DNA from: Sinorhizobium arboris LMG 14919
Lineage (GTDB): Bacteria; Pseudomonadota; Alphaproteobacteria; Rhizobiales; Rhizobiaceae
Direction: 5' to 3'
DNA: 64,000 nt
Assembly: GCF_000427465.1 (NCBI RefSeq)
Contig: NZ_ATYB01000014.1
Span: forward strand, 2,007,570 to 2,071,569
A program made the translations under genes and the position numbers. Under the pieces are notes generated by a model. That model was not told the DNA's origin. It worked only from the letters and a program-made list of their open reading frames with translations, and made no database searches. The stretch's first letter is position 1; the number at the start of each line of letters is the position of its first letter. Shown here piece by piece: positions 1-64,000 of this stretch.

Positions 1-287
1 TCCATGAGCGCGTCCTGCAGCGGCGTGACCGCATTGGTCGCTCCGGGGCCGGATGTCACCAGCATGACGCCGACCTTGCCGGTGGAGCGGGCATAGCCCT
101 CGGCCATGTGCCCGGCACCCTGCTCATGACGGACGAGGACGTGCTGAATCTCCTCCTGCTGGAAGATCTCATCATAGATCGGGAGCACGGCGCCGCCGGG
201 ATAGCCGAAGATGTGTTCGACGCCGTTGTCTTTCAAAGCCTGGAGAACGATCTCCGCGCCCGTCATCTGGTTCTCAGTTCCGCTCAT
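1..287 (-). CDS. ilvI: Acetolactate synthase large (catalytic) subunit, 5' part only
   Basis: The minus strand encodes the N-terminal 95 residues of a thiamine-diphosphate acetolactate synthase; the rest lies before the window. The enzyme condenses pyruvate with pyruvate or 2-oxobutyrate, the first common step of Val, Leu and Ile synthesis. The protein begins [18 protein letters not shown] and contains the typical [16 protein letters not shown] stretch with the ThDP-activating glutamate in [15 protein letters not shown]. The ATG at 287-285 is preceded by a purine-rich stretch. Upstream lies a leader peptide rich in Val/Ile/Leu and a terminator, which strongly supports an ilv gene under attenuation. 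The symbol ilvI (rather than ilvB) follows rhizobial naming and is inferred. Confidence 0.93.
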
Positions 288-341
288 TTGCCTGCTTCCG
301 TCCCTCGTTCAGGTTTGCGTGAATAACGTGTTTGAAGGCAT

Positions 342-365
342 AAAAAAAGGCCCCGTCAGGAGCCT
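342..365 (-). terminator. Attenuator terminator of the ilvI leader
   Basis: On the minus strand AGGCTCC and GGGGCCT form a 7-bp stem (one G-T pair) with loop TGAC, followed directly by a run of T (plus-strand A run at 342-348). It sits between the leader peptide and ilvI, where the terminator of a transcription attenuator should be. Confidence 0.85.
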
Positions 366-371
366 CGTTCA

Positions 372-419
372 GCGCATGGGTGGCTACCGCCGGATGGTTA
401 CACCACCCTGCCCATGCGC
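372..419 (-). promoter_or_regulatory. Pause/anti-antiterminator hairpin of the ilvI attenuator
   Basis: Plus-strand arms GCGCATGGG (372-380) and CCCATGCGC (411-419) are perfectly complementary over 9 bp. One arm lies inside the end of the leader peptide gene and the loop contains its stop codon, as in classical 1:2 leader hairpins. The AGCC just beyond it can instead pair with GGCT of the terminator stem, giving a possible antiterminator. Confidence 0.7.
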
Positions 420-454
420 CGTCCCACCACAAGAATAACCGCGAATTTTTTCAT
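398..454 (-). CDS. ilv operon leader peptide (18 aa)
   Basis: An 18-codon ORF encodes MKKFAVILVVGRRMGRVV. Eight of its 18 residues are Val, Ile or Leu, in two clusters (VILVV and terminal VV). It lies 111 bp upstream of ilvI and is followed by mutually exclusive hairpins and a T-run terminator. Shortage of charged branched-chain tRNAs would stall a ribosome in the VILVV or VV codons and favour readthrough. No Shine-Dalgarno sequence precedes the ATG. A sigma70-like promoter ends only 9 nt before it, so the mRNA may be leaderless, as is known for the S. meliloti trp leader. Function is inferred from sequence architecture. Confidence 0.85.
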   Translation of the reverse strand: MKKFAVILVVGRRMGRVV

Positions 455-463
455 GGGGCGATT

Positions 464-492
464 TGTTAAACGGAAAATCTCCACCCGTCAAC
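464..492 (-). promoter_or_regulatory. Candidate sigma70 promoter of the ilv leader
   Basis: On the minus strand GTTGAC (492-487) and TTAACA (469-464) are separated by 17 nt. They resemble the rhizobial housekeeping pattern CTTGAC-N17-CTATAT. The predicted start of transcription falls within a few bases of the leader ATG at 454. Confidence 0.55.
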
Positions 493-646
493 GCCTTTTG
501 GCGCGCTCTGACCGGCACAGACGTCACGGCTCGTGAGCAACCAGTTATTAAACTGCAGCCGCTATCGTGGGACGCCGCAAGGGAACAGGCGCCGGCTTTC
601 GGCGCGTATCCTGCGGCTGATTTGGCGTTTTCGCCCGAGGTGCTGC

Positions 647-2683
647 GTGCTCGAAAGTGGAAATCAAACGGCGCCTCGCGCCGGCGAGACGGATCGACGC
701 GATAGCTTGAAGCCCGGCAATCGTTTTCTCGGGCGGGTCGTCGGCTGCAACGGCTCGCGCGCCACCATCGCAGCGGTTGCCGAAAATGGCGAGACTTCGC
801 TCACCGAGCTCTGGTCGGTCGGCAAACTGGTTTCGATTTCTGTCGGCGCCAATCGTGTCGTCGCCCTCGTCTATTCGATGCAGACCGTATCCGAGGGTTG
901 GGGCGAAGAGGCCAACAATACGTTCCGCATCGAAGTGGAATTGATGGGAGAGGTTCACGTCGGTCCGGATGGGCGGGAAGAATTCTCCGCCGGCATCAGC
1001 CGCTATCCCTATCTCGGAGCGATCGCTCACCGCATCCGCGTAAGCGATCTCGCCCGCATCTACGATTCCGGTCAAGTGGACAGCTGCGTCATCGGAAAGT
1101 TGACGCAGGACGAAAGTCTCGACGCGACCATCCATGTGCCCTCTATGCTTGCCAAACATTTTGCGATCGTCGGCACCACCGGCGTCGGCAAGTCGACGGC
1201 CGTGACACTGCTCCTGAACAAGGCGATCGCCGCCGATCCGAAGCTGCGCGTGCTGATCCTCGATCCGCACAACGAGTTCGCCGCCGCCTTTCCGGACCAG
1301 GCGGTGGTCATCGACACGGACACGCTCGACCTCCCTTTCTGGTTTTTCCGCCTCGAGGAGTTGGCCGAGGTCGTCTTCCGCGGGCGCCCGCCGGTGCCGG
1401 AAGAGCTCGACATTCTGCGCGACGTCATCGCGGATGCGAAAAGGGCATTCAAGGGTGGCGAATCCGGCCTGATGAGGCGGCAGACGGAGAGGAGTTCCAT
1501 CACCGCAGATACCCCCGTACCCTATCGGATCGCCGATCTCCTGGCGATGATCGACGAGCGCATCGGTCGGCTGGAGGGGCGTAACGACAAGCCGCACCTG
1601 CGCTCCCTGAAGGTCAGGATCGTCTCGGCCGTCAACGATCCGCGCTACCATTTCATGTTCTCGCAGAACACGATCACGGACACGATCGAAGACACGATTG
1701 CGAAGATCTTCCGCATTCCGGGCGATGACAAGCCGATCGCCACCTTCGAGCTTGCCGGCATCCCCTCGGAAGTCGTCAATTCCCTCGCATCCGTGCTCTG
1801 CCGCATGGCCTTCGAGATCGGCCTCTGGGGCAATGGCGCCATCCATATGCTGGTCGTCTGCGAAGAGGCCCACCGCTACGTACCGGCCGATCCCTCTCTC
1901 GGCTTTGTGCCCACACGCCAGGCCATTGCTCGAATCGCCAAGGAAGGCCGTAAATACGGGGTGTCGCTCGGCATCATCACCCAGAGGCCGGGCGAACTCG
2001 ATCCGACGATCCTGTCGCAATGCTCGACTGTCTTCGCCATGCGGCTCGCCAATGACCGCGACCAGGAAATCATCCGATCGGCGATCTCCAATTCGTCGAT
2101 CTCCACCACCAGCTTCATTTCCTCGATCGGCAACGGCGAGGCAATCGCCTTCGGCGAGGCGGTCGCAGTACCCATGCGCATGCGCTTTGCTCGAGTCGAA
2201 GATGCGCGGTTGCCCCGCGCCCACGGCATCACCGACAAGGTGGACGACGACGCGCCACCCGCCGCCGACCTCCGTTCCATCATCGGCCGCATGCGTGCCG
2301 TGAACGGTCCCGACATAACGAGTTTCCAACAGAGCTACCTGGCGGCCCAGACGAAGCAGTCGCCCGTGCTCGAGGACGGCGACTGGAGTGGGACAGGCGC
2401 CGAGACCGGGGCCACCTCCCCCCTTTCGCGACAATATCCAGCATTCGAGCCCTATAGCCCCGACATGCTTCCGCGTTCTTCCGAACCGGCCAACCCGGAG
2501 ATCGAACGCTTCAACCGAATCCGCGAGCAGATCCTTTCCGCAGAGTCGGAAAGCGGATTGCGTGGGGCCGCCAAGGCGCCGGGCCAAGCGGACCGGGGCT
2601 TCGGCACGCCGGCGCCGCGCCGCGAAGGGTCGCTTCGCGAAAGCCTGCTCAAGCGACCGCTTGGCAGCCTTATCCGCAAATAA
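647..2683 (+). CDS. HerA/DUF87-type ATP-binding protein
   Basis: A 678-residue P-loop ATPase of the HerA/FtsK superfamily (DUF87). Walker A GTTGVGKST is near residue 176; Walker B with catalytic acidic residues (VVCEEAH) is near residue 405; an arginine/sensor region follows (YGVSLGIITQRPGELDPTILSQC). The N-terminal ~100 residues form a small beta-rich HAS-like domain. Relatives are hexameric DNA translocases or uncharacterised ATPases; no NurA nuclease partner is nearby, so a role in end resection cannot be claimed. The reading frame is open back to 533, but GTG at 647 has a GAGG ribosome-binding site 6 nt upstream and starts just before the conserved part, so I prefer it. The C-terminal ~130 residues look disordered. 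Confidence 0.85.
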   Translation: MLESGNQTAPRAGETDRRDSLKPGNRFLGRVVGCNGSRATIAAVAENGETSLTELWSVGKLVSISVGANRVVALVYSMQTVSEGWGEEANNTFRIEVELMGEVHVGPDGREEFSAGISRYPYLGAIAHRIRVSDLARIYDSGQVDSCVIGKLTQDESLDATIHVPSMLAKHFAIVGTTGVGKSTAVTLLLNKAIAADPKLRVLILDPHNEFAAAFPDQAVVIDTDTLDLPFWFFRLEELAEVVFRGRPPVPEELDILRDVIADAKRAFKGGESGLMRRQTERSSITADTPVPYRIADLLAMIDERIGRLEGRNDKPHLRSLKVRIVSAVNDPRYHFMFSQNTITDTIEDTIAKIFRIPGDDKPIATFELAGIPSEVVNSLASVLCRMAFEIGLWGNGAIHMLVVCEEAHRYVPADPSLGFVPTRQAIARIAKEGRKYGVSLGIITQRPGELDPTILSQCSTVFAMRLANDRDQEIIRSAISNSSISTTSFISSIGNGEAIAFGEAVAVPMRMRFARVEDARLPRAHGITDKVDDDAPPAADLRSIIGRMRAVNGPDITSFQQSYLAAQTKQSPVLEDGDWSGTGAETGATSPLSRQYPAFEPYSPDMLPRSSEPANPEIERFNRIREQILSAESESGLRGAAKAPGQADRGFGTPAPRREGSLRESLLKRPLGSLIRK

Positions 2684-2829
2684 GCCGGCCCGAACAAATA
2701 CAGCATTGCGGCAACCAAGCTGCGGGAACGGACGGCATCGCCTGGCGGGTGAGCCGGCCCTGACTTGCAGATTTTGGATCCGGGGGCTCCTCTCGAGCGT
2801 TGATGTGACGTCAGGACGAGGAGACGACC

Positions 2830-3180
2830 ATGGATGACGATGACGCATGGAAAAACGAGCGGCGGCTCTGGCTCGAGGGCTCCGACCCCTATCGCGAATT
2901 GCTGGACGAAGACTGCATCATGGCATTCTCCGCGCCGGTCGGTGTCCTGCGCGGACGATCGGTCATAATTCGAAGTCTCCAGGGAATCCCGCGGTGGGAG
3001 CATCTCACGATGACCGGGAAAGTCATGAGCCGGATCGGCGAGAACTTTATCGTGCTCGGGTATCTTGCGGAGGCGCGACGCGCGCAAGGCCGGCCCTACG
3101 CGGCCTATTGCACGTCGACGTATCACGGCGTCGGAGCAGACTGGAAACTCATTCAACACCAGCACACGCCGGTCGACTGA
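2830..3180 (+). CDS. NTF2-like/SnoaL-like protein (DUF4440 type)
   Basis: A 116-residue soluble protein. The pattern (WLEGSDPYRELLDEDCIMAFSAPVGVLRGR, then a strand-rich C-terminal half) fits a small cone-shaped NTF2-like fold used by SnoaL, ketosteroid isomerase and DUF4440 proteins. No catalytic residues are certain, so the function is unknown. ATG 2830 follows a clear GAGGAG site. It is followed 55 bp later by another small protein with a similar predicted fold, so the two may be co-transcribed. I see no signal peptide. Confidence 0.75.
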   Translation: MDDDDAWKNERRLWLEGSDPYRELLDEDCIMAFSAPVGVLRGRSVIIRSLQGIPRWEHLTMTGKVMSRIGENFIVLGYLAEARRAQGRPYAAYCTSTYHGVGADWKLIQHQHTPVD

Positions 3181-3235
3181 CCTGCGGGACCGCAAGCCTC
3201 CGCCGGTTGCGCGGATCAAATTTGGGAAGAAAATC

Positions 3236-3667
3236 ATGGAAGACATTTTGCGGCGCTTCTTCGAGCGCTACGAGAGCATGGCCAATCAGGTGCTGTCAGG
3301 ATCGTTGCCGGTCAGCCATACGACCTTCGCCTTCGCCTCCGACTTTATTGCCGCCTCGCCGGCCGGAGTCATGACGGGCAAGAACGATGAAACCCTGGCT
3401 GCATCAATGGAAAAGGGCTACGCCCGCTACCGCGCGATCGGAACCAGGGAACTGAAGATCCGCGAAACCACTGTGACGCCGATCGACGCGCTGCATTTCC
3501 TTGTACGCGTCGATTGGCGTTCCGTCTTCGACGCCGAGGAGCAGCCGGACGTGACGATCGATTTCGAAGTCCATTACCTCGTTCAACTGCGTGACGGCGA
3601 GCCGAAGATTTTCGGCTGGGTCAGCGGCGACGAGGAAGCCGTTTTGAAGGAGCACGGGATCGGCTGA
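3236..3667 (+). CDS. Conserved hypothetical protein, NTF2-like fold likely
   Basis: A 143-residue protein (MEDILRRFFERYESMANQVL...). A helical N-terminus is followed by alternating strands, including VRVDWRSVFDAEEQPDVTIDF and HYLVQLRDGEPKIFGWVSGDEE, the arrangement of NTF2-like proteins. The frame is open further upstream to 3065, overlapping the preceding gene. ATG 3236 has GGGAAG about 7 nt upstream and begins the conserved-looking part. Function unknown; it sits between the SnoaL-like gene and the 3' end of miaA. Confidence 0.75.
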   Translation: MEDILRRFFERYESMANQVLSGSLPVSHTTFAFASDFIAASPAGVMTGKNDETLAASMEKGYARYRAIGTRELKIRETTVTPIDALHFLVRVDWRSVFDAEEQPDVTIDFEVHYLVQLRDGEPKIFGWVSGDEEAVLKEHGIG

Positions 3668-3734
3668 ATTGCCGGGTCGCCGTGCTCCTCAGCGATCGGA
3701 CGAGAAGCCCCGCCGTCCGAAACCGAGAAGCGAC

Positions 3735-4646
3735 CTAGTCCAGTGCGTCCGGGCCTTCGATACGCTGCCATGTTTCGTCAAGCTGGTTGCGGAACCAGGT
3801 CATCTGGCGCTTGGCATATTGGCGCGTGGCCGCGGCCCCGGCCTCGATCACCTTCGTTTCCGTCATCTCGCCCCTCAGCATCGCGGCGATCTGCTGCACG
3901 CCGATCGCCTTCATCACCGGCATCTCCGGCGGGAGGCGTAGCGCGAGAAGCGCCCGCACCTCCTCGACGGCACCTTTCGCAAGCATCGTCTCGAAACGTC
4001 GGTCGATGCGGCCATGGAGTACCGGCCGCTCCGGCAGGACGACGATCTTCAGCGCTCGATCCGGATCGATGACCACCGGCCCGCGGCTCTGCCGGTAAGA
4101 ACCGATGGGCTTGCCGGACGCCTCTATTACCTCCAGCGCGCGCACGATGCGCTGCCCGTCGCCGGGCCGTAAGCGCGCCGCCGTCTCCGGATCGCGTCCG
4201 GAGAGTTCGCGGTGGAGCGCCTCAGCGCCTTCCTCCGTCAGGCGCGTGCGCAGTCGCTGGCGGATCGCGGGCGGAATCTCCGGCATGTCCGAAAGGCCTC
4301 CCGTCAGCGCCTTGAAATAAAGGCCCGTGCCGCCGACGAAGACCGGAAGGCGCCCCTCTTTCCTTAATCGTGCCACGAGCGCTTCCGCCTCCCGGAGCCA
4401 TGCGCCGGTCGAATAGGCACGGTCCGGCGGGACATGGCCATACAGGAAATGCTCGACGCCACCCATCTCGCTTTCATCCGGACGCGCGGTCAGGATTTTC
4501 AGCGTGCCGTAAACCTGCATGCTGTCGGCATTGATCACGACGCCGCCGTGTCTTTGCGCAAGCTTCACGGCGAGCGCGGACTTGCCGCTGGCGGTCGGCC
4601 CGGTTATCAGGATCGCGTCGATGTCTCTCGCAAGGTTTTGCATCAT
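3735..4646 (-). CDS. miaA: tRNA dimethylallyltransferase
   Basis: MiaA transfers a dimethylallyl group to N6 of A37 in tRNAs reading UNN codons. The ~303-residue protein has the N-terminal P-loop GPTASGKSA (residues 16-24), the substrate motif NADSMQVYGTLKILTARP, and VGGTGLYFKALTGG, all typical. The C-terminal RQYAKRQMTWFRNQ region binds tRNA. Start candidates are GTG 4661, ATG 4646 and ATG 4643; I use 4646. All overlap or abut the divergent serB start at 4645, so the two genes share their 5' ends with no intergenic space. Confidence 0.95.
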   Translation of the reverse strand: MMQNLARDIDAILITGPTASGKSALAVKLAQRHGGVVINADSMQVYGTLKILTARPDESEMGGVEHFLYGHVPPDRAYSTGAWLREAEALVARLRKEGRLPVFVGGTGLYFKALTGGLSDMPEIPPAIRQRLRTRLTEEGAEALHRELSGRDPETAARLRPGDGQRIVRALEVIEASGKPIGSYRQSRGPVVIDPDRALKIVVLPERPVLHGRIDRRFETMLAKGAVEEVRALLALRLPPEMPVMKAIGVQQIAAMLRGEMTETKVIEAGAAATRQYAKRQMTWFRNQLDETWQRIEGPDALD

Positions 4647-5532
4647 GGCTCTCGTTGCCACGCTTATCGCCGATCCGTCAAATCCCGTTCTGTCGCCGGC
4701 ACACGCCGAGGCGGCAGCCGAGAGCCTCGATGCGTCCGGGCTCTATTGGCTCGCGGACGGCATCGCCTGCGACATCGCGTTGAGGGACGGCACCGACGCA
4801 GGTGAAGCGGAAGCTCGGCTCCGTCAGGCCATCGCCGGCGCAGCGATCGATGTCGCCGTCCAGGACGCCGAAAGCCGCCGCAAGCGATTTCTGATCGCCG
4901 ATATGGATTCCACCATGATCGGACAGGAATGTATCGACGAACTGGCCGCGGAAGTCGGCCTGAAGGAAAAGGTCGCCGCAATCACCGCGCGCGCCATGAA
5001 CGGCGAGATTGCCTTCGAGCCGGCACTCGTCGAAAGAGTGGCGCTTCTCCGGGGCCTGCCCGTTACCGTCGTCGAGGAAGTCATAGCCAGGCGCATCACA
5101 TTGACCCCCGGCGGCCGCGAACTGGTCGCCACCATGAAGGCGAAGGGCCACTATACCGCACTCGTCTCGGGTGGCTTCACGATGTTCACCGGGCCGGTCG
5201 CAGAGAAGCTCGGCTTCGACGAGAACCGCGCCAATATCCTCATTGAAGAGAACGGTCGGCTGACTGGCGATGTTGCCCGGCCGATCCTCGGCAAACAGGC
5301 CAAGGTCGACGCGCTCATCGGCATTTCGGAACGGCTCGGCATCACGCCCGCGGACGTCATGGCGGTCGGCGACGGTGCCAACGATCTCGGTATGCTGCAG
5401 CTTGCCGGCAGCGGAGTGGCGCTCCACGCCAAGCCGGTGGTTGCCGCACAGGCGAAGATCCGCATCGACCATGGCGATCTCACCGCCCTGCTCTACCTTC
5501 AGGGCTACCGCAAGACGGATTTCGTGACGTGA
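4645..5532 (+). CDS. serB: Phosphoserine phosphatase
   Basis: SerB performs the last step of serine synthesis. The 295-residue protein has the HAD nucleophile motif DMDSTMI (residues 86-92; nucleophile Asp86, acid/base Asp88), motif II around LVSGGF, and the C-terminal metal motif VGDGANDLGML. The N-terminal ~80 residues match the regulatory extension of rhizobial SerB. ATG 4645 lies in the first codons of the divergent miaA, so each gene's promoter must lie inside the other gene. The stop overlaps the GTG of the next gene by 3 to 4 nt, suggesting translational coupling. Confidence 0.95.
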   Translation: MALVATLIADPSNPVLSPAHAEAAAESLDASGLYWLADGIACDIALRDGTDAGEAEARLRQAIAGAAIDVAVQDAESRRKRFLIADMDSTMIGQECIDELAAEVGLKEKVAAITARAMNGEIAFEPALVERVALLRGLPVTVVEEVIARRITLTPGGRELVATMKAKGHYTALVSGGFTMFTGPVAEKLGFDENRANILIEENGRLTGDVARPILGKQAKVDALIGISERLGITPADVMAVGDGANDLGMLQLAGSGVALHAKPVVAAQAKIRIDHGDLTALLYLQGYRKTDFVT

Positions 5533-6104
5533 TCATCCTCGATACCGAGCGACTGAGACTCCGCGCCTGGATCGAGTCCGATCGTGATCTCTTCGCCGAG
5601 ATCAACAGCGACCCCACGGTCATGGAGTTCTTTCCGTTCCGCCGGAACCGGGCAGAGGCTGACGCGCTTTTCGAGCGCAATGACCGCAATATTCGCGAAA
5701 CGGGCTTCGGGTTCTTCGCACTCGCGTTTCGTGAGGACGACGCGCCGATCGGCTTTTGCGGACTTGCACGCACCGATCTCGAACCGCACCTGCCCGACGG
5801 CACCGTCGAGATCGGCTGGCGCCTGGCTGTCCGCCATTGGGGAAAGGGCTACGTGACGGAGGCTGCGCGGGCGCTTCTCGACTACGGCTTCGGCGAGAGG
5901 AAACTCGGCGAGATCGTTGCCATCGCCGTTTCGGCCAACACCCGCTCCACCGCCGTGATGAAACGGATCGGCATGCATCCGGATTGCGCGCGCGACTTCG
6001 ATCACCCCGGCGTCCCGGATACGCACCCGCATCTGAGGCACCACGTGCTTTACGCAATCACCGCGCAAGAATGGCGGCGGGATGGCTCCACCGCAAAGCG
6101 GTAG
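5529..6104 (+). CDS. GNAT acetyltransferase, RimJ/RimL type
   Basis: A 191-residue N-acetyltransferase. It opens with LDTERLRLRAWIESDRDLFAEIN, typical of RimJ/RimL-like GNATs. The acetyl-CoA loop region is VEIGWRLAVRHWGKGYVTEAARALLDYGF and the C-terminal motif is VSANTRSTAVMKRIGM. The substrate is unknown. The GTG start overlaps the end of serB, so it is probably translated from the serB mRNA. The next gene (degP) converges on it. Confidence 0.88.
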   Translation: MIILDTERLRLRAWIESDRDLFAEINSDPTVMEFFPFRRNRAEADALFERNDRNIRETGFGFFALAFREDDAPIGFCGLARTDLEPHLPDGTVEIGWRLAVRHWGKGYVTEAARALLDYGFGERKLGEIVAIAVSANTRSTAVMKRIGMHPDCARDFDHPGVPDTHPHLRHHVLYAITAQEWRRDGSTAKR

Positions 6105-6134
6105 TACCCGTCGCCACGGTCGAAAGCGCCAGCG

Positions 6135-7643
6135 CTACTCCATCCGCACCGTCACGAAACGCAATTCGCCGGCCTTGTTCGCGATCATCAGCAAAGCGTT
6201 GCGGCGCCCGTCAGCCTTCAGTTTGGTGACGCGTGAGGCGACATCCTCCGGTGTTTCCATCGCTTCCTGGCCGAGCTCGACGATTACCTCGCCCGGCTCC
6301 ACACGACGCTCGGCCGCGGGCGAATTGGGCTGTACCTCGGTGATGACGACGCCTTTGACGCTCTCGGCGATGCCGAAGCTCTGGCGGCGGTCGGCGTCGA
6401 GCTCTGCGAGCTTCATTCCGAGCACGGTGTCACTTGCAGGCAGTTCCGCGGCCGGCGGCTGGCCGGGCTTCGCCTCGTCGCCGCTCGGCAGTTCGCCGGG
6501 TCGCGCATTGGCGAGTTGCTCGCCATCCTCGAGCCGACCCAGCGTCACGCGGACCGTCTGCTCATTGCCGTCGCGGATGATGACGACATCGACAGCCTTG
6601 CCGACCGGGCTCTCGCCGACAGTGCGCATGAGATCGCGAATTTCGGCGATGTCCGTGCCGTCGAAGCGGATGATGATGTCGCCCGGTTTGATCTCGCCCT
6701 TCGTAATCGGGCCGCCCTCGATGATGCCCGAGACAAGCGCGCCGCGCGGAAGCTCCATTTTGAGGCTCTCGGCGATATCGTCCGTGACAGGCTGAATCCG
6801 CACGCCGAGCCAGCCGCGGCGCGTTTCGCCGAACTCCTTGAGTTGGTTGACGACGTTCACGGCGAGCTCCGCCGGAACGGCAAAGCCGATGCCGACCGAC
6901 ATGCCGGTCTGCGAGAGGATCGCCGTATTGATGCCGACGACCTCGCCCTGCATGTTGAACAGCGGTCCGCCCGAATTGCCGCGGTTGATCGCCGCGTCGG
7001 TCTGGATGAAACTGTCGTACGGGCCGGCATTGATGTTGCGGCCGCGGGCGGAGACGACACCCACGGAGACCGACACGCCAAGACCGAACGGGTTGCCGAC
7101 GACCATGACCCAATCGCCGATCCTGATCTTTCGCGAGTCGCCGAAGGAGACGGCCTTGAGCGGCTTCTTCGGCTCGACCTTCAGAACGGCCAGATCGGTT
7201 TTCGTATCCGTGCCGACGAGTTTCGCCTTCAGCTTCGATCCGTCGGAGAAATTGATCTCGATATCGTCGGCGTCCTGGATCACGTGGTTGTTGGTGACGA
7301 TGTAACCGGCCGGATCGATGATGAAGCCGGAGCCGAGGGAATTGACGGTGCGGGGCCTGCCTCCCTCGCCGCCCGGCCCCCTGAAGAATTCGTCGAAGAA
7401 TTCCTGATGCGGCGATCCCTCCGGCACCTGCGGCATCGGAGCATTGTCGTCGTCACTCTTGACGTTTTGCGAAATCGATATGTTGACGACGGCGTCGAGC
7501 AGACCCTCGGCGAGATCGGCAACGGATGGCGGACCCGCCGGAGGCAGTGCCGTCGCAGTCTGGGCCAGCGTCGTGTTGGTGAAGATGAGTGCCGTCGCGG
7601 CCGCCAGCACCAGGCCGCGGAAGAATTCGGGTCGTTTCGACAA
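6135..7643 (-). CDS. degP: Periplasmic serine protease, Do/HtrA family
   Basis: A 502-residue HtrA protease. It has a signal peptide (LVLAAATALIFTNTTLAQ) and a trypsin-like domain with His120 (TNNHV), Asp150 (TDLAVL) and Ser224 (GNSGGPL), followed by two PDZ domains. It degrades or refolds damaged envelope proteins. The start is an uncommon TTG at 7643 with AGGAG 9 nt upstream; an upstream ATG is closed immediately by TAG. It lies downstream of hflK-hflC-DUF2065-ACT on the same strand but after a 206-bp gap, so it may have its own promoter. S. meliloti names (degP1) would fit; the paralogue number is not provable here. Confidence 0.94.
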   Translation of the reverse strand: MSKRPEFFRGLVLAAATALIFTNTTLAQTATALPPAGPPSVADLAEGLLDAVVNISISQNVKSDDDNAPMPQVPEGSPHQEFFDEFFRGPGGEGGRPRTVNSLGSGFIIDPAGYIVTNNHVIQDADDIEINFSDGSKLKAKLVGTDTKTDLAVLKVEPKKPLKAVSFGDSRKIRIGDWVMVVGNPFGLGVSVSVGVVSARGRNINAGPYDSFIQTDAAINRGNSGGPLFNMQGEVVGINTAILSQTGMSVGIGFAVPAELAVNVVNQLKEFGETRRGWLGVRIQPVTDDIAESLKMELPRGALVSGIIEGGPITKGEIKPGDIIIRFDGTDIAEIRDLMRTVGESPVGKAVDVVIIRDGNEQTVRVTLGRLEDGEQLANARPGELPSGDEAKPGQPPAAELPASDTVLGMKLAELDADRRQSFGIAESVKGVVITEVQPNSPAAERRVEPGEVIVELGQEAMETPEDVASRVTKLKADGRRNALLMIANKAGELRFVTVRME

Positions 7644-7849
7644 GTCGCTAGGCTCCTATCATTTCCCTTGCATCGCGCCGGTTCCCGTTCGTCCGGCGAT
7701 GATGATGCACGAACATTGTTTTGCTGCACCGAACTACAGCGGCGCGCTACTTGACTGAGGCGCGCAGCACGCGAAGCTTCTATTGAAGATACGGCGGAAT
7801 TCCGGAGCGTCCAGACACGATTTCCTGATGGCGGCAAATCGGCGGCGAG

Positions 7850-8236
7850 TCAGATCGTTATTTCGTGCCCGTGCTCTTTCAGAGCCTCCACGGCCTTATC
7901 GAGATTGGATCCGGCGACGAAGATGTAGTCGGTGCTGAAGGTCGAATTGGCGAAGACGCCGACACCTGCCTCCGAAAGCGGGCGGAGTACCGACGACAGC
8001 ACGCCGGGCACGTCGAAACTGAAATGCTGCTCCACGCGAAAACAGCGCCAGCCGAGCGAACTCTGCACGCTCGACGGAACGCGAGCGGCGCGGCAGACCA
8101 GGGTCATTTCCTCACGAGAACTGGAGACCGTCCAAAATCCCGGCCCCGGCAGCCATTCCGGAATAGCGGACCCGACGTTCAGACGGGTAATGGCATATTC
8201 GGCATCGACCAGCCGGATGAGCAGTTTATGTGGCAT
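7850..8236 (-). CDS. ACT-domain protein
   Basis: A 128-residue protein starting MPHKLLIRLVDAEYAITRL. The C-terminal ~65 residues (FDVPGVLSSVLRPLSEAGVGVFANSTFSTDYIFVAGSNLDKAVEALKEHGHEI) have the beta-alpha-beta pattern of an ACT domain of the aspartokinase/CASTOR type, which usually binds an amino acid. The frame opens at 8260, but GAGG at 8246-8249 is best spaced (9 nt) for ATG 8236. It begins 5 nt after the stop of the DUF2065 gene, so it is probably part of the hflKC operon. Ligand and partner are unknown. Confidence 0.85.
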   Translation of the reverse strand: MPHKLLIRLVDAEYAITRLNVGSAIPEWLPGPGFWTVSSSREEMTLVCRAARVPSSVQSSLGWRCFRVEQHFSFDVPGVLSSVLRPLSEAGVGVFANSTFSTDYIFVAGSNLDKAVEALKEHGHEITI

Positions 8237-8241
8237 TCGCA

Positions 8242-8427
8242 TTATCCTCGAAGCAACCATACAAGCCCGACGCCGATTAAGACCGATGTCAATCCGGCCA
8301 ATCGGAGCTGATGTTCAGGGACATACGGCAATCGCTTCGCCAGTTCCACCAAAACCAAAGGGGCCAGTGCGTACACCAGCCCCTCGAAGATCAGAAAAAA
8401 GGCAATGCCCGTCAGAAAATCCGACAT
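8242..8427 (-). CDS. DUF2065 small membrane protein
   Basis: A 61-residue protein (MSDFLTGIAFFLIFEGLVYAL...) with two predicted transmembrane helices, residues ~5-27 and ~43-59, and a short charged loop. Length and sequence match DUF2065, a family commonly encoded right after hflC. It starts 7 bp after the hflC stop and ends 5 bp before the ACT gene. Probably an accessory of the HflK/HflC membrane complex, but that is inference from gene order. Confidence 0.85.
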   Translation of the reverse strand: MSDFLTGIAFFLIFEGLVYALAPLVLVELAKRLPYVPEHQLRLAGLTSVLIGVGLVWLLRG

Positions 8428-8434
8428 TGTCCGC

Positions 8435-9367
8435 TCAATCTGCGGTAGCCGGCGCCGTCGGTCCGGGGGCCGGCAGCGGCTGATCCGCTCCACCCGCATT
8501 GTTGAAATAACGGAAGAATTCCGAATGCGGCGAAAGCAAGATGGTTGTGTCCGGGCTGCCGATCGACTGCGCATAGGCCGACATCGATCGGTAGAATTCG
8601 AAGAATCCCGGATCGCGCTGGAAGGCATCGGCAAATATCTGCGTACGCTCCGCTTCGCCCTCACCGCGCAGGATTTCCGAATCACGCTGCGCCTCGGCGA
8701 CAATCTCGACCACCTGGCGATCGGCGATCGCGCGACGTCTCTGGCCTTCCTCGTTACCGCGGGCGCGTATCAGTTCGGCCTCGGCAAGTCGCTCCGCCTT
8801 CATTCGCTCATAGGTCTGCTGAGAGACTTCCTGGGTCAGATCGGTTCGGCGGATGCGCACATCCTCGATATTGAGGCCGAGCGACTCTGCATCCGCCCTG
8901 AGATCCGCCCCGACTTCACGCATCATGGATGCACGCTCGTCCGAGAGTGCCGCTTCGAAGCCCCTCAAACCATAGACCCGGCGCAGCGATGCGTCGAGAC
9001 GGGTCCTGAGGCGCGCCTCGGCAGATTCCCGGTCGCCGGAAACCGTTTCGCGGAAACGACGGGGGTCGGTGATCTTGTATACGACGAAGGCGTCGACTTC
9101 GTAGAACTTGCCGCCCGAAACCTGCACGCGAATATTGTCCAGGTCGAAACGAAGAGCCTGATCTTCGACGTATTGAACCCGATCGGCATCCATGAAAGCG
9201 AAGGGAAGCTTGAAATAGAGGCCCGGCTCTCTCTTTACGTCCCGGATTTCGCCGAAGCGCACGACGATCGCCTGCTGGCGCTCGTTCACGACGAAGATCG
9301 AGGAATAGGCCACGAAAAGAACGGCAGCGAGGATGATCAGGATAATGGAACTGCGGTTGTTGATCAT
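8435..9367 (-). CDS. hflC: Protease modulator HflC (SPFH/band 7)
   Basis: A 310-residue band-7/SPFH protein with one N-terminal transmembrane helix (SIILIILAAVLFVAYSSIFVV) and a large periplasmic domain. HflC with HflK forms a cage around FtsH and modulates its degradation of membrane proteins. NERQQAIVVRFGEI at the start of the SPFH domain and a long coiled-coil (RMKAERLAEAELIRARGNEEGQRRRA) are clear. The ATG overlaps the hflK stop in an ATGA, giving tight translational coupling. Confidence 0.95.
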   Translation of the reverse strand: MINNRSSIILIILAAVLFVAYSSIFVVNERQQAIVVRFGEIRDVKREPGLYFKLPFAFMDADRVQYVEDQALRFDLDNIRVQVSGGKFYEVDAFVVYKITDPRRFRETVSGDRESAEARLRTRLDASLRRVYGLRGFEAALSDERASMMREVGADLRADAESLGLNIEDVRIRRTDLTQEVSQQTYERMKAERLAEAELIRARGNEEGQRRRAIADRQVVEIVAEAQRDSEILRGEGEAERTQIFADAFQRDPGFFEFYRSMSAYAQSIGSPDTTILLSPHSEFFRYFNNAGGADQPLPAPGPTAPATAD

Positions 9368-10452
9368 TGGTTTCCTCCCGACTGCGCGGGCCTGCCGAGT
9401 TCGTTGAGCGGCAGATAGGGCAGCACACCCTGGCCGTTCTTCTCGTCAAGGATGAACTTTTTCGATTTCCCGAGAACACCCTGCATAGTTTCGATGTAGA
9501 GCCGCTTGCGCGTTACATCCGGGGCCTTGGTATATTCGTCGTAGACCGAGATGAAGCGCTGAGCCTCACCCTGGGCCTCCTTTACGACCCGGTCCTTGTA
9601 GGCGGCCGCTTCTTCGCGGATCTGCGCGCCTTGACCCCGCGCCTTACCGAGAACCTGGTTGGCGTACTGGTTGGCCTCCTCGACGAAGCGATCCTCATCC
9701 TGCTCGGCGCGCTGCACTTCGTCGAAGGCATCGGCCACTTCGCGCGGCGGCGCGGCATCCTCGATCGCCACGGTGTTCACCGATATGCCGGCGCCATAGC
9801 TGTCCATCGTCGCCTGAATCGTGTTCTTCACGTCCGCGGCGATCGCCTGGCGATTGTCGCGGAAGATGTCCTGCGCCGGACGGCGGCCGACGACCTCACG
9901 CATTGCGCTTTCGGCCACCTGCTGCAGCGTATCGGCCGGGTGCTCGACATTGAAGAGATAGGCCTTCGGATCGGTAACCGAGAACAGCACGGAGAACTGC
10001 ACATTGACGATGTTCTGATCGCCGCTGAGCATCAGGCCGGCATTCGACTGGCCCGTGCGGCCGCCGATATTCTGTTGCTGCTCCGTCACCTTGACGATCT
10101 CGACGGTTTCGAGCGGCCAGAAGTGATAGTGCAGGCCCGGCATGGAAATTTCTTCTTTCGGCTTGCCGAAGCGCATCTCGACGCCGCGTTCGTCCGGCTG
10201 AACCGTATAAATGGAATTCAGCAGGACGAAACCGAGGATCAACAGGCCGACTATGACGAAGATTCCGCCGTTGAAACCTCCCGGAACCACGTTCTTCAAC
10301 TGATCCTGGCCACGCCGGATGATCTCTTCCAGATCCGGCGGGCCACCTCTTCCGCCACGCGGCCGGTTGGGCCCCTGGCCCCATGGCCCCTGATTGCCGC
10401 CGCCGCCGCCCCACGGGCCGCCGCCGCCGCCATTCTGATTGCTCCAGGGCAT
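9364..10452 (-). CDS. hflK: FtsH protease activity modulator HflK
   Basis: A 362-residue partner of HflC. Residues 1-50 are Gly/Trp/Asn-rich cytoplasmic sequence (PWSNQNGGGGGPWGGGGG), then one transmembrane helix (GGIFVIVGLLILGFVLLNSIYTV), then an SPFH domain (VQPDERGVEMRFGKP) and coiled coil. The frame is open to 10512, but ATG 10452 with GAGG 5 nt upstream begins the conserved MPW start. The gene follows folA by ~190 bp and overlaps hflC by 4 bp. Confidence 0.95.
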   Translation of the reverse strand: MPWSNQNGGGGGPWGGGGGNQGPWGQGPNRPRGGRGGPPDLEEIIRRGQDQLKNVVPGGFNGGIFVIVGLLILGFVLLNSIYTVQPDERGVEMRFGKPKEEISMPGLHYHFWPLETVEIVKVTEQQQNIGGRTGQSNAGLMLSGDQNIVNVQFSVLFSVTDPKAYLFNVEHPADTLQQVAESAMREVVGRRPAQDIFRDNRQAIAADVKNTIQATMDSYGAGISVNTVAIEDAAPPREVADAFDEVQRAEQDEDRFVEEANQYANQVLGKARGQGAQIREEAAAYKDRVVKEAQGEAQRFISVYDEYTKAPDVTRKRLYIETMQGVLGKSKKFILDEKNGQGVLPYLPLNELGRPAQSGGNQ

Positions 10453-10646
10453 CAAAACCTCACTTGCAAGAACTCTGTCGCTGAACGCCCCGCAGGCATT
10501 GCGGCCGGTCACGATGTGAACCCCGTTATAGGTATCATGTGCATTGCTTTCAACGCGATACGGCCGAGTTCACCGTAAATGCGTTAAAATTGTTCGCAGC
10601 CGCGCCGCTGAGGACGGCGAGAGTGCGGGCAGGAGCGGAAGACCGC

Positions 10647-11210
10647 TCAGACTCCGGCGCCTCCGGGCGGCGCCGTGCGGCGGCGCCAGGTCACGAAATG
10701 CATTGCGTGACTGTCTTTCTCGCCGCGTGGAAGATCTTCCTCCGTCACCTTCTCGAAAGTCGCAGGGTCGATGGGAGGGAAGCGCGTGTCGCCATCCACC
10801 TCAGCCTGGACTTCGGTCACGTGCAGCACATCGGCCATGCCGATCGACTGGCGGTAGATCTCGCCGCCACCGATGATGCAGATCTCGTCGGATCCGATCG
10901 CGGCGGCCCGCTCCAGAGCGATCGTGAGCGCCGCTTCCAGAGACGGCGCCACCTCGGCACCGGGAGCCTCGAAGTCGGGATTGCGGCTGATGACGATATT
11001 CGGCCTGCCGGGCAACGGTCGCGCCAGCGAGGCCCAGGTCTTCCGTCCCATGACGACCGGCTTGCCGATCGTCAGTGCCTTGAAGCGCTTGAGATCGGTG
11101 GAAAGCCGCCACGGCAGGCCGCCTTCGCGGCCGATAACTCCATTGGCCGCGACAGCGACGACGAAAACGATCTTCGGCCTGCTTGCCACCTTCTGCTCCG
11201 CTTCAGTCAT
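10647..11210 (-). CDS. folA: Dihydrofolate reductase
   Basis: A 187-residue NADPH-dependent dihydrofolate reductase regenerating tetrahydrofolate consumed by ThyA. The N-terminal IVFVVAVAANGVIGREGGLPW contains the substrate-site pattern, with LPWRLSTDLKRFKALT following (catalytic acidic Asp in TDLKRF) and VVMGRKTWASL plus IIGGGEIYRQ for cofactor binding. The frame extends further upstream, but ATG 11210 starts the conserved protein and overlaps the end of the GST gene by 8 nt. It lies in a thyA-GST-folA run, a common arrangement for thyA and folA. Confidence 0.95.
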   Translation of the reverse strand: MTEAEQKVASRPKIVFVVAVAANGVIGREGGLPWRLSTDLKRFKALTIGKPVVMGRKTWASLARPLPGRPNIVISRNPDFEAPGAEVAPSLEAALTIALERAAAIGSDEICIIGGGEIYRQSIGMADVLHVTEVQAEVDGDTRFPPIDPATFEKVTEEDLPRGEKDSHAMHFVTWRRRTAPPGGAGV

Positions 11211-11808
11211 GAAAACCACTCGGCTTGCTGTCGATTTCACGGGCGCGAACCAGCGCCGCGCGGTCCGTGACGACGCGAATGTAGCGATCTATCACATCGC
11301 TCTCCGGCAGGATCTTGCGCATCCACTGCAGCGCGCTTGCGAGCAAAAGATCGGCGGCGCTCATCGATTCGCCAAGGAGATAGGTGTGCCGTGTGAGCAC
11401 GTCGATCACATGCGTGCACATTTCGGTGTATAGCCGCGCCAGCCCCGGATTGTTCACTGTCACCCCGGAAATATGAGCGAGAGCGGTCGGCTCGATGACA
11501 CCGGCATAATAGGCGAGCCACGACAGATAAGCGCCGCGCTCCGGATGACCCGGCGGACGGCTGAGGCTGCAATCCGGATAGAGATCCGTCAGATATTGCA
11601 CGACCGCGACGGATTCCCAGATCAATGTCCCGTCGTGCAGGAGCGCCGGCACCTGTTTGTGCGGATGCGGATTGTTCTCGTCCGGGCCGCCCGACCCGTC
11701 CCAGCGGCGGATATCGACATAGCGGATCTCGTATTCGGCACCGAGTTCCTCGAGCAGCCAGATGATGCGCGACGAGCGCGACATGGGCGCATGGATCAGC
11801 GTCAGCAT
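11203..11808 (-). CDS. Glutathione S-transferase family protein
   Basis: A 201-residue cytosolic GST. The thioredoxin-like N-domain starts MLTLIHAPMSRSSRIIWLLEELG (catalytic Ser likely in the MSRSS segment) and includes the glutathione-binding PHKQVPALLHDGTLIWESVAVVQYLTDLYP with cis-Pro and ES. The rest is an all-helical C-domain. A GGGAGG site precedes ATG 11808. Substrate unknown. It is placed between thyA and folA and overlaps folA, so it is probably in one operon with them. Confidence 0.9.
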   Translation of the reverse strand: MLTLIHAPMSRSSRIIWLLEELGAEYEIRYVDIRRWDGSGGPDENNPHPHKQVPALLHDGTLIWESVAVVQYLTDLYPDCSLSRPPGHPERGAYLSWLAYYAGVIEPTALAHISGVTVNNPGLARLYTEMCTHVIDVLTRHTYLLGESMSAADLLLASALQWMRKILPESDVIDRYIRVVTDRAALVRAREIDSKPSGFHD

Positions 11809-11907
11809 GGAAACCTCCCGTTGGGCACCGCCAGCAAAGCTGAACAACGGTTTCCCGAAAGTACTTTGAAACCACGCACTTCCGGACGGAAACCGTATGA
11901 GACGCAG

Positions 11908-12702
11908 CTAGACCGCCACCGGCGCCCTGATATGTGAATCGGCTTCATAGCCGACGAGCACAAAGTCTTCGAATCTAAACGAAAATATATCCTTCACCGA
12001 CGGATTTATCTCCATTCTCGGCAGCGGCTTCGGCGTTCTCGTCAGCTGCAGCTGCGCCTGTTCAAAGTGGTTGCGGTAGATATGCGCGTCACCAAGCGTG
12101 TGGACGAAATCGCCGGCTTCGAGCCCCGTCACCTGCGCCACCATCATCGTCAGCAGAGCGTAGGAAGCGATATTGAAGGGCACGCCCAGGAAGATGTCGC
12201 CCGAGCGCTGGTAAAGCTGGCAGGAGAGTTTTCCGTCCGCCACATAGAACTGAAACAGGCAGTGGCAGGGCGGGAGCGCCATATCGTCTACAAGCGCCGG
12301 ATTCCACGCGGAAACGATATGGCGGCGGGAATTCGGATTGCTCTTCAAGCCTTCGATAAGCGCCGCGATCTGGTCGATATGTCCGCCGTCGGGGGTCGGC
12401 CAGGAGCGCCATTGATAACCGTACACAGGTCCGAGCTCGCCGTCTTCATCCGCCCATTCGTCCCATATGCTGACGCCGTTTTCCTTGAGATAGGCGATGT
12501 TCGTGTCGCCTCTCAGGAACCACAGAAGCTCGTGAATGATCGAGCGCAGATGCAGCTTCTTGGTCGTCAGCACGGGGAAACCCTGCGAAAGGTCGAAGCG
12601 CATCTGGTATCCGAAAACCGAGCGCGTGCCCGTACCCGTACGGTCGCCCCGGTCGGTTCCCGTCGTGATCACATGTTCGAGGAGATCGAGATATTGTCGC
12701 AT
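11908..12702 (-). CDS. thyA: Thymidylate synthase
   Basis: The 264-residue ThyA makes dTMP from dUMP using methylene-tetrahydrofolate. It has the nucleophile Cys146 in [12 protein letters not shown], the phosphate-binding Arg in [15 protein letters not shown], and the dUMP motifs [21 protein letters not shown] and [12 protein letters not shown]. Length equals the usual 264 residues. It is the first gene of a minus-strand run continuing through GST, folA and hflKC. Divergence from the small-protein cluster is absent; that cluster reads toward thyA. Confidence 0.97.
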
Positions 12703-12856
12703 GCTTTTTCGCCGACGATTCGTTCGTTGCGCCGAAAATAGAACGAACCGTCGCGCGAACCAATGGCGGAATGGTGTTTTCCCGTATTTCGACCCGTCAT
12801 GCGCCCGCGGGCCGAAACGATCCGGCGGAAATCCCCGGCGCAGGCGGCGCGCCGGT

Positions 12857-13075
12857 TCACTTCGCGGGGCGTCGGTTTGCGGCGTGGTCCTGATACTGCT
12901 CGTTCCTCACCGCCCTCTCGTCGAGGCCGCGCGAGCCGGAATGCTGCGCCTTGTCCCTGTTCGACAGAACGTCGTTTTCGCCGAGGACGCCTTCCTTCAG
13001 GTCGGTTTGCGCACCGCTGCCGTCACCTTTGCCCTTGTCGGGCTTTCCCAAGTTCTTCTTGCTGGCGTGAGCCAT
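12857..13075 (-). CDS. Small hydrophilic protein (72 aa), function unknown
   Basis: Encodes [20 protein letters not shown]..., 72 very hydrophilic residues rich in Lys, Gly, Asp and Asn, without a hydrophobic core, so probably disordered. A strong AAAGGAG site lies 7 nt before ATG 13075; the frame continues upstream but without such a signal. It is the last of three tandem small genes on this strand that share composition. Stress-induced small proteins of this type are common in rhizobia; that role is inferred. Confidence 0.75.
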
Positions 13076-13127
13076 CGCAGTCTCCTTTCGCCTGTTTGCT
13101 GGAAATGCCGGCCGCCGCCCAGCCTTG

Positions 13128-13370
13128 TCAGTCGCCGGCGCCCTTGTGATGCCTGCTCTCCTGATTCTTCCCGCGCAGAATGCTGCGCTCGTCCGCCTCG
13201 CGGGCATCGCTATGCTCGGTGCTCAAGTCCCGCCCCTTGCGTTGCGCCTTCCTCAAGGCGTCGGAACGGTGCAAATCCGCTTCGGCGTTGAAGTCCTTGT
13301 CCGCGTTCGACGTATTCTCGCGGCCCTGAAGCACGCGCTTCTGTTGCTCTTGTGTCTTTCTGCCGACCAT
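13128..13370 (-). CDS. Small hydrophilic protein (80 aa), function unknown
   Basis: Encodes MVGRKTQEQQKRVLQGRENT... (80 aa), rich in Arg, Gln, Asp and His, with no transmembrane or signal sequence. AGGAG precedes the ATG at a good distance. It lies in the middle of a three-gene run of tiny hydrophilic proteins (spacings 10 bp and ~52 bp). I recognise no family with certainty. Confidence 0.75.
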   Translation of the reverse strand: MVGRKTQEQQKRVLQGRENTSNADKDFNAEADLHRSDALRKAQRKGRDLSTEHSDAREADERSILRGKNQESRHHKGAGD

Positions 13371-13380
13371 TGCCTTGCTC

Positions 13381-13587
13381 CTACTTGTTCGTGCGACCGC
13401 GCTGGTCGGGATTTGCGCCGCCTTGCGGCGTCGTGTCGTTCGCAACATCTCCTTCGATTGTGTTGCCGCGTTTCAGGTCTTCGTAGTCCGACGGTCCGCG
13501 AATGCCCTTCGTGCGTCCGATGCCGGGATCCTGCTTCAGGTCCTTGTCGCTCGGGCGGCGTGTCTTCGGATGTCTGGACGATGTCAT
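13381..13587 (-). CDS. Small hydrophilic protein (68 aa), function unknown
   Basis: Encodes MTSSRHPKTRRPSDKDLKQDP... (68 aa), Lys/Arg/Asp/Gly-rich and probably disordered. An AGGAGGAAGG site sits just before ATG 13587, and a candidate RpoE2 promoter lies 58-82 bp upstream. First gene of the three-gene run toward thyA. No known domain recognised. Confidence 0.78.
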   Translation of the reverse strand: MTSSRHPKTRRPSDKDLKQDPGIGRTKGIRGPSDYEDLKRGNTIEGDVANDTTPQGGANPDQRGRTNK

Positions 13588-13644
13588 CGGCCTTCCTCCT
13601 GCTGTGCGACTTTCCGGGGCGCCCCTGGGTTCACTCTTTCGTTT

Positions 13645-13669
13645 AACCGCACTGGACCGCGAATGTTCC
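13645..13669 (-). promoter_or_regulatory. Candidate RpoE2 (EcfG) general-stress promoter
   Basis: On the minus strand GGAAC (13669-13665), 16 nt, then GGTT (13648-13645). The S. meliloti RpoE2 pattern is GGAAC-N16-17-cgTT, so all but one of the nine conserved positions fit. It lies about 60 bp upstream of the first of three small hydrophilic protein genes, the kind of gene RpoE2 usually controls. Confidence 0.5.
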
Positions 13670-13868
13670 GCGATCGCCGATGCCGTTCGGCAGAGCGAAC
13701 CGGAGCGGATATTTATCGGTGGCAGGGAAACAATCCCGGCGGATCGCCGTTAGGCGAATCTACAGCGCCGCGTTCTTCGCGGATGCGAATTTCTGCATGT
13801 TCATGCCCGAACCGGCTCCGCTCGAGAGAGACATGCAGTAGCGCTTCACAAAAGTCAGGGAGGTGACG

Positions 13869-14315
13869 ATGAGCGCCACAGGTCTCGACGTCTTCGACAA
13901 AACACTGCAAACAACCAACATATGGCTCGGCGAAATCATGGAACACCACGGTCCCGACCGGAAAGTCGCCTGGCACATTCTGAACGTTGTGCTGCGGGTG
14001 TTGCGCGACAGGCTTCCTCCGGAGGTCGCGGCCCATCTCGGCGCGGAACTTCCGCTGATCGTGCGAGGCGCCTATTACGACCAGTACCGGCCGAACCATC
14101 CGCCGGACAAGAGCACCCGCTCACTCGAGCAGTTTCTCGCCCAGATCGCGGAAGGACTGAAGAACACGCGGCCGGTCGATCCGGCCGACGCAGCCAGAAG
14201 CGTGTTTCAGGTTCTTGCGCGACATGTCGACCTTGGCCAGACGGCGAAGGTGCGCGATACCCTGCCCAAGGAAATCCAGTCGCTGTGGCCCGACAGTGTC
14301 GGTGCCGGCGGATAG
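13869..14315 (+). CDS. DUF2267 family protein
   Basis: A 148-residue protein (MSATGLDVFDKTLQTTNIWLGEIMEHHGPDRKVAWHILNVVLRVLRDRLP...). The paired helical modules with the pattern A-x-x-L-x-AVLRxLRDRLPPEVAAHLGAELPLIVRGAYYDQY match DUF2267. Function unknown; these proteins are often stress-induced. GGGAGG precedes ATG 13869. It is divergent from the small hydrophilic protein cluster; a weaker EcfG-like pattern (GGAAA-N17-CGTT, 13726-13751) lies upstream on its strand. Confidence 0.85.
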   Translation: MSATGLDVFDKTLQTTNIWLGEIMEHHGPDRKVAWHILNVVLRVLRDRLPPEVAAHLGAELPLIVRGAYYDQYRPNHPPDKSTRSLEQFLAQIAEGLKNTRPVDPADAARSVFQVLARHVDLGQTAKVRDTLPKEIQSLWPDSVGAGG

Positions 14316-14433
14316 CTGAAACGGAAGGCGGGACGGACAGGAAAGGACCGGCGGCTGTTTGCGGCGCCGCCGAGGCTGTTCTGGTGCCCGGCCGGGTCGT
14401 CGCCGACCGGAAAGCACATTGCTCGCCAGCCGA

Positions 14434-14742
14434 TCAGAGCGTCTGGAGCTTGCCCAGATTCTTGGCGACCAGGTAATAGAAGGTCACGCGCGACTTGCTG
14501 CGGTCATCCGCCATGGCTTTGGCGGTCGCGGCAATGGCCGCATCCGCGTCCGACCCGCCGACGCCGAGTTTCTTCTCGCACCATTTTTCCTTGACGCGTT
14601 CCAGTTCCTTCGGATCCGAGGCCGAAACGAGGGCGGAATCCTTGTTGCGAAGGGCGATCCCGAGATGGCGCACGATCTTGTTGACAACTGCTTCGTCGGC
14701 GTCGCTGTCATACTTCTGCACGTCTGCAAGATAATCAGTCAT
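14434..14742 (-). CDS. DUF2853 family protein
   Basis: A 102-residue helical soluble protein (MTDYLADVQKYDSDADEAVVNKIVRHLGIALRNKDSALVSASDPKELERVKEKW...). Sequence and length fit DUF2853, whose role is unknown. ATG 14742 is preceded by GGAGGCATC. It converges on the DUF2267 gene. Genes of this family often turn up among stress-responsive loci in rhizobia, in keeping with its neighbours. Confidence 0.85.
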   Translation of the reverse strand: MTDYLADVQKYDSDADEAVVNKIVRHLGIALRNKDSALVSASDPKELERVKEKWCEKKLGVGGSDADAAIAATAKAMADDRSKSRVTFYYLVAKNLGKLQTL

Positions 14743-14894
14743 GATGCCTCCACGTTACACTTGCTCTCAAAACTGCCGCCCTTCTCGCGAACCGCGTGCA
14801 GCAGGCGGAGTTTTTCACGCTGCTCGTGTAAGTCAAGCGTTTCGTTCGGTGCTGGGGAGATCGACATAAATCCGTCATTTCCCCGTCGAGAACC

Positions 14895-14923
14895 CTTTTC
14901 TTGGGCACCGGAAAGACCTATAT
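14895..14923 (+). promoter_or_regulatory. sigma70 promoter of the tmRNA gene
   Basis: CTTTTC (14895-14900), 17 nt, CTATAT (14918-14923). The -10 is a perfect match to the rhizobial housekeeping consensus CTTGAC-N17-CTATAT and the -35 matches at 4 of 6. Transcription would begin near 14930, at the expected 5' end of the tmRNA precursor. Confidence 0.65.
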
Positions 14924-14929
14924 GACGAG

Positions 14930-15295
14930 TGCCGCTTTCGGGCGGCTATGGCAATAAACGGGCGATGCAATAAACCCATTGGACCCGGGGGCGGTACCCG
15001 GCGCCTCCACCAAAAACCGGTCAGCATGAAGACCGGCTTTTGATGGGGGCGAAATAGGATCGACAAGGGCGTAAAGATCGACTTTTTGCTCGGCATTGTA
15101 CCACCGTTATCGGGCTAAACTTATAGTTGCAAACGACAACTATGCTGAAGCACGTCTCGCTGCCTAACGGCGGTGCGGCACTTCAAATCAAGTCCTTCCG
15201 GGTAGCACCGTAAGGCGGGGTCCGAAGGCACCTGGCAACAGAAGCCTTCACCTTCTCCCCCGTCGTGAAATGGTCTATAGATGCCTCGATAATTG
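14930..15295 (+). ncRNA. ssrA: Two-piece (circularly permuted) tmRNA
   Basis: tmRNA rescues stalled ribosomes and tags the nascent protein. As in other alphaproteobacteria the gene is permuted. The acceptor piece (about 14930-15012) comes first and ends in CGCCTCC-ACCA. A spacer (15013-15044), removed in maturation, contains the hairpin CCGGTC/GACCGG. The coding piece begins with GGGGGCG (15045-15051), which pairs with CGCCTCC to form the tRNA-like acceptor stem (one G-U). The tag frame is 15129-15167, encoding ANDNYAEARLAA then TAA; the first tag Ala comes from alanyl-tmRNA itself. The 5' end is set by the promoter; the 3' end (15250-15330) is an estimate. Confidence 0.93.
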
Positions 15296-15457
15296 ACTCG
15301 TCATATACTGGCGGGCAATGAAGGATGAGACCGCTGCGCCGACCGCCGTCAAAAGTGAAAGTGCGGCTGTAGCACCTTGAATCGCTGCATGAATTCCTAA
15401 ATGGAGTTCCGGTTATCGGAATCATGCACCAAGTGACTTGAAGAGAACGGGGATCAA

Positions 15458-15976
15458 ATGGGCCAGGACCACATTCGCTACGACATTCTGGCGCAGGATG
15501 CGCTTCGCGGCGTCATTCGCAAGGTGTTGGCCGAAGTTTCCGCCACGGGTCATCTGCCTGGCGATCACCATTTCTTCATCACCTTCCTGACCGGTGCGCC
15601 CGGCGTCCGGATTTCGCAGCACCTCAAGGCCAAGTATCCGGAGCAGATGACGATCGTCGTCCAGCACCAGTTCTGGGATTTGAAAGTTTCCGAAATCGGC
15701 TTCGAGATCGGCCTCTCCTTCTCCGACACACCGGAAAAGCTCGTCATCCCGTTCAATGCAATCCGCGGCTTCTATGATCCCTCGGTCAATTTCGAACTGG
15801 AGTTCGATGTTGCAGCCGGCGAGGAGGAGGAGGAAATCGATTCTGCGGAGATAACCGCCTACCCCCTCGGCGACGCCGACGAGGCCGCAATTGACGAAAG
15901 CACGGAAAAGCCTGATGGCCCGAAGGGCGGTGGCGCTTCCGTCGTGTCGCTGGATTCCTTCCGAAAGAAAAACTGA
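15458..15976 (+). CDS. sspB: SspB-alpha, ClpXP adaptor for ssrA-tagged proteins
   Basis: A 172-residue protein. The N-terminal ~120 residues form the SspB fold (HFFITFLTGAPGVRISQHLKAKYPEQMTIVVQHQFWDLKVSEIGFEIGLSFSDTPEKLVIPFNAIRGFYDPSVNFELEF). A flexible acidic linker follows, ending in the short ClpX-binding tail SVVSLDSFRKKN. SspB holds the ssrA tag and tethers it to ClpX. It lies about 160 bp downstream of ssrA on the same strand, so the tag and its adaptor are encoded together. ATG 15458 follows GAACGGGGAT. Confidence 0.94.
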   Translation: MGQDHIRYDILAQDALRGVIRKVLAEVSATGHLPGDHHFFITFLTGAPGVRISQHLKAKYPEQMTIVVQHQFWDLKVSEIGFEIGLSFSDTPEKLVIPFNAIRGFYDPSVNFELEFDVAAGEEEEEIDSAEITAYPLGDADEAAIDESTEKPDGPKGGGASVVSLDSFRKKN

Positions 15977-15998
15977 CGACACCCGGGAGGCGCGGGCC

Positions 15999-16229
15999 AT
16001 GACCGGCGACGTGATCAATCTGCGTCAATTCCGCAAGCGTCAGGCTCGAACTGAAAAGGAAAAGCAGGCCGAGCAGAATCGCATCAGCTTCGGCCGCAGC
16101 AAGGCCGAGAAATCGCTCACCAAAGCGTTGAACGAGAAAGCCGCAAAGACGCTCGATCAAGGCAGGATCGAGCAGGACAGGCCTGAGCAGGCGGGCGGCG
16201 AAACTTCAGTCGACCGCAAGAAGCCGTGA
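15999..16229 (+). CDS. DUF4169 family protein
   Basis: A 76-residue highly charged protein beginning MTGDVINLRQFRKRQARTEKE, the signature of DUF4169. Mostly helical, Lys/Glu/Arg-rich, no membrane segment. ATG 15999 is preceded by GGGAGG. It starts 22 bp after sspB and is followed by a ribbon-helix-helix protein; this trio is a recurring rhizobial arrangement. Function unknown. Confidence 0.85.
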   Translation: MTGDVINLRQFRKRQARTEKEKQAEQNRISFGRSKAEKSLTKALNEKAAKTLDQGRIEQDRPEQAGGETSVDRKKP

Positions 16230-16308
16230 CCGCAAAAGCGATTCCCGCACAAGGACTTGCGCCTGTTTCCCGAATCGAAGCCGCAGAGACTTGAATCCGT
16301 TTGTGAGC

Positions 16309-16545
16309 ATGGGGAAGATCGTCAAGCATTCGGCCACGCTGCACGGGCATCGCACCAGCTTCACTCTCGAAGAACCCTTTTGGCGGGAACTGAAACTGAT
16401 CGCCAAGCACCGCGACATGCCACTTGCGCGGCTCATCGCCGAGATCGACGACGGGCGCGGCCAGGAAGGAAATCTATCGTCAGCCTTACGGGTCTATGTG
16501 CTTGCCTGGGTGAAGGCACGCGCCGATGCGAAAGGCGGAGCATAG
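16309..16545 (+). CDS. Ribbon-helix-helix domain protein
   Basis: A 78-residue protein (MGKIVKHSATLHGHRTSFTLEEPFWRELKLIAKHRDMPLARLIAEID...). A short strand (HRTSFTLEEPFW) followed by two helices is the RHH DNA-binding fold (RHH_4 type). It is probably a small regulator or an antitoxin-like protein, but no toxin is adjacent. In-frame TTG 16291 and GTG 16303 are alternatives; ATG 16309 is chosen as the simplest. Last gene of the sspB run; its stop codon is the first base pairs of a strong terminator hairpin. Confidence 0.82.
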   Translation: MGKIVKHSATLHGHRTSFTLEEPFWRELKLIAKHRDMPLARLIAEIDDGRGQEGNLSSALRVYVLAWVKARADAKGGA

Positions 16546-16573
16546 CCGGCTGGCCGTTCCACGGCCAGCCGGC
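16545..16573. terminator. Bidirectional terminator hairpin, RHH gene / AsmA gene
   Basis: GCCGGCTGGCCGT and ACGGCCAGCCGGC are perfect 13-bp arms around the loop TCC. It lies between two convergent genes and starts at the RHH stop codon. There is no long T run, so termination on either strand is likely but not certain. Confidence 0.65.
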
Positions 16574-16578
16574 GCTCT

Positions 16579-19500
16579 CTAGCGCACCGTAATGTCGGGG
16601 AGCAAATCGAAATTCAGACCCTGGCCAGCCGGTGGGCCCGCATTCTGGCCCTGTGGCGTGCGGGCATCCTCCAGCGGAGCGACCGGCGTCTGCTGCCTGC
16701 CGATGCTGCGCGGGGGCAGCTGCAGCATTCGCAGCCGCTCCTCCTCCTCCGCGCGACGTTCGGCGGCAGCCCGCGCTTCCGCCTCGGCCTTCATCCGCGC
16801 CGCTTCCGCCGCTGCGGCCTGACGGCGGCGGTCTTCGGCAATCGTCCGCAACCGCTGCTGCTCCCGTTCCGCCGCGCGGGCCCGATAGAGCGCGACCTCG
16901 CGGCGCAAACGTTGCTTCTCAAGCACATTGGCCTGCAATGTCTCGACGCGTCTGCGCTCGCGCTCGAAGGCCCTGAGCGACAGAAAATTCGAAAGCTCCG
17001 TGACGTCGACCGTTACGCCGGGCGATGCAAGCAGCCCGGCATACTCGAAGCGGACGCGCGGTTCTGCCCCCGTCAGCGCCTCCTCGCCCGGGCGAAAAGT
17101 CAGGTCGATCGCGCCGCTCATTCGCCTTTCAGGCAGGTCGAAAGCGGCCTCGCCGCTGAAAGCTGCATTGCCGTCAGCCGCGGCGACGTTCTGGGCCCTG
17201 ACGGTACCGCCTGCAATGCCGAAGGGCACTTTCACGGCACCGACGACCGACTGACCGGTGAAGACCAGATTCTCTGCAGCCTTGCGGATCGCATCGGGCG
17301 AGATATCCGTGTTCATCGCATCCGCCGCAGCCATCAGTTGCGGCAACGCCGCCGTATTGACGCCGTTGAGAGTAAGTCCGTTAAAGCTCGCCGTTCCCGA
17401 TCCGCTGAGCGAGTGCGCCATTGCCTGCGGAGTCGCGCCCGTAGCCTCCATCGCAACCGCAAGGTCGAAGCGGCCGGTCGCCACCGGGCCATTCGCCCGC
17501 ACCCAACCCGCCTCGGCAAGCTCGGCGCCCTTCAGATCGAACCGCGAGCGCAGATACCCGGAGCCATTCGCGTTGCCGAATTGCAGCCGTCCCTCGAGCT
17601 TGCCCCCCAGCCAGTCTCCCGTCGCCTCGCTGAGCGTGAGTTCGTCGCCCTTCCATTCGAGCCTACCGGCAAAGCCGGTCACCGGACCGTAGACGCCTGG
17701 CCAGAAGCGCTTTGCGCTTATGTTGATTGCCATGTCGAGGTCGGTCCATGCAGGTTTCACGACCGGTGCCAGCGCCAGTCCCCCCGTGCTTGCGTCATTA
17801 ACCTGCCCCAGAATGCCTTCGCCGAGCCAGGCGAGATCGAGGGCATCGAGCGCCAGCTCCCCTTCGGCCTTGCCGGAAACCTTGCGGTCGATCGAAAGCG
17901 CACCGGCAAAGCCGTTCCGATCGGCCCGGCCCTCTATCGCGGTGATCGAAATCTTTTCAGGGTCGGTTGCAAACTCAGCCGAAACCGTCACCGGCAAACC
18001 GCTGCCCATCTGCGGCAGCCCGATACCCTGCAACAGCAGATAGGGCTCCAGGTCCTCGGACTTCAGCGTGAGCTTCCCTTGGCCTTCGAGATAATGTGCG
18101 CGCGAAAGATCGAAAACACCGTTCGCGGCAAGCGATGTCCGCTCCGTGGTGAAGGTCAGGGCGCCGTTGGCCTTCGATCCGTCCGTGCTCTGCAGCTTGA
18201 TCGCAAGAATGCCGTTCGCGTCCGCTTCGAACGGCAGCGGATCCAACCCGGCCTGCCCCAGGAGAACGGATGTCTGCGGATTCTCGAGCGTCGCCTCCAG
18301 CAGCATGCCCTGGCCGGCGACCGCCTGCGCGACATCGGGCGCCTGATAGCTTGCAGCTATCTTGCCCCCGCTCGCGGTACCGATCACGCCGAAGGTGACG
18401 GGCGCATTCCCCTCCTTGTTGCCGGCTGTCAGCGTCAGGTCGAGGGCCGCATCGGAGAAATAGGGCCCGGCCTTGATGAGCCGTGCGAGCGCCGGATGGA
18501 CCGCACTATGCCGTCCGATCATTTCGAGAAAGGGCGTAAGCTCCTTGGCGGCAAGCTTCATCTTCGCCGATACGACCGGCTTTTCGAGTCCGCCGCTCAT
18601 TCGGCCGGAGAAGGCAAGCTGTGCGCCCGACAGAGCGCCGATGGCCACGCGCTCCGCCTGCAGCTGGCCGTTTTTCAGGGTGAGCACCGCTTGAACGTCA
18701 TGCGCTTCCTCACCGAAGGCGGCGAAGGTCTCGGCGGAGAGGTCGGCGGCGATCGCGTGCTGCAGCAACGTCCCGGTGGATGCGTCTCCCGCGACGAGGC
18801 CGGCCAAAGCCTGAAGCGCCTCCAGGTCTATGCGGTCGCCTTTCAATTGCATGGACAGGGCGGGCGGCTGATCGGCGAAGGACTGCCTCTCGATCCTGCC
18901 GCGCAACGTCGCCGGACCGGCCGCCACTTCGAGGCTTTCAAACTGCTGCAGAGTGTCCGTCAGATTGACGGTCGCCGAGAACCCCGCCGCTTTGAGCGTG
19001 CGGATCGCCGGATCGACCGATCCCGCCAGCCAATTCGCGAAACCAGACGGCTGGTTCGAAGCGACGACGAGATCTCCGCGGAAGGATCGCTGCTCCCTGA
19101 GGTTCAGCCGGCCCTTGGCTTCCAATTGCGTGCGGCCGGGCAGCAGCGCGACCGCATTGTCGACGATCCAGCCGGCGCCGTCTGGTCTGACGTCGAGGCG
19201 GACGTCGCGCACCGTCGTGTCGCCGATCACGATAGCCGGAAGCTTCAGGCTGGCCCGCCCGGGCACCTGTGGAATCGGGATATCGGCGGCAATCGCCAGC
19301 ATCGCATCGATCCGCTGGCGGAGCGAAATTGCCGGATCGCGTCCCGTCTTGCCGCTCCTGCCGGAATTGCCGATGCGGCTGACATCTATCTGCTGACCAT
19401 CGGCGACCAGCAGGAATTTCTGGTCCTTGCCGGTGTCGAGCGTCGCCTCGCCGGTGACGATATAGGGGTCGTCCGGCGGCCCGATCTCGAAATGGTATTC

Positions 19501-20319
19501 CGGTACGCGGATGCTTTCGTTGGTAAGCTGGAACTCGCCGTTGACGCGAAGGGCTCCGTCCGCCTTGACTTCGCTGGCGGGCCGGTTTTCGGTGAGCGTG
19601 AAGCGGCCGGCATAGACAGGTCTGAAATCGACGACCTTCAGATTGCCGTCGAGTTCCACACCGAAGGGCCGCTCGTCCGGCACCAGCCGCGCCCGCAGGC
19701 TCAAGGCTCCCGCCTCATCGACGGCGTTGCTCGTCAGCGAGAAGCTGCCCGCTTCCCCATCAAGCGTCGCGCGGCCGTCGACCCTCCAAGGGCCCGCCAG
19801 CGTGCGGGCGGAGAGATCGGCGGAGAGGTCGCTGACGCGGCGCGTGCGTCCGGTCTGCTCATCCACGAACTCGATCTCGCCGTCGGCGATCTCGACCTTC
19901 TCCAGCACGACCGTCTTGGCAGGGATCGCCGTACGCGATCCGCGCGCCCAATCGAGCGTGCCGTCCGGCTGGAGCCGGATTCGCGCCTTCGGGCGATCGA
20001 GCCGCATATCGAAGATCAGCGCCTCCCCGCTCAGGAAGGGCGCAAGCTCCGCGCTCATCGAAAACCGGGCGACCTGAACAAGCGGCGGACCGCCGTCGCT
20101 CGCTCCGACGCGCACGTCGTTGAGCGTGACGGTCGGAAACGGAATGAGACGCGCATCGACGCTGCCGTGGACCACCACAGGCTTGCCCATGATGCGGCTT
20201 GCCTCCCGCTCGAAATCGTTGCGGAAGCTGGTCCAGTCTATAAACAGGGGGGCGATCAGCGCGGCAAAGAGCGCGACAACCAACAGTCCGCCGAGGGTAA
20301 CCAGAATTCGCGCCAGCAC
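16579..20319 (-). CDS. Large AsmA-family envelope protein
   Basis: A 1246-residue protein with an N-terminal membrane anchor (ILVTLGGLLVVALFAALIAPLFIDW) and an AsmA N-terminal domain (FRNDFEREASRIMGKPVVVHGSVDARLIPFPTVTLNDVRVG). A very long repetitive beta-strand-rich periplasmic region follows (many D-[LV]-x-L-x-G units), then a C-terminal AsmA_2-like part. Residues ~1115-1200 are an Arg/Glu/Ala-rich coiled coil, followed by a Pro/Gln-rich tail. AsmA-like proteins bridge the inner and outer membranes and are thought to move phospholipids; S. meliloti function is inferred. The start is GTG 20319. Confidence 0.87.
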   Translation of the reverse strand: MLARILVTLGGLLVVALFAALIAPLFIDWTSFRNDFEREASRIMGKPVVVHGSVDARLIPFPTVTLNDVRVGASDGGPPLVQVARFSMSAELAPFLSGEALIFDMRLDRPKARIRLQPDGTLDWARGSRTAIPAKTVVLEKVEIADGEIEFVDEQTGRTRRVSDLSADLSARTLAGPWRVDGRATLDGEAGSFSLTSNAVDEAGALSLRARLVPDERPFGVELDGNLKVVDFRPVYAGRFTLTENRPASEVKADGALRVNGEFQLTNESIRVPEYHFEIGPPDDPYIVTGEATLDTGKDQKFLLVADGQQIDVSRIGNSGRSGKTGRDPAISLRQRIDAMLAIAADIPIPQVPGRASLKLPAIVIGDTTVRDVRLDVRPDGAGWIVDNAVALLPGRTQLEAKGRLNLREQRSFRGDLVVASNQPSGFANWLAGSVDPAIRTLKAAGFSATVNLTDTLQQFESLEVAAGPATLRGRIERQSFADQPPALSMQLKGDRIDLEALQALAGLVAGDASTGTLLQHAIAADLSAETFAAFGEEAHDVQAVLTLKNGQLQAERVAIGALSGAQLAFSGRMSGGLEKPVVSAKMKLAAKELTPFLEMIGRHSAVHPALARLIKAGPYFSDAALDLTLTAGNKEGNAPVTFGVIGTASGGKIAASYQAPDVAQAVAGQGMLLEATLENPQTSVLLGQAGLDPLPFEADANGILAIKLQSTDGSKANGALTFTTERTSLAANGVFDLSRAHYLEGQGKLTLKSEDLEPYLLLQGIGLPQMGSGLPVTVSAEFATDPEKISITAIEGRADRNGFAGALSIDRKVSGKAEGELALDALDLAWLGEGILGQVNDASTGGLALAPVVKPAWTDLDMAINISAKRFWPGVYGPVTGFAGRLEWKGDELTLSEATGDWLGGKLEGRLQFGNANGSGYLRSRFDLKGAELAEAGWVRANGPVATGRFDLAVAMEATGATPQAMAHSLSGSGTASFNGLTLNGVNTAALPQLMAAADAMNTDISPDAIRKAAENLVFTGQSVVGAVKVPFGIAGGTVRAQNVAAADGNAAFSGEAAFDLPERRMSGAIDLTFRPGEEALTGAEPRVRFEYAGLLASPGVTVDVTELSNFLSLRAFERERRRVETLQANVLEKQRLRREVALYRARAAEREQQRLRTIAEDRRRQAAAAEAARMKAEAEARAAAERRAEEEERLRMLQLPPRSIGRQQTPVAPLEDARTPQGQNAGPPAGQGLNFDLLPDITVR

Positions 20320-20384
20320 CGTGTCACATTCCCGTCAGTTCGTTCGCCCCTGTGCATTGCGGCTTTGAGCCGATTTTGCAAGCC

Positions 20385-21791
20385 TCAGGCAAAGATCTTG
20401 CCCGGATTGAAGATGTTGTCGGGGTCGAGAGAGTGCTTGATCTGCCGCATCAGATCCAGCGCATCGCCAAGTTCGGCCGCAAGAAACGGCATTTTGCCCT
20501 GTCCGATTCCATGTTCGCCCGTGCATGTGCCCTCCATGGACAGCGCCCGCGCATTCAGCCGCTCGACGAATGCCTCCGCCCGCGCCACATCACCCGCATC
20601 CGTATCGTCGAACAGCAGCCCGACATGAAAATTTCCGTCGCCGGCATGCCCGACGATCGGCGCGACCAGACCGTGCGCAGCGATGTCCTCGTGCGTCGCC
20701 GCGACGCAGTCGGCAAGGCGCGAGATCGGCACGCAGACGTCGGTGGAGAGAATGGCGCGCCCGGGCATGAGGCTCTTCTGTGCCCAATAGGCGTTGTGCC
20801 GCGCCTTCCAGAGCCGTGCCCGCTCTTCCGGATTGGTCGTCCAGATGAAGCCGGTAGACCCGAGTTCGGAAGCTATTTCGGCGAATTGGCGGGACTGCAG
20901 CTCGACGCTTTCCCCGCTGCCGTGGAATTCGACGAAAAGGGTCGGCGTTTCCTGATAGCTCAGCCCCGAATAGGCATTGCACGCCTTCATCTGCAACGCG
21001 TCCAGGAGTTCGATGCGCGCCACCGGGATGCCGGACTGGATCGTCAGGATCACGGCATTGCAGGCGTCCGCAATCGTGGGAAACGGGCAGACGCCGCCGG
21101 AAATCACCTCCGGTATGCCCTGCAGGCGCAGTGTGATCGAGGTGATGATCCCGAGCGTGCCTTCGGCGCCGACAAAGAGGCGCGTCAGGTCGTAGCCGGC
21201 CGAGGACTTGCGTGCCCGATGGGCCGTCCTGATTTCCCGCCCGCCGGCGACGACGGCGGTGACGGCGAGTACGTTTTCTTTCATCGTACCGTAGCGCACC
21301 GCATTGGTGCCCGAGGCACGCGTCGACGCCATGCCGCCGATGGAGGCATTCGCGCCCGGATCGATAGGGAAGAAGAGCCCGGTGTCGCGCAGGTAGCTGT
21401 TGAGGTCCTCCCGCGTCACGCCCGGCTCTACCGTGCAGTCCAGGTCTTCCGCATTGACCGCGAGCACGCGGTTCATCCGCATCATATCGACTGAAATGCC
21501 GCCATGGGGCGCGTTGACGTGGCCTTCGAGCGAGGAGCCCGTTCCGAACGGGATGAGCGGCACCCGGTGTTCGCACGCGATCTCGACGATCTCGCGCACG
21601 TCGGCGGCACTTTCGGGAAAGACCACGGCATCGGGCAGCTGCGCAGGAATATAGGTCGTGGTGTTGGCGTGCTGGGCCCGGATCGCTTCACCAGTCTGGA
21701 ATCGGTCACCGAAGCGTGTGGCAAGGTGACCTTTGGCCGCCGCAATACCGTTCTCGTTCCTTGCCCCTGCCCGGATTGCCTTCAACGCCAC
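20385..21791 (-). CDS. FAD-linked oxidase, D-lactate/glycolate dehydrogenase type
   Basis: A 468-residue flavoprotein. The FAD-binding PCMH domain shows VPLIPFGTGSSLEGH and PGANASIGGMASTRASGTNAVRYG, with RLFVGAEGTLGIIT. The C-terminal domain has the metal/substrate histidines in IVGHAGDGNFHVGLLF and the final GEHGIGQGK. This is the D-lactate dehydrogenase (cytochrome)/GlcD family; the substrate cannot be fixed by sequence alone, although D-lactate is most likely for this length and for the absence of glcE/glcF neighbours. Single gene, transcribed away from a 455-bp gap. Confidence 0.9.
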   Translation of the reverse strand: MALKAIRAGARNENGIAAAKGHLATRFGDRFQTGEAIRAQHANTTTYIPAQLPDAVVFPESAADVREIVEIACEHRVPLIPFGTGSSLEGHVNAPHGGISVDMMRMNRVLAVNAEDLDCTVEPGVTREDLNSYLRDTGLFFPIDPGANASIGGMASTRASGTNAVRYGTMKENVLAVTAVVAGGREIRTAHRARKSSAGYDLTRLFVGAEGTLGIITSITLRLQGIPEVISGGVCPFPTIADACNAVILTIQSGIPVARIELLDALQMKACNAYSGLSYQETPTLFVEFHGSGESVELQSRQFAEIASELGSTGFIWTTNPEERARLWKARHNAYWAQKSLMPGRAILSTDVCVPISRLADCVAATHEDIAAHGLVAPIVGHAGDGNFHVGLLFDDTDAGDVARAEAFVERLNARALSMEGTCTGEHGIGQGKMPFLAAELGDALDLMRQIKHSLDPDNIFNPGKIFA

Positions 21792-22246
21792 GAAAAATTC
21801 TCCTTCTCATCTCCCGATGCGCCTTCGCCGGCACCGGAAGAGCGCTCCGTCATTTTGAGCGCCCGCATAATCTATCCTCAATTCGCACCCGAATTAAGGG
21901 CATCCGGCCCGCCGGGGGAAGGAAAATACGCGGCGCCTCCCTCGCCTCTCCGCTTCCGTAGATCCGTCTCGGCGCTCTTTCGATAGCTTCGAACAATCCA
22001 TGCCGTCCCATCCGGACGCGCCGCAGATTGCCGGCCGCCCGGAAGCGCTTAGATTTCAACGCGCTACTGTGCAAATCGGAATCACTTTGTCCAGAAGATC
22101 ACCGCCCTGGAGCGCTCAAGCGGCAAAAAAATACTGCCGGTGATACCGGCTTGTCACAAGTCCGGTTCCAGCTGCGGCGCGCCGCAGCGAATGCGCTTTT
22201 GTTTGCACGCCTATGGGGTATTATGTCCGGAAAGGGAGAAGGTCGC
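21792..22246. other. 455-bp intergenic region with an orphan hairpin
   Basis: The region separates the divergent FAD-linked oxidase and DUF1772 genes. I see no convincing ORF. Its only clear structure is a GCCGGT/ACCGGC hairpin (22136-22150) preceded on the plus strand by a run of A (22124-22131), so it reads as a terminator on the minus strand although no minus-strand gene lies above it. A short RNA is possible. Confidence 0.5.
22125..22150 (-). terminator. Orphan terminator-like hairpin
   Basis: On the minus strand GCCGGT-ATC-ACCGGC is followed by AGTATTTTTTT. It sits between two divergent genes, so it terminates no annotated gene. It could end a small RNA transcribed from about 22.2-22.25 kb. 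Confidence 0.45.
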
Positions 22247-22681
22247 ATGTTCGGGCTGCTTGCTTTGATCACCGCGTCGATTTTCTTCGGCGCCGCCATT
22301 TACATCAATGTGGCTGAACAGCCCGCCAGGCTTGCGCTGGACGGAGGCGCAGCGCTCCGGGAATGGGTGCCCGCCTATCGGCGCGGCTTCGAAATGCAGG
22401 CTCCCCTCGCGATCGTTTCGTGCCTCCTCGGAGCCGCGGCATGGTGGCAGACCGGCGATGGGCTCTGGGGCCTGGGGGCAGCTGTCATCATCCTCAACTG
22501 GCCCTATACGCTGTTCGTGATCATGCCCGTCAATCAGCGCCTGGAATCCACCCGTCCGGACGAGGCGAATGCCGAGACCCGCGAGCTGATCGCGCGTTGG
22601 GGAAGGCTCCATGCCGGGCGCAGCGCCCTCGGAGCAGTCGCCACCGCTGTCTATCTCGCCGCTGCCGCCGGCGGCTTCTGA
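22247..22681 (+). CDS. DUF1772 family membrane protein
   Basis: A 144-residue protein with four predicted hydrophobic segments (FGLLALITASIFFGAAIYINV, LAIVSCLLGAAAWW, LWGLGAAVIILNWPYTLFVI and ALGAVATAVYLAAAAGG). The pattern NVAEQPAR...EWVPAYRRGFEMQAPLAI...LFVIMPVNQRLES matches DUF1772/anthrone-oxygenase-like proteins. Function unknown. ATG 22223 is in frame, but ATG 22247 has a GGGAGAAGG site and is preferred. Confidence 0.86.
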   Translation: MFGLLALITASIFFGAAIYINVAEQPARLALDGGAALREWVPAYRRGFEMQAPLAIVSCLLGAAAWWQTGDGLWGLGAAVIILNWPYTLFVIMPVNQRLESTRPDEANAETRELIARWGRLHAGRSALGAVATAVYLAAAAGGF

Positions 22682-22728
22682 GTATCTCGCGGCCGTCTTG
22701 CCGGATCGCGCCTTGTCGGACGCCCTCG

Positions 22729-25700
22729 TCAGATCTTGACCACTTCGGCGGCCTCCATCTCCTCCTGCAGCTTCCGCTCCTCATCGGCATGCGGCTTGGT
22801 GAAGCGCGCAATGACCAGATAGGCCACCGGCGTCAGATAGAGCGTCACGATCACCGCCAGGCCCAACCCGCCGACGAGCACCCACCCGAGCGCGATGCGC
22901 GCTTCGGCGCCGGCACCGCTTGCCAGCACCAGGGGTACCGCGCCCACGACGGTGGCGATCATCGTCATCATCACGGGCCGAAGACGGATATTGGCGGCAT
23001 TCTCGATGGCACTGCGGACGTCCTGCCCGCGGTCGCGGAGCTGGTTGGCGAACTCGACGATCAGGATGCCGTTCTTGGCCATGATGCCGACGAGCATGAC
23101 AAGCCCGATCTGACTGTAGATGTTGAGCGTATTGCCGGTCAGGATCATTGCGAAGACGGCGCAGGCGAGTCCGAGCGGCACGGTCGACATGATGATGAGG
23201 CCGCTTACGAAGCTTTCGAATTGGGCCGCGAGCACCAGAAAGATGATGATGATTGCGAATCCGAAGGTGACGAAAAGGCCGTTGGCGTTCTCATCCAGTG
23301 TGGCGGCCTCGGCAAGCGGCATGACCCGCGAGCCGGGCGGCAGAAGGGGCTCGGCCATTTTCTCGACCATCGACAGCGCCTCGCCCAGAGCGAGATCGGA
23401 TTTCAGGCCCGCCGACAGAGAAACGGCGCGCAGTTGGGACTCGCGGGAGAGCTGCGGCGCCACCGCTTTCTCCTCGACCGTTGCGATCGACGACATCGGC
23501 ACGATGCGGCCGTCACCGGCCTTGACGAAGATGTTCTGCAGGTCCGTCGGGTCGTTGAGCGGCTCGGTGGAGGAGAGCAGCTTGACCGGATAGGCCTCCC
23601 CCTCCACGAAGATGTCGACGACGCTGCTGCCGTCGAGCATCGCCTGCAGCGCCCAGGAAAGGCCGCCTATGTCCACGCCGAGGTCGGAGGCACGCTCGCG
23701 GTCGATCGTCACCGACAATTGTGCCTGGTTGGCCTCGTAGTTGAGCCGCACATTTTCGAAACGGCCGGTATCCTCCATATCCCTGACGAGCTTCGCCGCC
23801 GCATTGCCCAGCTTCGTGTAGTCGTTACCGACAAGCGCGACCTGCAAGCCGCTGCCGGCACCGCGGATGCCGAGGCTGTTCGCCTGGATGGTGAATGCGC
23901 GCACCGACGGGATCATCGAAGTCAGTTTGTTGATATCGGCGACGATCTGGCTCTGGGTGCGGTCGCGCTCTTCCCAGGGGGCAAGCGTCAGCACCATGAA
24001 GCCGCTATTGGCCGAGCCGCCCATGCCCGAAATCGAGAAAACATTGCTGATCTCTCCGGATTTGAGCAGCGGCTGCAGCCCCTCCTCGATGCGGCGTATC
24101 TGTGCCTGCGTGTATTCCAGCGATACGCCCTGCGGAGCGTTGATCCGCAGCATCACCTGCGAGCGGTCCTCGTTGGGCGTCAGCTCCGATTTGAGCGTCA
24201 GGAATCCCAGGGCGCCAGCGACGGTAAAGAAAGCGGCGACAACGAAGACGATGAGCGGTGCATTGAGACAGGCACCGAGCGTCACGCGATAAAAGGCGGA
24301 GGCGCGCCGGCCGAAGCGCCGCATCACACCCTCATGCTCATGCGCCTCTTTCGTCAGCATGCGCGAGGCGAGCATCGGGCAAAGGGTCAGCGAGACGAAG
24401 GACGACAGGAGGATCGCGAAGGCGAGCACGAAGCCGAATTCACGGAACAGTCCGCCGGTACGCCCCGGCAGGAAGGAGAGGGGCACGAACACGGCCGCGA
24501 GGGTCGCCGTGGTCGCAAGTACGGCGAAGAAGACCTCGAGCGTACCATGGACTGCGGCAGCGCGCGAGCCGAGCCCCTCGGCTCGGCGGCGCACGATGTT
24601 TTCGAGCACGACGATCGCGTCATCGACGACGAGCCCGGTCGCAAGCACGATTGCCAGGAGCGTCAGGATGTTGATCGAAAACCCGGCCAGGTAGATCGCA
24701 GCCACCGTTCCGATCAGCGCGATCGGCATGGTGATCGTTGGGATCAGCGTCGCGCGCCAATCGAGCAGGAAGAGGTAGATCACCAGGGTAACGATGAAAA
24801 CGGCGACGAAGAGTGCGATCTCCACCTCATGAATGGCGCCGTTGATGAACACCGCGTCGTCGCTGGTCACCTTGAGTTCGGTTCCGGGCGGCAGGATACC
24901 CGAGGAGATCGTGCCGACCACCCTGCGCACGCCCTCGGAAATATCCACGGTGTTCGACTGCGCCTGACGGATGATGCCGAGCCCGATTCCCTCCCGGCCG
25001 TTGGAGCGTAGCGCCGAGGTGCCGGTATCCGGCCCGAGCGTCACGGTCGCCACGTCCCGAAGCCGGACATTGTTGCCGAGCATCAGGTTTTCGAACTGCT
25101 CGGGCGTCTGGAGATCCGCCGTCGCCCGAACGGAAATGTCCTGACTTGCGCTCGTCAGCGAACCCGCCGGCACGTCATAGGAGGCATTCGCGAGCGCCAC
25201 GCGAAGGTTCGCCACGGTGACGCCGCGCCCGGCGAGCTTCGCCTGGTTCACGTCGATGCGAAAAATCTTCTCCTGCTCGCCATAGACGGTGACGTCGGCG
25301 ACGCCTTCGACCGCCGCCAGCCGGTCGCTGATCTCGTTTTCGACGAGCAGCGTCATGTCGTCCATGCTCATCGTGTCGGAAGTCAACGCCAGGCGCATGA
25401 TCGGCTGGCTGTCGGAATCCGCCTTCACGATGCGCGGCTCGTCGGCATCATCAGGCAATTGGCCGGTGATCCGGCCGAGTGCATCGCGAACGTCGTTGGC
25501 CGCTTGCCCGATGTCGGTCGTGTCTGAAAATTCCAGCGTGACCCGGCTGCGCCCGAAAGACGAGGTCGACGAAATGTCCTTGATGCCCTGCACGCGCGAG
25601 ACGGCACCTTCGATGACCGACGTCACTTCGCGGTCGATCGTTTCCGGCGAGGCGCCGTCGAACTCGGTCGTGACCGAAACCACAGGCTGGTCGACCTGCG

Positions 25701-25863
25701 GCAACTCGCGGATCTCGACACCGTTCCAGGCCGCAAGACCAGCTACGACGATCAGTGTGTTGACCACCAGTGCGAAGATCGGCCGGCGGATGAAGAGCGC
25801 GGTGAAGCCCGTCTTTCCGCCCTGCCCTCCGCCCGGATGATGGCCCCCCATGCCGATATTCAT
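22729..25863 (-). CDS. RND-family efflux transporter permease (AcrB/MdtB type)
   Basis: A 1044-residue inner-membrane proton-driven pump with twelve predicted transmembrane helices and two large periplasmic loops. Helix 1 is FTALFIRRPIFALVVNTLIVVAGL. The proton-relay acidic pair is in TM4 (ILATGLVVDDAIVVLENI) and the conserved GIMAKNGILIVEFANQLRD lies in TM10-11. The frame extends upstream, but ATG 25863, overlapping the adaptor gene by 4 bp, begins the family start. The substrate is unknown. No outer-membrane factor is encoded beside it. Confidence 0.93.
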   Translation of the reverse strand: MNIGMGGHHPGGGQGGKTGFTALFIRRPIFALVVNTLIVVAGLAAWNGVEIRELPQVDQPVVSVTTEFDGASPETIDREVTSVIEGAVSRVQGIKDISSTSSFGRSRVTLEFSDTTDIGQAANDVRDALGRITGQLPDDADEPRIVKADSDSQPIMRLALTSDTMSMDDMTLLVENEISDRLAAVEGVADVTVYGEQEKIFRIDVNQAKLAGRGVTVANLRVALANASYDVPAGSLTSASQDISVRATADLQTPEQFENLMLGNNVRLRDVATVTLGPDTGTSALRSNGREGIGLGIIRQAQSNTVDISEGVRRVVGTISSGILPPGTELKVTSDDAVFINGAIHEVEIALFVAVFIVTLVIYLFLLDWRATLIPTITMPIALIGTVAAIYLAGFSINILTLLAIVLATGLVVDDAIVVLENIVRRRAEGLGSRAAAVHGTLEVFFAVLATTATLAAVFVPLSFLPGRTGGLFREFGFVLAFAILLSSFVSLTLCPMLASRMLTKEAHEHEGVMRRFGRRASAFYRVTLGACLNAPLIVFVVAAFFTVAGALGFLTLKSELTPNEDRSQVMLRINAPQGVSLEYTQAQIRRIEEGLQPLLKSGEISNVFSISGMGGSANSGFMVLTLAPWEERDRTQSQIVADINKLTSMIPSVRAFTIQANSLGIRGAGSGLQVALVGNDYTKLGNAAAKLVRDMEDTGRFENVRLNYEANQAQLSVTIDRERASDLGVDIGGLSWALQAMLDGSSVVDIFVEGEAYPVKLLSSTEPLNDPTDLQNIFVKAGDGRIVPMSSIATVEEKAVAPQLSRESQLRAVSLSAGLKSDLALGEALSMVEKMAEPLLPPGSRVMPLAEAATLDENANGLFVTFGFAIIIIFLVLAAQFESFVSGLIIMSTVPLGLACAVFAMILTGNTLNIYSQIGLVMLVGIMAKNGILIVEFANQLRDRGQDVRSAIENAANIRLRPVMMTMIATVVGAVPLVLASGAGAEARIALGWVLVGGLGLAVIVTLYLTPVAYLVIARFTKPHADEERKLQEEMEAAEVVKI

Positions 25864-27050
25864 TGCGCTTCTCCAGCGACCTTCTGCTCGGCCGCAGGTT
25901 CGCCGGCGATGCGGACCACCCCGCCGTCGCGTAGCCGCTGCACCCCTTCGGTCACGACGCGATCGCCCTCGGCAAGTGCCGCTTCGACAAGCACCTTGTC
26001 GGGATTGCGCTGGATGATCTTGATCGGCACGCGCTCGCTCTTGTCGCCATTGACCCGCCAGATGAAGGAGCCCTCGGAGCTCCACTGGACCGCCAGCGGA
26101 TCCACTGTGGGGTATCGGTCGCCATCGAATGCCACCGTGACGGAGAAGGACATGCCGGCGCGCAGCCTGTCATCCGGATTCTCGAGCCGCGCGCGGACCC
26201 TGAGCGTGCGGCTCGCCGGATCGAGGCGGTTGTCTATCGCGTGAACGACGCCCTGGAGTGCGCGCCCCGGCTGCGCGATCGCTTGGGCGGTCACCGGCTG
26301 GTCGACGAAAATCTTGCCGGCGAAACGCTCGGGCACCCAGAAATCCACGAGGATTTGCGACCGGTCGTCAACGACGGCGATGGGCGTCGATGTCGTGACG
26401 TAATCTCCCACGTTGACGGTGATGATCCCGACGACCCCCTTCGAAGGGGCCGCGATATCGCGACGCTTCAGGTCGAGTTCGGCCGTTTTCAGCGCCAGTT
26501 CGGCGGCCTGCAGCGCGATCTCGGCGTCACGCACTTCGACCGCCGTCACCGCGCGCGCGGTGCTGAGATTGCGGTAGCGCTGGACTTTCTCTCTGGCGCT
26601 GTCGCGCGTCAGCCGCGCCTGCTCGGCAGCGATCATCTGATCGTCGCTGTCGAGGCGTGCGATGACCTGCCCTTCCGTGATCCTGTCGCCCGACTTCACC
26701 AGGATTTCGACAAGATTCCCTGTTGCAGTCGGCGTCACGGTAACCGAACGGATCGCTTCGCCGTTGCCGATCGCGTTCAGCCTGTCATTGACGAGGGCAC
26801 TCGCGGCCGGTCGGACGACCACCAATGGCACGTCCGCAAAACCGCCACGTCCGCCCTGCCCGCGCCCGCCACTGCCCGATCCGCCGCTTGGCCCTTGGCC
26901 GCCCTGCGGTCCGGACAGTGCATCGATCAACGGGTGCGAAACTCCGATCGCCGCCAAAGTTTCACCCGCTCCGGGTGCAAAACGCACCCACGCGGCACCC
27001 CCGATGGCGAGGACGACAACGCTGATCGCGAGCTGATTCCAAAAGCGCAT
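25860..27050 (-). CDS. RND efflux periplasmic adaptor (membrane fusion protein)
   Basis: A 396-residue adaptor. A transmembrane anchor (LAISVVVLAIGGAAWVRFA) is followed by a Gly-rich segment (GGSGSGGRGQGGRGG, residues ~52-70). The biotinyl-lipoyl halves are TATGNLVEILVKSGDRITEGQVIARLD and RDIAAPSKGVVGIITVNVGDYV, with a helical hairpin between. The stop overlaps the start of the pump gene, so the two are an operon. An inverted repeat lies about 115 bp upstream of its ATG. Confidence 0.92.
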   Translation of the reverse strand: MRFWNQLAISVVVLAIGGAAWVRFAPGAGETLAAIGVSHPLIDALSGPQGGQGPSGGSGSGGRGQGGRGGFADVPLVVVRPAASALVNDRLNAIGNGEAIRSVTVTPTATGNLVEILVKSGDRITEGQVIARLDSDDQMIAAEQARLTRDSAREKVQRYRNLSTARAVTAVEVRDAEIALQAAELALKTAELDLKRRDIAAPSKGVVGIITVNVGDYVTTSTPIAVVDDRSQILVDFWVPERFAGKIFVDQPVTAQAIAQPGRALQGVVHAIDNRLDPASRTLRVRARLENPDDRLRAGMSFSVTVAFDGDRYPTVDPLAVQWSSEGSFIWRVNGDKSERVPIKIIQRNPDKVLVEAALAEGDRVVTEGVQRLRDGGVVRIAGEPAAEQKVAGEAQ

Positions 27051-27163
27051 TCATGTCTCCAAATGAAGAGCGCGCTCCGACGAGGCGCGCACCCGATGGA
27101 ACGTTCCGACTTGCGCTGAGTATCCTTGTTTGCAGGCGACCGGGCAATCTCGGAAATGGCATC

Positions 27164-27179
27164 ATTACACAATTGTAAT
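27164..27179. promoter_or_regulatory. Inverted repeat ATTACA-N4-TGTAAT, operator candidate
   Basis: ATTACA (27164-27169) and TGTAAT (27174-27179) are perfect 6-bp arms around CAAT. The site stands out as AT-rich inside a GC-rich gap between the divergent RND operon and the cyclase gene. A TetR/MarR-type operator is plausible, but no regulator gene is adjacent. Confidence 0.4.
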
Positions 27180-27340
27180 AAAAGCGATTTTGTTGGCCGT
27201 ATGATGGCGCCGGCGCCCGCCTTGGGGCACACGCGCCGACGGCGAAACGACGGCATGTTTACAGCTTTCGCGGCTCGGTTATTCTGTTCGCCGCCGGCGG
27301 CTGTTTCGGGCTGGCTCTCGACACGAAGGGAGACGGGACA

Positions 27341-28162
27341 ATGTGCGATGCGTGCGTCATCGAATCGGTCAAGCAACGGATGTTGTCGCGGCGCGGATTG
27401 TTCCGTGCGGCCGCGGTCGGAACGGCAGGCATTGCCGCCGCAAGCATGGGGATCGCACCTCCGGCGCTTGCGGCGGGGCACGGCAGCGTTACCGACCTCA
27501 CCCATGAGCTTCATGAGGAGTTTCCGACCTTCTTCGGCCAGCAGCAATTCTTCCGGGAGCAGAAGTTCAAATATGCCGAGCACAAGTTCAACCTGTTCGA
27601 ACTTCGGGTGAACGAGCACACCGGCACCCATGTCGACGCGCCGCTGCATTTCTCCGCGGACGGTCTCTCGGTGTCGGAGTTGCCCGTCGACAAGCTTGTC
27701 GTGCCGCTCTGCGTCGTCGACATCCGCGAGAAGGCGGCCGCCGATCCGGATGCGCAGCTGACGCCGGACGACATAAAGTCGTGGATCGCCGCCAATGGAG
27801 ACATCCCCGAAAACGCCTGCGTCGCCATGCTGTCGGGCTGGGCGGAACATCTCGGCACCGATAAATTCCGCAATGCCGACGCCGCGGGCAAGCTGCATTT
27901 CCCCGGCTTCCATGTGGAAGCCGCCAAATTCCTGATCGAGGAGACGAAGGCGGCCGGCATTGCCGTGGATACGCTCTCGCTGGATCACGGCGTCTCGCCC
28001 GATTTCGCCACCCATTATGCCTGGCTGCCGGAAGGCCGCTGGGGGCTCGAAGCGGCCGCCAATCTGGACAAGCTGCCTGCGAAGGGCGCGACGATCGTCC
28101 TCGGCGCGCCGAAGCATCGCGGCGGCACCGGCGGCCCGGCGCGCGTCTTCGCCCTCGTTTGA
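27341..28162 (+). CDS. Tat-exported cyclase-family metal hydrolase
   Basis: A 273-residue protein with a twin-arginine signal (SRRGLFRAAAVGTAGIAAASMG, Arg17-Arg18) and a predicted signal-peptidase site after PPALAA. The mature part is a cyclase-fold (PF04199) hydrolase: HTGTHVDAPLHF is the conserved metal-binding signature, and LDHGVSPDF and a C-terminal GGTGGPARVFALV are typical. Kynurenine formamidase and isatin hydrolase share this fold; the substrate here is unknown. It is followed by an AhpD-like gene, 16 bp away. Confidence 0.88.
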   Translation: MCDACVIESVKQRMLSRRGLFRAAAVGTAGIAAASMGIAPPALAAGHGSVTDLTHELHEEFPTFFGQQQFFREQKFKYAEHKFNLFELRVNEHTGTHVDAPLHFSADGLSVSELPVDKLVVPLCVVDIREKAAADPDAQLTPDDIKSWIAANGDIPENACVAMLSGWAEHLGTDKFRNADAAGKLHFPGFHVEAAKFLIEETKAAGIAVDTLSLDHGVSPDFATHYAWLPEGRWGLEAAANLDKLPAKGATIVLGAPKHRGGTGGPARVFALV

Positions 28163-28178
28163 AACGCAAGGAGGAAGC

Positions 28179-28643
28179 ATGAGCACCGTGGCGCCGCCAT
28201 CCGGTCCCGAGGCCGATCCCCGTATCAAGGCCGTTTTCGACGACATCCGCGCAACGCGGAAATCGGACTTCATCAACAATATGTGGCTCTGGCTCGCCTT
28301 CGACCCCGATCTGCTGGAGCGAACCTGGGCGGAGGTCAAGGCGGTGATGGCGACGCCTTCGCCGCTCGACCCGTTGGTGAAGGAGATGCTCTATATCGCC
28401 GTTTCCGTAACCAACGGCTGCGGCTACTGCATTCATTCCCACACCGCCGCCGCGAAGGCGAAAGGGATGACGGATGCCGAGCACGCGGATCTTCTGCGCG
28501 TCATTTCGCTCGCCGCCAGGACCAACCAGCTGGCGACTGCCCTGCAGGTGCCGGTCGATCCGGCGTTCGATGCTTCAGAATGCCGGGCTGAAAACCTCAG
28601 TCTTTCCACAGGCATGCCCGAATCGGTGAAGGTTCCGGAATAA
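28179..28643 (+). CDS. Carboxymuconolactone decarboxylase/AhpD-like protein
   Basis: A 154-residue helical protein with a redox CxxC: TNGCGYCIHSHTAAAKAKGM, the AhpD-fold signature (Cys-x-x-Cys-x-x-x-His). It may act as a peroxidase or alkylhydroperoxidase partner. The N-terminus SDFINNMWLWLAFDPDLLERTWAEVKAVM fits the family. AAGGAGGAAGC precedes ATG 28179. Immediately follows the cyclase gene, probably one transcript. Confidence 0.88.
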   Translation: MSTVAPPSGPEADPRIKAVFDDIRATRKSDFINNMWLWLAFDPDLLERTWAEVKAVMATPSPLDPLVKEMLYIAVSVTNGCGYCIHSHTAAAKAKGMTDAEHADLLRVISLAARTNQLATALQVPVDPAFDASECRAENLSLSTGMPESVKVPE

Positions 28644-28695
28644 AAGAAGAACATCCTTTCTGGCCTTTCGGTCCCGAATCACTACATTGGGCCGC

Positions 28696-31215
28696 ATGAG
28701 CAAAGGTTTTGACGATATTCCCTTCTTCGACGAGGAGCCCGCGCCGCGGCAAGCTGCGGCCGCCGCCGGAGGCATCGCCGCGCGCGCCATGGCCGCCCGC
28801 GACAAGGCGCAGCGACCGGACTATCTTTCCGGCCTCAATCCGGAACAGCGGGAGGCTGTCGAAGCGCTGGACGGCCCCGTGCTCGTGCTCGCCGGCGCCG
28901 GCACCGGCAAGACGCGCGTTCTGACGACACGGATCGCGCATATCCTTTCGACCGGCCGCGCCTATCCCTCGCAGATTCTCGCCGTCACCTTCACCAACAA
29001 GGCAGCGCGGGAGATGAAGGAGCGCATTGGCGTGCTCGTCGGCCACGCCGTCGAAGGCATGCCCTGGCTCGGGACCTTCCACTCGATCGGGGTCAAACTC
29101 CTCCGCCGCCATGCCGAGCTCGTGGGTCTTAGATCCGACTTCACGATCCTCGACACTGACGACGTTGTTCGCCTCATCAAACAGCTCATTCAGGCGGAGG
29201 GACTCGACGATAAGCGCTGGCCCGCCAAGCAATTCGCCGGGATGATCGACACCTGGAAGAACAAAGGGCTGGACCCTTCGCAGATTCCGGAAGGCGATGC
29301 CCGCGCCTTTGCCAACGGCAAGGGCCGCGAGCTCTACGCCGCCTATCAGAACCGGCTGCTGACCCTGAACGCCTGCGACTTCGGCGATCTGCTGCTGCAC
29401 CCGATCCGCATGTTCCGCGCCAATCCGGACGTGCTCAAGGAGTATCACGGCAAGTTCCGCTACATTCTCGTCGACGAGTATCAGGATACCAACACGGCGC
29501 AATATATGTGGCTGCGGCTGCTGGCCCAGCGGACGCAGGGTTCCGCGAAGAACACCCCCTCCCCAACCCCTCTCCACAAGGGGGAGCGGCATTCCCCTGG
29601 CGCCGAAGAGAGAAAGCCCACCGTCAACATCTGCTGCGTCGGCGACGACGACCAGTCGATCTACGGCTGGCGCGGCGCCGAGGTGGACAACATTCTCCGC
29701 TTCGAGAAGGATTTCCCCGGTGCCAAGGTCATCAAGCTGGAGCGCAACTACCGCTCGACCGAGCATATCCTCGGCGCGGCGGCGCATCTGATCGCCCATA
29801 ACGAGGGCAGGCTCGGCAAGACGCTCTTTACCGAGCGCACGAACCCCGACGACGAGAAGGTGCATGTTCATGCCGCCTGGGACTCCGAAGAGGAGGCTCG
29901 CGCGATCGGCGAGGAGATCGAGCAGCTCCAGCGCAAGAAACACAATCTGAACGACATATCGATCCTCGTGCGCGCCTCCTTCCAGATGCGCGAATTCGAG
30001 GACCGCTTCGTCACGCTTGGCCTCAACTACCGCGTCATCGGCGGCCCTCGCTTCTATGAGCGGCTCGAAATCCGCGATGCCATGGCCTATTTCCGCCTCG
30101 TCTGCCAGCCGGCCGACGACCTCGCCTTCGAGCGGATCGTCAACACGCCGAAGCGCGGTCTGGGCGAGACGACCGTCCGCACCCTGCACGACTATGCCCG
30201 CGCCCGCGACATCCCGATGCTGGCCGCGGCAAGCGAGATCGTCGACACGGACGAGCTGAAGCCGAAGGCGCGCAAGGGTCTATTCGACGTCGTCGCCGAT
30301 TTCCGCCGCTGGCAGACATTGCTCGAGACGACGCCGCATACCGAACTTGCGGAGCAGATTCTCGACGAAAGCGGCTATACCGCCATGTGGCAGGCCGACA
30401 AATCGGCGGAAGCGCCCGGACGCCTCGAAAACCTCAAGGAGCTCATCCGGTCGATGGAGGCCTTCGAGTCCATGCGCGGCTTTCTCGAGCACGTCGCACT
30501 GGTGATGGACGCCGAGCAGAACGAGGATATGGACGCAGTCTCCATCATGACGCTGCATTCGGCCAAGGGGCTGGAATTCGACACCGTCTTCCTGCCCGGC
30601 TGGGAAGAAGGGCTTTTCCCGCATCAGCGTGCCCTCGACGAGGGCGGCCGCGCCGGCCTGGAGGAGGAACGCCGGCTCGCCTATGTCGGCATCACCCGCG
30701 CCAAGCGCCGCTGTCACATCTGGTTCGTGTCGAATCGGCGCATCCATGGCCTCTGGCAATCGACGCTCCCCTCGCGCTTCCTCGACGAGCTGCCGATAGC
30801 CCACGTAGAGGTCGCCGAACAGGAGGTCTCCTATGGCGGCTATGGTCGCGGCGGTTACGGCCAGTCGCGCTTCGACAAGGCCGATCCCTTCGAGAACAGT
30901 TACCAGACGCCCGGCTGGAAGCGTGCCCAGCAGCACCGCTCGGACGCCACCCGCGATAATTGGGGCACCCGCTCCGGCCACGCCATCGAGCGCATCGGCT
31001 ACGGCGAATCCGGCCCCCGCACGCGCACCATCGAAGGCGAGCTCGTCGCCAAATCGACAAGCGCCGAGCCGTCCCGCTTCAATGTCGGAGACCGGGTCTT
31101 CCACATCAAGTTCGGCAACGGCAACATCGCGGCGATCGAGGGCAACAAGCTGACGATCGATTTCGACCGCGCCGGGCAGAAGCGCGTTCTGGACGGGTTT
31201 GTGGAGCGGGCGTGA
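28696..31215 (+). CDS. uvrD: ATP-dependent DNA helicase UvrD/PcrA
   Basis: An 839-residue SF1A 3'-5' DNA helicase for nucleotide-excision and mismatch repair. Motif I is AGAGTGKT (residues 66-73); Ia, II (ILVDEYQDTN), III (VGDDDQSIYGWRGA), IV (LERNYRST), V (SIMTLHSAKGLEFDTVFLPGWEEGLFPHQRA) and VI (RLAYVGITRAKRR) are intact. Residues ~283-308 are a Pro/Lys/Glu-rich insertion before motif III, encoded by a palindromic repeat and not seen in usual UvrD. The C-terminus is longer than in enterobacteria and Gly/Tyr-rich. TTG 28687 is an alternative start. Confidence 0.94.
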   Translation: MSKGFDDIPFFDEEPAPRQAAAAAGGIAARAMAARDKAQRPDYLSGLNPEQREAVEALDGPVLVLAGAGTGKTRVLTTRIAHILSTGRAYPSQILAVTFTNKAAREMKERIGVLVGHAVEGMPWLGTFHSIGVKLLRRHAELVGLRSDFTILDTDDVVRLIKQLIQAEGLDDKRWPAKQFAGMIDTWKNKGLDPSQIPEGDARAFANGKGRELYAAYQNRLLTLNACDFGDLLLHPIRMFRANPDVLKEYHGKFRYILVDEYQDTNTAQYMWLRLLAQRTQGSAKNTPSPTPLHKGERHSPGAEERKPTVNICCVGDDDQSIYGWRGAEVDNILRFEKDFPGAKVIKLERNYRSTEHILGAAAHLIAHNEGRLGKTLFTERTNPDDEKVHVHAAWDSEEEARAIGEEIEQLQRKKHNLNDISILVRASFQMREFEDRFVTLGLNYRVIGGPRFYERLEIRDAMAYFRLVCQPADDLAFERIVNTPKRGLGETTVRTLHDYARARDIPMLAAASEIVDTDELKPKARKGLFDVVADFRRWQTLLETTPHTELAEQILDESGYTAMWQADKSAEAPGRLENLKELIRSMEAFESMRGFLEHVALVMDAEQNEDMDAVSIMTLHSAKGLEFDTVFLPGWEEGLFPHQRALDEGGRAGLEEERRLAYVGITRAKRRCHIWFVSNRRIHGLWQSTLPSRFLDELPIAHVEVAEQEVSYGGYGRGGYGQSRFDKADPFENSYQTPGWKRAQQHRSDATRDNWGTRSGHAIERIGYGESGPRTRTIEGELVAKSTSAEPSRFNVGDRVFHIKFGNGNIAAIEGNKLTIDFDRAGQKRVLDGFVERA
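29550..29618 (+). repeat. Palindromic repeat inserted in frame in uvrD
   Basis: A segment C/G-biased relative to the flanks: CCCCCTCCCC (29555-29564), a 16-nt loop and GGGGAG (29581-29586), then a second short C run. CTCCCC pairs with GGGGAG. It encodes NTPSPTPLHKGERHSPGA within UvrD without breaking the frame. Small repeats of this CCCTCCCC...AAGGGGGAG type are a common rhizobial intergenic family; family assignment is inferred from pattern only. Confidence 0.65.
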
Positions 31216-31218
31216 CGC

Positions 31219-31253
31219 AGCGTTTTACCGTTTCGATGAAATTGCGAAACGCT
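31219..31253. repeat. Palindromic intergenic repeat after uvrD
   Basis: AGCGTTT (31219-31225) and AAACGCT (31247-31253) with a further inner complementary pair (TTTCG/CGAAA). It lies between the convergent uvrD and GNAT genes, where it may also act as a terminator. The GCGTTT...AAACGC pattern recurs near 43.46 kb. Confidence 0.5.
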
Positions 31254-31270
31254 CCGATCTGTTCTCGGCC

Positions 31271-31732
31271 TCAGAACATCTTTCGGTACATCACGAAGCC
31301 CGACTTCTCGGCAATCCGGTCATAGAGTTGCATCGCCGTTTGATTCGTCTCGTGGGTCAGCCAGTAGACACGCGGCGACCCCGCACGTTTCGCCGCTTCG
31401 TAGACGCCGGTGATGAGCGCCCGGCCGGTGCCCCTGCCCCGGGCGGTTTCCTCGGTGAACAGATCCTGCAGATAACAATTCGGCTGGATCGACGTCGTGC
31501 TGCGGTGGAAAATGTAATGCGTCAGGCCTATGAGCCGACCCTCGCTTTCCGCGACCAGCGCATGCATCGGCTCATAGGCGTCGAAAAAGCGCGACCAGGT
31601 CATTCGGGTGACGTCGGGATGCAGCGCCGTTTCGCCGGCGCGGCCGTAGAAGGCGTTGTAGCCGGTCCAAAGCGGCAGCCACTGCCCGTAGTCGAGGCGT
31701 GTCACCGGGCGAATGGCAAGATTTTCCGTCAT
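31271..31732 (-). CDS. GNAT family acetyltransferase
   Basis: A 153-residue N-acetyltransferase (MTENLAIRPVTRLDYGQWLPLWTGYNAFY). The acetyl-CoA pyrophosphate loop is LFTEETARGRGTGRALITGVYEAAKRAGSP and the C-terminal motif is NQTAMQLYDRIAEKSGF. Substrate unknown. An in-frame ATG exists upstream at 31780, but 31732 begins the usual GNAT beta-1 strand. It converges on uvrD and is followed upstream by the phosphoribosyltransferase on the same strand. Confidence 0.88.
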   Translation of the reverse strand: MTENLAIRPVTRLDYGQWLPLWTGYNAFYGRAGETALHPDVTRMTWSRFFDAYEPMHALVAESEGRLIGLTHYIFHRSTTSIQPNCYLQDLFTEETARGRGTGRALITGVYEAAKRAGSPRVYWLTHETNQTAMQLYDRIAEKSGFVMYRKMF

Positions 31733-31819
31733 TTTCAATCCTTGTTCCAAGTTCCGACACACTACGACTATCCTTGTCAAAGGCCTGTGTCATCGTCCCG
31801 GCCGCAAGGTCCCGATCGG

Positions 31820-32521
31820 TTATCCGCTTTCGGATTCTCCTCTCGCTTGCCTCAACAGCGCGATCACTTCGGCATCCGTAGTCTGCTCGAAGTCGTCGTA
31901 ATAGATGCTGACCGCATGGAACGGGCTGGGGGTGGCGAGGCAGACGAGCCGGTCCACCTCGTCCCGCAGGCTGACGATCGCGCTCTTCGGCGCGACCGGC
32001 ACGGCGAGCATCAGCGCCGCTGCGCCCGCCTGCCGCAAGGCTTTCGCCGCAGCTTTGGCCGTGCCGCCCGTGGCAATTCCGTCATCGACAATGATGACGT
32101 TGCGCCCTTGTGAGGAAATCCGCGTCTGATCGCCGAGATAGAGGGCGCGGCGACGGGCGAGTTCCAGCATCTGCCGCTCGGTCTCCGCCTGGACGTACTT
32201 TTCTGATGGATTCACGATGTGCATCGCCTCGGCATTGAACACGACCTGCGGCTCGTCACTGTCGACGAGCGCTCCAAGACCGAATTCGGAATGACCGGGG
32301 GCGCCGATCTTGCGAACGATAAGGAGTTCGAGGGGCGCGCCGAGGATTCTTGCCACCTCGAAGGCGACCGGTACGCCGCCGCGCGGCAATGCCATGACCA
32401 GCGGATCGGCGAAGTCCTCCTTTTGGACGACATCAGCTTCGATGGCATGGGCAAGCCTTCGGCCGGCGTCGGCCCTGTCTGCAAAGGGCATGTCTGCAAG
32501 GGGTATGCCTTCCTGGGCCAT
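31820..32521 (-). CDS. Phosphoribosyltransferase-family protein
   Basis: A 233-residue type I phosphoribosyltransferase-fold protein. The PRPP-binding loop is VIIVDDGIATGGTAKAAAKAL (~residues 125-145) and the N-terminal MALPRGGVPVAFEVARIL is typical of the ComF/DUF-type PRTases found beside dienelactone hydrolases or alone. Which base it uses is unknown; many such proteins lack demonstrated activity. The frame runs 680 nt further upstream with no start support. ATG 32521 is preceded by GGGAG. Divergent to the diguanylate cyclase gene. Confidence 0.87.
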   Translation of the reverse strand: MAQEGIPLADMPFADRADAGRRLAHAIEADVVQKEDFADPLVMALPRGGVPVAFEVARILGAPLELLIVRKIGAPGHSEFGLGALVDSDEPQVVFNAEAMHIVNPSEKYVQAETERQMLELARRRALYLGDQTRISSQGRNVIIVDDGIATGGTAKAAAKALRQAGAAALMLAVPVAPKSAIVSLRDEVDRLVCLATPSPFHAVSIYYDDFEQTTDAEVIALLRQARGESESG

Positions 32522-32644
32522 GATATCTACTCCCTGAAAAGCCCGCGACCGATCGCCACAACCATGGAGAGAGTGATCGCTCAAATTGCAGCGAATTTCG
32601 CCAGCTTTCGTTAATGCGCCGCCGTTACCAATTGGCCTTGCATA

Positions 32645-33928
32645 ATGGCTGGAACGCAAGCCGCACTTTATTTTAGCACGACAGGCCGTTTCGAAATGAG
32701 CTTTCTCTCCGCCATACCCGTTATCGCGCTTCTTGCCATGCTGCCCGTTCTCGCTTCCTTGCGGCGCATGCCCGTTGCAGGCGTTCGAGAGTTCTCCGCG
32801 GGCTGTGCGCTCTCGGCAGCATCGGCATGCGCCCTGACGGTTGCGGCGGCGTTGCAGGCGCCGATCGCGGCAATGTTCGGCTATGCGAGCCTCGCCGTTT
32901 CCCTCTTCTTCGTCCTCGAGGGCCTCCGCCGGTTCCTCGTATTGTGGCTGCCCACTTCGCTTTGCCTGGTACTGGCCTTCTCGAGCGGCGTGCTCGGCTT
33001 CGTCATTGCGCTTGGCGGCAATGACAGCCCGGCCGCCGCCGCAATCGTCGTCGCGGGCGTGGTCGCCGTTCCGATTCTCGTTCTTGGTCTGGCCGCGGCC
33101 AACCGCTGGCCGAACGAGCGGCCGTCGCTCCAGGCTGTTGTCGTCGGCTCCGCTCTCGTGACCTTCACCGCCCTTGCTCATGTGCTTGGTCCATCGTCGC
33201 ACGCCTTGCCGGCACCGGACTCGCCCGCATCGATCCTGTTCGATTTGCTGGCCGTTGCCATGCGGGTGCTGTGCCTTCCCCTCCTCTTCTTCGCCCTGAT
33301 CGTTGCGATGCAGGCCAGAATCATCGGCGAATTGAGAGCCGCTATCGCACGCGACGGTCTGACGGGTTCGCTGTCGCGCGGGGCGCTTATCGAGGAGGGC
33401 GAGCGGATCCTAGTCGAATGCCTGGCGCGCCAGAGGCCGGCTGCCTTCCTGCTGCTCGACCTGGATTTCTTCAAACAGATCAACGATCAATACGGACATG
33501 CCTGCGGCGACATGACGCTCGCGCATTTTGCCGAGACCGTCTCCAATTTCCTCGCCGGACGGGGCGTCCTCGGGCGGATCGGCGGCGAGGAATTCGGCAT
33601 CGTCCTGCCGGACCACACGGAAGAGCAGGCAAAGGCGCTTGCCGAGGACATCTGCCACGTCGTGCGCGAGACGCCTGCCGGCCGCTCGCATCAGCGTATC
33701 CGTCTGACCGTCAGCATCGGGATCGCAGCCGCCATCGCGGGCGAGACGATTACGGACGTCATGATCCGCGCTGACCTCGCCCTCTACGACTCCAAGGCTG
33801 ACGGCCGCGACCGTTGCTCGATTGCAAGGGATCGCCGCGTGGACTCCAGCGCCCGCGCCCTTGCGGCAGCCGCCGCGCAGTTGCGCGAAGCGCGTGCCGG
33901 GCGGCAGGAGCTCCGCCACTCGGCGTGA
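32645..33928 (+). CDS. Membrane-bound diguanylate cyclase (GGDEF)
   Basis: A 427-residue protein. The N-terminal ~220 residues carry seven or so hydrophobic helices (FLSAIPVIALLAMLPVLASL; LSAASACALTVAAAL; ...; AMRVLCLPLLFFALIVAM), probably a sensory membrane module. The C-terminal GGDEF domain starts at DGLTGSLSRGALIEE and has an intact active site RIGGEEFGIVLP. The I-site (RxxD about 5 residues before GGEEF) is replaced by AGRG, so product inhibition is unlikely. It makes cyclic di-GMP, which in rhizobia controls motility and exopolysaccharide. The start may be 32645 or 32696 (MSFLSAIP). Confidence 0.88.
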   Translation: MAGTQAALYFSTTGRFEMSFLSAIPVIALLAMLPVLASLRRMPVAGVREFSAGCALSAASACALTVAAALQAPIAAMFGYASLAVSLFFVLEGLRRFLVLWLPTSLCLVLAFSSGVLGFVIALGGNDSPAAAAIVVAGVVAVPILVLGLAAANRWPNERPSLQAVVVGSALVTFTALAHVLGPSSHALPAPDSPASILFDLLAVAMRVLCLPLLFFALIVAMQARIIGELRAAIARDGLTGSLSRGALIEEGERILVECLARQRPAAFLLLDLDFFKQINDQYGHACGDMTLAHFAETVSNFLAGRGVLGRIGGEEFGIVLPDHTEEQAKALAEDICHVVRETPAGRSHQRIRLTVSIGIAAAIAGETITDVMIRADLALYDSKADGRDRCSIARDRRVDSSARALAAAAAQLREARAGRQELRHSA

Positions 33929-33941
33929 CTTCTCCCACAAC

Positions 33942-33992
33942 GGATACTGCATGCCGACCGACGTGGCGGCCGGTGCTTGCATTGCAGTATCC
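33942..33992. promoter_or_regulatory. 10-bp inverted repeat upstream of creA
   Basis: GGATACTGCA (33942-33951) and TGCAGTATCC (33983-33992) are perfect inverted repeats 31 bp apart, in the 103-bp gap between the diguanylate cyclase and the CreA gene. They could be a terminator stem or a regulatory site; there is no T run. Confidence 0.4.
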
Positions 33993-34031
33993 GCCGCCTA
34001 TCTGAACGGTGCAGTTCATTGGAGGATACAC

Positions 34032-34529
34032 ATGCTACGCCGCATCCGCGCCTTGCTTATCGCCGGCCTCACCGTCTCGGCCGCGGCGGTTTCGCCCGTT
34101 CACGCTGAAACCGTTGGCGAGGTCGGGGTCGACTGGCTTGGCAACGACATCAAGATCGATGCCGTAAGCGACCCGAAGGTGAGCGGGGTTACCTGCCACG
34201 TTACCTATTTCGATCGCAGTGTCATCGACCGCCTGAAGAACGGCAACTGGTTCGAGGATCCGTCGAACAACTCCATTGCCTGCCGCCAGACCGGCCCGAT
34301 CACCATCGACGATATCGACCTGTCGCAGGAGGGAGAGGAAGTCTTCCGTTCCGGACTGTCGCTCATCTGGAAGAACCTGCTGGTGACGCGCATCTACGAC
34401 AAGGCCAACGACACGCTGATCTATCTCGCGCATTCGCGGCAGTTGACGGACGGATCGGCCAAGATGTCGATCACCACGGTCCCGCTCTATGGTCAGTCGG
34501 TCACCTGGAAGAAAGGCCGGCCGGAATAG
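34032..34529 (+). CDS. creA: CreA-family secreted protein
   Basis: A 165-residue protein with a signal peptide (MLRRIRALLIAGLTVSAAAVSPVHA) and the CreA core: VGEVGVDWLGNDIKIDAVSDPKVSGVTCHVTYF...SNNSIACRQTGPITID. Two conserved Cys (in VTCHVTYF and IACRQTG) suggest a disulfide. Function is unknown throughout the family. TTGGAGGATACAC precedes ATG 34032. Alone after the GGDEF gene. Confidence 0.9.
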   Translation: MLRRIRALLIAGLTVSAAAVSPVHAETVGEVGVDWLGNDIKIDAVSDPKVSGVTCHVTYFDRSVIDRLKNGNWFEDPSNNSIACRQTGPITIDDIDLSQEGEEVFRSGLSLIWKNLLVTRIYDKANDTLIYLAHSRQLTDGSAKMSITTVPLYGQSVTWKKGRPE

Positions 34530-34564
34530 GCGCACGATCCGGCGAACGCAGCAGATCAAAACGA

Positions 34565-34601
34565 TCGGAAGGCGAGCACGGGTTTCGCACTCCCCTTCCG
34601 A
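34565..34601 (+). terminator. Possible terminator of creA
   Basis: TCGGAAGG (34565-34572) and CCTTCCGA (34594-34601) are perfect 8-bp arms around a 21-nt loop, 36 bp after the creA stop. No T run follows, so this is a weak call. Confidence 0.35.
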
Positions 34602-34710
34602 GCTGCAGCGTCGCGTTTTCTATCACACTGAACGTTCGCAGTTTACGCCGCACACATTGTTTCTTGAGCTGGTGCGCCTCGAGGAAACATGCAGTCGCTG
34701 ATTTCGCGCC

Positions 34711-35010
34711 TTACGGTTTAGGCGGCACGACGCCCCGATAGTAGTCGCCCTCACCCGGATCATATCTCTCCTGGTAGGTACGACTCGGAGACATCATACG
34801 AACGCCGTCGATACTGCCCGTTGCGGTCGGGTCAACCGAAGAGGGAGGCAGGTTGCGCGACGTCGGCATGCGCACCTGGTTCTGCGTTCCCGGAGGGTTG
34901 TGCGGGTCGAGACCCTGATAGTAGCTGTCCGCAAAGGCCGGCACAGCGGCACCGGCCAAGGCGGATGACAGGACAAATGCAGCAAATGATGTTCTCAGAG
35001 AAACTCTCAT
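34711..35010 (-). CDS. Small secreted protein, DPHNPPGTQN paralogue 1 (99 aa)
   Basis: A 99-residue protein with a clear signal peptide (MRVSLRTSFAAFVLSSALAGAAVPAFA) and a short Pro/Ser/Tyr-rich mature chain: DSYYQGLDPHNPPGTQN near the start and PGEGDYYRGVVPPKP at the end. Its paralogue (35435-35830) has the same signal peptide style and end motifs. No known domain. ATAGGAG precedes ATG 35010. Function unknown; likely periplasmic or surface. Confidence 0.8.
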   Translation of the reverse strand: MRVSLRTSFAAFVLSSALAGAAVPAFADSYYQGLDPHNPPGTQNQVRMPTSRNLPPSSVDPTATGSIDGVRMMSPSRTYQERYDPGEGDYYRGVVPPKP

Positions 35011-35434
35011 GGCATTAACTCCTATGTCCGTTAGGCATCCGACCTCCCAACGGATGCTGTTGTTCAGCATACGAGCCTCCAACGAATGCTGCGGTTACCA
35101 ACATAACACCCGGCACCCGTCGAGCGCGTTTGACGTTTTGTCACTTTTGCTCATTCAAGAGTGATGCGCATTACGCAACTGTAACTTGACGCCCGCTAGA
35201 GCGCCGTAAGTGCAGCATCGCGTGTGAAAGTCCGGCCTGCCACCGGAAGGCTGCGCCAGGTACGTCCTCTCACCGGCTCTGAGTTCAGCAGCGGACCCTC
35301 GCCTAGAGGCGGTCCGCGAGAGAGCGCGCTCCCGAAGGGTCACCGCAATTCCAGCGGTTTTCCCTCCGGAATTGCGGCAGACAAAGGGCTCCACGGTTCC
35401 GCGATTCGGAGAAAGCGGAATGCTTTAAAGGCGC
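35011..35434. other. 424-bp gap with several strong hairpins
   Basis: It separates the two secreted paralogues. Two perfect inverted repeats are visible: GCGGACC (35291-35297)/GGTCCGC (35311-35317), and CCGCAATTCC (35343-35352)/GGAATTGCGG (35368-35377). A plus-strand ORF 35224-35460 is a weak, Arg-rich composition artefact. This could hold a small RNA or the 5' leader of paralogue 1. Confidence 0.45.
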
Positions 35435-35830
35435 CTAGGGACGGGGTGCCGGCGGCGTGAGGCCCTGATAATAATCGCCCTCGCCGGGTCCCTGATACTC
35501 ATTCGTATAGTGCTCTCGCACGCGGCCCGGCGCGTTGCTCGCTCTGCTGCCCGGCGCCGGTTCTACGTAGATGCTGCCGGTCGGGGCCGGATCGACGTAA
35601 ACGCTGCCCGTCGGGGCGGGGTCCACATAGACGGTGCCGGTCGGTGCGGGATCGACGTAGTAGGGACGTGCCGGTACGGGTACCATTACCGACCCTGCAT
35701 TCTGGGTCCCGGGAGGATTATGCGGGTCGATCCCCGGATAATAACTGTCTGCAATGGCCGGCGCCGCGACGCCGGCAAGCGCCGATGAGAGGGCAAATGC
35801 AGCGAGCGATGTTCTGAAAGTGACTTTCAT
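35435..35830 (-). CDS. Small secreted protein, DPHNPPGTQN paralogue 2 (131 aa) with tandem repeats
   Basis: A 131-residue paralogue of the 34711-35010 product. The signal peptide (MKVTFRTSLAAFALSSALAGVAAPAIA) is followed by DSYYPGIDPHNPPGTQN and the end by EGDYYQGLTPPAPRP. Between them are tandem units of nine residues, YVDPAPTG-[TS]-V/I, present three times plus a partial copy (DNA 35562-35661, 27-bp period). The repeats explain the greater length. No known domain. Unknown function, probably periplasmic or surface. Confidence 0.8.
   Translation of the reverse strand: MKVTFRTSLAAFALSSALAGVAAPAIADSYYPGIDPHNPPGTQNAGSVMVPVPARPYYVDPAPTGTVYVDPAPTGSVYVDPAPTGSIYVEPAPGSRASNAPGRVREHYTNEYQGPGEGDYYQGLTPPAPRP
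35562..35661 (-). repeat. 27-bp coding tandem repeat (YVDPAPTG units)
   Basis: Three near-identical 27-bp units plus a partial fourth in the secreted paralogue. Each encodes YVDPAPTG followed by T/S and V/I. Such arrays change length by slippage, so copy number may vary among strains. Confidence 0.8.
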
Positions 35831-36117
35831 GGCGTTGCTCCTGTCTGTTTTCACATCAGCTTCCAAACGCGGAGGCTGTAATCACCAGCAGAGGGCTTCT
35901 CGCCAAATGCTGCCTTTTCATAACTCGTTGCGCGTGCAGGGGTTCCTTACGCGCGACCGGTACGTTTTCACATTTGCTCATGCCGCCGTGATGCGGATCG
36001 CCTTGTGCGGGAGCCCAAGGCGGCCCCTGCCGCCGCGCATCTGCGTTGCTGCACGACCGAAGGCTCTTGCAAAAAGGATCGCTGTCGCGGGTCTCGTCTC
36101 TTCGTCCCGGAAGCGTT

Positions 36118-36582
36118 CTATGCCGCCTGCGCCAATTCCTCGGCGATCACGGTGTCGAGGTTGAGGAAGCAGACCATCGACTTCTCAAGCGCGACGATGC
36201 CGCGGCAGAAGGCGCGCTGTGCTTCCGGGATGATCTCCGGCGCGGGCTGCAGGTCTTCGCTGCGGATCGTCATCATATCCGATACCTGTTCGACCAGCAG
36301 ACCGACGAGCTTGCCGTTGATGTCGGTGACGATGATGGCGGAACGCTCCGACGGTTCGGTCATCTTCATGCCGAGGCGGCAGGCCATGTCGATGACCGGA
36401 ATAACGGCACCGCGCAGGTTGATGAGGCCGAGAACATAGGGGGGCGTGTGCGGCATAGGCGTCACCGGCGCCCAGCCGCGAATTTCCCGGATCGCCATGA
36501 TGTCTATACAGAATTCCTGTTCACCGAGGTGAAATGAGACGATTTCGAGATAGGCGCCCGACTGCTTGATTGCGTTGCTCAT
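36118..36582 (-). CDS. cheW: Chemotaxis coupling protein CheW
   Basis: A 154-residue CheW that links an MCP to CheA. Characteristic stretches are EIVSFHLGEQEFCIDIMAIREIRG, TPMPHTPPYVLGLINLRGAVIPVIDMACRLG and VGLLVEQVSDMMTIRSEDLQPAP. It starts 2 bp after the MCP stop codon, so the two form an operon outside any visible che cluster. It is likely an accessory CheW dedicated to this receptor. Confidence 0.92.
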   Translation of the reverse strand: MSNAIKQSGAYLEIVSFHLGEQEFCIDIMAIREIRGWAPVTPMPHTPPYVLGLINLRGAVIPVIDMACRLGMKMTEPSERSAIIVTDINGKLVGLLVEQVSDMMTIRSEDLQPAPEIIPEAQRAFCRGIVALEKSMVCFLNLDTVIAEELAQAA

Positions 36583-36584
36583 GA

Positions 36585-38660
36585 TCAGAACTCTTCCCAA
36601 TTTTCACCGGACGCCGTTACCGACGGCGTTGACCCCGGACTGTTGCCGAATGCGCCAGCCAGTTGCCCCATCAATGCCTTTGCTGGAGACGGGGCTGGAC
36701 GCGTGGATGATTGCACGACCGCGGGCTTGCGAAACGAGCCGGGCGTGGCGGCAGCGGCAGTTGCCGCCCGCGCCGGAGCGATTGCCGTGCCCGAGCCTGC
36801 CATGCCCGACGGCTGGAGAGCGGCCGTACGGATCGCCGTTTCGCGCGCCCGTCCGTGGCGAAATTGACCGATGAGTTCACCGAGCTTCTCGGTATCCTGC
36901 GCAAGCGTATGGCTCGCCGCATTCGTCTGCTCGACCATAGCGGCATTCTGCTGCGTCATCTGATCGAGTTGAGCGACGGCTGTGTTGATTTCGTGCAGGC
37001 CGGTCGATTGCTCGCGCGCCGCCATGACGATCGAGCTCATATGTTCGTTGATGCGCGCGACCTTCTCACCGATGCGGCCAAGCGCGTCGCCGGTCTCCTG
37101 CACCAGCCTTACGCCGGTCTTTACCTCGTTGCCCGAGCGGCTCACGAGAACCTTGATATCCTTCGCGGCACCGGCGGCGCGCTGGGCAAGCTCCCTCACC
37201 TCCTGGGCGACGACGGCAAAGCCTTTGCCGGACTCCCCTGCCCGCGCGGCCTCGACGCCGGCATTGAGCGCCAGCAGATTGGTCTGGAACGCAATCTCGT
37301 CGATCACGTTGATGATCTTGCCGATCTCGCTGGAAGCACCCTCTATACGGGCCATGGCGGCGATCGCCTCTCCGACGATGCGGCCGGACTCCTCGGCATT
37401 TATGCGCGTCTCGTCGACCATATGGCTCGCCTCCTCGGCGCGCTCTGTCGCGGTCTTCACCGTTACGGTGATTTCCTCGAGCGCGGCCGAAGTCTGCTCC
37501 AGCGACGCCGCCTGTTTTTCCGTCCGCCGTGCCAGATCATCGGCGGCGCTGCGCATCTGCCGCCCGTTCGATTCGATAGAAGCGGTATTGTCCTTGACGG
37601 TCGACAGGACATGGCTCAGCCGTTCCACCGTATTGTTGAAGTCGCGGCGCAAGGCGTCGAGCCCGCCTTCGAACGGCTCCTGAATTGCAACCGCCAGGTT
37701 GCCCTCTGCAAGCTGGTTGAGCGCCCGGCCGAGGGTTTCGACCGCAGCTTTGATCAGCTGAACCGCCTGCTCCCGCTCCGTCTCCTGGCGCTCGCGCTCC
37801 GCTTCGATTTCCTGCCGGCTCGCCCGCGCTCCTTCCTCGAGCGAACGTTTCTCTATTGCCGATGCCCGGAAAAGCTCCACCGAGCGGGCCATCTCGCCGA
37901 TTTCGTCGCCGCGTTCGAGCCCCGCCACACCAGCCGCAAGGTCGCCCGAATGTATTCGTCGCATGCTGTCGCGCAGCCCGAGGATTCCCTGGCGCAAGAC
38001 GGCCCCATGGAACCAGATCAGCCCGATCAGGGTCGCCATCGCCAGCAAACAGGCAGCGCTCTGGAGCATGAGCGCATGTTGCCCGCTGGTGTGGACGTCG
38101 GCGATGCGCGCCGAGGCCAGGTTGGCTGCTGAATCTGCCAGTTGCGCAAGGGACGCGCCAAGGCGCCCGCCGGCCCCGTCGATGACATCGTCGATGCGGG
38201 CGAATTCATCGGCCGGTGCTCCGGCCTCAACGAGCGTCTTCAGGTCCTGCTCGACTGCCTTGCGTAGTTCGGCGAAATCCGCTTCGAAGCCGGCAAGGAC
38301 CTCCGGCTTTCCGAGCAGTCGCGCAAGCGCCTCGACATCGGCTAGCTTGCCCTCGATCATCTCCAGCGAGGACCGGATCTGAGCCGCACGTTCCGGCTGT
38401 ATCCCGCCTTCGCTGCGGTCGACGATCGTGTCCATCGCCGCAAGCACGAGTTCCACGCGGGCAAGGCGCATTTCCTCGAGCATTCCCATGCCGCGCTGAG
38501 CGACAGCCGCGTTTTCGAGCGCCAGCTCCGAGTTGCCTTGCTCATACATGCCGACGGCAAGAATGGACCCGAAGCCGAGAAAAGCTGCGCCCGCGAGCGT
38601 CGCAAGGCGTTGGCTGACGGAAAGCTTGCGCTTGACGGATGGAAGGGTGTTCATCGACAT
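36585..38660 (-). CDS. Methyl-accepting chemotaxis protein
   Basis: A 691-residue receptor. Transmembrane helix 1 (residues ~19-40), a ~150-residue periplasmic helical bundle, transmembrane helix 2 (~195-222), HAMP (SMRRIHSGDLAAGVAGLERGDEIGEMARSVELFR), a second HAMP-like element, and the signalling tip (IDEIAFQTNLLALNAGVEAARAGESGKGFAVVAQEVRELAQRAA). It ends in NWEEF, the C-terminal pentapeptide that docks the CheR methyltransferase. AGGA precedes ATG 38660. Ligand unknown. Co-transcribed with cheW. Confidence 0.93.
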   Translation of the reverse strand: MSMNTLPSVKRKLSVSQRLATLAGAAFLGFGSILAVGMYEQGNSELALENAAVAQRGMGMLEEMRLARVELVLAAMDTIVDRSEGGIQPERAAQIRSSLEMIEGKLADVEALARLLGKPEVLAGFEADFAELRKAVEQDLKTLVEAGAPADEFARIDDVIDGAGGRLGASLAQLADSAANLASARIADVHTSGQHALMLQSAACLLAMATLIGLIWFHGAVLRQGILGLRDSMRRIHSGDLAAGVAGLERGDEIGEMARSVELFRASAIEKRSLEEGARASRQEIEAERERQETEREQAVQLIKAAVETLGRALNQLAEGNLAVAIQEPFEGGLDALRRDFNNTVERLSHVLSTVKDNTASIESNGRQMRSAADDLARRTEKQAASLEQTSAALEEITVTVKTATERAEEASHMVDETRINAEESGRIVGEAIAAMARIEGASSEIGKIINVIDEIAFQTNLLALNAGVEAARAGESGKGFAVVAQEVRELAQRAAGAAKDIKVLVSRSGNEVKTGVRLVQETGDALGRIGEKVARINEHMSSIVMAAREQSTGLHEINTAVAQLDQMTQQNAAMVEQTNAASHTLAQDTEKLGELIGQFRHGRARETAIRTAALQPSGMAGSGTAIAPARAATAAAATPGSFRKPAVVQSSTRPAPSPAKALMGQLAGAFGNSPGSTPSVTASGENWEEF

Positions 38661-38904
38661 GGCAGTCCTAGCTGGACCCGCCGGCGGCAGGCGGGGTCCT
38701 CCGTTGCGATCGATGCGGAAAACCGGGCTCGATCAAACCGGATGACCTCATGTCATATCGAAGTGGTGCACTTCTCCGCGTCGGCGGACAGTGGCAAACA
38801 GACCTTAAACAATTGCTAAAACACCCGCCGCGGCTTTGCACAAGATCACGCGTTTCAGCCGCAGCCGCCCTTTTCCTTCCGCCTTGCGATGCTATGATCG
38901 CTTC

Positions 38905-39063
38905 ATGCGCTCGGAAACCAAGAAGTCGCTCTCTCCACTGATCTTCGCCGTCGTCGCCGGCGGGCTCGCCCTCGTCTTTCTGCTTGCCTTCCGAGGCTGG
39001 ATCACGAATGGCGCCGACATCTTCCTGTCGCTGGCGCAAAGTGGTCTTGCCTGGTGCATATGA
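38905..39063 (+). CDS. Small membrane protein (52 aa), hypothetical
   Basis: Encodes MRSETKKSLSPLIFAVVAGGLALVFLLAFRGWITNGADIFLSLAQSGLAWCI: a basic start, a strong transmembrane helix (residues 12-31) and an amphipathic tail. Size and location before the sco1 gene suggest an assembly-related or hypothetical membrane protein. No ribosome site is evident, so it is less certain than its neighbours. No family recognised. Confidence 0.55.
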   Translation: MRSETKKSLSPLIFAVVAGGLALVFLLAFRGWITNGADIFLSLAQSGLAWCI

Positions 39064-39212
39064 GACGGAACGGGCCGGCCGGAACCTGCCTGCGGCAATT
39101 GTCCCCTTTGCACCAATGTGTCCGAAGCGGTATCAACGCTCTACATTCCTGAGTGCCCTATGACGCCGCGCGCCTGTTCAAACGCGTATCGGGCAGCAAC
39201 AGACTGGTGGCA

Positions 39213-39815
39213 ATGATGAAATCCATACGCATCCTTCTCTGGACAGCCATTCTGGTCATGGTGGCCGTTCTCGGGTGGCTCACCTACGACATGACCCAGT
39301 CGAAACAGCAGGCCGCATCCGGCTCTTTCGGCGTGCCCTTTTCCCTGGTCGCGCAGAATGGCGAACCCATCACCGAGAGGGCGTTCACCGGCAAGCCGAC
39401 AGCGCTCTTCTTCGGCTTCACCCATTGCCCGGAAGTTTGCCCGACCACGCTGTTCGAGCTGAACGGCTGGCTCGAAAAGGTCGACCCCGACGGAAACAGG
39501 CTGCAGGCCTACTTCATCACCGTCGATCCCGAGCGCGATACACCCGAGGTGCTCGGCCAGTATGTTTCAAACGTGTCCAAGCGCATCACCGGCATCTCCG
39601 GTCCGCCTGACAAAGTGCTGGAAATGGTCAAGGGTTACCGCGTCTATTACAAGAAGGTCCCGACAGACGAGGCAAAGCCGGACGGCGACTACACGATGGA
39701 TCATACCGCATCGGTCTTTCTGCTAGATGCCAACGGCCGGTTCAGCGGAACGATCTCCTATGGCGAAAATCCCGAAACGGCCGTGAAGAAGCTGGAAAAC
39801 CTCGCGCGCGGCTAA
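39213..39815 (+). CDS. SCO1/SenC-type copper protein
   Basis: A 200-residue membrane-anchored thioredoxin-like protein that delivers copper to cytochrome oxidase. Signal anchor RILLWTAILVMVAVLGWLTY; the Cu motif FGFTHCPEVCPTTLFEL (CxxxC); the ligand His in DYTMDHTASVFLLDANG; and VDPERDTPEVLGQYV. A GTG 60 nt upstream (39153) is an alternative start, but the first of two ATGs at 39213 fits the usual protein. A stem-loop terminator follows. Confidence 0.92.
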   Translation: MMKSIRILLWTAILVMVAVLGWLTYDMTQSKQQAASGSFGVPFSLVAQNGEPITERAFTGKPTALFFGFTHCPEVCPTTLFELNGWLEKVDPDGNRLQAYFITVDPERDTPEVLGQYVSNVSKRITGISGPPDKVLEMVKGYRVYYKKVPTDEAKPDGDYTMDHTASVFLLDANGRFSGTISYGENPETAVKKLENLARG

Positions 39816-39839
39816 AACGTTTGCCCATGTATTCTGCAG

Positions 39840-39868
39840 GCGCCGGGAAACCCGGCGCTTTGCCTTTG
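39840..39868 (+). terminator. Terminator after the SCO1 gene
   Basis: GCGCCGGG and CCCGGCGC (arms 39840-39847/39851-39858, loop AAA) are followed by TTTGCCTTTG, 25 bp after the stop codon. Confidence 0.75.
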
Positions 39869-39975
39869 TACCTCATTCATGATAGCGGCGGACCGCCCAC
39901 AGCGTCGCGCATCCGCTCGGACGCGCCGAAATCACTGTGGCCCCTTTGAATGGCTGCATGCCGAAGGAAAGCACC

Positions 39976-40851
39976 GTGAGCGAGATACGACTTTTCGTCA
40001 CCACTACCGAGAAGCAGGCGGCAGCCGTCCTCGACGTCATGAGCGCAATCTTCGAAGAGGACGATTATGCGATCGCGACCATGGAGATCGACGAGAAGCG
40101 GGATGTCTGGGAGGCCTCCGTCTATATGATGACGGATGAAGAGGAGAGCGTGAAATCGCGCCTCGCCCGGGCGCTCGAAGGCGATTTTGCGCATCTTTCG
40201 ATCGAGCGCGAAGTGCTCCCGGATGTGGACTGGATCGCCAAGTCGCTGGAAGGCCTCGCCCCCGTGCGCGCGGGCCGATTCGTCATCCACGGCTCGCATG
40301 ATCGCGACAAGGTGAAGCCGGGTGAGATTGCCATTGAGATCGATGCCGGCCAGGCCTTCGGCACCGGCCATCACGGCACGACGGCCGGCTGCCTCGAAAT
40401 GCTTGCCTCCGTCGCCCGGGTCCGGCCGGTTCGCAACGCGCTCGACCTCGGGACGGGAAGCGGCGTGCTGGCGATCGCCGCCTGGAAGCTCCTGCACGTC
40501 CCGGTGCTCGCAACCGACATCGATCCGGTCGCAACCCGCGTCGCGGCCGACAACGCGCGTCGCAACGGCGTCGTCAACGGCTTGACCTTCGCCACTGCGC
40601 CGGGCTTCCATTCGACCACCTTCAGCGCCAGCGGTCCCTTCGACCTCATCATCGCCAACATTCTGGCGCGGCCGCTGATGAAGATGGCGCCGCAGCTTGC
40701 GGCCAATCTCGCTCCGGGCGGTTCGGTCATTCTTTCAGGCATTCTCGCCGAACAGCGCTGGAAGGTGCTCGCGGCCTATAACGGCCAGAACCTCAAGCAT
40801 GCGCGCACCCTCTGGCGCAATGGCTGGGTTACCATTCATCTGACCAGATAA
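39976..40851 (+). CDS. prmA: Ribosomal protein L11 methyltransferase
   Basis: A 291-residue SAM-dependent methyltransferase that trimethylates ribosomal protein L11. SAM motif I is NALDLGTGSGVLAIAAWKL; upstream IDAGQAFGTGHHGTTAGCLEML and DLIIANILARPLMKMAPQLAANLAPGGSVILSGIL are diagnostic. GTG 39976 has GAAGGAAA 5 nt upstream and begins the conserved MSEIRLF; the open frame upstream is unsupported. Followed by a strong terminator hairpin. Confidence 0.94.
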   Translation: MSEIRLFVTTTEKQAAAVLDVMSAIFEEDDYAIATMEIDEKRDVWEASVYMMTDEEESVKSRLARALEGDFAHLSIEREVLPDVDWIAKSLEGLAPVRAGRFVIHGSHDRDKVKPGEIAIEIDAGQAFGTGHHGTTAGCLEMLASVARVRPVRNALDLGTGSGVLAIAAWKLLHVPVLATDIDPVATRVAADNARRNGVVNGLTFATAPGFHSTTFSASGPFDLIIANILARPLMKMAPQLAANLAPGGSVILSGILAEQRWKVLAAYNGQNLKHARTLWRNGWVTIHLTR

Positions 40852-40957
40852 GCTCGCGCTTATCACAGACGCGTCCGATCGCGGCATCCGAGGCAGTACG
40901 GCCGCTCCTGGGATGACGATAGAATGAGTGTCGACCGAAGTGAGACCCCGGAATGCC

Positions 40958-40996
40958 GAAAAGGCCGCCCAGTCCATCATGACGGGCGGCCTTTTC
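40958..40996. terminator. Strong bidirectional terminator after prmA
   Basis: GAAAAGGCCGCCC (40958-40970) and GGGCGGCCTTTTC (40984-40996) are perfect 13-bp arms around a 13-nt loop, with A and T runs on either side, so it works on both strands. Confidence 0.85.
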
Positions 40997-41130
40997 GAAA
41001 CAAAGGCGATGCCGAAGCATCGCCTGCTGGTCGGCTTTTGACCGACCATACCCGCGAGCTTGAGGAGGAGGAGCGCTCAAGCGGGCTCTACCGTTCCGAA
41101 GCTGACCACCCTGAGGGAGGAGGAGAACAG

Positions 41131-41193
41131 ATGGCCAACCATTCTCGGAACTGCAGTCTTTTGAACCGGCGGACGTTCGTCCGTGTTCGTTGA
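41131..41193 (+). CDS. Possible 20-aa peptide
   Basis: MANHSRNCSLLNRRTFVRVR. Its ATG follows an exceptionally strong GGGAGGAGGAG site 6 nt upstream, in an otherwise gene-free 590-bp interval between prmA and the aminopeptidase. It is basic and has no recognised motif. It may be a leader or an unannotated peptide, or the ribosome-site resemblance may be chance. Confidence 0.35.
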   Translation: MANHSRNCSLLNRRTFVRVR

Positions 41194-41341
41194 CCGCGCT
41201 TATAAACTATAATTTTGATAGAGAAAGATGCATTCCGGCATGGGTGCCATGCGCCGCGCGCATATGTATGACAAATGAGCAAATGTCCTTCGCGCGGAGG
41301 AGTCTCGCCTCTTCCTTCGGCCGGGGTCTGAGTTGTTATTT

Positions 41342-41390
41342 ATGCATGTGGTTATCCCAAAACCGCTGCACACTTTCGGGCCACATGCAT
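41342..41390. repeat. Palindromic intergenic repeat (ATGCATGTGG arms)
   Basis: ATGCATGTGG (41342-41351) and CCACATGCAT (41381-41390) are perfect 10-bp arms around a 29-nt loop that carries a CCC/GGG pair. Another element of similar layout starts near 43497 (ATGCATGTCC ... GGACGTGC). It ends 5 bp before an in-frame ATG of the aminopeptidase. Confidence 0.75.
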
Positions 41391-41442
41391 TAACATGGCC
41401 CATCTCACCTGCGGTTCTCCGCCAAGCTTACCGGGAAAGTCC

Positions 41443-43278
41443 ATGTTCCAATCCTTCGAAGTCACCTCCGCGCCCCAGTTCGGCAAGGAGCGAACCACCG
41501 CCCTGCGTGCCGCCCTCGCAACCCTCGGCGCCGATGGCTTTCTCGTGCCGCGTGCCGACGAATTTCAAGGAGAATACGTGCCCCGCTGTTCCGAGCGGTT
41601 GTCGTGGCTGACCGGCTTCACCGGTTCGGCCGGCATAGCGCTCGTCACGCAGCGCGAAGCGATCGTCTTCGTCGACGGCCGTTACGTGACCCAGCTCAAG
41701 GAACAGGTGGATGGCAGCGTCTTCACCCTCGGCGATCTCATCGGTGAACCGCCGCATGTCTGGCTGGAGCGCCATGGACCCAAGGGGTTCCGCCTCGGCA
41801 TCGATCCCTGGCTGCACACGGCGGCGGAAGTTCGCCGGCTTGAAAAGGCGCTCGCCGCGATCGGCGGCAGCATCGTCTTTCTCAATCACAATCCGCTCGA
41901 CCGGCTCTGGGTCGATCGGCCCTCAGCACCGCTCGGCCCGGTGACGATCCAGCCGGTCGAGCATGCAGGGCAATTGGCGAAGGACAAGATTGCGACGATC
42001 GCGGCGGGCGTGGCAAAGGCGCGGGCCGCGGCCGTCGTTCTGACGGATCCCTCCTCGGTCGCCTGGTCCTTCAACATACGTGGCAGTGACGTTCCCCACA
42101 CTCCCCACCCGCTGGCGCGTGCCATCATCCATGCGGACGGCTGCGCGGAACTCTTCCTCGACAAACGCAAAACCGGCATCGAGCAGGAGGCCTACCTGAC
42201 CCAGCTTGCCGACATAATGGCGCCGGCGACCTTCGACGATCGGCTCGCCGCCCTCGCCTCTACGGGCGCAGCGATCATGATCGATCCGGATCTCGCCCCC
42301 TTCGCGATCGGCGAACTGATCCGCAGCAAAGAAGGCTCCGTCGTCGAAGCCGTCGATCCCGCCCGCCTCCCCCGCGCCTGCAAGAATGCCGCCGAGATCG
42401 CCGGATCGACCCGGGCGCACCTGCAGGACGGTGCGGCGATGGTCGAGTTTCTCGCGTGGCTGGACGGGAGAGAGCCCGGAAGCGTGACCGAAATCGGCGC
42501 AACCAGGCAGCTGGAAGCGGCGCGCGCGGCCGTCGGGGAGCGTATGCAGAACCCCCTGAAGGACATCTCTTTCGACACCATCGCCGGTGCCGGCTCGCAT
42601 GCTGCAATCATGCATTACCGGGTCACGAACGAAACAGATCGGGCGATCGAGGCGGGCACCATGTTTCTGATCGACTCCGGTGCGCAATACATCAACGGAA
42701 CGACCGACATCACCCGTACGGTCGCGATCGGTGCGGTGCCGGAAGAACAGAAGCGGTTTTTCACGCTCGTGCTGAAGGGCATGATCGCAATCAGCACGGC
42801 GCGCTTCCCGAAGGGGTCACGTGGCGTCGACCTCGATCCGCTCGCCCGGATCGCCCTGTGGAAGGCCGGTGCCGATTACGCTCACGGAACCGGCCACGGC
42901 GTCGGTTCCTATCTTTCTGTTCATGAAGGGCCGCAGCGCATTGCCCGGCTCGCGACCCAGGAATTGCTGCCCGGCATGATTCTTTCCAACGAACCCGGCT
43001 ACTATCGCCCCGGCGCCTTCGGAATCCGCATCGAGAACCTGGTCGTCACGCGCGAACCTGCGGAAATCGAGGGCGGCGATCAGCCTATGCTGTCTTTCGA
43101 CACGCTGACCTTCTGCCCGATCGACCGCCGGCTCGTTCTTCCTGCCCTGCTGACGGACGACGAGCTTGACTGGCTGAATGCCTATCATGCGGAAACGCGG
43201 GAAAAGCTGATGCCACTGCTGGCGGACCGGGACACGCGTGACTGGTTGACCAGCGCCACGGAAGCAATCGTCCGATAG
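41443..43278 (+). CDS. M24-family aminopeptidase P
   Basis: A 611-residue Xaa-Pro aminopeptidase with three domains. Two creatinase-like N-domains precede the catalytic pita-bread domain. The metal ligands are recognisable: Asp in FLIDSGAQY, Asp in GTTDITRT, His in AHGTGHGVGSYLSVHE, Glu in SNEPGYYRPGAFGIRIENL. It clears peptides with Pro in second position. ATG 41395 is in frame but sits beside a repeat; 41443 has GGGAAAG 9 nt upstream. Confidence 0.93.
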   Translation: MFQSFEVTSAPQFGKERTTALRAALATLGADGFLVPRADEFQGEYVPRCSERLSWLTGFTGSAGIALVTQREAIVFVDGRYVTQLKEQVDGSVFTLGDLIGEPPHVWLERHGPKGFRLGIDPWLHTAAEVRRLEKALAAIGGSIVFLNHNPLDRLWVDRPSAPLGPVTIQPVEHAGQLAKDKIATIAAGVAKARAAAVVLTDPSSVAWSFNIRGSDVPHTPHPLARAIIHADGCAELFLDKRKTGIEQEAYLTQLADIMAPATFDDRLAALASTGAAIMIDPDLAPFAIGELIRSKEGSVVEAVDPARLPRACKNAAEIAGSTRAHLQDGAAMVEFLAWLDGREPGSVTEIGATRQLEAARAAVGERMQNPLKDISFDTIAGAGSHAAIMHYRVTNETDRAIEAGTMFLIDSGAQYINGTTDITRTVAIGAVPEEQKRFFTLVLKGMIAISTARFPKGSRGVDLDPLARIALWKAGADYAHGTGHGVGSYLSVHEGPQRIARLATQELLPGMILSNEPGYYRPGAFGIRIENLVVTREPAEIEGGDQPMLSFDTLTFCPIDRRLVLPALLTDDELDWLNAYHAETREKLMPLLADRDTRDWLTSATEAIVR

Positions 43279-43293
43279 ACCGGGAACGGGGGT

Positions 43294-43332
43294 GGCCCGG
43301 CGGTTGGGCTGGGGCTGGGGTACCGCCGGGCC
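43294..43332 (+). terminator. Hairpin after the aminopeptidase
   Basis: GGCCCGGCGG (43294-43303) and CCGCCGGGCC (43323-43332) are perfect 10-bp arms around a G-rich loop, 16 bp after the stop. The T run is weak (ATTTTC 20 bp on), so termination is probable but not certain. Confidence 0.55.
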
Positions 43333-43450
43333 TCCGTTGGGAGGGTCGATTTTCTCAACCAACGACACCGTTATATTGGGGCCGACGCTCCTGCGTAACC
43401 CGAGAATTCTACTGTATTTTATTTCAGGCGCGCCCCGACGTCGCGCGCCG

Positions 43451-43485
43451 GTAGGGCGTTTCAATGTTACGCTGAAACGCTCTAC
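43451..43485. repeat. Palindromic repeat (GCGTTTCA/TGAAACGC)
   Basis: GTAGGGCGTTTCA (43451-43463) and TGAAACGCTCTAC (43473-43485) are complementary in 12 of 13 positions. Its GCGTTTC...GAAACGC core resembles the element at 31219. Confidence 0.65.
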
Positions 43486-43496
43486 CCTTTGATATA

Positions 43497-43540
43497 TGCA
43501 TGTCCGTGCGGAAGCCGTTGCACACTTTGCTGGACGTGCC
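43497..43540. repeat. Second palindromic element, adjacent to 43451-43485
   Basis: ATGCATGTCC ... TTGCACACTTT ... GGACGTGC shares the ATGCATGTnn start and the GCACACTTT centre with the 41342-41390 element. Together with 43451-43485 it forms a mosaic of two repeat types. It fills the 340-bp gap between the aminopeptidase and the small secreted protein, where I see no gene. Confidence 0.6.
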
Positions 43541-43618
43541 CCAGGCGCGGATTTTTCGTTGTCGGTAGCCGTTCGCCGGTCCTGCGGCCTGACAGCAGGC
43601 GCGGGCCCGTCTTCTCGT

Positions 43619-43858
43619 TCAGATACCGAGCATCGTCTTGGCTTGGCCGAGCGCTGCTTCGGAGCCGGCATGATCGCCGGCCTTGTGCAGGTCTTCGCCC
43701 TGCTGGCGCAACTGTTTGACCTTTGCCATATCTGCCTCGGACAGCGAGGCATTGGGCATGGCCGCGTCGATTGCCTGCATCATGGCGGGACACTGGTTGG
43801 CAAGCGCCGTGACAGGTGCAAGTGCGAGAAACAGCGCAACAGAAATTCTGGTAATCAT
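43619..43858 (-). CDS. Small secreted protein (79 aa), hypothetical
   Basis: Signal peptide MITRISVALFLALAPVTALA, then a mature helical protein QCPAMMQAIDAAMPNASLSEADMAKVKQLRQQGEDLHKAGDHAGSEAALGQAKTMLGI. The frame is open upstream, but ATG 43858 follows GGAGGAGCGACC. A single Cys near the start of the mature chain and helical Ala/Gln-rich content suggest a small periplasmic protein. No known domain. Confidence 0.8.
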   Translation of the reverse strand: MITRISVALFLALAPVTALANQCPAMMQAIDAAMPNASLSEADMAKVKQLRQQGEDLHKAGDHAGSEAALGQAKTMLGI

Positions 43859-43974
43859 GGTCGCTCCTCCGCGGGCCGGAGGGCGGCTGCCTCCCCGGCA
43901 ACGGGTGGATGATAGTCCAGAACCGACGCGACGCCAATCCGGACAGCCGATCCGCATGCTCCCGCGTCAGAAGC

Positions 43975-44283
43975 CTACAGAATCAGGTGTCGGATCGCCA
44001 TCACCGCGATCCAGCCGACGAGCAGCATCCGAAGCGTCGAGAAGCGCAGGCCGATCACGAAGGCCACGAGCATCGCCGCGGCGACGTCCATGCCGCCATA
44101 GACGAAAGCCGGCGCCACCAGCGTTGTCAGGACGGCCGCCGGCACGGCGTTCAACGCAGACCCGAGCCGCGGCGGTATGTTCTTCAACTGCGTGATGAGC
44201 ACATAGCCGCCGAAGCGCGTGACATACGTGGCGACCGCCGCTGCAACGATGAGGTAAAGCAGATTGAGATGTTGCGCGTCCAA
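43975..44283 (-). CDS. azlD: AzlD-family branched-chain amino-acid export subunit
   Basis: A 102-residue protein with four hydrophobic helices (LLYLIVAAAVATYVTRFGGYVLI ...). The TYVTRFGGYVL and AVPAAVLTTLVAPAFVYGG patterns match AzlD, the small partner of AzlC in branched-chain amino-acid export. It lies 3 bp after the azlC stop. Confidence 0.88.
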   Translation of the reverse strand: MDAQHLNLLYLIVAAAVATYVTRFGGYVLITQLKNIPPRLGSALNAVPAAVLTTLVAPAFVYGGMDVAAAMLVAFVIGLRFSTLRMLLVGWIAVMAIRHLIL

Positions 44284-44286
44284 GGA

Positions 44287-45003
44287 TCAGGCCTCCTTTT
44301 CCGCGGCATGCACCTGCACCGCCGGCCGCTTCGGCGGCAGACAGGCCGCAAGCAGAATGCCGGCAAGTGCGCCGATGCTGACATGCCAGGGAGAGCCGAC
44401 GAAATGCATCCCCGCAACGGAAGCGACGGCGCTCACGGCCACGATCGGCAGGAAGCGGTCGCGTGTGCGGAAACTCATCACCAGCCCCAGGAAATAGACC
44501 GGGAGGAGCACATCGAGGCCGATCGCCTTGGGATCGCCGATCAGCTGCCCGAAGATCGCGCCGATCAGCGTGTTGATGATCCAGGGAACATAGATCACGA
44601 TGCCGAAGCCCGCATACCAGGCGAAAGTGACGGGCAATCCGCGCTGGCCGCGCTGTTCGGTCTCTGCATATTGCGGATCCACGAGCAGGAAAAAGGCGAT
44701 CAGCTTCTGAACGAAGCTGAAATGGCGGATGTGCCTGGCGAGAGAAGCGGAATAGAGCACGTGGCGGAAGTTGACCGCAAAGACCGAGAGCACCACGAGC
44801 CAGGGCTGCACGTTGCTTCCGAAGAGTTCGATGCCGACCATCTGGCTCGCGCCCGCATAGACGGTGGCACTCATGAAGACCGCATCGGCGATCGAAAAAC
44901 CGTTGTCCACCGCAAGCGCCCCGAAGAGCGCCCCGAAGGGGGATGCCGCCAGCATGATTGGAAAGCCGCCGCGCAGCCCTTCCCGGAAATCGCCTCTGCT
45001 CAT
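44287..45003 (-). CDS. azlC: AzlC-family branched-chain amino-acid exporter
   Basis: A 238-residue membrane protein: GDFREGLRGGFPIMLAASPFGALFGALAV, MSATVYAGASQMVGIELFG and AVNFRHVLYSASLARHI are AzlC signatures. It has about seven transmembrane segments and ends in a charged cytoplasmic tail (PPKRPAVQVHAAEKEA). Directly upstream of azlD, with which it forms an exporter, by family knowledge. Two palindromic sites lie 85-155 bp upstream. Confidence 0.9.
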   Translation of the reverse strand: MSRGDFREGLRGGFPIMLAASPFGALFGALAVDNGFSIADAVFMSATVYAGASQMVGIELFGSNVQPWLVVLSVFAVNFRHVLYSASLARHIRHFSFVQKLIAFFLLVDPQYAETEQRGQRGLPVTFAWYAGFGIVIYVPWIINTLIGAIFGQLIGDPKAIGLDVLLPVYFLGLVMSFRTRDRFLPIVAVSAVASVAGMHFVGSPWHVSIGALAGILLAACLPPKRPAVQVHAAEKEA

Positions 45004-45086
45004 GAAATTCTCCCGCGGGGCCGCTCATAACGAGCACGCCGGCAGATTGCCTGCCGGGACAGATAGGGGCTGACGCGCACGGCGAC

Positions 45087-45117
45087 AATTCAATTACGCT
45101 GATGCGGCGATTGAATT
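45087..45117. promoter_or_regulatory. AT-rich inverted repeat upstream of azlC
   Basis: AATTCAAT (45087-45094) and ATTGAATT (45110-45117) are perfect 8-bp arms 15 bp apart. Lrp/AsnC-type regulators of branched-chain amino-acid exporters bind such sites in other bacteria; no regulator gene is next to it, so this is inference. Confidence 0.4.
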
Positions 45118-45142
45118 TTCTGATGGTTTGCGTGAGTTTAGG

Positions 45143-45156
45143 TCGGGTCGACCCGA
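45143..45156. promoter_or_regulatory. 14-bp perfect palindrome TCGGGTCGACCCGA
   Basis: A perfect self-complementary 14-mer in the azlC-panB gap, about 140 bp upstream of azlC. It could be an operator for azlCD. No known motif is matched. Confidence 0.4.
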
Positions 45157-45190
45157 ATTCATGAACGTGGTCGATTCTAATAGGTAGAGT

Positions 45191-45217
45191 GGGCGGGCGG
45201 ACGCAGAGCGCCCGCCC
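45191..45217 (-). terminator. Hairpin after panB
   Basis: GGGCGGGCG (45191-45199) and CGCCCGCCC (45209-45217) form a 9-bp stem 9 bp after the panB stop. It lacks a T run. Confidence 0.5.
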
Positions 45218-45225
45218 GGGCCGGA

Positions 45226-46047
45226 TCAGCGCTTTACCTGAAACGTGTGCTCGATGCCGGGGAAGGTACGCGCCTTCACCTCGTTGGCATAGGCTTCAAC
45301 CGCCTTCGAGATGGCCGGCGCGAGCTCGGCGAAATGCTTGACGAAGCGTGGCTTGAAATCGTTGAAGAGGCCCAGCATGTCGTCCGACACAAGGATCTGG
45401 CCATCACATGCCGGCGAAGCACCGATACCGATGGTCGGCGAGCGCAGCGTGGAGGTGATCTCGCGGGCAACCGGCTCCACCGTCCCCTCAACCACGATGG
45501 CGAATGCGCCGGCATCGTCGATCGCTTTTGCATCGCGGCGGATTTTTGCTACTTCCTTCTCGTTGCGGCCGACCGAGCGATAGCCACCGGTCGTGTTGAC
45601 GAGCTGCGGCATCAAGCCGACATGGCCCAGCACGGGGATGCCACGGCTGACGAGGAAATCGACCGTCTCGGCCATCTCGGCTCCACCCTCGAGCTTCACG
45701 GCGCTGCAGCCCGTTTCCTTCAGGATGCGCGCCGCACTGCGGAAGGCCTGCTCCTTGGATTCCTGGTAGGAGCCGAAAGGAAGGTCGACGACGACGCAAC
45801 AGCGCTCCGAACCCCGCATGACCGCCTGTCCATGCGCGATCATCATGTCGAGCGTGACGCCGACGGTCGTGTCGAGGCCGTAAAGCACCATGCCGAGCGA
45901 ATCGCCGACAAGGAGGAAGTCCACATGAGGATCGAGAAGCCGTGCGATCGGCGTCGTATAGGCCGTCAGGCTGACGATCGGGCGCTCCCCCTTCAGGGCT
46001 TCGATGCTGGCGGGGCTAAGCCGCCGTTTCGTGGTCTGGACGCTCAT
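45226..46047 (-). CDS. panB: Ketopantoate hydroxymethyltransferase
   Basis: The 273-residue PanB makes ketopantoate from 2-oxoisovalerate in pantothenate synthesis. [38 protein letters not shown] and [30 protein letters not shown] are characteristic; [21 protein letters not shown] is the last conserved block. It begins 2 bp after the panC stop, so panC-panB is an operon with panC first, as in other rhizobia. Confidence 0.96.
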
Positions 46048-46049
46048 TC

Positions 46050-46925
46050 TCAGGCTACCTTTGCAAAACGGGCGGATTTCGGGGCGATGACGCGGTTGTC
46101 GAGCAGCTTCGTCGTGCCGAAGCGGACGAAGAGCAGGAGCAGGACCGGCTTTTCTTCGATGTCGCTGACCGGCTCAAGCGTTTCCGGATCGCGCAGCGCC
46201 ACCACTTCGGGCCGCGCCAGCGGCTCGCTCGCGAGAAACTCCGCGACACGCTTCTCGACCTCGGCCGGTTCGGTGATACCGCTTGCGATCAGTCGTTCGG
46301 CCTCATCCAGCGCCTTCGGCACGATCGCGGCTGCAAGCCGCTCTTCCGCCGTCAGATAAACATTGCGCGACGAACAGGCGAGCCCGTCCTCCTCGCGCAC
46401 CGTCGGCACGCCGACGACCGCAACCGGCTGCGCCAGATCCTCGACCATGCGGCGGATGATCTGGAGCTGCTGGAAGTCCTTTTCGCCGAAATAGGCGCGA
46501 TCCGGCTGGACGATATTGAAGAGCTTGGTGACGACGGTCGCGACACCCGCGAAATGGCCCGGCCTCACCGCGCCTTCGAGCTCGGAGCCGAGCTTCGGCA
46601 CGTCGACCACTGTTTCCATCGGCCGCGGATACATGTCGGCAACCCCGGGGGCGAAAAGGAAATCGACGCCGCCATCCGTCAGCAGTGCCTGATCGCGGGC
46701 GAGGTCGCGCGGGTATCTGCCAAGATCCTCGTTGGCGCCGAACTGCAGCGGGTTGACAAAAATGCTGGCAACGACCACCTCGTTCTCGCTGCGGGCGCGG
46801 CGGACGAGCTCCATATGGCCGACATGAAGATAGCCCATAGTGGGGACCAGACCGACGGACCTGCCCGCGCGCCGATGCTCCGCAAGCGCTTCGCGCAGTT
46901 CGGCGATGGTGGTGATGGTTCTCAT
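46050..46925 (-). CDS. panC: Pantothenate synthetase
   Basis: The 291-residue PanC joins pantoate and beta-alanine. The ATP-binding HIGH-like motif is [19 protein letters not shown]; the KMSKS-like region is [22 protein letters not shown], and [16 protein letters not shown] is diagnostic. ATG 46925 follows GGAGGGTCC; the frame continues upstream without support. Followed by panB. A CTACAGC...CTGCAG repeat lies 74 bp upstream. Confidence 0.96.
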
Positions 46926-46998
46926 TCCGGACCCTCCAATCCGCCGGGACGAAAGACGCGCCCCGCTTCGCTGATATGGCTCCTGCATCGTCAAAATG

Positions 46999-47040
46999 CT
47001 ACAGCGACACTTGCACGTCCGATGTGACGCGCGGCTGCAG
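46999..47040. repeat. Palindromic repeat CTACAGC...CTGCAG, copy A
   Basis: CTACAGC at 46999-47005 and GCTGCAG at 47034-47040 enclose TTGCACGTCC...GACGCGCGG. A second copy with clear similarity lies at 54194-54236 (see that entry). The 349-bp gap otherwise holds no gene. Confidence 0.65.
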
Positions 47041-47274
47041 GCGCCGGCCCCGCGAAAAGGCAATTGCACAAATTTTGGCTGCAAGATCTATCTTGTGCAG
47101 CGCAAAAATACAAACGGAAATGGGGTTCCGCAATTCGAATGGCAGGCTGCCGATCGGCACAGCCGGACGTCGACGACGGGATAGAAAAAAATTCGACGGG
47201 ACCCGTCGGCATGCGGCCAACACCTGCGTCCTTGGGTTCATCGAAGCAAGATCATCTTCAACAAGGAGCATCCG

Positions 47275-47679
47275 ATGCGCATGATTTTCGTCAACCTGCC
47301 GGTCAAGGATCTGAAAGCCTCCCGGTCTTTTTTCTCCGCTTTGGGCTTCACATTCAACGAGCAGTTCTCCGACGAGACCGCCGCCTGTATGGTCATCGAC
47401 GACAACATCTTCGCCATGCTCCTGACGGAGCCGAAGTTCCGCAACTTCATCGTCGGCGAGATCAGCGATACGGCGAAGGGCACGGAGGTCATCACTGCGC
47501 TCTCCGCCGCGAGCCGTGCCGAATGCGACGACATGTTCGACAAGGCGATTGCCGCGGGAGCCAAGCCGTGGAAGCCGGCGATCGACTATGGCTTCATGTA
47601 CGGCATCAGCTTTCAGGACCTCGACGGCCACGTCTGGGAATTCATGTGGATGGACATGGCGGCGCAGCAACAGGCCTGA
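47275..47679 (+). CDS. VOC-family (glyoxalase-like) protein
   Basis: A 134-residue VOC-fold protein: MRMIFVNLPVKDLKASRSFFSALGFTFNEQFSD, ending in YGFMYGISFQDLDGHVWEFMWMD with the typical DGHVWE metal/loop segment. Two beta-alpha-beta-beta modules. Probably a lyase/isomerase or bleomycin-resistance-like protein; the substrate is unknown. AAGGAG lies 5 nt before ATG 47275. Confidence 0.9.
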   Translation: MRMIFVNLPVKDLKASRSFFSALGFTFNEQFSDETAACMVIDDNIFAMLLTEPKFRNFIVGEISDTAKGTEVITALSAASRAECDDMFDKAIAAGAKPWKPAIDYGFMYGISFQDLDGHVWEFMWMDMAAQQQA

Positions 47680-47741
47680 CGATTTAAGCCTCACGCGGTT
47701 ACCCGCGTCCGCCTGCCGGCGGATGCGGCCAACCGAACACA

Positions 47742-51690
<3,949 letters not shown>

Positions 51691-51725
51691 CCGGTTTCAT
51701 ATCTTCGTTGTCAGGCGCCGGGAAA

Positions 51726-52592
51726 TCACGCGCCGATTAGGTTCTTGCCCGCGCGAGCGATCCAGGACGTACCGGTTTCGCGCGGCTCAAGCCCGCCGGA
51801 TTGCAGCAGCTTGTATGAGTCGGCATACCATTGGCTGTCAGGGTAGTTATGTCCGAGAACCGCTGCCGCCGTCTGAGCTTCGCCAGTCACGCCCATCGCG
51901 TAATAGGCTTCGACGAGACGGGCGAGCGCCTCTTCGACCTGATTGGTGGTCGGATAGCGCTCGACGACGGTCCGGAAGCGCGAAATGGCGGCAAGGTATT
52001 CCTTGCGCTCGAGATAATAGCGGCCGACCTGCATCTCCTTGCCGGCGAGCTGGTCGCGCGCGAAGCGGATCTTGGCCTGAGCATCCTCGACATATTCCGA
52101 GTCCGGATACTTGTCGACGACGGTCTGCATCGCCTCGATCGCACGTGCGGCCGGCCGTTGATCCTGCGTCACCGACGGAATCTGCTTCGTGTAGGCGAGG
52201 CCCTGGATATATTGCGCGTAGGCCGCATCTTCCGACTGCGGATAAAGGTTCAGGTAGCGGTTGGTCGAGTTGATCGCGTCCTGATACTGGCCGTTGCGAT
52301 AGGAAACGAATGCATTCATCACCAGCGCTTTTCGGGCATATTCGGAGAACGGGTGCTGCTTGTCGATCGCCTCGAACTTCCGCGCCGCTTCGGTCGTCTT
52401 CCCGGCATTCAGGTTTGCGAGGCCTTGATTGTACAGCACATCCGGCGGATCGGTCTCGGCCGCGAGTTTGGTGATGTCGATATCCGGATCGTTCTGGCAG
52501 GCCGTGATCAGACTGGAGCCGGCGACGGCCGCCAGGACGACCGCGGCGACGCGCGCTGATTTTCTTATGTCGACAGAAACTGCAAGAACCAT
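51726..52592 (-). CDS. bamD: Outer-membrane assembly lipoprotein BamD (ComL)
   Basis: A 288-residue lipoprotein of the BAM complex. The lipobox LITAC (residues 28-32, Cys32 acylated) follows a hydrophobic signal. The mature chain carries TPR-like repeats ([46 protein letters not shown] ...). GGGAA precedes ATG 52592; a GTG 18 nt upstream is an alternative. It lies between lpxC and recN. Confidence 0.95.
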
Positions 52593-52806
52593 CGGATATT
52601 CCCGTTTCACTCAGCGGCTAGCATCCCGCCAGACTTGCGCGTTTTAGAGCAAGTTACCTCAAGACCGCAACGTCATGATCGGCAATTCATGCAAATTTGT
52701 GGCGCCCTGCAGCACTGCACCCCATTTCCGATGTGTAATGCGCCTCTCGCACCACGAAATCGGTACCGAAGAACACGCGCTGCCCGGGCTATTATCGAAT
52801 CAGCTT

Positions 52807-52830
52807 GAAAAAGCCGGCCTTTCGGCCGGC
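52807..52830 (-). terminator. Terminator after lpxC
   Basis: GCCGGCC-TTTC-GGCCGGC hairpin (52813-52830), followed on the minus strand by TTTTT (52812-52808). It lies 29 bp after the lpxC stop: a good rho-independent terminator. Confidence 0.85.
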
Positions 52831-52858
52831 GACTGGAGAAGGAATATCTTCACTGTTG

Positions 52859-53812
52859 TCATGCAGACCAGGGCGCGAAGTCCGCAGCGGCAACCGCCAC
52901 CATATCCCGCGAACGCGTACGCTGGCGCGGCGTTGCCGTTTCCACCACCTCATAGGCGGTCGGATCGCTGAGCAATGCCTTGAGGGCATTAGCATTCATC
53001 CGGTGCCCGCCGCGATAGGAGCGGTAGCAGCCAAGGAAAGGCGCGCCGGCCAAGGAAAGATCGCCGACGGCATCGAGCGTCTTGTGCCGCACGAACTCGT
53101 CCGTATAACGCAGACCCTCGACGTTAATGACCGCGTTGTCGTCCGAGATCACCACGGAGTTATCGAGCGACGAGCCGAGCGCGAATCCGCCCGCCCAGAG
53201 CCGCTCCACGTCGCGCATGAAGCCGAAGGTGCGCGCCCGCGACAGCTCCCGCTTGAAAACGGAAGGCGTCATGTCGCCCTTCCAGGCCTGGCGACCGATC
53301 AGCGGGCAGTCGAAGTCGATCTCGACTTCGAAGCGCATGCCGTCATAGGGCGTGAACTCCGACCACGAGGCACCGGATTCGATGCGTACCGGCTTGAGGA
53401 TGCGGATATAGCGGCGCTTCTCCGCAAGCGAATGAATGCCCGCCTGCTCGATCGCTTCGATAAAGGGCGCGGAGCTGCCATCCATAATAGGCATTTCAGC
53501 GCCATGCACCTCGATCAGCAGGTTATCAAGACCAAGCGCATAGACCGCCGCCATGACATGCTCGATCGTCGCGATCGAGGTCGCAGGCGAGAGACCGAGG
53601 ACGGTGCAGAGATCGGTATTGCCGACCTGCGACGAGACGGCCCGGAATTCGCTGACCCGTCCGCCGGCAAGCACCCGCTGGAACACGATCCCCGCATCGG
53701 CATCGGCCGGATGGAAGGTGATCTCGACCTCCGTACCGGAGTGAACGCCAATTCCCTTGAGGGCTATCGGGTTTGCAATCGTCGTCTGAAACCCGAGCAG
53801 TTCGATTCCCAT
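52859..53812 (-). CDS. lpxC: UDP-3-O-acyl-GlcNAc deacetylase
   Basis: The 317-residue LpxC is the committed step of lipid A synthesis. It has TIANPIALKGIGVHSGTEVEITFHPA, the zinc region IEHVMAAVYALGLDNLLIEV (His85), MDGSSAPF, and RHKTLDAVGDLSLAG with the metal ligands His and Asp. ATG 53812 follows GACGAGA. It sits between ftsZ and bamD; the ~430-bp gap to ftsZ should hold its promoter. Confidence 0.95.
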   Translation of the reverse strand: MGIELLGFQTTIANPIALKGIGVHSGTEVEITFHPADADAGIVFQRVLAGGRVSEFRAVSSQVGNTDLCTVLGLSPATSIATIEHVMAAVYALGLDNLLIEVHGAEMPIMDGSSAPFIEAIEQAGIHSLAEKRRYIRILKPVRIESGASWSEFTPYDGMRFEVEIDFDCPLIGRQAWKGDMTPSVFKRELSRARTFGFMRDVERLWAGGFALGSSLDNSVVISDDNAVINVEGLRYTDEFVRHKTLDAVGDLSLAGAPFLGCYRSYRGGHRMNANALKALLSDPTAYEVVETATPRQRTRSRDMVAVAAADFAPWSA

Positions 53813-54082
53813 TCTCGTCACTTTCAATCAAGGCGGCCTTCGGCCAAATTCCTGAAGGGCGCAACGGTACTCAAGACACAAAGCGAAGTACCGGGATCTC
53901 GCGCCAGCAGGCCGAAACCTCGTCTTCGAACTAACAGCGCCCGATCGAATCGTATGCGTCCCCAATTCCGATGCTGAAAATAAAAGGTTGGAGGCACCAT
54001 TCCAAATCACTGTTCGTTTCGTTTTGTTACGCAATTCATATGCGCACAACACAAATCCCAATCCACTGAAATCACATCGAAA
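53813..54082. other. Intergenic region between ftsZ and lpxC
   Basis: AT-rich relative to neighbours, with no gene visible. It holds the lpxC promoter region by position, but I could not identify convincing -35/-10 hexamers. The terminator of ftsZ begins at 54083. Confidence 0.5.
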
Positions 54083-54113
54083 ATCTAAAAATGCCCGGGC
54101 TGGCGCCCGGGCA
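54083..54113 (-). terminator. Terminator after ftsZ
   Basis: TGCCCGGG and CCCGGGCA (54092-54099/54106-54113) around CTGGCG, followed on the minus strand by TTTTTAGATTTT. It lies about 130 bp after the ftsZ stop codon, beyond a repeat. Confidence 0.8.
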
Positions 54114-54193
54114 TCGGCAAGGTGAAGGAACAGCCTCTGCATGTCTTCCTGAGTCGAAGCCGGCTCAAGAAAAATCTGCAGCGGCTGAAAGTA

Positions 54194-54236
54194 CTACAGC
54201 AAAGTTGCGCGTCTGATTGGACGCACGGCGCTGCAG
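54194..54236. repeat. Palindromic repeat CTACAGC...CTGCAG, copy B
   Basis: CTACAGC (54194-54200) ... GTTGCGCGTCTGATTGGACGCACGG ... GCTGCAG (54230-54236). With copy A at 46999-47040 it shares both ends and the TTGCnCGTCnGAT centre. Between the ftsZ stop and its terminator. Confidence 0.65.
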
Positions 54237-54239
54237 GTA

Positions 54240-56012
54240 TCAGCTCGACTGGCGGCGCAGGAACGCCGGGATTTCGAGTTGATCGTCTTCGTGCGACCGC
54301 ATCTGCGGCGCAGCGCGACCGTGATCGTCGAGCTGGCCGCGACGCGGCGCATAGAGACTGGCTTCCGGCGACAGCGGCCGACGCTGTTGCGAGGCAGCGC
54401 TTGGCGCTGCGGCGGTCATGTCGGACGACACATTCGTCCCTTCCCGCTCGCGCAGCCCGAGCGAACTCGTGATCTTGTCCAGGAGACGCCTCGGTCCGCG
54501 CTCATCCTGATGCATGGGCGCCGGCTGCGTGCGGTGATCCATTTCAGCCTTCACGACCGGTGGAAAATCCTCGACCTTCGGCATGCGTACCGGCTCGGCC
54601 TGCTGGCGCACGACCGGGGCGGGCTCCTGCCGGAGCGGCTGGGCCTGCATCTGCGGCTGGACAGGCGCCTGCATCTCGACCGGACGCGGTGCCGGCTGCG
54701 CGGGCCGCATGACCGGAGCGGCTTCGGCGGGAGCAACGCCGGCGAAGAGCTTGCTCTGCGGCCGGAAGGTCTCTTCCTGCAGTTGCGGCTGCGGCTGCGG
54801 CGCCGGTGCGGCGACCTGGGCGCGCGCAGCAATGTCGAGCTCGCGCTCCATTTCGGCCTCGCGGATCGCAAGCGCGATGTGGTCGACATTCTGCTGCTGG
54901 ACCGCCTGCTGCACCGGCTGCGGCTGCGGAGCCGGCTGCTGGGATACGATCGGCTGCGGCTGGACCGGGACAGCGGCGGACGGACGGACGATCGGCTTCT
55001 GCGCTACCGGACGAAAGTCGGCGGAGCGGCCAGCCACCTCCGCGGCCGTGCGGTCGATACCGGTGGCGACGACGGAAACCCGAATGAGGCCTTCGAGCTC
55101 TTCGTCGAAGGTCGCGCCGAGGATGATGTTGGCGTCCGGGTCGACCTCCTCGCGGATACGCGTCGCAGCCTCATCCACTTCGAAGAGCGTGAGGTCGCGA
55201 CCGCCGGTGATGGAGATGAGCAGACCTTGAGCGCCCTTCATCGAAGTTTCGTCGAGGAGCGGGTTGGCGATCGCCGCTTCCGCAGCGGCCATTGCACGGC
55301 CTTCGCCGGAGGCTTCGCCCGTACCCATCATCGCGCGGCCCATTTCGCGCATCACCGAGCGGACGTCGGCGAAATCGAGATTGATGAGGCCTTCCTTTAC
55401 CATGAGGTCGGTGATGCAGGCGACGCCCGAATAAAGAACCTGATCGGCCATGGCGAAGGCGTCCGCGAACGTCGTCTTGTCGTTGGCGATGCGGAAGAGA
55501 TTCTGGTTCGGGATGACGATCAGGGTGTCGACCGACTTCTGCAGATCGGCGATGCCCTGATCGGCGATGCGCATGCGGCGTCCGCCTTCGAAATGGAAGG
55601 GCTTGGTGACGACGCCGACCGTGAGAATACCCTTGTTGCGGGCGGCTTGAGCGACGATCGGAGCGGCACCCGTGCCGGTGCCGCCGCCCATACCGGCGGT
55701 GACGAAGCACATATGCGTGCCCTGCAGGTGGTCGATGATCTCGTCGATGCATTCTTCAGCCGCCGCACGGCCGACTTCCGGCTGCGAGCCTGCACCAAGA
55801 CCTTCGGTGACGGCGACACCCATCTGGATGATCCGCTCGGCCTTGGTCATGGTCAGTGCCTGGGCATCCGTATTGGCGACGACGAAATCGACGCCCTGGA
55901 GCCCGGCGGTGATCATGTTGTTGACGGCGTTGCCGCCGCCGCCGCCGACGCCGAAGACCGTGATACGCGGCTTCAGCTCGGTAATGTCCGGCTTCTGCAA
56001 GTTGATGGCCAT
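54240..56012 (-). CDS. ftsZ: Cell division protein FtsZ
   Basis: A 590-residue tubulin homologue forming the Z ring. The GTP-binding signature [12 protein letters not shown] is at residues 109-120; the N-terminal [22 protein letters not shown] and the T7-loop region are canonical. The globular part ends near residue 320. A ~240-residue Gln/Pro-rich linker follows (typical of the long rhizobial FtsZ1) and the C-terminal conserved peptide is [15 protein letters not shown], which binds FtsA/FtsZ partners. 92 bp from ftsA. A second, short FtsZ exists in S. meliloti; this is the long one. Confidence 0.97.
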
Positions 56013-56104
56013 AGTCCTGTTCCTTCTCTTTCCCTGGCCGCCTTGCCGAGCCGGCCAATTCCTTCAAACTCGAACACCTGTCTCGTTCGGCGATGCCGAG
56101 CGAT

Positions 56105-57433
56105 CTAGAAACTTTCTTTCAGCCATTGCCCCATCCGGGCAAAACGGCTGTTGGCGCCGAGCGCGGAGAACATGCCGCTACCGGCCGCATGCGTCTCGAG
56201 GTCGGCGACCTGAGGGTAGATCATCAGTCCGACGGCCGTGGAGAAGGCCGGGCCCTTGGCGGCGGCCGGCAGCCCGGATACGCCGAGCGGACGGCCGATG
56301 CGGACATTGCGCGCAAGAATGCGCCGCGCCGCTTCCGGCAGTCCCGTCAATTGGCTGGCGCCCCCCGTCAAAACGATGCGCTTGCCGACGATCGGGCTGA
56401 AGCCGGACCGCTGGATCCGGTCGCGAATGAGCTCCAGCGTCTCCTCGATGCGAGCGCGCACGATGCGCGAGACCAGCGCGCGCGGCACGTGTGTCGGCTG
56501 GTCGCGATCATCCTCGCCGATCGGTGGAACCGAAATGATATCGCGCTCGTCGGCGCTGTTCGGGAGCGCCGAACCGTGCACGACCTTCAGGCGCTCGGCA
56601 TCCTCGATGCGGGTGGACAGGCCGCGCGCAAGGTCGGTGGTAACATGGTGGCCGCCAAGGCCGACCGCGTCCGCATGGACGAGCCTGCCTTCGGCGAAAA
56701 CCGAGATGGTCGTCGTACCGCCGCCCATGTCGATCGCAGCGCATCCGAGCTCGACCTCGTCGTCCACCAATGCAGCAAGGCCGCTGGCATAGGGGGTCGC
56801 AACCATGCCCTCGACCGAAAGGTGGGCGCGATTGACGCACAGTTCGAGGTTCTTCAGCGCGGGCCGCTCTGCCGTCAGCACATGCATGTCGACGCCGAGC
56901 ACGTCACCGAACATGGCCAGGGGGTCGCGAATGCCGCGCTCGCCGTCGAGCGAGAAGCCGGTCGGCAGAGAGTGCAGGATGGCCCGATCGGTACGCAGCG
57001 ACTGATGACCCGCGGCAGCGAGCACCTTCTTCAGATCGTTCGCCTCGACCTCCTGCCCCCCGAGATCGATCGTGGCGGTGTAGACGTCGCTTTGCAGGCG
57101 GCCGGCGGAAACATTCACGATAAGGCTGTCGATCGTCAGTCCCGCCATGCGCTCGGCCGCATCGACCGCAAGCCGGACGACGCTTTCGACCGCGTCGAGG
57201 TCGGCGATGACGCCGTTCTTGACGCCGCGCGACTTCTGGTGGCCGATGCCGATCACCTCGATATTGTGCGTGCGTCCGGGCAGGATCTGGCTCTCGGCGC
57301 GCGGCGTCAGGCGGCCGATCATGCATACCACCTTCGTCGAGCCGATATCGAGCACCGAAACGACGTGCGACCGCTTGGAGGGCACGGGCTTCAGACGCGG
57401 AAGGCCGAAATTGGCGGAACCGAACAGACTCAT
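56105..57433 (-). CDS. ftsA: Cell division protein FtsA
   Basis: The 442-residue actin-like FtsA anchors FtsZ to the membrane. It has phosphate loop VLDIGSTKVVCMIG, IDMGGGTTTISVFAEGRLVHADAVGLGGHHVT, and IVLTGGASQLTGLPEAA. The C-terminal amphipathic anchor is RMGQWLKESF. The ATG overlaps the ftsQ stop by 4 bp. It is in the ddlB-ftsQ-ftsA-ftsZ run. Confidence 0.96.
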   Translation of the reverse strand: MSLFGSANFGLPRLKPVPSKRSHVVSVLDIGSTKVVCMIGRLTPRAESQILPGRTHNIEVIGIGHQKSRGVKNGVIADLDAVESVVRLAVDAAERMAGLTIDSLIVNVSAGRLQSDVYTATIDLGGQEVEANDLKKVLAAAGHQSLRTDRAILHSLPTGFSLDGERGIRDPLAMFGDVLGVDMHVLTAERPALKNLELCVNRAHLSVEGMVATPYASGLAALVDDEVELGCAAIDMGGGTTTISVFAEGRLVHADAVGLGGHHVTTDLARGLSTRIEDAERLKVVHGSALPNSADERDIISVPPIGEDDRDQPTHVPRALVSRIVRARIEETLELIRDRIQRSGFSPIVGKRIVLTGGASQLTGLPEAARRILARNVRIGRPLGVSGLPAAAKGPAFSTAVGLMIYPQVADLETHAAGSGMFSALGANSRFARMGQWLKESF

Positions 57434-58359
57434 ATCCGCTTCTCCTGGGCTTTCAGCATCTTCTCCCTCGCCTTGAGCGCGACTTCCCGGCGCTTCACCG
57501 CGTCCGGGGTCAGCTGTACGGTCGTGCGGTCTTCGAGCCTGAGATCGACAGCAGCAATATCGCGCTCGAGCAACTGATGCGCATCTTCCATGCCGGCAAG
57601 CACGCTCATCGCGCGAGCGACATTCTTTTCCGGAAGCTTCACGACGACGCCGTTGTGGAGGCGCAGGTCCCAGCGGCGCCCAGCCACGCGCAAGAAGGCC
57701 TTGACGCGGGAGCGAAACTCCGGCCAGCGGGAAAATTCATCGTAAAATGCGGCCGCAGCCGTCTCGGCGTCCCGGCCGACGAAAAGCGGCAGGCTGGCGA
57801 ACTTGTTGTCCCTGAGCGGCGCGATGACGCTGCCGCTGCGCTCTATGAGGGAGAGATCCGATCCATGCTGCCAGATGCCGAAGGCTTCGCGCTCCTTGAG
57901 AACGACCTCGATCGTGCCCGGATAAATCTTGCGCACCGTGACGGTCTCGACCCAGGGCAGCTCGCCTATCAGCCGGCGCGCTTCCTCGATGTCGAGCGCC
58001 ACCAAAGACGTCGTGCCGTCCAGACCGAGCTGCTGGAGGATGTCGATCTCGGAGGTCTGCGCATTGCCGGAGACGCGGACGTCCTCGATTGCGAATCCGG
58101 CGGCAGTCGTCGAGACTTGCGCGAAGCTCTGGGTGTGGCCGCCGAGCGACATTCCGTAAAGACCCGTCGCCAGCAGAAAGGCTGCAGCGGACACCGTTCC
58201 GGTATGATTCGGAAAGCGGATTCGACCGGCGCCCAGGCTGACGAGAAATCGTACGCCCTTGCGCAGCGGCCGCGGCAGGACGAACGCTTCATCCGCCTCG
58301 GCGACACCGCCGGCCGGGTAACGAACCCTCTTGCCCCTTCTGCCCCTCAACGCAAGCAC
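57430..58359 (-). CDS. ftsQ: Cell division protein FtsQ
   Basis: A 309-residue bitopic membrane protein. A basic cytoplasmic tail is followed by one transmembrane helix ([19 protein letters not shown]), a POTRA domain ([75 protein letters not shown]) and the beta domain. GTG 58359 has GGAGG 7 nt upstream; GTG 58380 is in frame too. The N-terminus overlaps ddlB by a few codons, and ftsA overlaps its end by 4 bp. Confidence 0.93.
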
Positions 58360-59273
58360 GACGCGTCCTCCACCATCCACCTGAGAAATTCACCGAACTG
58401 AAGGCCCGCATGCTGCGCCATTTCGGGCACCAGGGATGTTGGGGTCATGCCGGGCTGGGTGTTGATCTCGAGCCAGATCAACTCGCCCTCACCATTTCCG
58501 CGATCGTCGAAACGAAAGTCGGACCGGCTGACGCCGCGGCAACCGATCGCCTGATGCGCCTTCAACGCGAGTGTTTGTATTCTTTGGTAAATATTTGGTG
58601 AAACCTGTGCCGGAATGACGTGTTTCGAACCGCCTTTTACGTATTTCGAGTCGTAATCGTAGAAGGCATGCCCCTGCGGAATGATCTCGGTGACACCGAG
58701 GGCGACATCGCCCATGACACCGCAGGTGAATTCGCGGCCGGCAACATAACGCTCGACCATGACGCGATCGCCGTAGCGCCATTCGCTGGAGGTGATCACC
58801 TGAGGCGGATGGGGCTGGTCCTCCTTGACGATCACCACGCCGAAGCTCGATCCCTCACGGACCGGCTTCACCACGTAAGGCGGCTTCATCGGATGCTGAT
58901 TGCCGAAGCTGCGCCGGTCCATGACCACCGCCTCGGCAACCGGAATGCCGGCAGCCTCGGCGACATGCTTTGCCAGCGCCTTGTCCATCGCCAGGGCCGA
59001 GGCCAGAACGCCCGAATGGGTATAGGGAATCTCGAGATACTCGAGAATGCCCTGGATCGTCCCGTCCTCGCCGAATGGTCCGTGAAGCGCGTTGAAGACG
59101 ACATCGGGGCGCAAATCCTGAAGAACCGCTGCGACGTCGCGGCCGACATCGAGGCGCGTGACGCGATAGCCTTCGGCCTCCAGGGCATCCGCGCAAGCCG
59201 TCCCCGAAGACAGGCTCACCGGCCTCTCCGAGGAAAATCCGCCCAACAGGACAGCAACATGCTTGCTGCTCAT
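58347..59273 (-). CDS. ddlB: D-alanine-D-alanine ligase
   Basis: A 308-residue ATP-grasp enzyme joining two D-Ala for peptidoglycan. The N-terminus [78 protein letters not shown], and [24 protein letters not shown] are family signatures. It is first in the ddlB-ftsQAZ run. Stop overlaps the ftsQ start. Confidence 0.96.
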
Positions 59274-59522
59274 TCAAACCCCCAAACAATACGCCACTAT
59301 CGCGAAGCTTGCTTGCACCTGGCTGATTTCGAAGCCTCGATTCGCGAGACCGCCGCGTAGAACCACTACAACGACATTATGGTTAATGAAGTGTTTACTT
59401 TGGTTAACTCTCGCCGCGAAACGCGCTTTGGCGACACCCGCCAAGAATCAAACAAAGACAAGATTTCCTAGCTGAATCAGAGCTTTCTGTGGCTTGCAAG
59501 GGAAATAATCTCAAGAAAGATC
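59274..59522. other. Regulatory gap upstream of ddlB with CtrA-like sites
   Basis: No gene is supported here. On the minus strand, reading toward ddlB, are TTAACC-AAAG-TAAAC and a TTAACCAT half-site (plus-strand coordinates 59379-59407). TTAACCAT is the known CtrA half-site form, and TTAA-N7-TTAA the full form, in alphaproteobacteria. Two GANTC (CcrM methylation) sites occur at 59445-59449 and 59474-59478. A 30-codon plus-strand ORF from 59380 has no ribosome site. Confidence 0.5.
59379..59407 (-). promoter_or_regulatory. Candidate CtrA-binding sites upstream of ddlB-ftsQAZ
   Basis: Minus-strand TTAACCAAAGTAAAC (TTAA-N7-AAAC, close to TTAA-N7-TTAA) and TTAACCAT lie within 30 bp of each other, about 105-135 bp upstream of the ddlB ATG. 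CtrA controls ftsQA and ftsZ in Caulobacter; here the regulation is inferred. Confidence 0.4.
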
Positions 59523-59550
59523 GAGCCCGCCTGCGCGCGCAGGCGGGCTC
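59523..59550 (-). terminator. Hairpin after aqpZ
   Basis: GAGCCCGCCTGC (59523-59534), loop GCGC, and the exact complement GCAGGCGGGCTC (59539-59550). A 12-bp perfect stem between aqpZ and ddlB; the minus-strand flank is GATCTTTCTTG, so termination is likely though the T run is broken. Confidence 0.6.
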
Positions 59551-59628
59551 TGTATGATTATGAGCAGGCGCTCCAGCCCCTTTCGGGTGGCGCCGGATGA
59601 AAAACTGCGTGGACGACCCGCTCGTGAT

Positions 59629-60315
59629 TTATGCTTCGTCGCCGACGATCTTCCATACGATTCCGGCGATGGCTGCACCGATCAGCGGTGCGACCCAGAA
59701 GAGCCAGAGCTGAGAAATCGCCCAATCGCCGACGAACAGCGCCTGCCCGGTCGATCGAGCCGGATTGACGGAAGTGTTGGTTACCGGGATCGAGACGAGG
59801 TGAATCAAGGTCAGCGCCAGACCGATGGCGATGGGCGCGAAGCCCACAGGCACGCGGCCATGCGTGGATCCAAGAATGATAAGCAGGAAAAAGGCAGTCA
59901 TGACGACTTCGGTGACGAGCGCCGCCGTCAAGGAGTAGCCGCCCGGCGAGTGCTCGCCGTAACCATTGGCGGCAAAGCCGCCGAGCTGGAAATCGGCTTT
60001 GCCGCTGGCGACGAGATAGAGCACCGCAGCCGCCGCGATCGCCCCCACGACCTGGACGATGACGTAACCGAGCAGGCTCGCCGCCGGAAATCGGCCTGCG
60101 ACTGCAAGCCCGAGGGACACCGCCGGATTGAAATGCCCGCCCGAAATGCCACCGACGGCATAGGCCATCGTCAGGACGGTAAGACCGAAGGCAAAGGAGA
60201 CGCCAAGCAGACCGATGCCGACCTCCGGAAAGGCGGCGGCAAGCACAGCGCTGCCGCACCCTCCCAGGACGAGCCAGAAAGTGCCGAGAAATTCCACAAA
60301 AAGCTTCTTGGACAT
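59629..60315 (-). CDS. aqpZ: Aquaporin Z
   Basis: A 228-residue water channel. Both NPA motifs are present (HFNPAVS, residues 63-65; SVNPARS, 184-186). The selectivity-filter residues F43, H172, T181 and R187 are the water-selective set rather than the glycerol set. Six transmembrane helices. ATG 60315 follows GGGGGAAG. It interrupts the dcw cluster between ddlB and murB, on the same strand. Confidence 0.95.
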
Positions 60316-60504
60316 GAACTTCCCCCAAAACCGAAGCAAAACGCTTCGCGGGTGAGAGTTCGACAGTATTCGATTCTCGTCAAGCAGGAGATGTATTTGC
60401 GGGCGATGCCCGCAATACGGGAAGCACAAAAAATCCGCGTAAGCGGAGTGCCGGCCGCCCGAACGAACAGGAAGCGACACGCCGGTGGAATATTGCTTCT
60501 CGTA

Positions 60505-60521
60505 CGAACCTATTTAGTTCG
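60505..60521. promoter_or_regulatory. Operator candidate CGAAC-N7-GTTCG
   Basis: A perfect 5-bp inverted repeat (CGAAC, 60505-60509; GTTCG, 60517-60521) around CTATTTA in an AT-rich patch between two divergent genes. Possible regulator site; specificity unknown. Confidence 0.35.
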
Positions 60522-60659
60522 CATTTCTTACGAAATCGGTCTTTCTCGATGTGAAAACTTGCGCTAAGAACCGGCCGCCCTCCTCCCAAGACGGCATAAC
60601 CGCCAGATCGTTTCCTCATGTCCATGGGACAGCGAACTGATCTAACCCTCTGAAACTAC

Positions 60660-60697
60660 GCAATTCCGGACGGGGGACCCGCTTTCCCGGGAATTGC
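60660..60697 (+). promoter_or_regulatory. 5'-UTR stem-loop before the MHS transporter
   Basis: GCAATTCC (60660-60667) and GGAATTGC (60690-60697) are perfect 8-bp arms around a G/C-rich loop that contains a further CGGGG/CCCG pairing. It ends 15 bp before the ATG and just before the likely ribosome site GGAACG, so it may affect translation. No riboswitch family is recognised. Confidence 0.45.
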
Positions 60698-60712
60698 TCC
60701 AGGAACGAACCA

Positions 60713-62023
60713 ATGACAGACGCGACAACCTCGCTGTCGCCGCAGGATGGTGCGTTGCATCGGCAGGCCGTGAACTCCCCTGCCCGGGTGCTGTTCGCCA
60801 GCCTCGTCGGCACGACGATCGAATTCTTCGACTTCTATGTCTATGCGACCGCAGCGGTAATCATCTTTCCGCACCTCTTCTTCCCGGCAGCCGATCCGAC
60901 CTCGGCAATGCTGCAGTCCCTCGCCACCTTCTCGATCGCCTTCTTCGCCCGCCCCCTCGGCGCCGTGATCTTCGGCCATTTCGGCGACAGGATCGGCCGG
61001 AAGGCGACGCTCGTCGCCGCGCTGATGACCATGGGCATTTCGACGGTCGTCATCGGCCTGCTGCCCACCTATTCGACGATCGGCGTCGTGGCACCGCTGC
61101 TCCTTGCTCTCTGCCGCTTCGGCCAGGGCCTCGGCCTCGGCGGCGAATGGGGCGGCGCGGTGTTGCTTGCTACCGAGAATGCGCCGGAGGGCAAGCGGAG
61201 CTGGTATGCCATGTTCCCGCAACTCGGCGCGCCGATCGGCTTCATCCTGTCGGCCGGAACCTTCCTCATCCTCGGCGAGGTCATGAGCGAAGAAGCCTTC
61301 CTCGCCTGGGGCTGGCGCGTTCCCTTCATCGCCAGCGTGCTGCTCGTGATCGTCGGTCTCTATGTCCGCCTGAAGATCGCCGAAACGCCGGAATTCCAGA
61401 AGGCGATCGACAAGCACGAGCGGGTTGAGGTGCCGGTAGCGGCGATCTTCCGCTCGCACAAGCGAAGCCTCGTGCTCGGCACCTTCGTTGCGCTCGCGAC
61501 CTTCGTCCTGTTCTATCTGATGACGGTCTTCTCGCTCTCCTGGGGTACCACGAAGCTCGGCTACTCGCGCGAACAGTTTCTGGTCGTGCAGATGACTGGC
61601 GTCGTTTTCTTCGGCCTGATGATTCCGGTTTCCGGCATCCTCTCGGACCGCTTCGGCCGCCGGCTCGTCCTCGTGCTGACGACGATCGGCATCGGCGTTT
61701 TCGGTCTCTTCATGGCGCCGCTCCTGTCGTCCGGTCTCGGCGGAGCCTTCGTGTTCTCCATCGTCGGCCTGGGGCTGATGGGCCTCACCTACGGGCCGAT
61801 CGGCGCGGCACTGGCAGCGCCCTTCCCGACGGCAGTGCGCTATACCGGCGCCTCGATGACCTTCAATCTCGCCGGCATCTTCGGTGCGTCACTGGCGCCC
61901 TATATCGCCACCTGGCTCGCGACCAATTACAGCCTCGGCCATGTCGGCTACTACCTGCTTGCGGCGGCGCTGATAACGCTCGCCTGCCTCTTGCTTTCGA
62001 GCGAAGAAGAAGTCTCGGCCTGA
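60713..62023 (+). CDS. MFS transporter, metabolite:H+ symporter (MHS) family
   Basis: A 436-residue, twelve-helix secondary transporter. MHS-type signatures: SLVGTTIEFFDFYVYATAAVIIFPHLFFP in helix 1, RPLGAVIFGHFGDRIGRKATLV between helices 2 and 3, and GLGLGGEWGGAVLLATENAP. Family members include proline/betaine, shikimate and alpha-ketoglutarate carriers; the substrate here is unknown. The gene is transcribed opposite to murB and aqpZ, so it is a foreign-looking insertion in the dcw cluster. Confidence 0.92.
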   Translation: MTDATTSLSPQDGALHRQAVNSPARVLFASLVGTTIEFFDFYVYATAAVIIFPHLFFPAADPTSAMLQSLATFSIAFFARPLGAVIFGHFGDRIGRKATLVAALMTMGISTVVIGLLPTYSTIGVVAPLLLALCRFGQGLGLGGEWGGAVLLATENAPEGKRSWYAMFPQLGAPIGFILSAGTFLILGEVMSEEAFLAWGWRVPFIASVLLVIVGLYVRLKIAETPEFQKAIDKHERVEVPVAAIFRSHKRSLVLGTFVALATFVLFYLMTVFSLSWGTTKLGYSREQFLVVQMTGVVFFGLMIPVSGILSDRFGRRLVLVLTTIGIGVFGLFMAPLLSSGLGGAFVFSIVGLGLMGLTYGPIGAALAAPFPTAVRYTGASMTFNLAGIFGASLAPYIATWLATNYSLGHVGYYLLAAALITLACLLLSSEEEVSA

Positions 62024-62041
62024 GCAGGCAGGATACTGAAA

Positions 62042-62075
62042 AAGGCCGCGACGGTCTTCCGCCGCGGCCTTCCTT
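62042..62075. terminator. Bidirectional terminator, MHS transporter / murB
   Basis: AAGGCCGCG (62042-62050) and CGCGGCCTT (62063-62071), then CCTTTTGATCC on the plus strand and TTTTTCAG on the minus strand. It lies between the convergent transporter and murB. Confidence 0.8.
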
Positions 62076-62093
62076 TTGATCCTCGTTTTCGGC

Positions 62094-63068
62094 TCAGGCC
62101 GCGGCCCGGCCGAGGAAATCCTTGATCTCGTAGCCCGGCATGAAATTGCCGACCCGCTTGATCTCCCATTCCAGCTTGACACCGGAATGCTCCATCACCC
62201 GCTGGCGCACGGTCTCGCCGAGATATTCGAGCTCGTAACCCGTCGCCTGTCCGGTATTGATCATGAAATTGCAGTGAAGCGGCGACATCTGGGCATTGCC
62301 GATCATCATCCCGCGGCAGCCGGCCTCGTCGATCAGTTTCCAGGCGGAATGGCCCTCGGGGTTCTTGAAAGTGGAGCCGCCGGTCTTCTCCCGGATCGGC
62401 TGCACCGTTTCGCGATGCTGGCGCACGGCATCCATATCGTTGCGGATCTTGGTCTTGTCTTCCGCGTAGCCCTCGAAGATCGCATGCGTGAAAATCAGAT
62501 CCTTTGCCGCGTCGGAGTGGCGATAGCCATAGCCCATTTCCGCTTTGCTGAGGACATGCCTGTTGCCCTTGCGGTCGACGGCATGGACTTCGACGACGCG
62601 CTCGCTGGTTTCGCCGCTGTTGGCGCCGGCATTCATGCGGAGTGCGCCGCCGATCGAACCGGGAATGCCGTAGTAGAAATAGAAACCGCCTATGCCGTGG
62701 TCGAGCGCCATGGCGGCGATATTCTTGTCCGGGCAGATCGCGCCCGCCTTGATGCGGTTTTCACCGGCGAGTTCGAGATCGCCGAAGCCCTTTGCCGAAA
62801 GCCGGATGACGACGCCGGGAATACCGCCGTCGCGTACGAGCAGGTTGGAGCCCACGCCGACGACCATAACCGGCACCTCTTCGGGCACGAGCTTCAGGAA
62901 GGCGACGAGATCGTCGGTATCGTGCGGCTGGAACATGAGCTCGGCGAGACCGCCCGCACGAAACCAGGTGACGCGATCCATCGGAGCATCGGGCGTGATA
63001 CGGCCGCGGATTGCCCCGACGCCGTCTCCGAGCGAATCGAGAAGTTTTAGACCATTGACCTGTTTCAT
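62094..63068 (-). CDS. murB: UDP-N-acetylenolpyruvoylglucosamine reductase
   Basis: A 324-residue FAD enzyme reducing UDP-GlcNAc-enolpyruvate to UDP-MurNAc. FAD-binding [47 protein letters not shown] (the GG pair near the flavin) and the catalytic Ser in [16 protein letters not shown] 63068 overlaps the murC stop in ATGA, so the two are coupled. The long upstream frame is a continuation inside murC and unsupported. Confidence 0.96.
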
Positions 63069-64000
63069 GCTCGACTTCCTGAAATTTCCGCGAGCTGCTC
63101 GGGCAAGGCCGCGGCCCAATAGGTGATGCTGCCAGCTCCCAAGAGAACCACAAAATCGCCCGGCTGTGCAATCTTGGCGATAACGGGCGCAAGTGCCTCC
63201 TGTCCCGGGACATGGCGCGCATCGCGATGGCCGGCGGCCTTGATGCGGTCGACAAGCGCTTCGGAATTGACGCCCTCTATCGCTTCCTCGCCGGCCGCAT
63301 AGACCGGGGCAAGCAGGATCGTATCGGCGTCGTTGAAGCAGGAAGTGAAGTCCTCGAAGAGGCTCGACAGGCGCGAGTAGCGATGCGGCTGGTGGACCGC
63401 GACGATCCGCCCCTGGCAAGCCTCCCGCGCCGCCCTCAGGACCGCCTTGATCTCGACCGGATGATGACCGTAATCGTCGAAGATGCGCGCGCCGTTCCAT
63501 TCGCCCGTCAGTGTGAAACGGCGTTTGACGCCGCCGAACGAGGCAAGGCCCCTCGCAATGTCCTCGGGCTTAATGCCGAGACGCTGCGCGACCGCCACGG
63601 CGGCCGTGGCATTCGAGACGTTGTGGCGACCGGGCATCGGCAGCCTGAGATCCCTGATCTCGATCACCTGGCCCGTCCGGCGGCGGCGGATCTCGATATC
63701 GAAGACGGAGGTCGCACCGTCCATGCGGATATTGTGAAAGCGCACGTCCGCCTGCGGGTTTTCGCCGTAGGTGACGACTTTCCTGTCCTCGATCTTGCCG
63801 ACCATGGACTGGACTTCCGGATGATCGAGACACAGCACGCCAAAACCGTAAAAGGGCACGTTCTCGACGAACTGCCGGAAAGCCGAGCGCACCGCGTCGA
63901 AACTGCCGTAATGGTCAAGATGTTCGGGATCGATATTGGTGACGACCGCGATGTCGGCCGGCAGCTTCAGGAACGTTCCGTCGGATTCGTCCGCCTCGAC
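63065..64000 (-). CDS. murC: UDP-N-acetylmuramate-L-alanine ligase, 3' part only
   Basis: The window contains the C-terminal 311 codons; the N-terminal Walker A part lies beyond 64000. MurC adds L-Ala to UDP-MurNAc. Visible signatures are [82 protein letters not shown] and [20 protein letters not shown]. Followed directly by murB (4-bp overlap). Confidence 0.95.

Follow-up and report, generated by a model that had tools for sequence, protein, structure and literature searches.

The minus-strand region upstream of ilvI, at one end of a 64,000-nucleotide stretch of Sinorhizobium arboris LMG 14919 DNA (the window), raises the question of whether the leader of this gene works as textbook ribosome-mediated attenuators do, by switching between mutually exclusive hairpins. 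The element (491–342, minus strand, as are all features described here unless stated) lies ahead of the ilvI ATG at 287; the 5′ part of ilvI (3..287), which encodes an acetolactate synthase large subunit with a Pfam TPP_enzyme_N match, is cut by the window end. A −35 box TTGACG (486..491) is followed after a 17-nt spacer by a −10 box TAACAA (463..468) 8 nt from the leader ATG, and this promoter geometry places the predicted transcription start at 454, the A of the leader AUG. The leader ORF (398..454) has 18 codons, MKKFAVILVVGRRMGRVV plus a stop codon, and contains seven Ile/Leu/Val residues rather than the eight first counted. Codons 6–10 (425..439; GTT ATT CTT GTG GTG, Val Ile Leu Val Val) are the putative control codons and stop 3 nt short of the hairpin P1 (370..421), whose 5′ arm comes next. 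The original prediction correctly placed a hairpin across the end of the ORF, but in the predicted fold its stem pairs 421–411 with 380–370 over 11 bp, not 9, and encloses two smaller hairpins: P2 (408–402/398–392), at which the leader stop codon sits, and P3 (391–389/384–382). The intrinsic terminator that follows (342..366; stem 366–359 with 354–347) has a hairpin of about −11 to −12.4 kcal/mol, the median across all locus rows being −11.7 kcal/mol, and the T-run noted earlier is present as a U7 run (348–342). The ilvI counterpart in S. meliloti Ak57 is annotated as acetolactate synthase 3 large subunit and is preceded by a near-identical leader, MKNFAVILVVGRRMGRMV. On the opposite strand, a divergent neighbor (533–2683, plus strand) is a long ORF in which a P-loop was recognized by eye, and its S. 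meliloti counterpart is annotated as DUF87 domain-containing.

The element as such is an already known attenuator, correctly spotted. It matches Rfam family RF02502 (‘Atu_C8’) at 332..452 over the full model (1–122) with 117.2 bits and an E-value of 1.8e-26, which exceeds the 50-bit gathering score, and so belongs to the family. The match is the only one in this genome and starts at 452, 2 nt inside the leader AUG. Atu_C8 is reportedly an Agrobacterium sRNA, and its source is said to be Wilms 2012. Weak Rfam matches to g2, mir-598, and Glutamine-II in window positions 1–4000 fell under their gathering scores and were discarded. At E ≤ 0.001, a scan of 297 genomes from the order matches RF02502 in 161, and a scan of 151 genomes from the family to which the window belongs matches it in 146; taken together, the two scans match it in 302 out of 442 distinct genomes from this order. 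Among the entries of an S. meliloti element list, one is an ‘ilvIH cis regulatory’ region for which Vitreschak 2004 is cited (PMC2573895), and PMC1273637 refers to the ilvB leader peptide of an alphaproteobacterium; the ilvIH/ilvB attenuators predicted in Vitreschak 2004, as cited in these two papers, share the gene and the leader position with the present element. Because RF02502 exists and the S. meliloti ilvIH element is listed (PMC2573895), the ilvI attenuator is not new; what is added here is the leaderless geometry, the antiterminator test, and the efflux-pump copies. Within the accessible portions of the open-licence PMC literature, no statement was found of a rhizobial ilv leader being leaderless or lacking an antiterminator, or of an efflux pump bearing an ilv attenuator; in the main text as available, ‘ilv’ is absent from PMC3616915, PMC3738593, PMC10469942, and PMC4201532, and ‘ilvI’ from PMC2873474.

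The comparisons were made on 119 order loci, including the window, taken from the search with 161 matching genomes after the weakest listed and the unlisted matches were left out, and on 75 additional rows from f1, giving 194 rows in which one locus is held twice (L146 = L172). Families are denoted by handles (f1, f6, and so on), f1 being the family of the window, which also holds Rhizobium. The 75 rows come from 86 loci chosen by their Ile/Leu/Val run, of which 11 failed the strict terminator pattern and lie outside the 194; these 11 are not independent support because the later search itself required TTGAC. The leader start in the order loci is the candidate nearest the start of the Rfam match (for L041 the start used in its sister loci was assigned by hand), and where several AUGs were possible in the added f1 rows the one preceded by TTGAC was preferred. 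Comparison of the leader ORF among relatives, suggested along with the original prediction, reveals that an Ile/Leu/Val run of at least three is kept in 118 of the 119 order loci, versus 7% of shuffles; the locus with a run of two is L087.

The promoter-to-AUG geometry indirectly indicates that the ilv leader in the window is very probably leaderless. Throughout f1, TTGAC lies 35–38 nt upstream of the leader AUG (90 of 90 rows). A −10 box could be recognized in 87 of these rows and ends 6–8 nt before the AUG in every one; in the unbiased subset of rows with a single possible AUG, identical TTGAC spacing is found in 59 of 59. The median Shine-Dalgarno duplex is −0.2 kcal/mol in f1 versus −5.7 kcal/mol in eight other families pooled (f6, f11, f18, f27, f40, f41, f43, and f44; 62 rows), with values of −4.5 kcal/mol or lower in 45 of these 62 rows and in 7 of 90 f1 rows. 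In the window leader no Shine-Dalgarno site was found, in agreement with the earlier remark that no ribosome site is visible. Leaderless-like geometry recurs in f28 (7 of 7 loci), in f23 (8 of 9, the ninth being without a detected promoter), and in 1 of 9 f16 loci, and the gap is 9–10 nt in 2 of 3 f22 loci. In f6, the pump copies described below account for the two loci in which the gap is 10, and because their ATG is doubled, counting from the first ATG gives a gap of 7. Detected gaps are 24–48 nt in f11, f18 (detected in only 3 of 10 loci), f27, f40, f43, f44, and the remaining f6 and f16 loci, and 30–89 nt in f41 (detected in 5 of 8), values that are approximate in these leadered families because the promoter scan is loose. 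The leadered-looking versions in other families of the order speak for a longer leader made from an upstream promoter, the AUG-proximal promoter then being a chance match, but the near-invariant spacing in f1 and the window leader devoid of a Shine-Dalgarno site render that explanation very improbable. A leaderless start receives additional support from trpL of the same genome, whose −10 box (TAACAC, versus TAACAA for ilv) is likewise 8 nt from the AUG; S. meliloti trpL RNA is reported to start with AUG in the sections available of PMC7298713 and PMC10117765, so that the two leaders would share a leaderless structure. Leaderless starts are reported to be uncommon in S. meliloti (171 versus 4,430 mRNA starts; PMC3616915, available part). 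The split of one element into leaderless and leadered forms constitutes a natural experiment on leaderless translation.

Of the complete attenuator that had been described, the leader ORF, control codons, P1, and terminator stand, but the antiterminator half is unsupported: under the energy models applied here, the assumed antiterminator does not hold up. The alternative pairing proposed for it, AGCC (385–382) with GGCT (364–361), can be drawn as 6 bp with one bulge, but at −8.4 kcal/mol versus −7.9 kcal/mol in shuffles it is no better than chance (p = 0.31). Of the 83 f1 rows with a preserved GGCTCC arm, 37 contain AGCC, and the g3 loci are an example without it. When the window RNA was folded with the A site at each of codons 5–19, the terminator was always kept in the best structure. 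Pairing of the terminator 5′ arm with upstream sequence gave a mean z of +0.26 over the 119 loci (8 with p ≤ 0.05, dinucleotide shuffles) and +0.54 over the 194 rows (7 with z ≤ −2), and in the ensemble a ribosome stalled at the first control codon leaves this arm paired at 0.30 (0.60 in shuffles), whereas one stalled at the last leaves it paired at 0.47 (0.59 in shuffles). Tests restricted to the initial 4 nt of the 5′ arm, or directed at the terminator 3′ arm and the 5′ part of the leader, were also negative on average in the ilv rows. Mutual information over 118 distinct sequences revealed no antiterminator helix, AGCC/GGCT-type or other, that stands out among the top covarying pairs, and the conserved terminator does not stand out either.

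The same procedures recovered antiterminator pairing in control leaders. For trpL, nine genomes (ten pattern hits less L220, dropped for lack of an in-frame ATG) gave a mean z of −2.26 at the better of two stalls, with the arm paired at 0.69 versus 0.53, and trpL of the window's own genome gave −3.5 and −2.6 at the two stalls, a strong antiterminator that distinguishes it from the ilv leader. In six E. coli leaders the arm was paired at 0.71 versus 0.48 and each z was negative at at least one control-codon stall, although these controls are uneven (z is +1.4 for ilvL at codon 20, and in leuL and hisL the initial 4 nt of the arm fall under shuffles). On average, the 15 control leaders exceed the shuffled background and the 194 ilv rows lie at or below it, so that under these models a stall does not, on average, lead to sequestration of the terminator 5′ arm by an antiterminator. 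The exception is f27, where antiterminator-like pairing is found (3 of 7 loci with p ≤ 0.05; arm paired at 0.74 versus 0.60).

The C. glutamicum ilvBNC attenuator, reportedly the subject of Morbach 2000, gives reason for caution. As given in the available part of PMC11857589, it has a branched-chain leader peptide without a ribosome binding site, is leaderless with CUU and GUA control codons, and switches on a GCC trinucleotide shared by antiterminator and terminator, whereas in the window P1 forms a hairpin of its own, apart from the terminator. Kinetics are not captured by energy models, and an antiterminator as short as this GCC overlap could escape the tests above. A classical three-state attenuator would accordingly be one in which a stall frees the 3′ part of P1/P3 and AGCC (+GG) captures the terminator GGCT(CC) before the 3′ arm is made; the available 6-bp pairing, its possible kinetic formation, and the C. 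glutamicum precedent speak for it. Given pairing at or below the level of shuffles both in the window and across the rows, an AGCC missing from many loci, and the silence of the covariation analysis, we judge the classical switch rather unlikely. The Caulobacter ilv leader, described in a section of PMC4117421 as an instance of ilv operon attenuation in an alphaproteobacterium, is likened to the present element by description.

Instead, we consider it reasonably probable that the element is an ilvI branched-chain attenuator whose RNA starts at the leader AUG and in which P1 and the terminator stand as two back-to-back hairpins, no antiterminator being detected. This picture follows from the failure to find any upstream sequence placed to capture the terminator 5′ arm. 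In the ilv rows the P1/P2 pairing has a z of −2.40 (the window alone −0.96), so the method does detect real helices there, and P1 and P2 between them contain the three highest-ranking covarying pairs and seven of the first ten (mutual information, 118 distinct sequences). Counted on 190 rows, the other four of the 194 having no qualifying P1, this hairpin starts 0–5 nt past the last control codon in 185, ends 0–9 nt ahead of the terminator in 190, and has the stop codon inside it in 187. According to the proposed mechanism, a sigma70-type promoter would direct, as the promoter geometry strongly implies, an RNA beginning at the A of the leader AUG, which would on that account be read as a leaderless mRNA, and the ribosome would translate the Val-Ile-Leu-Val-Val codons just ahead of P1. 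When charged Val, Ile, or Leu tRNA is scarce, it would stall on these codons and cover the base of P1; since a ribosome stalled there would touch the P1 base, P1 and not an antiterminator is proposed as the sensor. Transcripts stopped at the terminator would presumably correspond to the catalogued Atu_C8 RNA. How the stall would be relayed to ilvI is a guess that we keep apart from the structural proposal: P1 might act as an RNA polymerase pause hairpin that aids termination, and a stalled ribosome that blocks P1 might allow faster passage of the polymerase and hence transcription of ilvI, starvation being linked to the gene through loss of the pausing hairpin. If the missing antiterminator is confirmed, the rule of mutually exclusive hairpins would not extend to an RNA family matched in 302 of 442 genomes.

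Another explanation is a frameshift, in which a ribosome stalled at a hungry codon slips to the +1 frame, reads across the terminator, and thereby blocks it. In 160 of 194 rows the +1 frame stays open across the terminator, where mononucleotide shuffling predicts 0.54, and in the window this open frame extends as far as the ilvI start as judged by eye. It is, however, open in 0 of 4 f40, 1 of 5 f44, and 1 of 4 f43 loci, and the excess may be explicable by shared ancestry together with the P1 and terminator sequence. Occlusion by frameshifting was rejected, and we regard it as very improbable.

A different possibility is that the product acts mainly in trans, as a small RNA or peptide, with its location before ilvI being secondary. 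RF02502 is typed ‘Gene; sRNA’ in Rfam 15, and rnTrpL and peTrpL derived from the S. meliloti trpL leader are reported to act in trans (PMC7298713, the part available). Despite this typing, the 18 copies that were inspected are ORF-bearing leaders, all located before an acetolactate synthase gene (14 copies, with that of L039 recognized by eye from the DNA) or an MFS pump gene (4 copies); moreover, the control codons fit the product of ilvI, and the C-terminal half of the leader peptide varies between families. A mainly trans-acting role therefore appears improbable, and the preferred reading remains that of a cis-acting attenuator. In two f11 genomes (L042, L043), two adjacent acetolactate synthase genes each have their own attenuator. 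Second copies before a second acetolactate synthase gene were recognized by eye at L032, L170, and L172.

Two Rhizobium and two f6 genomes have a second copy of this RNA located before an MFS pump gene and not ilvI; these are the four pump copies (L034, L036, L038, L040). The pump is Bcr/CflA-like by NCBIfam TIGR00710, with L038 above the cut-off and L034 below it. Among named genomes, searched with the Rhizobium pump as query in a scan that reaches close relatives only, RF02502 lies upstream of 32 of 34 pump loci (L230–L263; 20 of 20 and 12 of 14 in two batches), and all 32 belong to Rhizobium, Mesorhizobium, or Phyllobacterium. The two pump relatives without RF02502 are those of Variovorax sp. 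OK212 (60% identical) and Rhizobium sp. Root1203 (50%). R. etli 8C-3 and Rhizobium sp. 007 also have copies, located before an ORF that resembles the pump by eye. In the f6 genomes the pump copies score 85 and 83 bits with RF02502 versus 47 and 58 for the native copies, and because the pump copy combines these higher scores with an f1-like promoter, sequence comparison suggests that it was transferred into f6; a scan of viral contigs for the f6 pump found no relative.

Taken across the order, these observations might be combined into a broader proposal, which we advance only tentatively and consider unlikely to hold in full: in much of the order, branched-chain attenuation would operate by two back-to-back hairpins without an antiterminator, the stalled ribosome acting only by blocking the hairpin adjacent to RNA polymerase, and the leaderless module would have been copied onto a Bcr/CflA-like pump that answers to the charging of branched-chain tRNA. 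If this were true, the pump would respond to inhibitors of aminoacyl-tRNA synthetases or of acetolactate synthase. The presence of the element before efflux pumps suggests a second use for amino acid attenuators, namely to sense compounds that interfere with amino acid metabolism.

The genome of the window itself carries a homologue of the pump, ∼62% identical, at G000:C3:678981-680094 (L269–L271), which lies in three pieces and two frames and is apparently broken; beside it, neither an RF02502 match nor an attenuator motif was detected. In Rhizobium sp. Kim5, a plasmid copy (L265) precedes an annotated MFS transporter that is 47% identical to the Rhizobium pump, and at this locus (plasmid pRetKim5c, 153432–159588) the attenuator and the pump gene directly follow genes for a cytochrome P450, a 2Fe-2S protein, and an FAD oxidoreductase.
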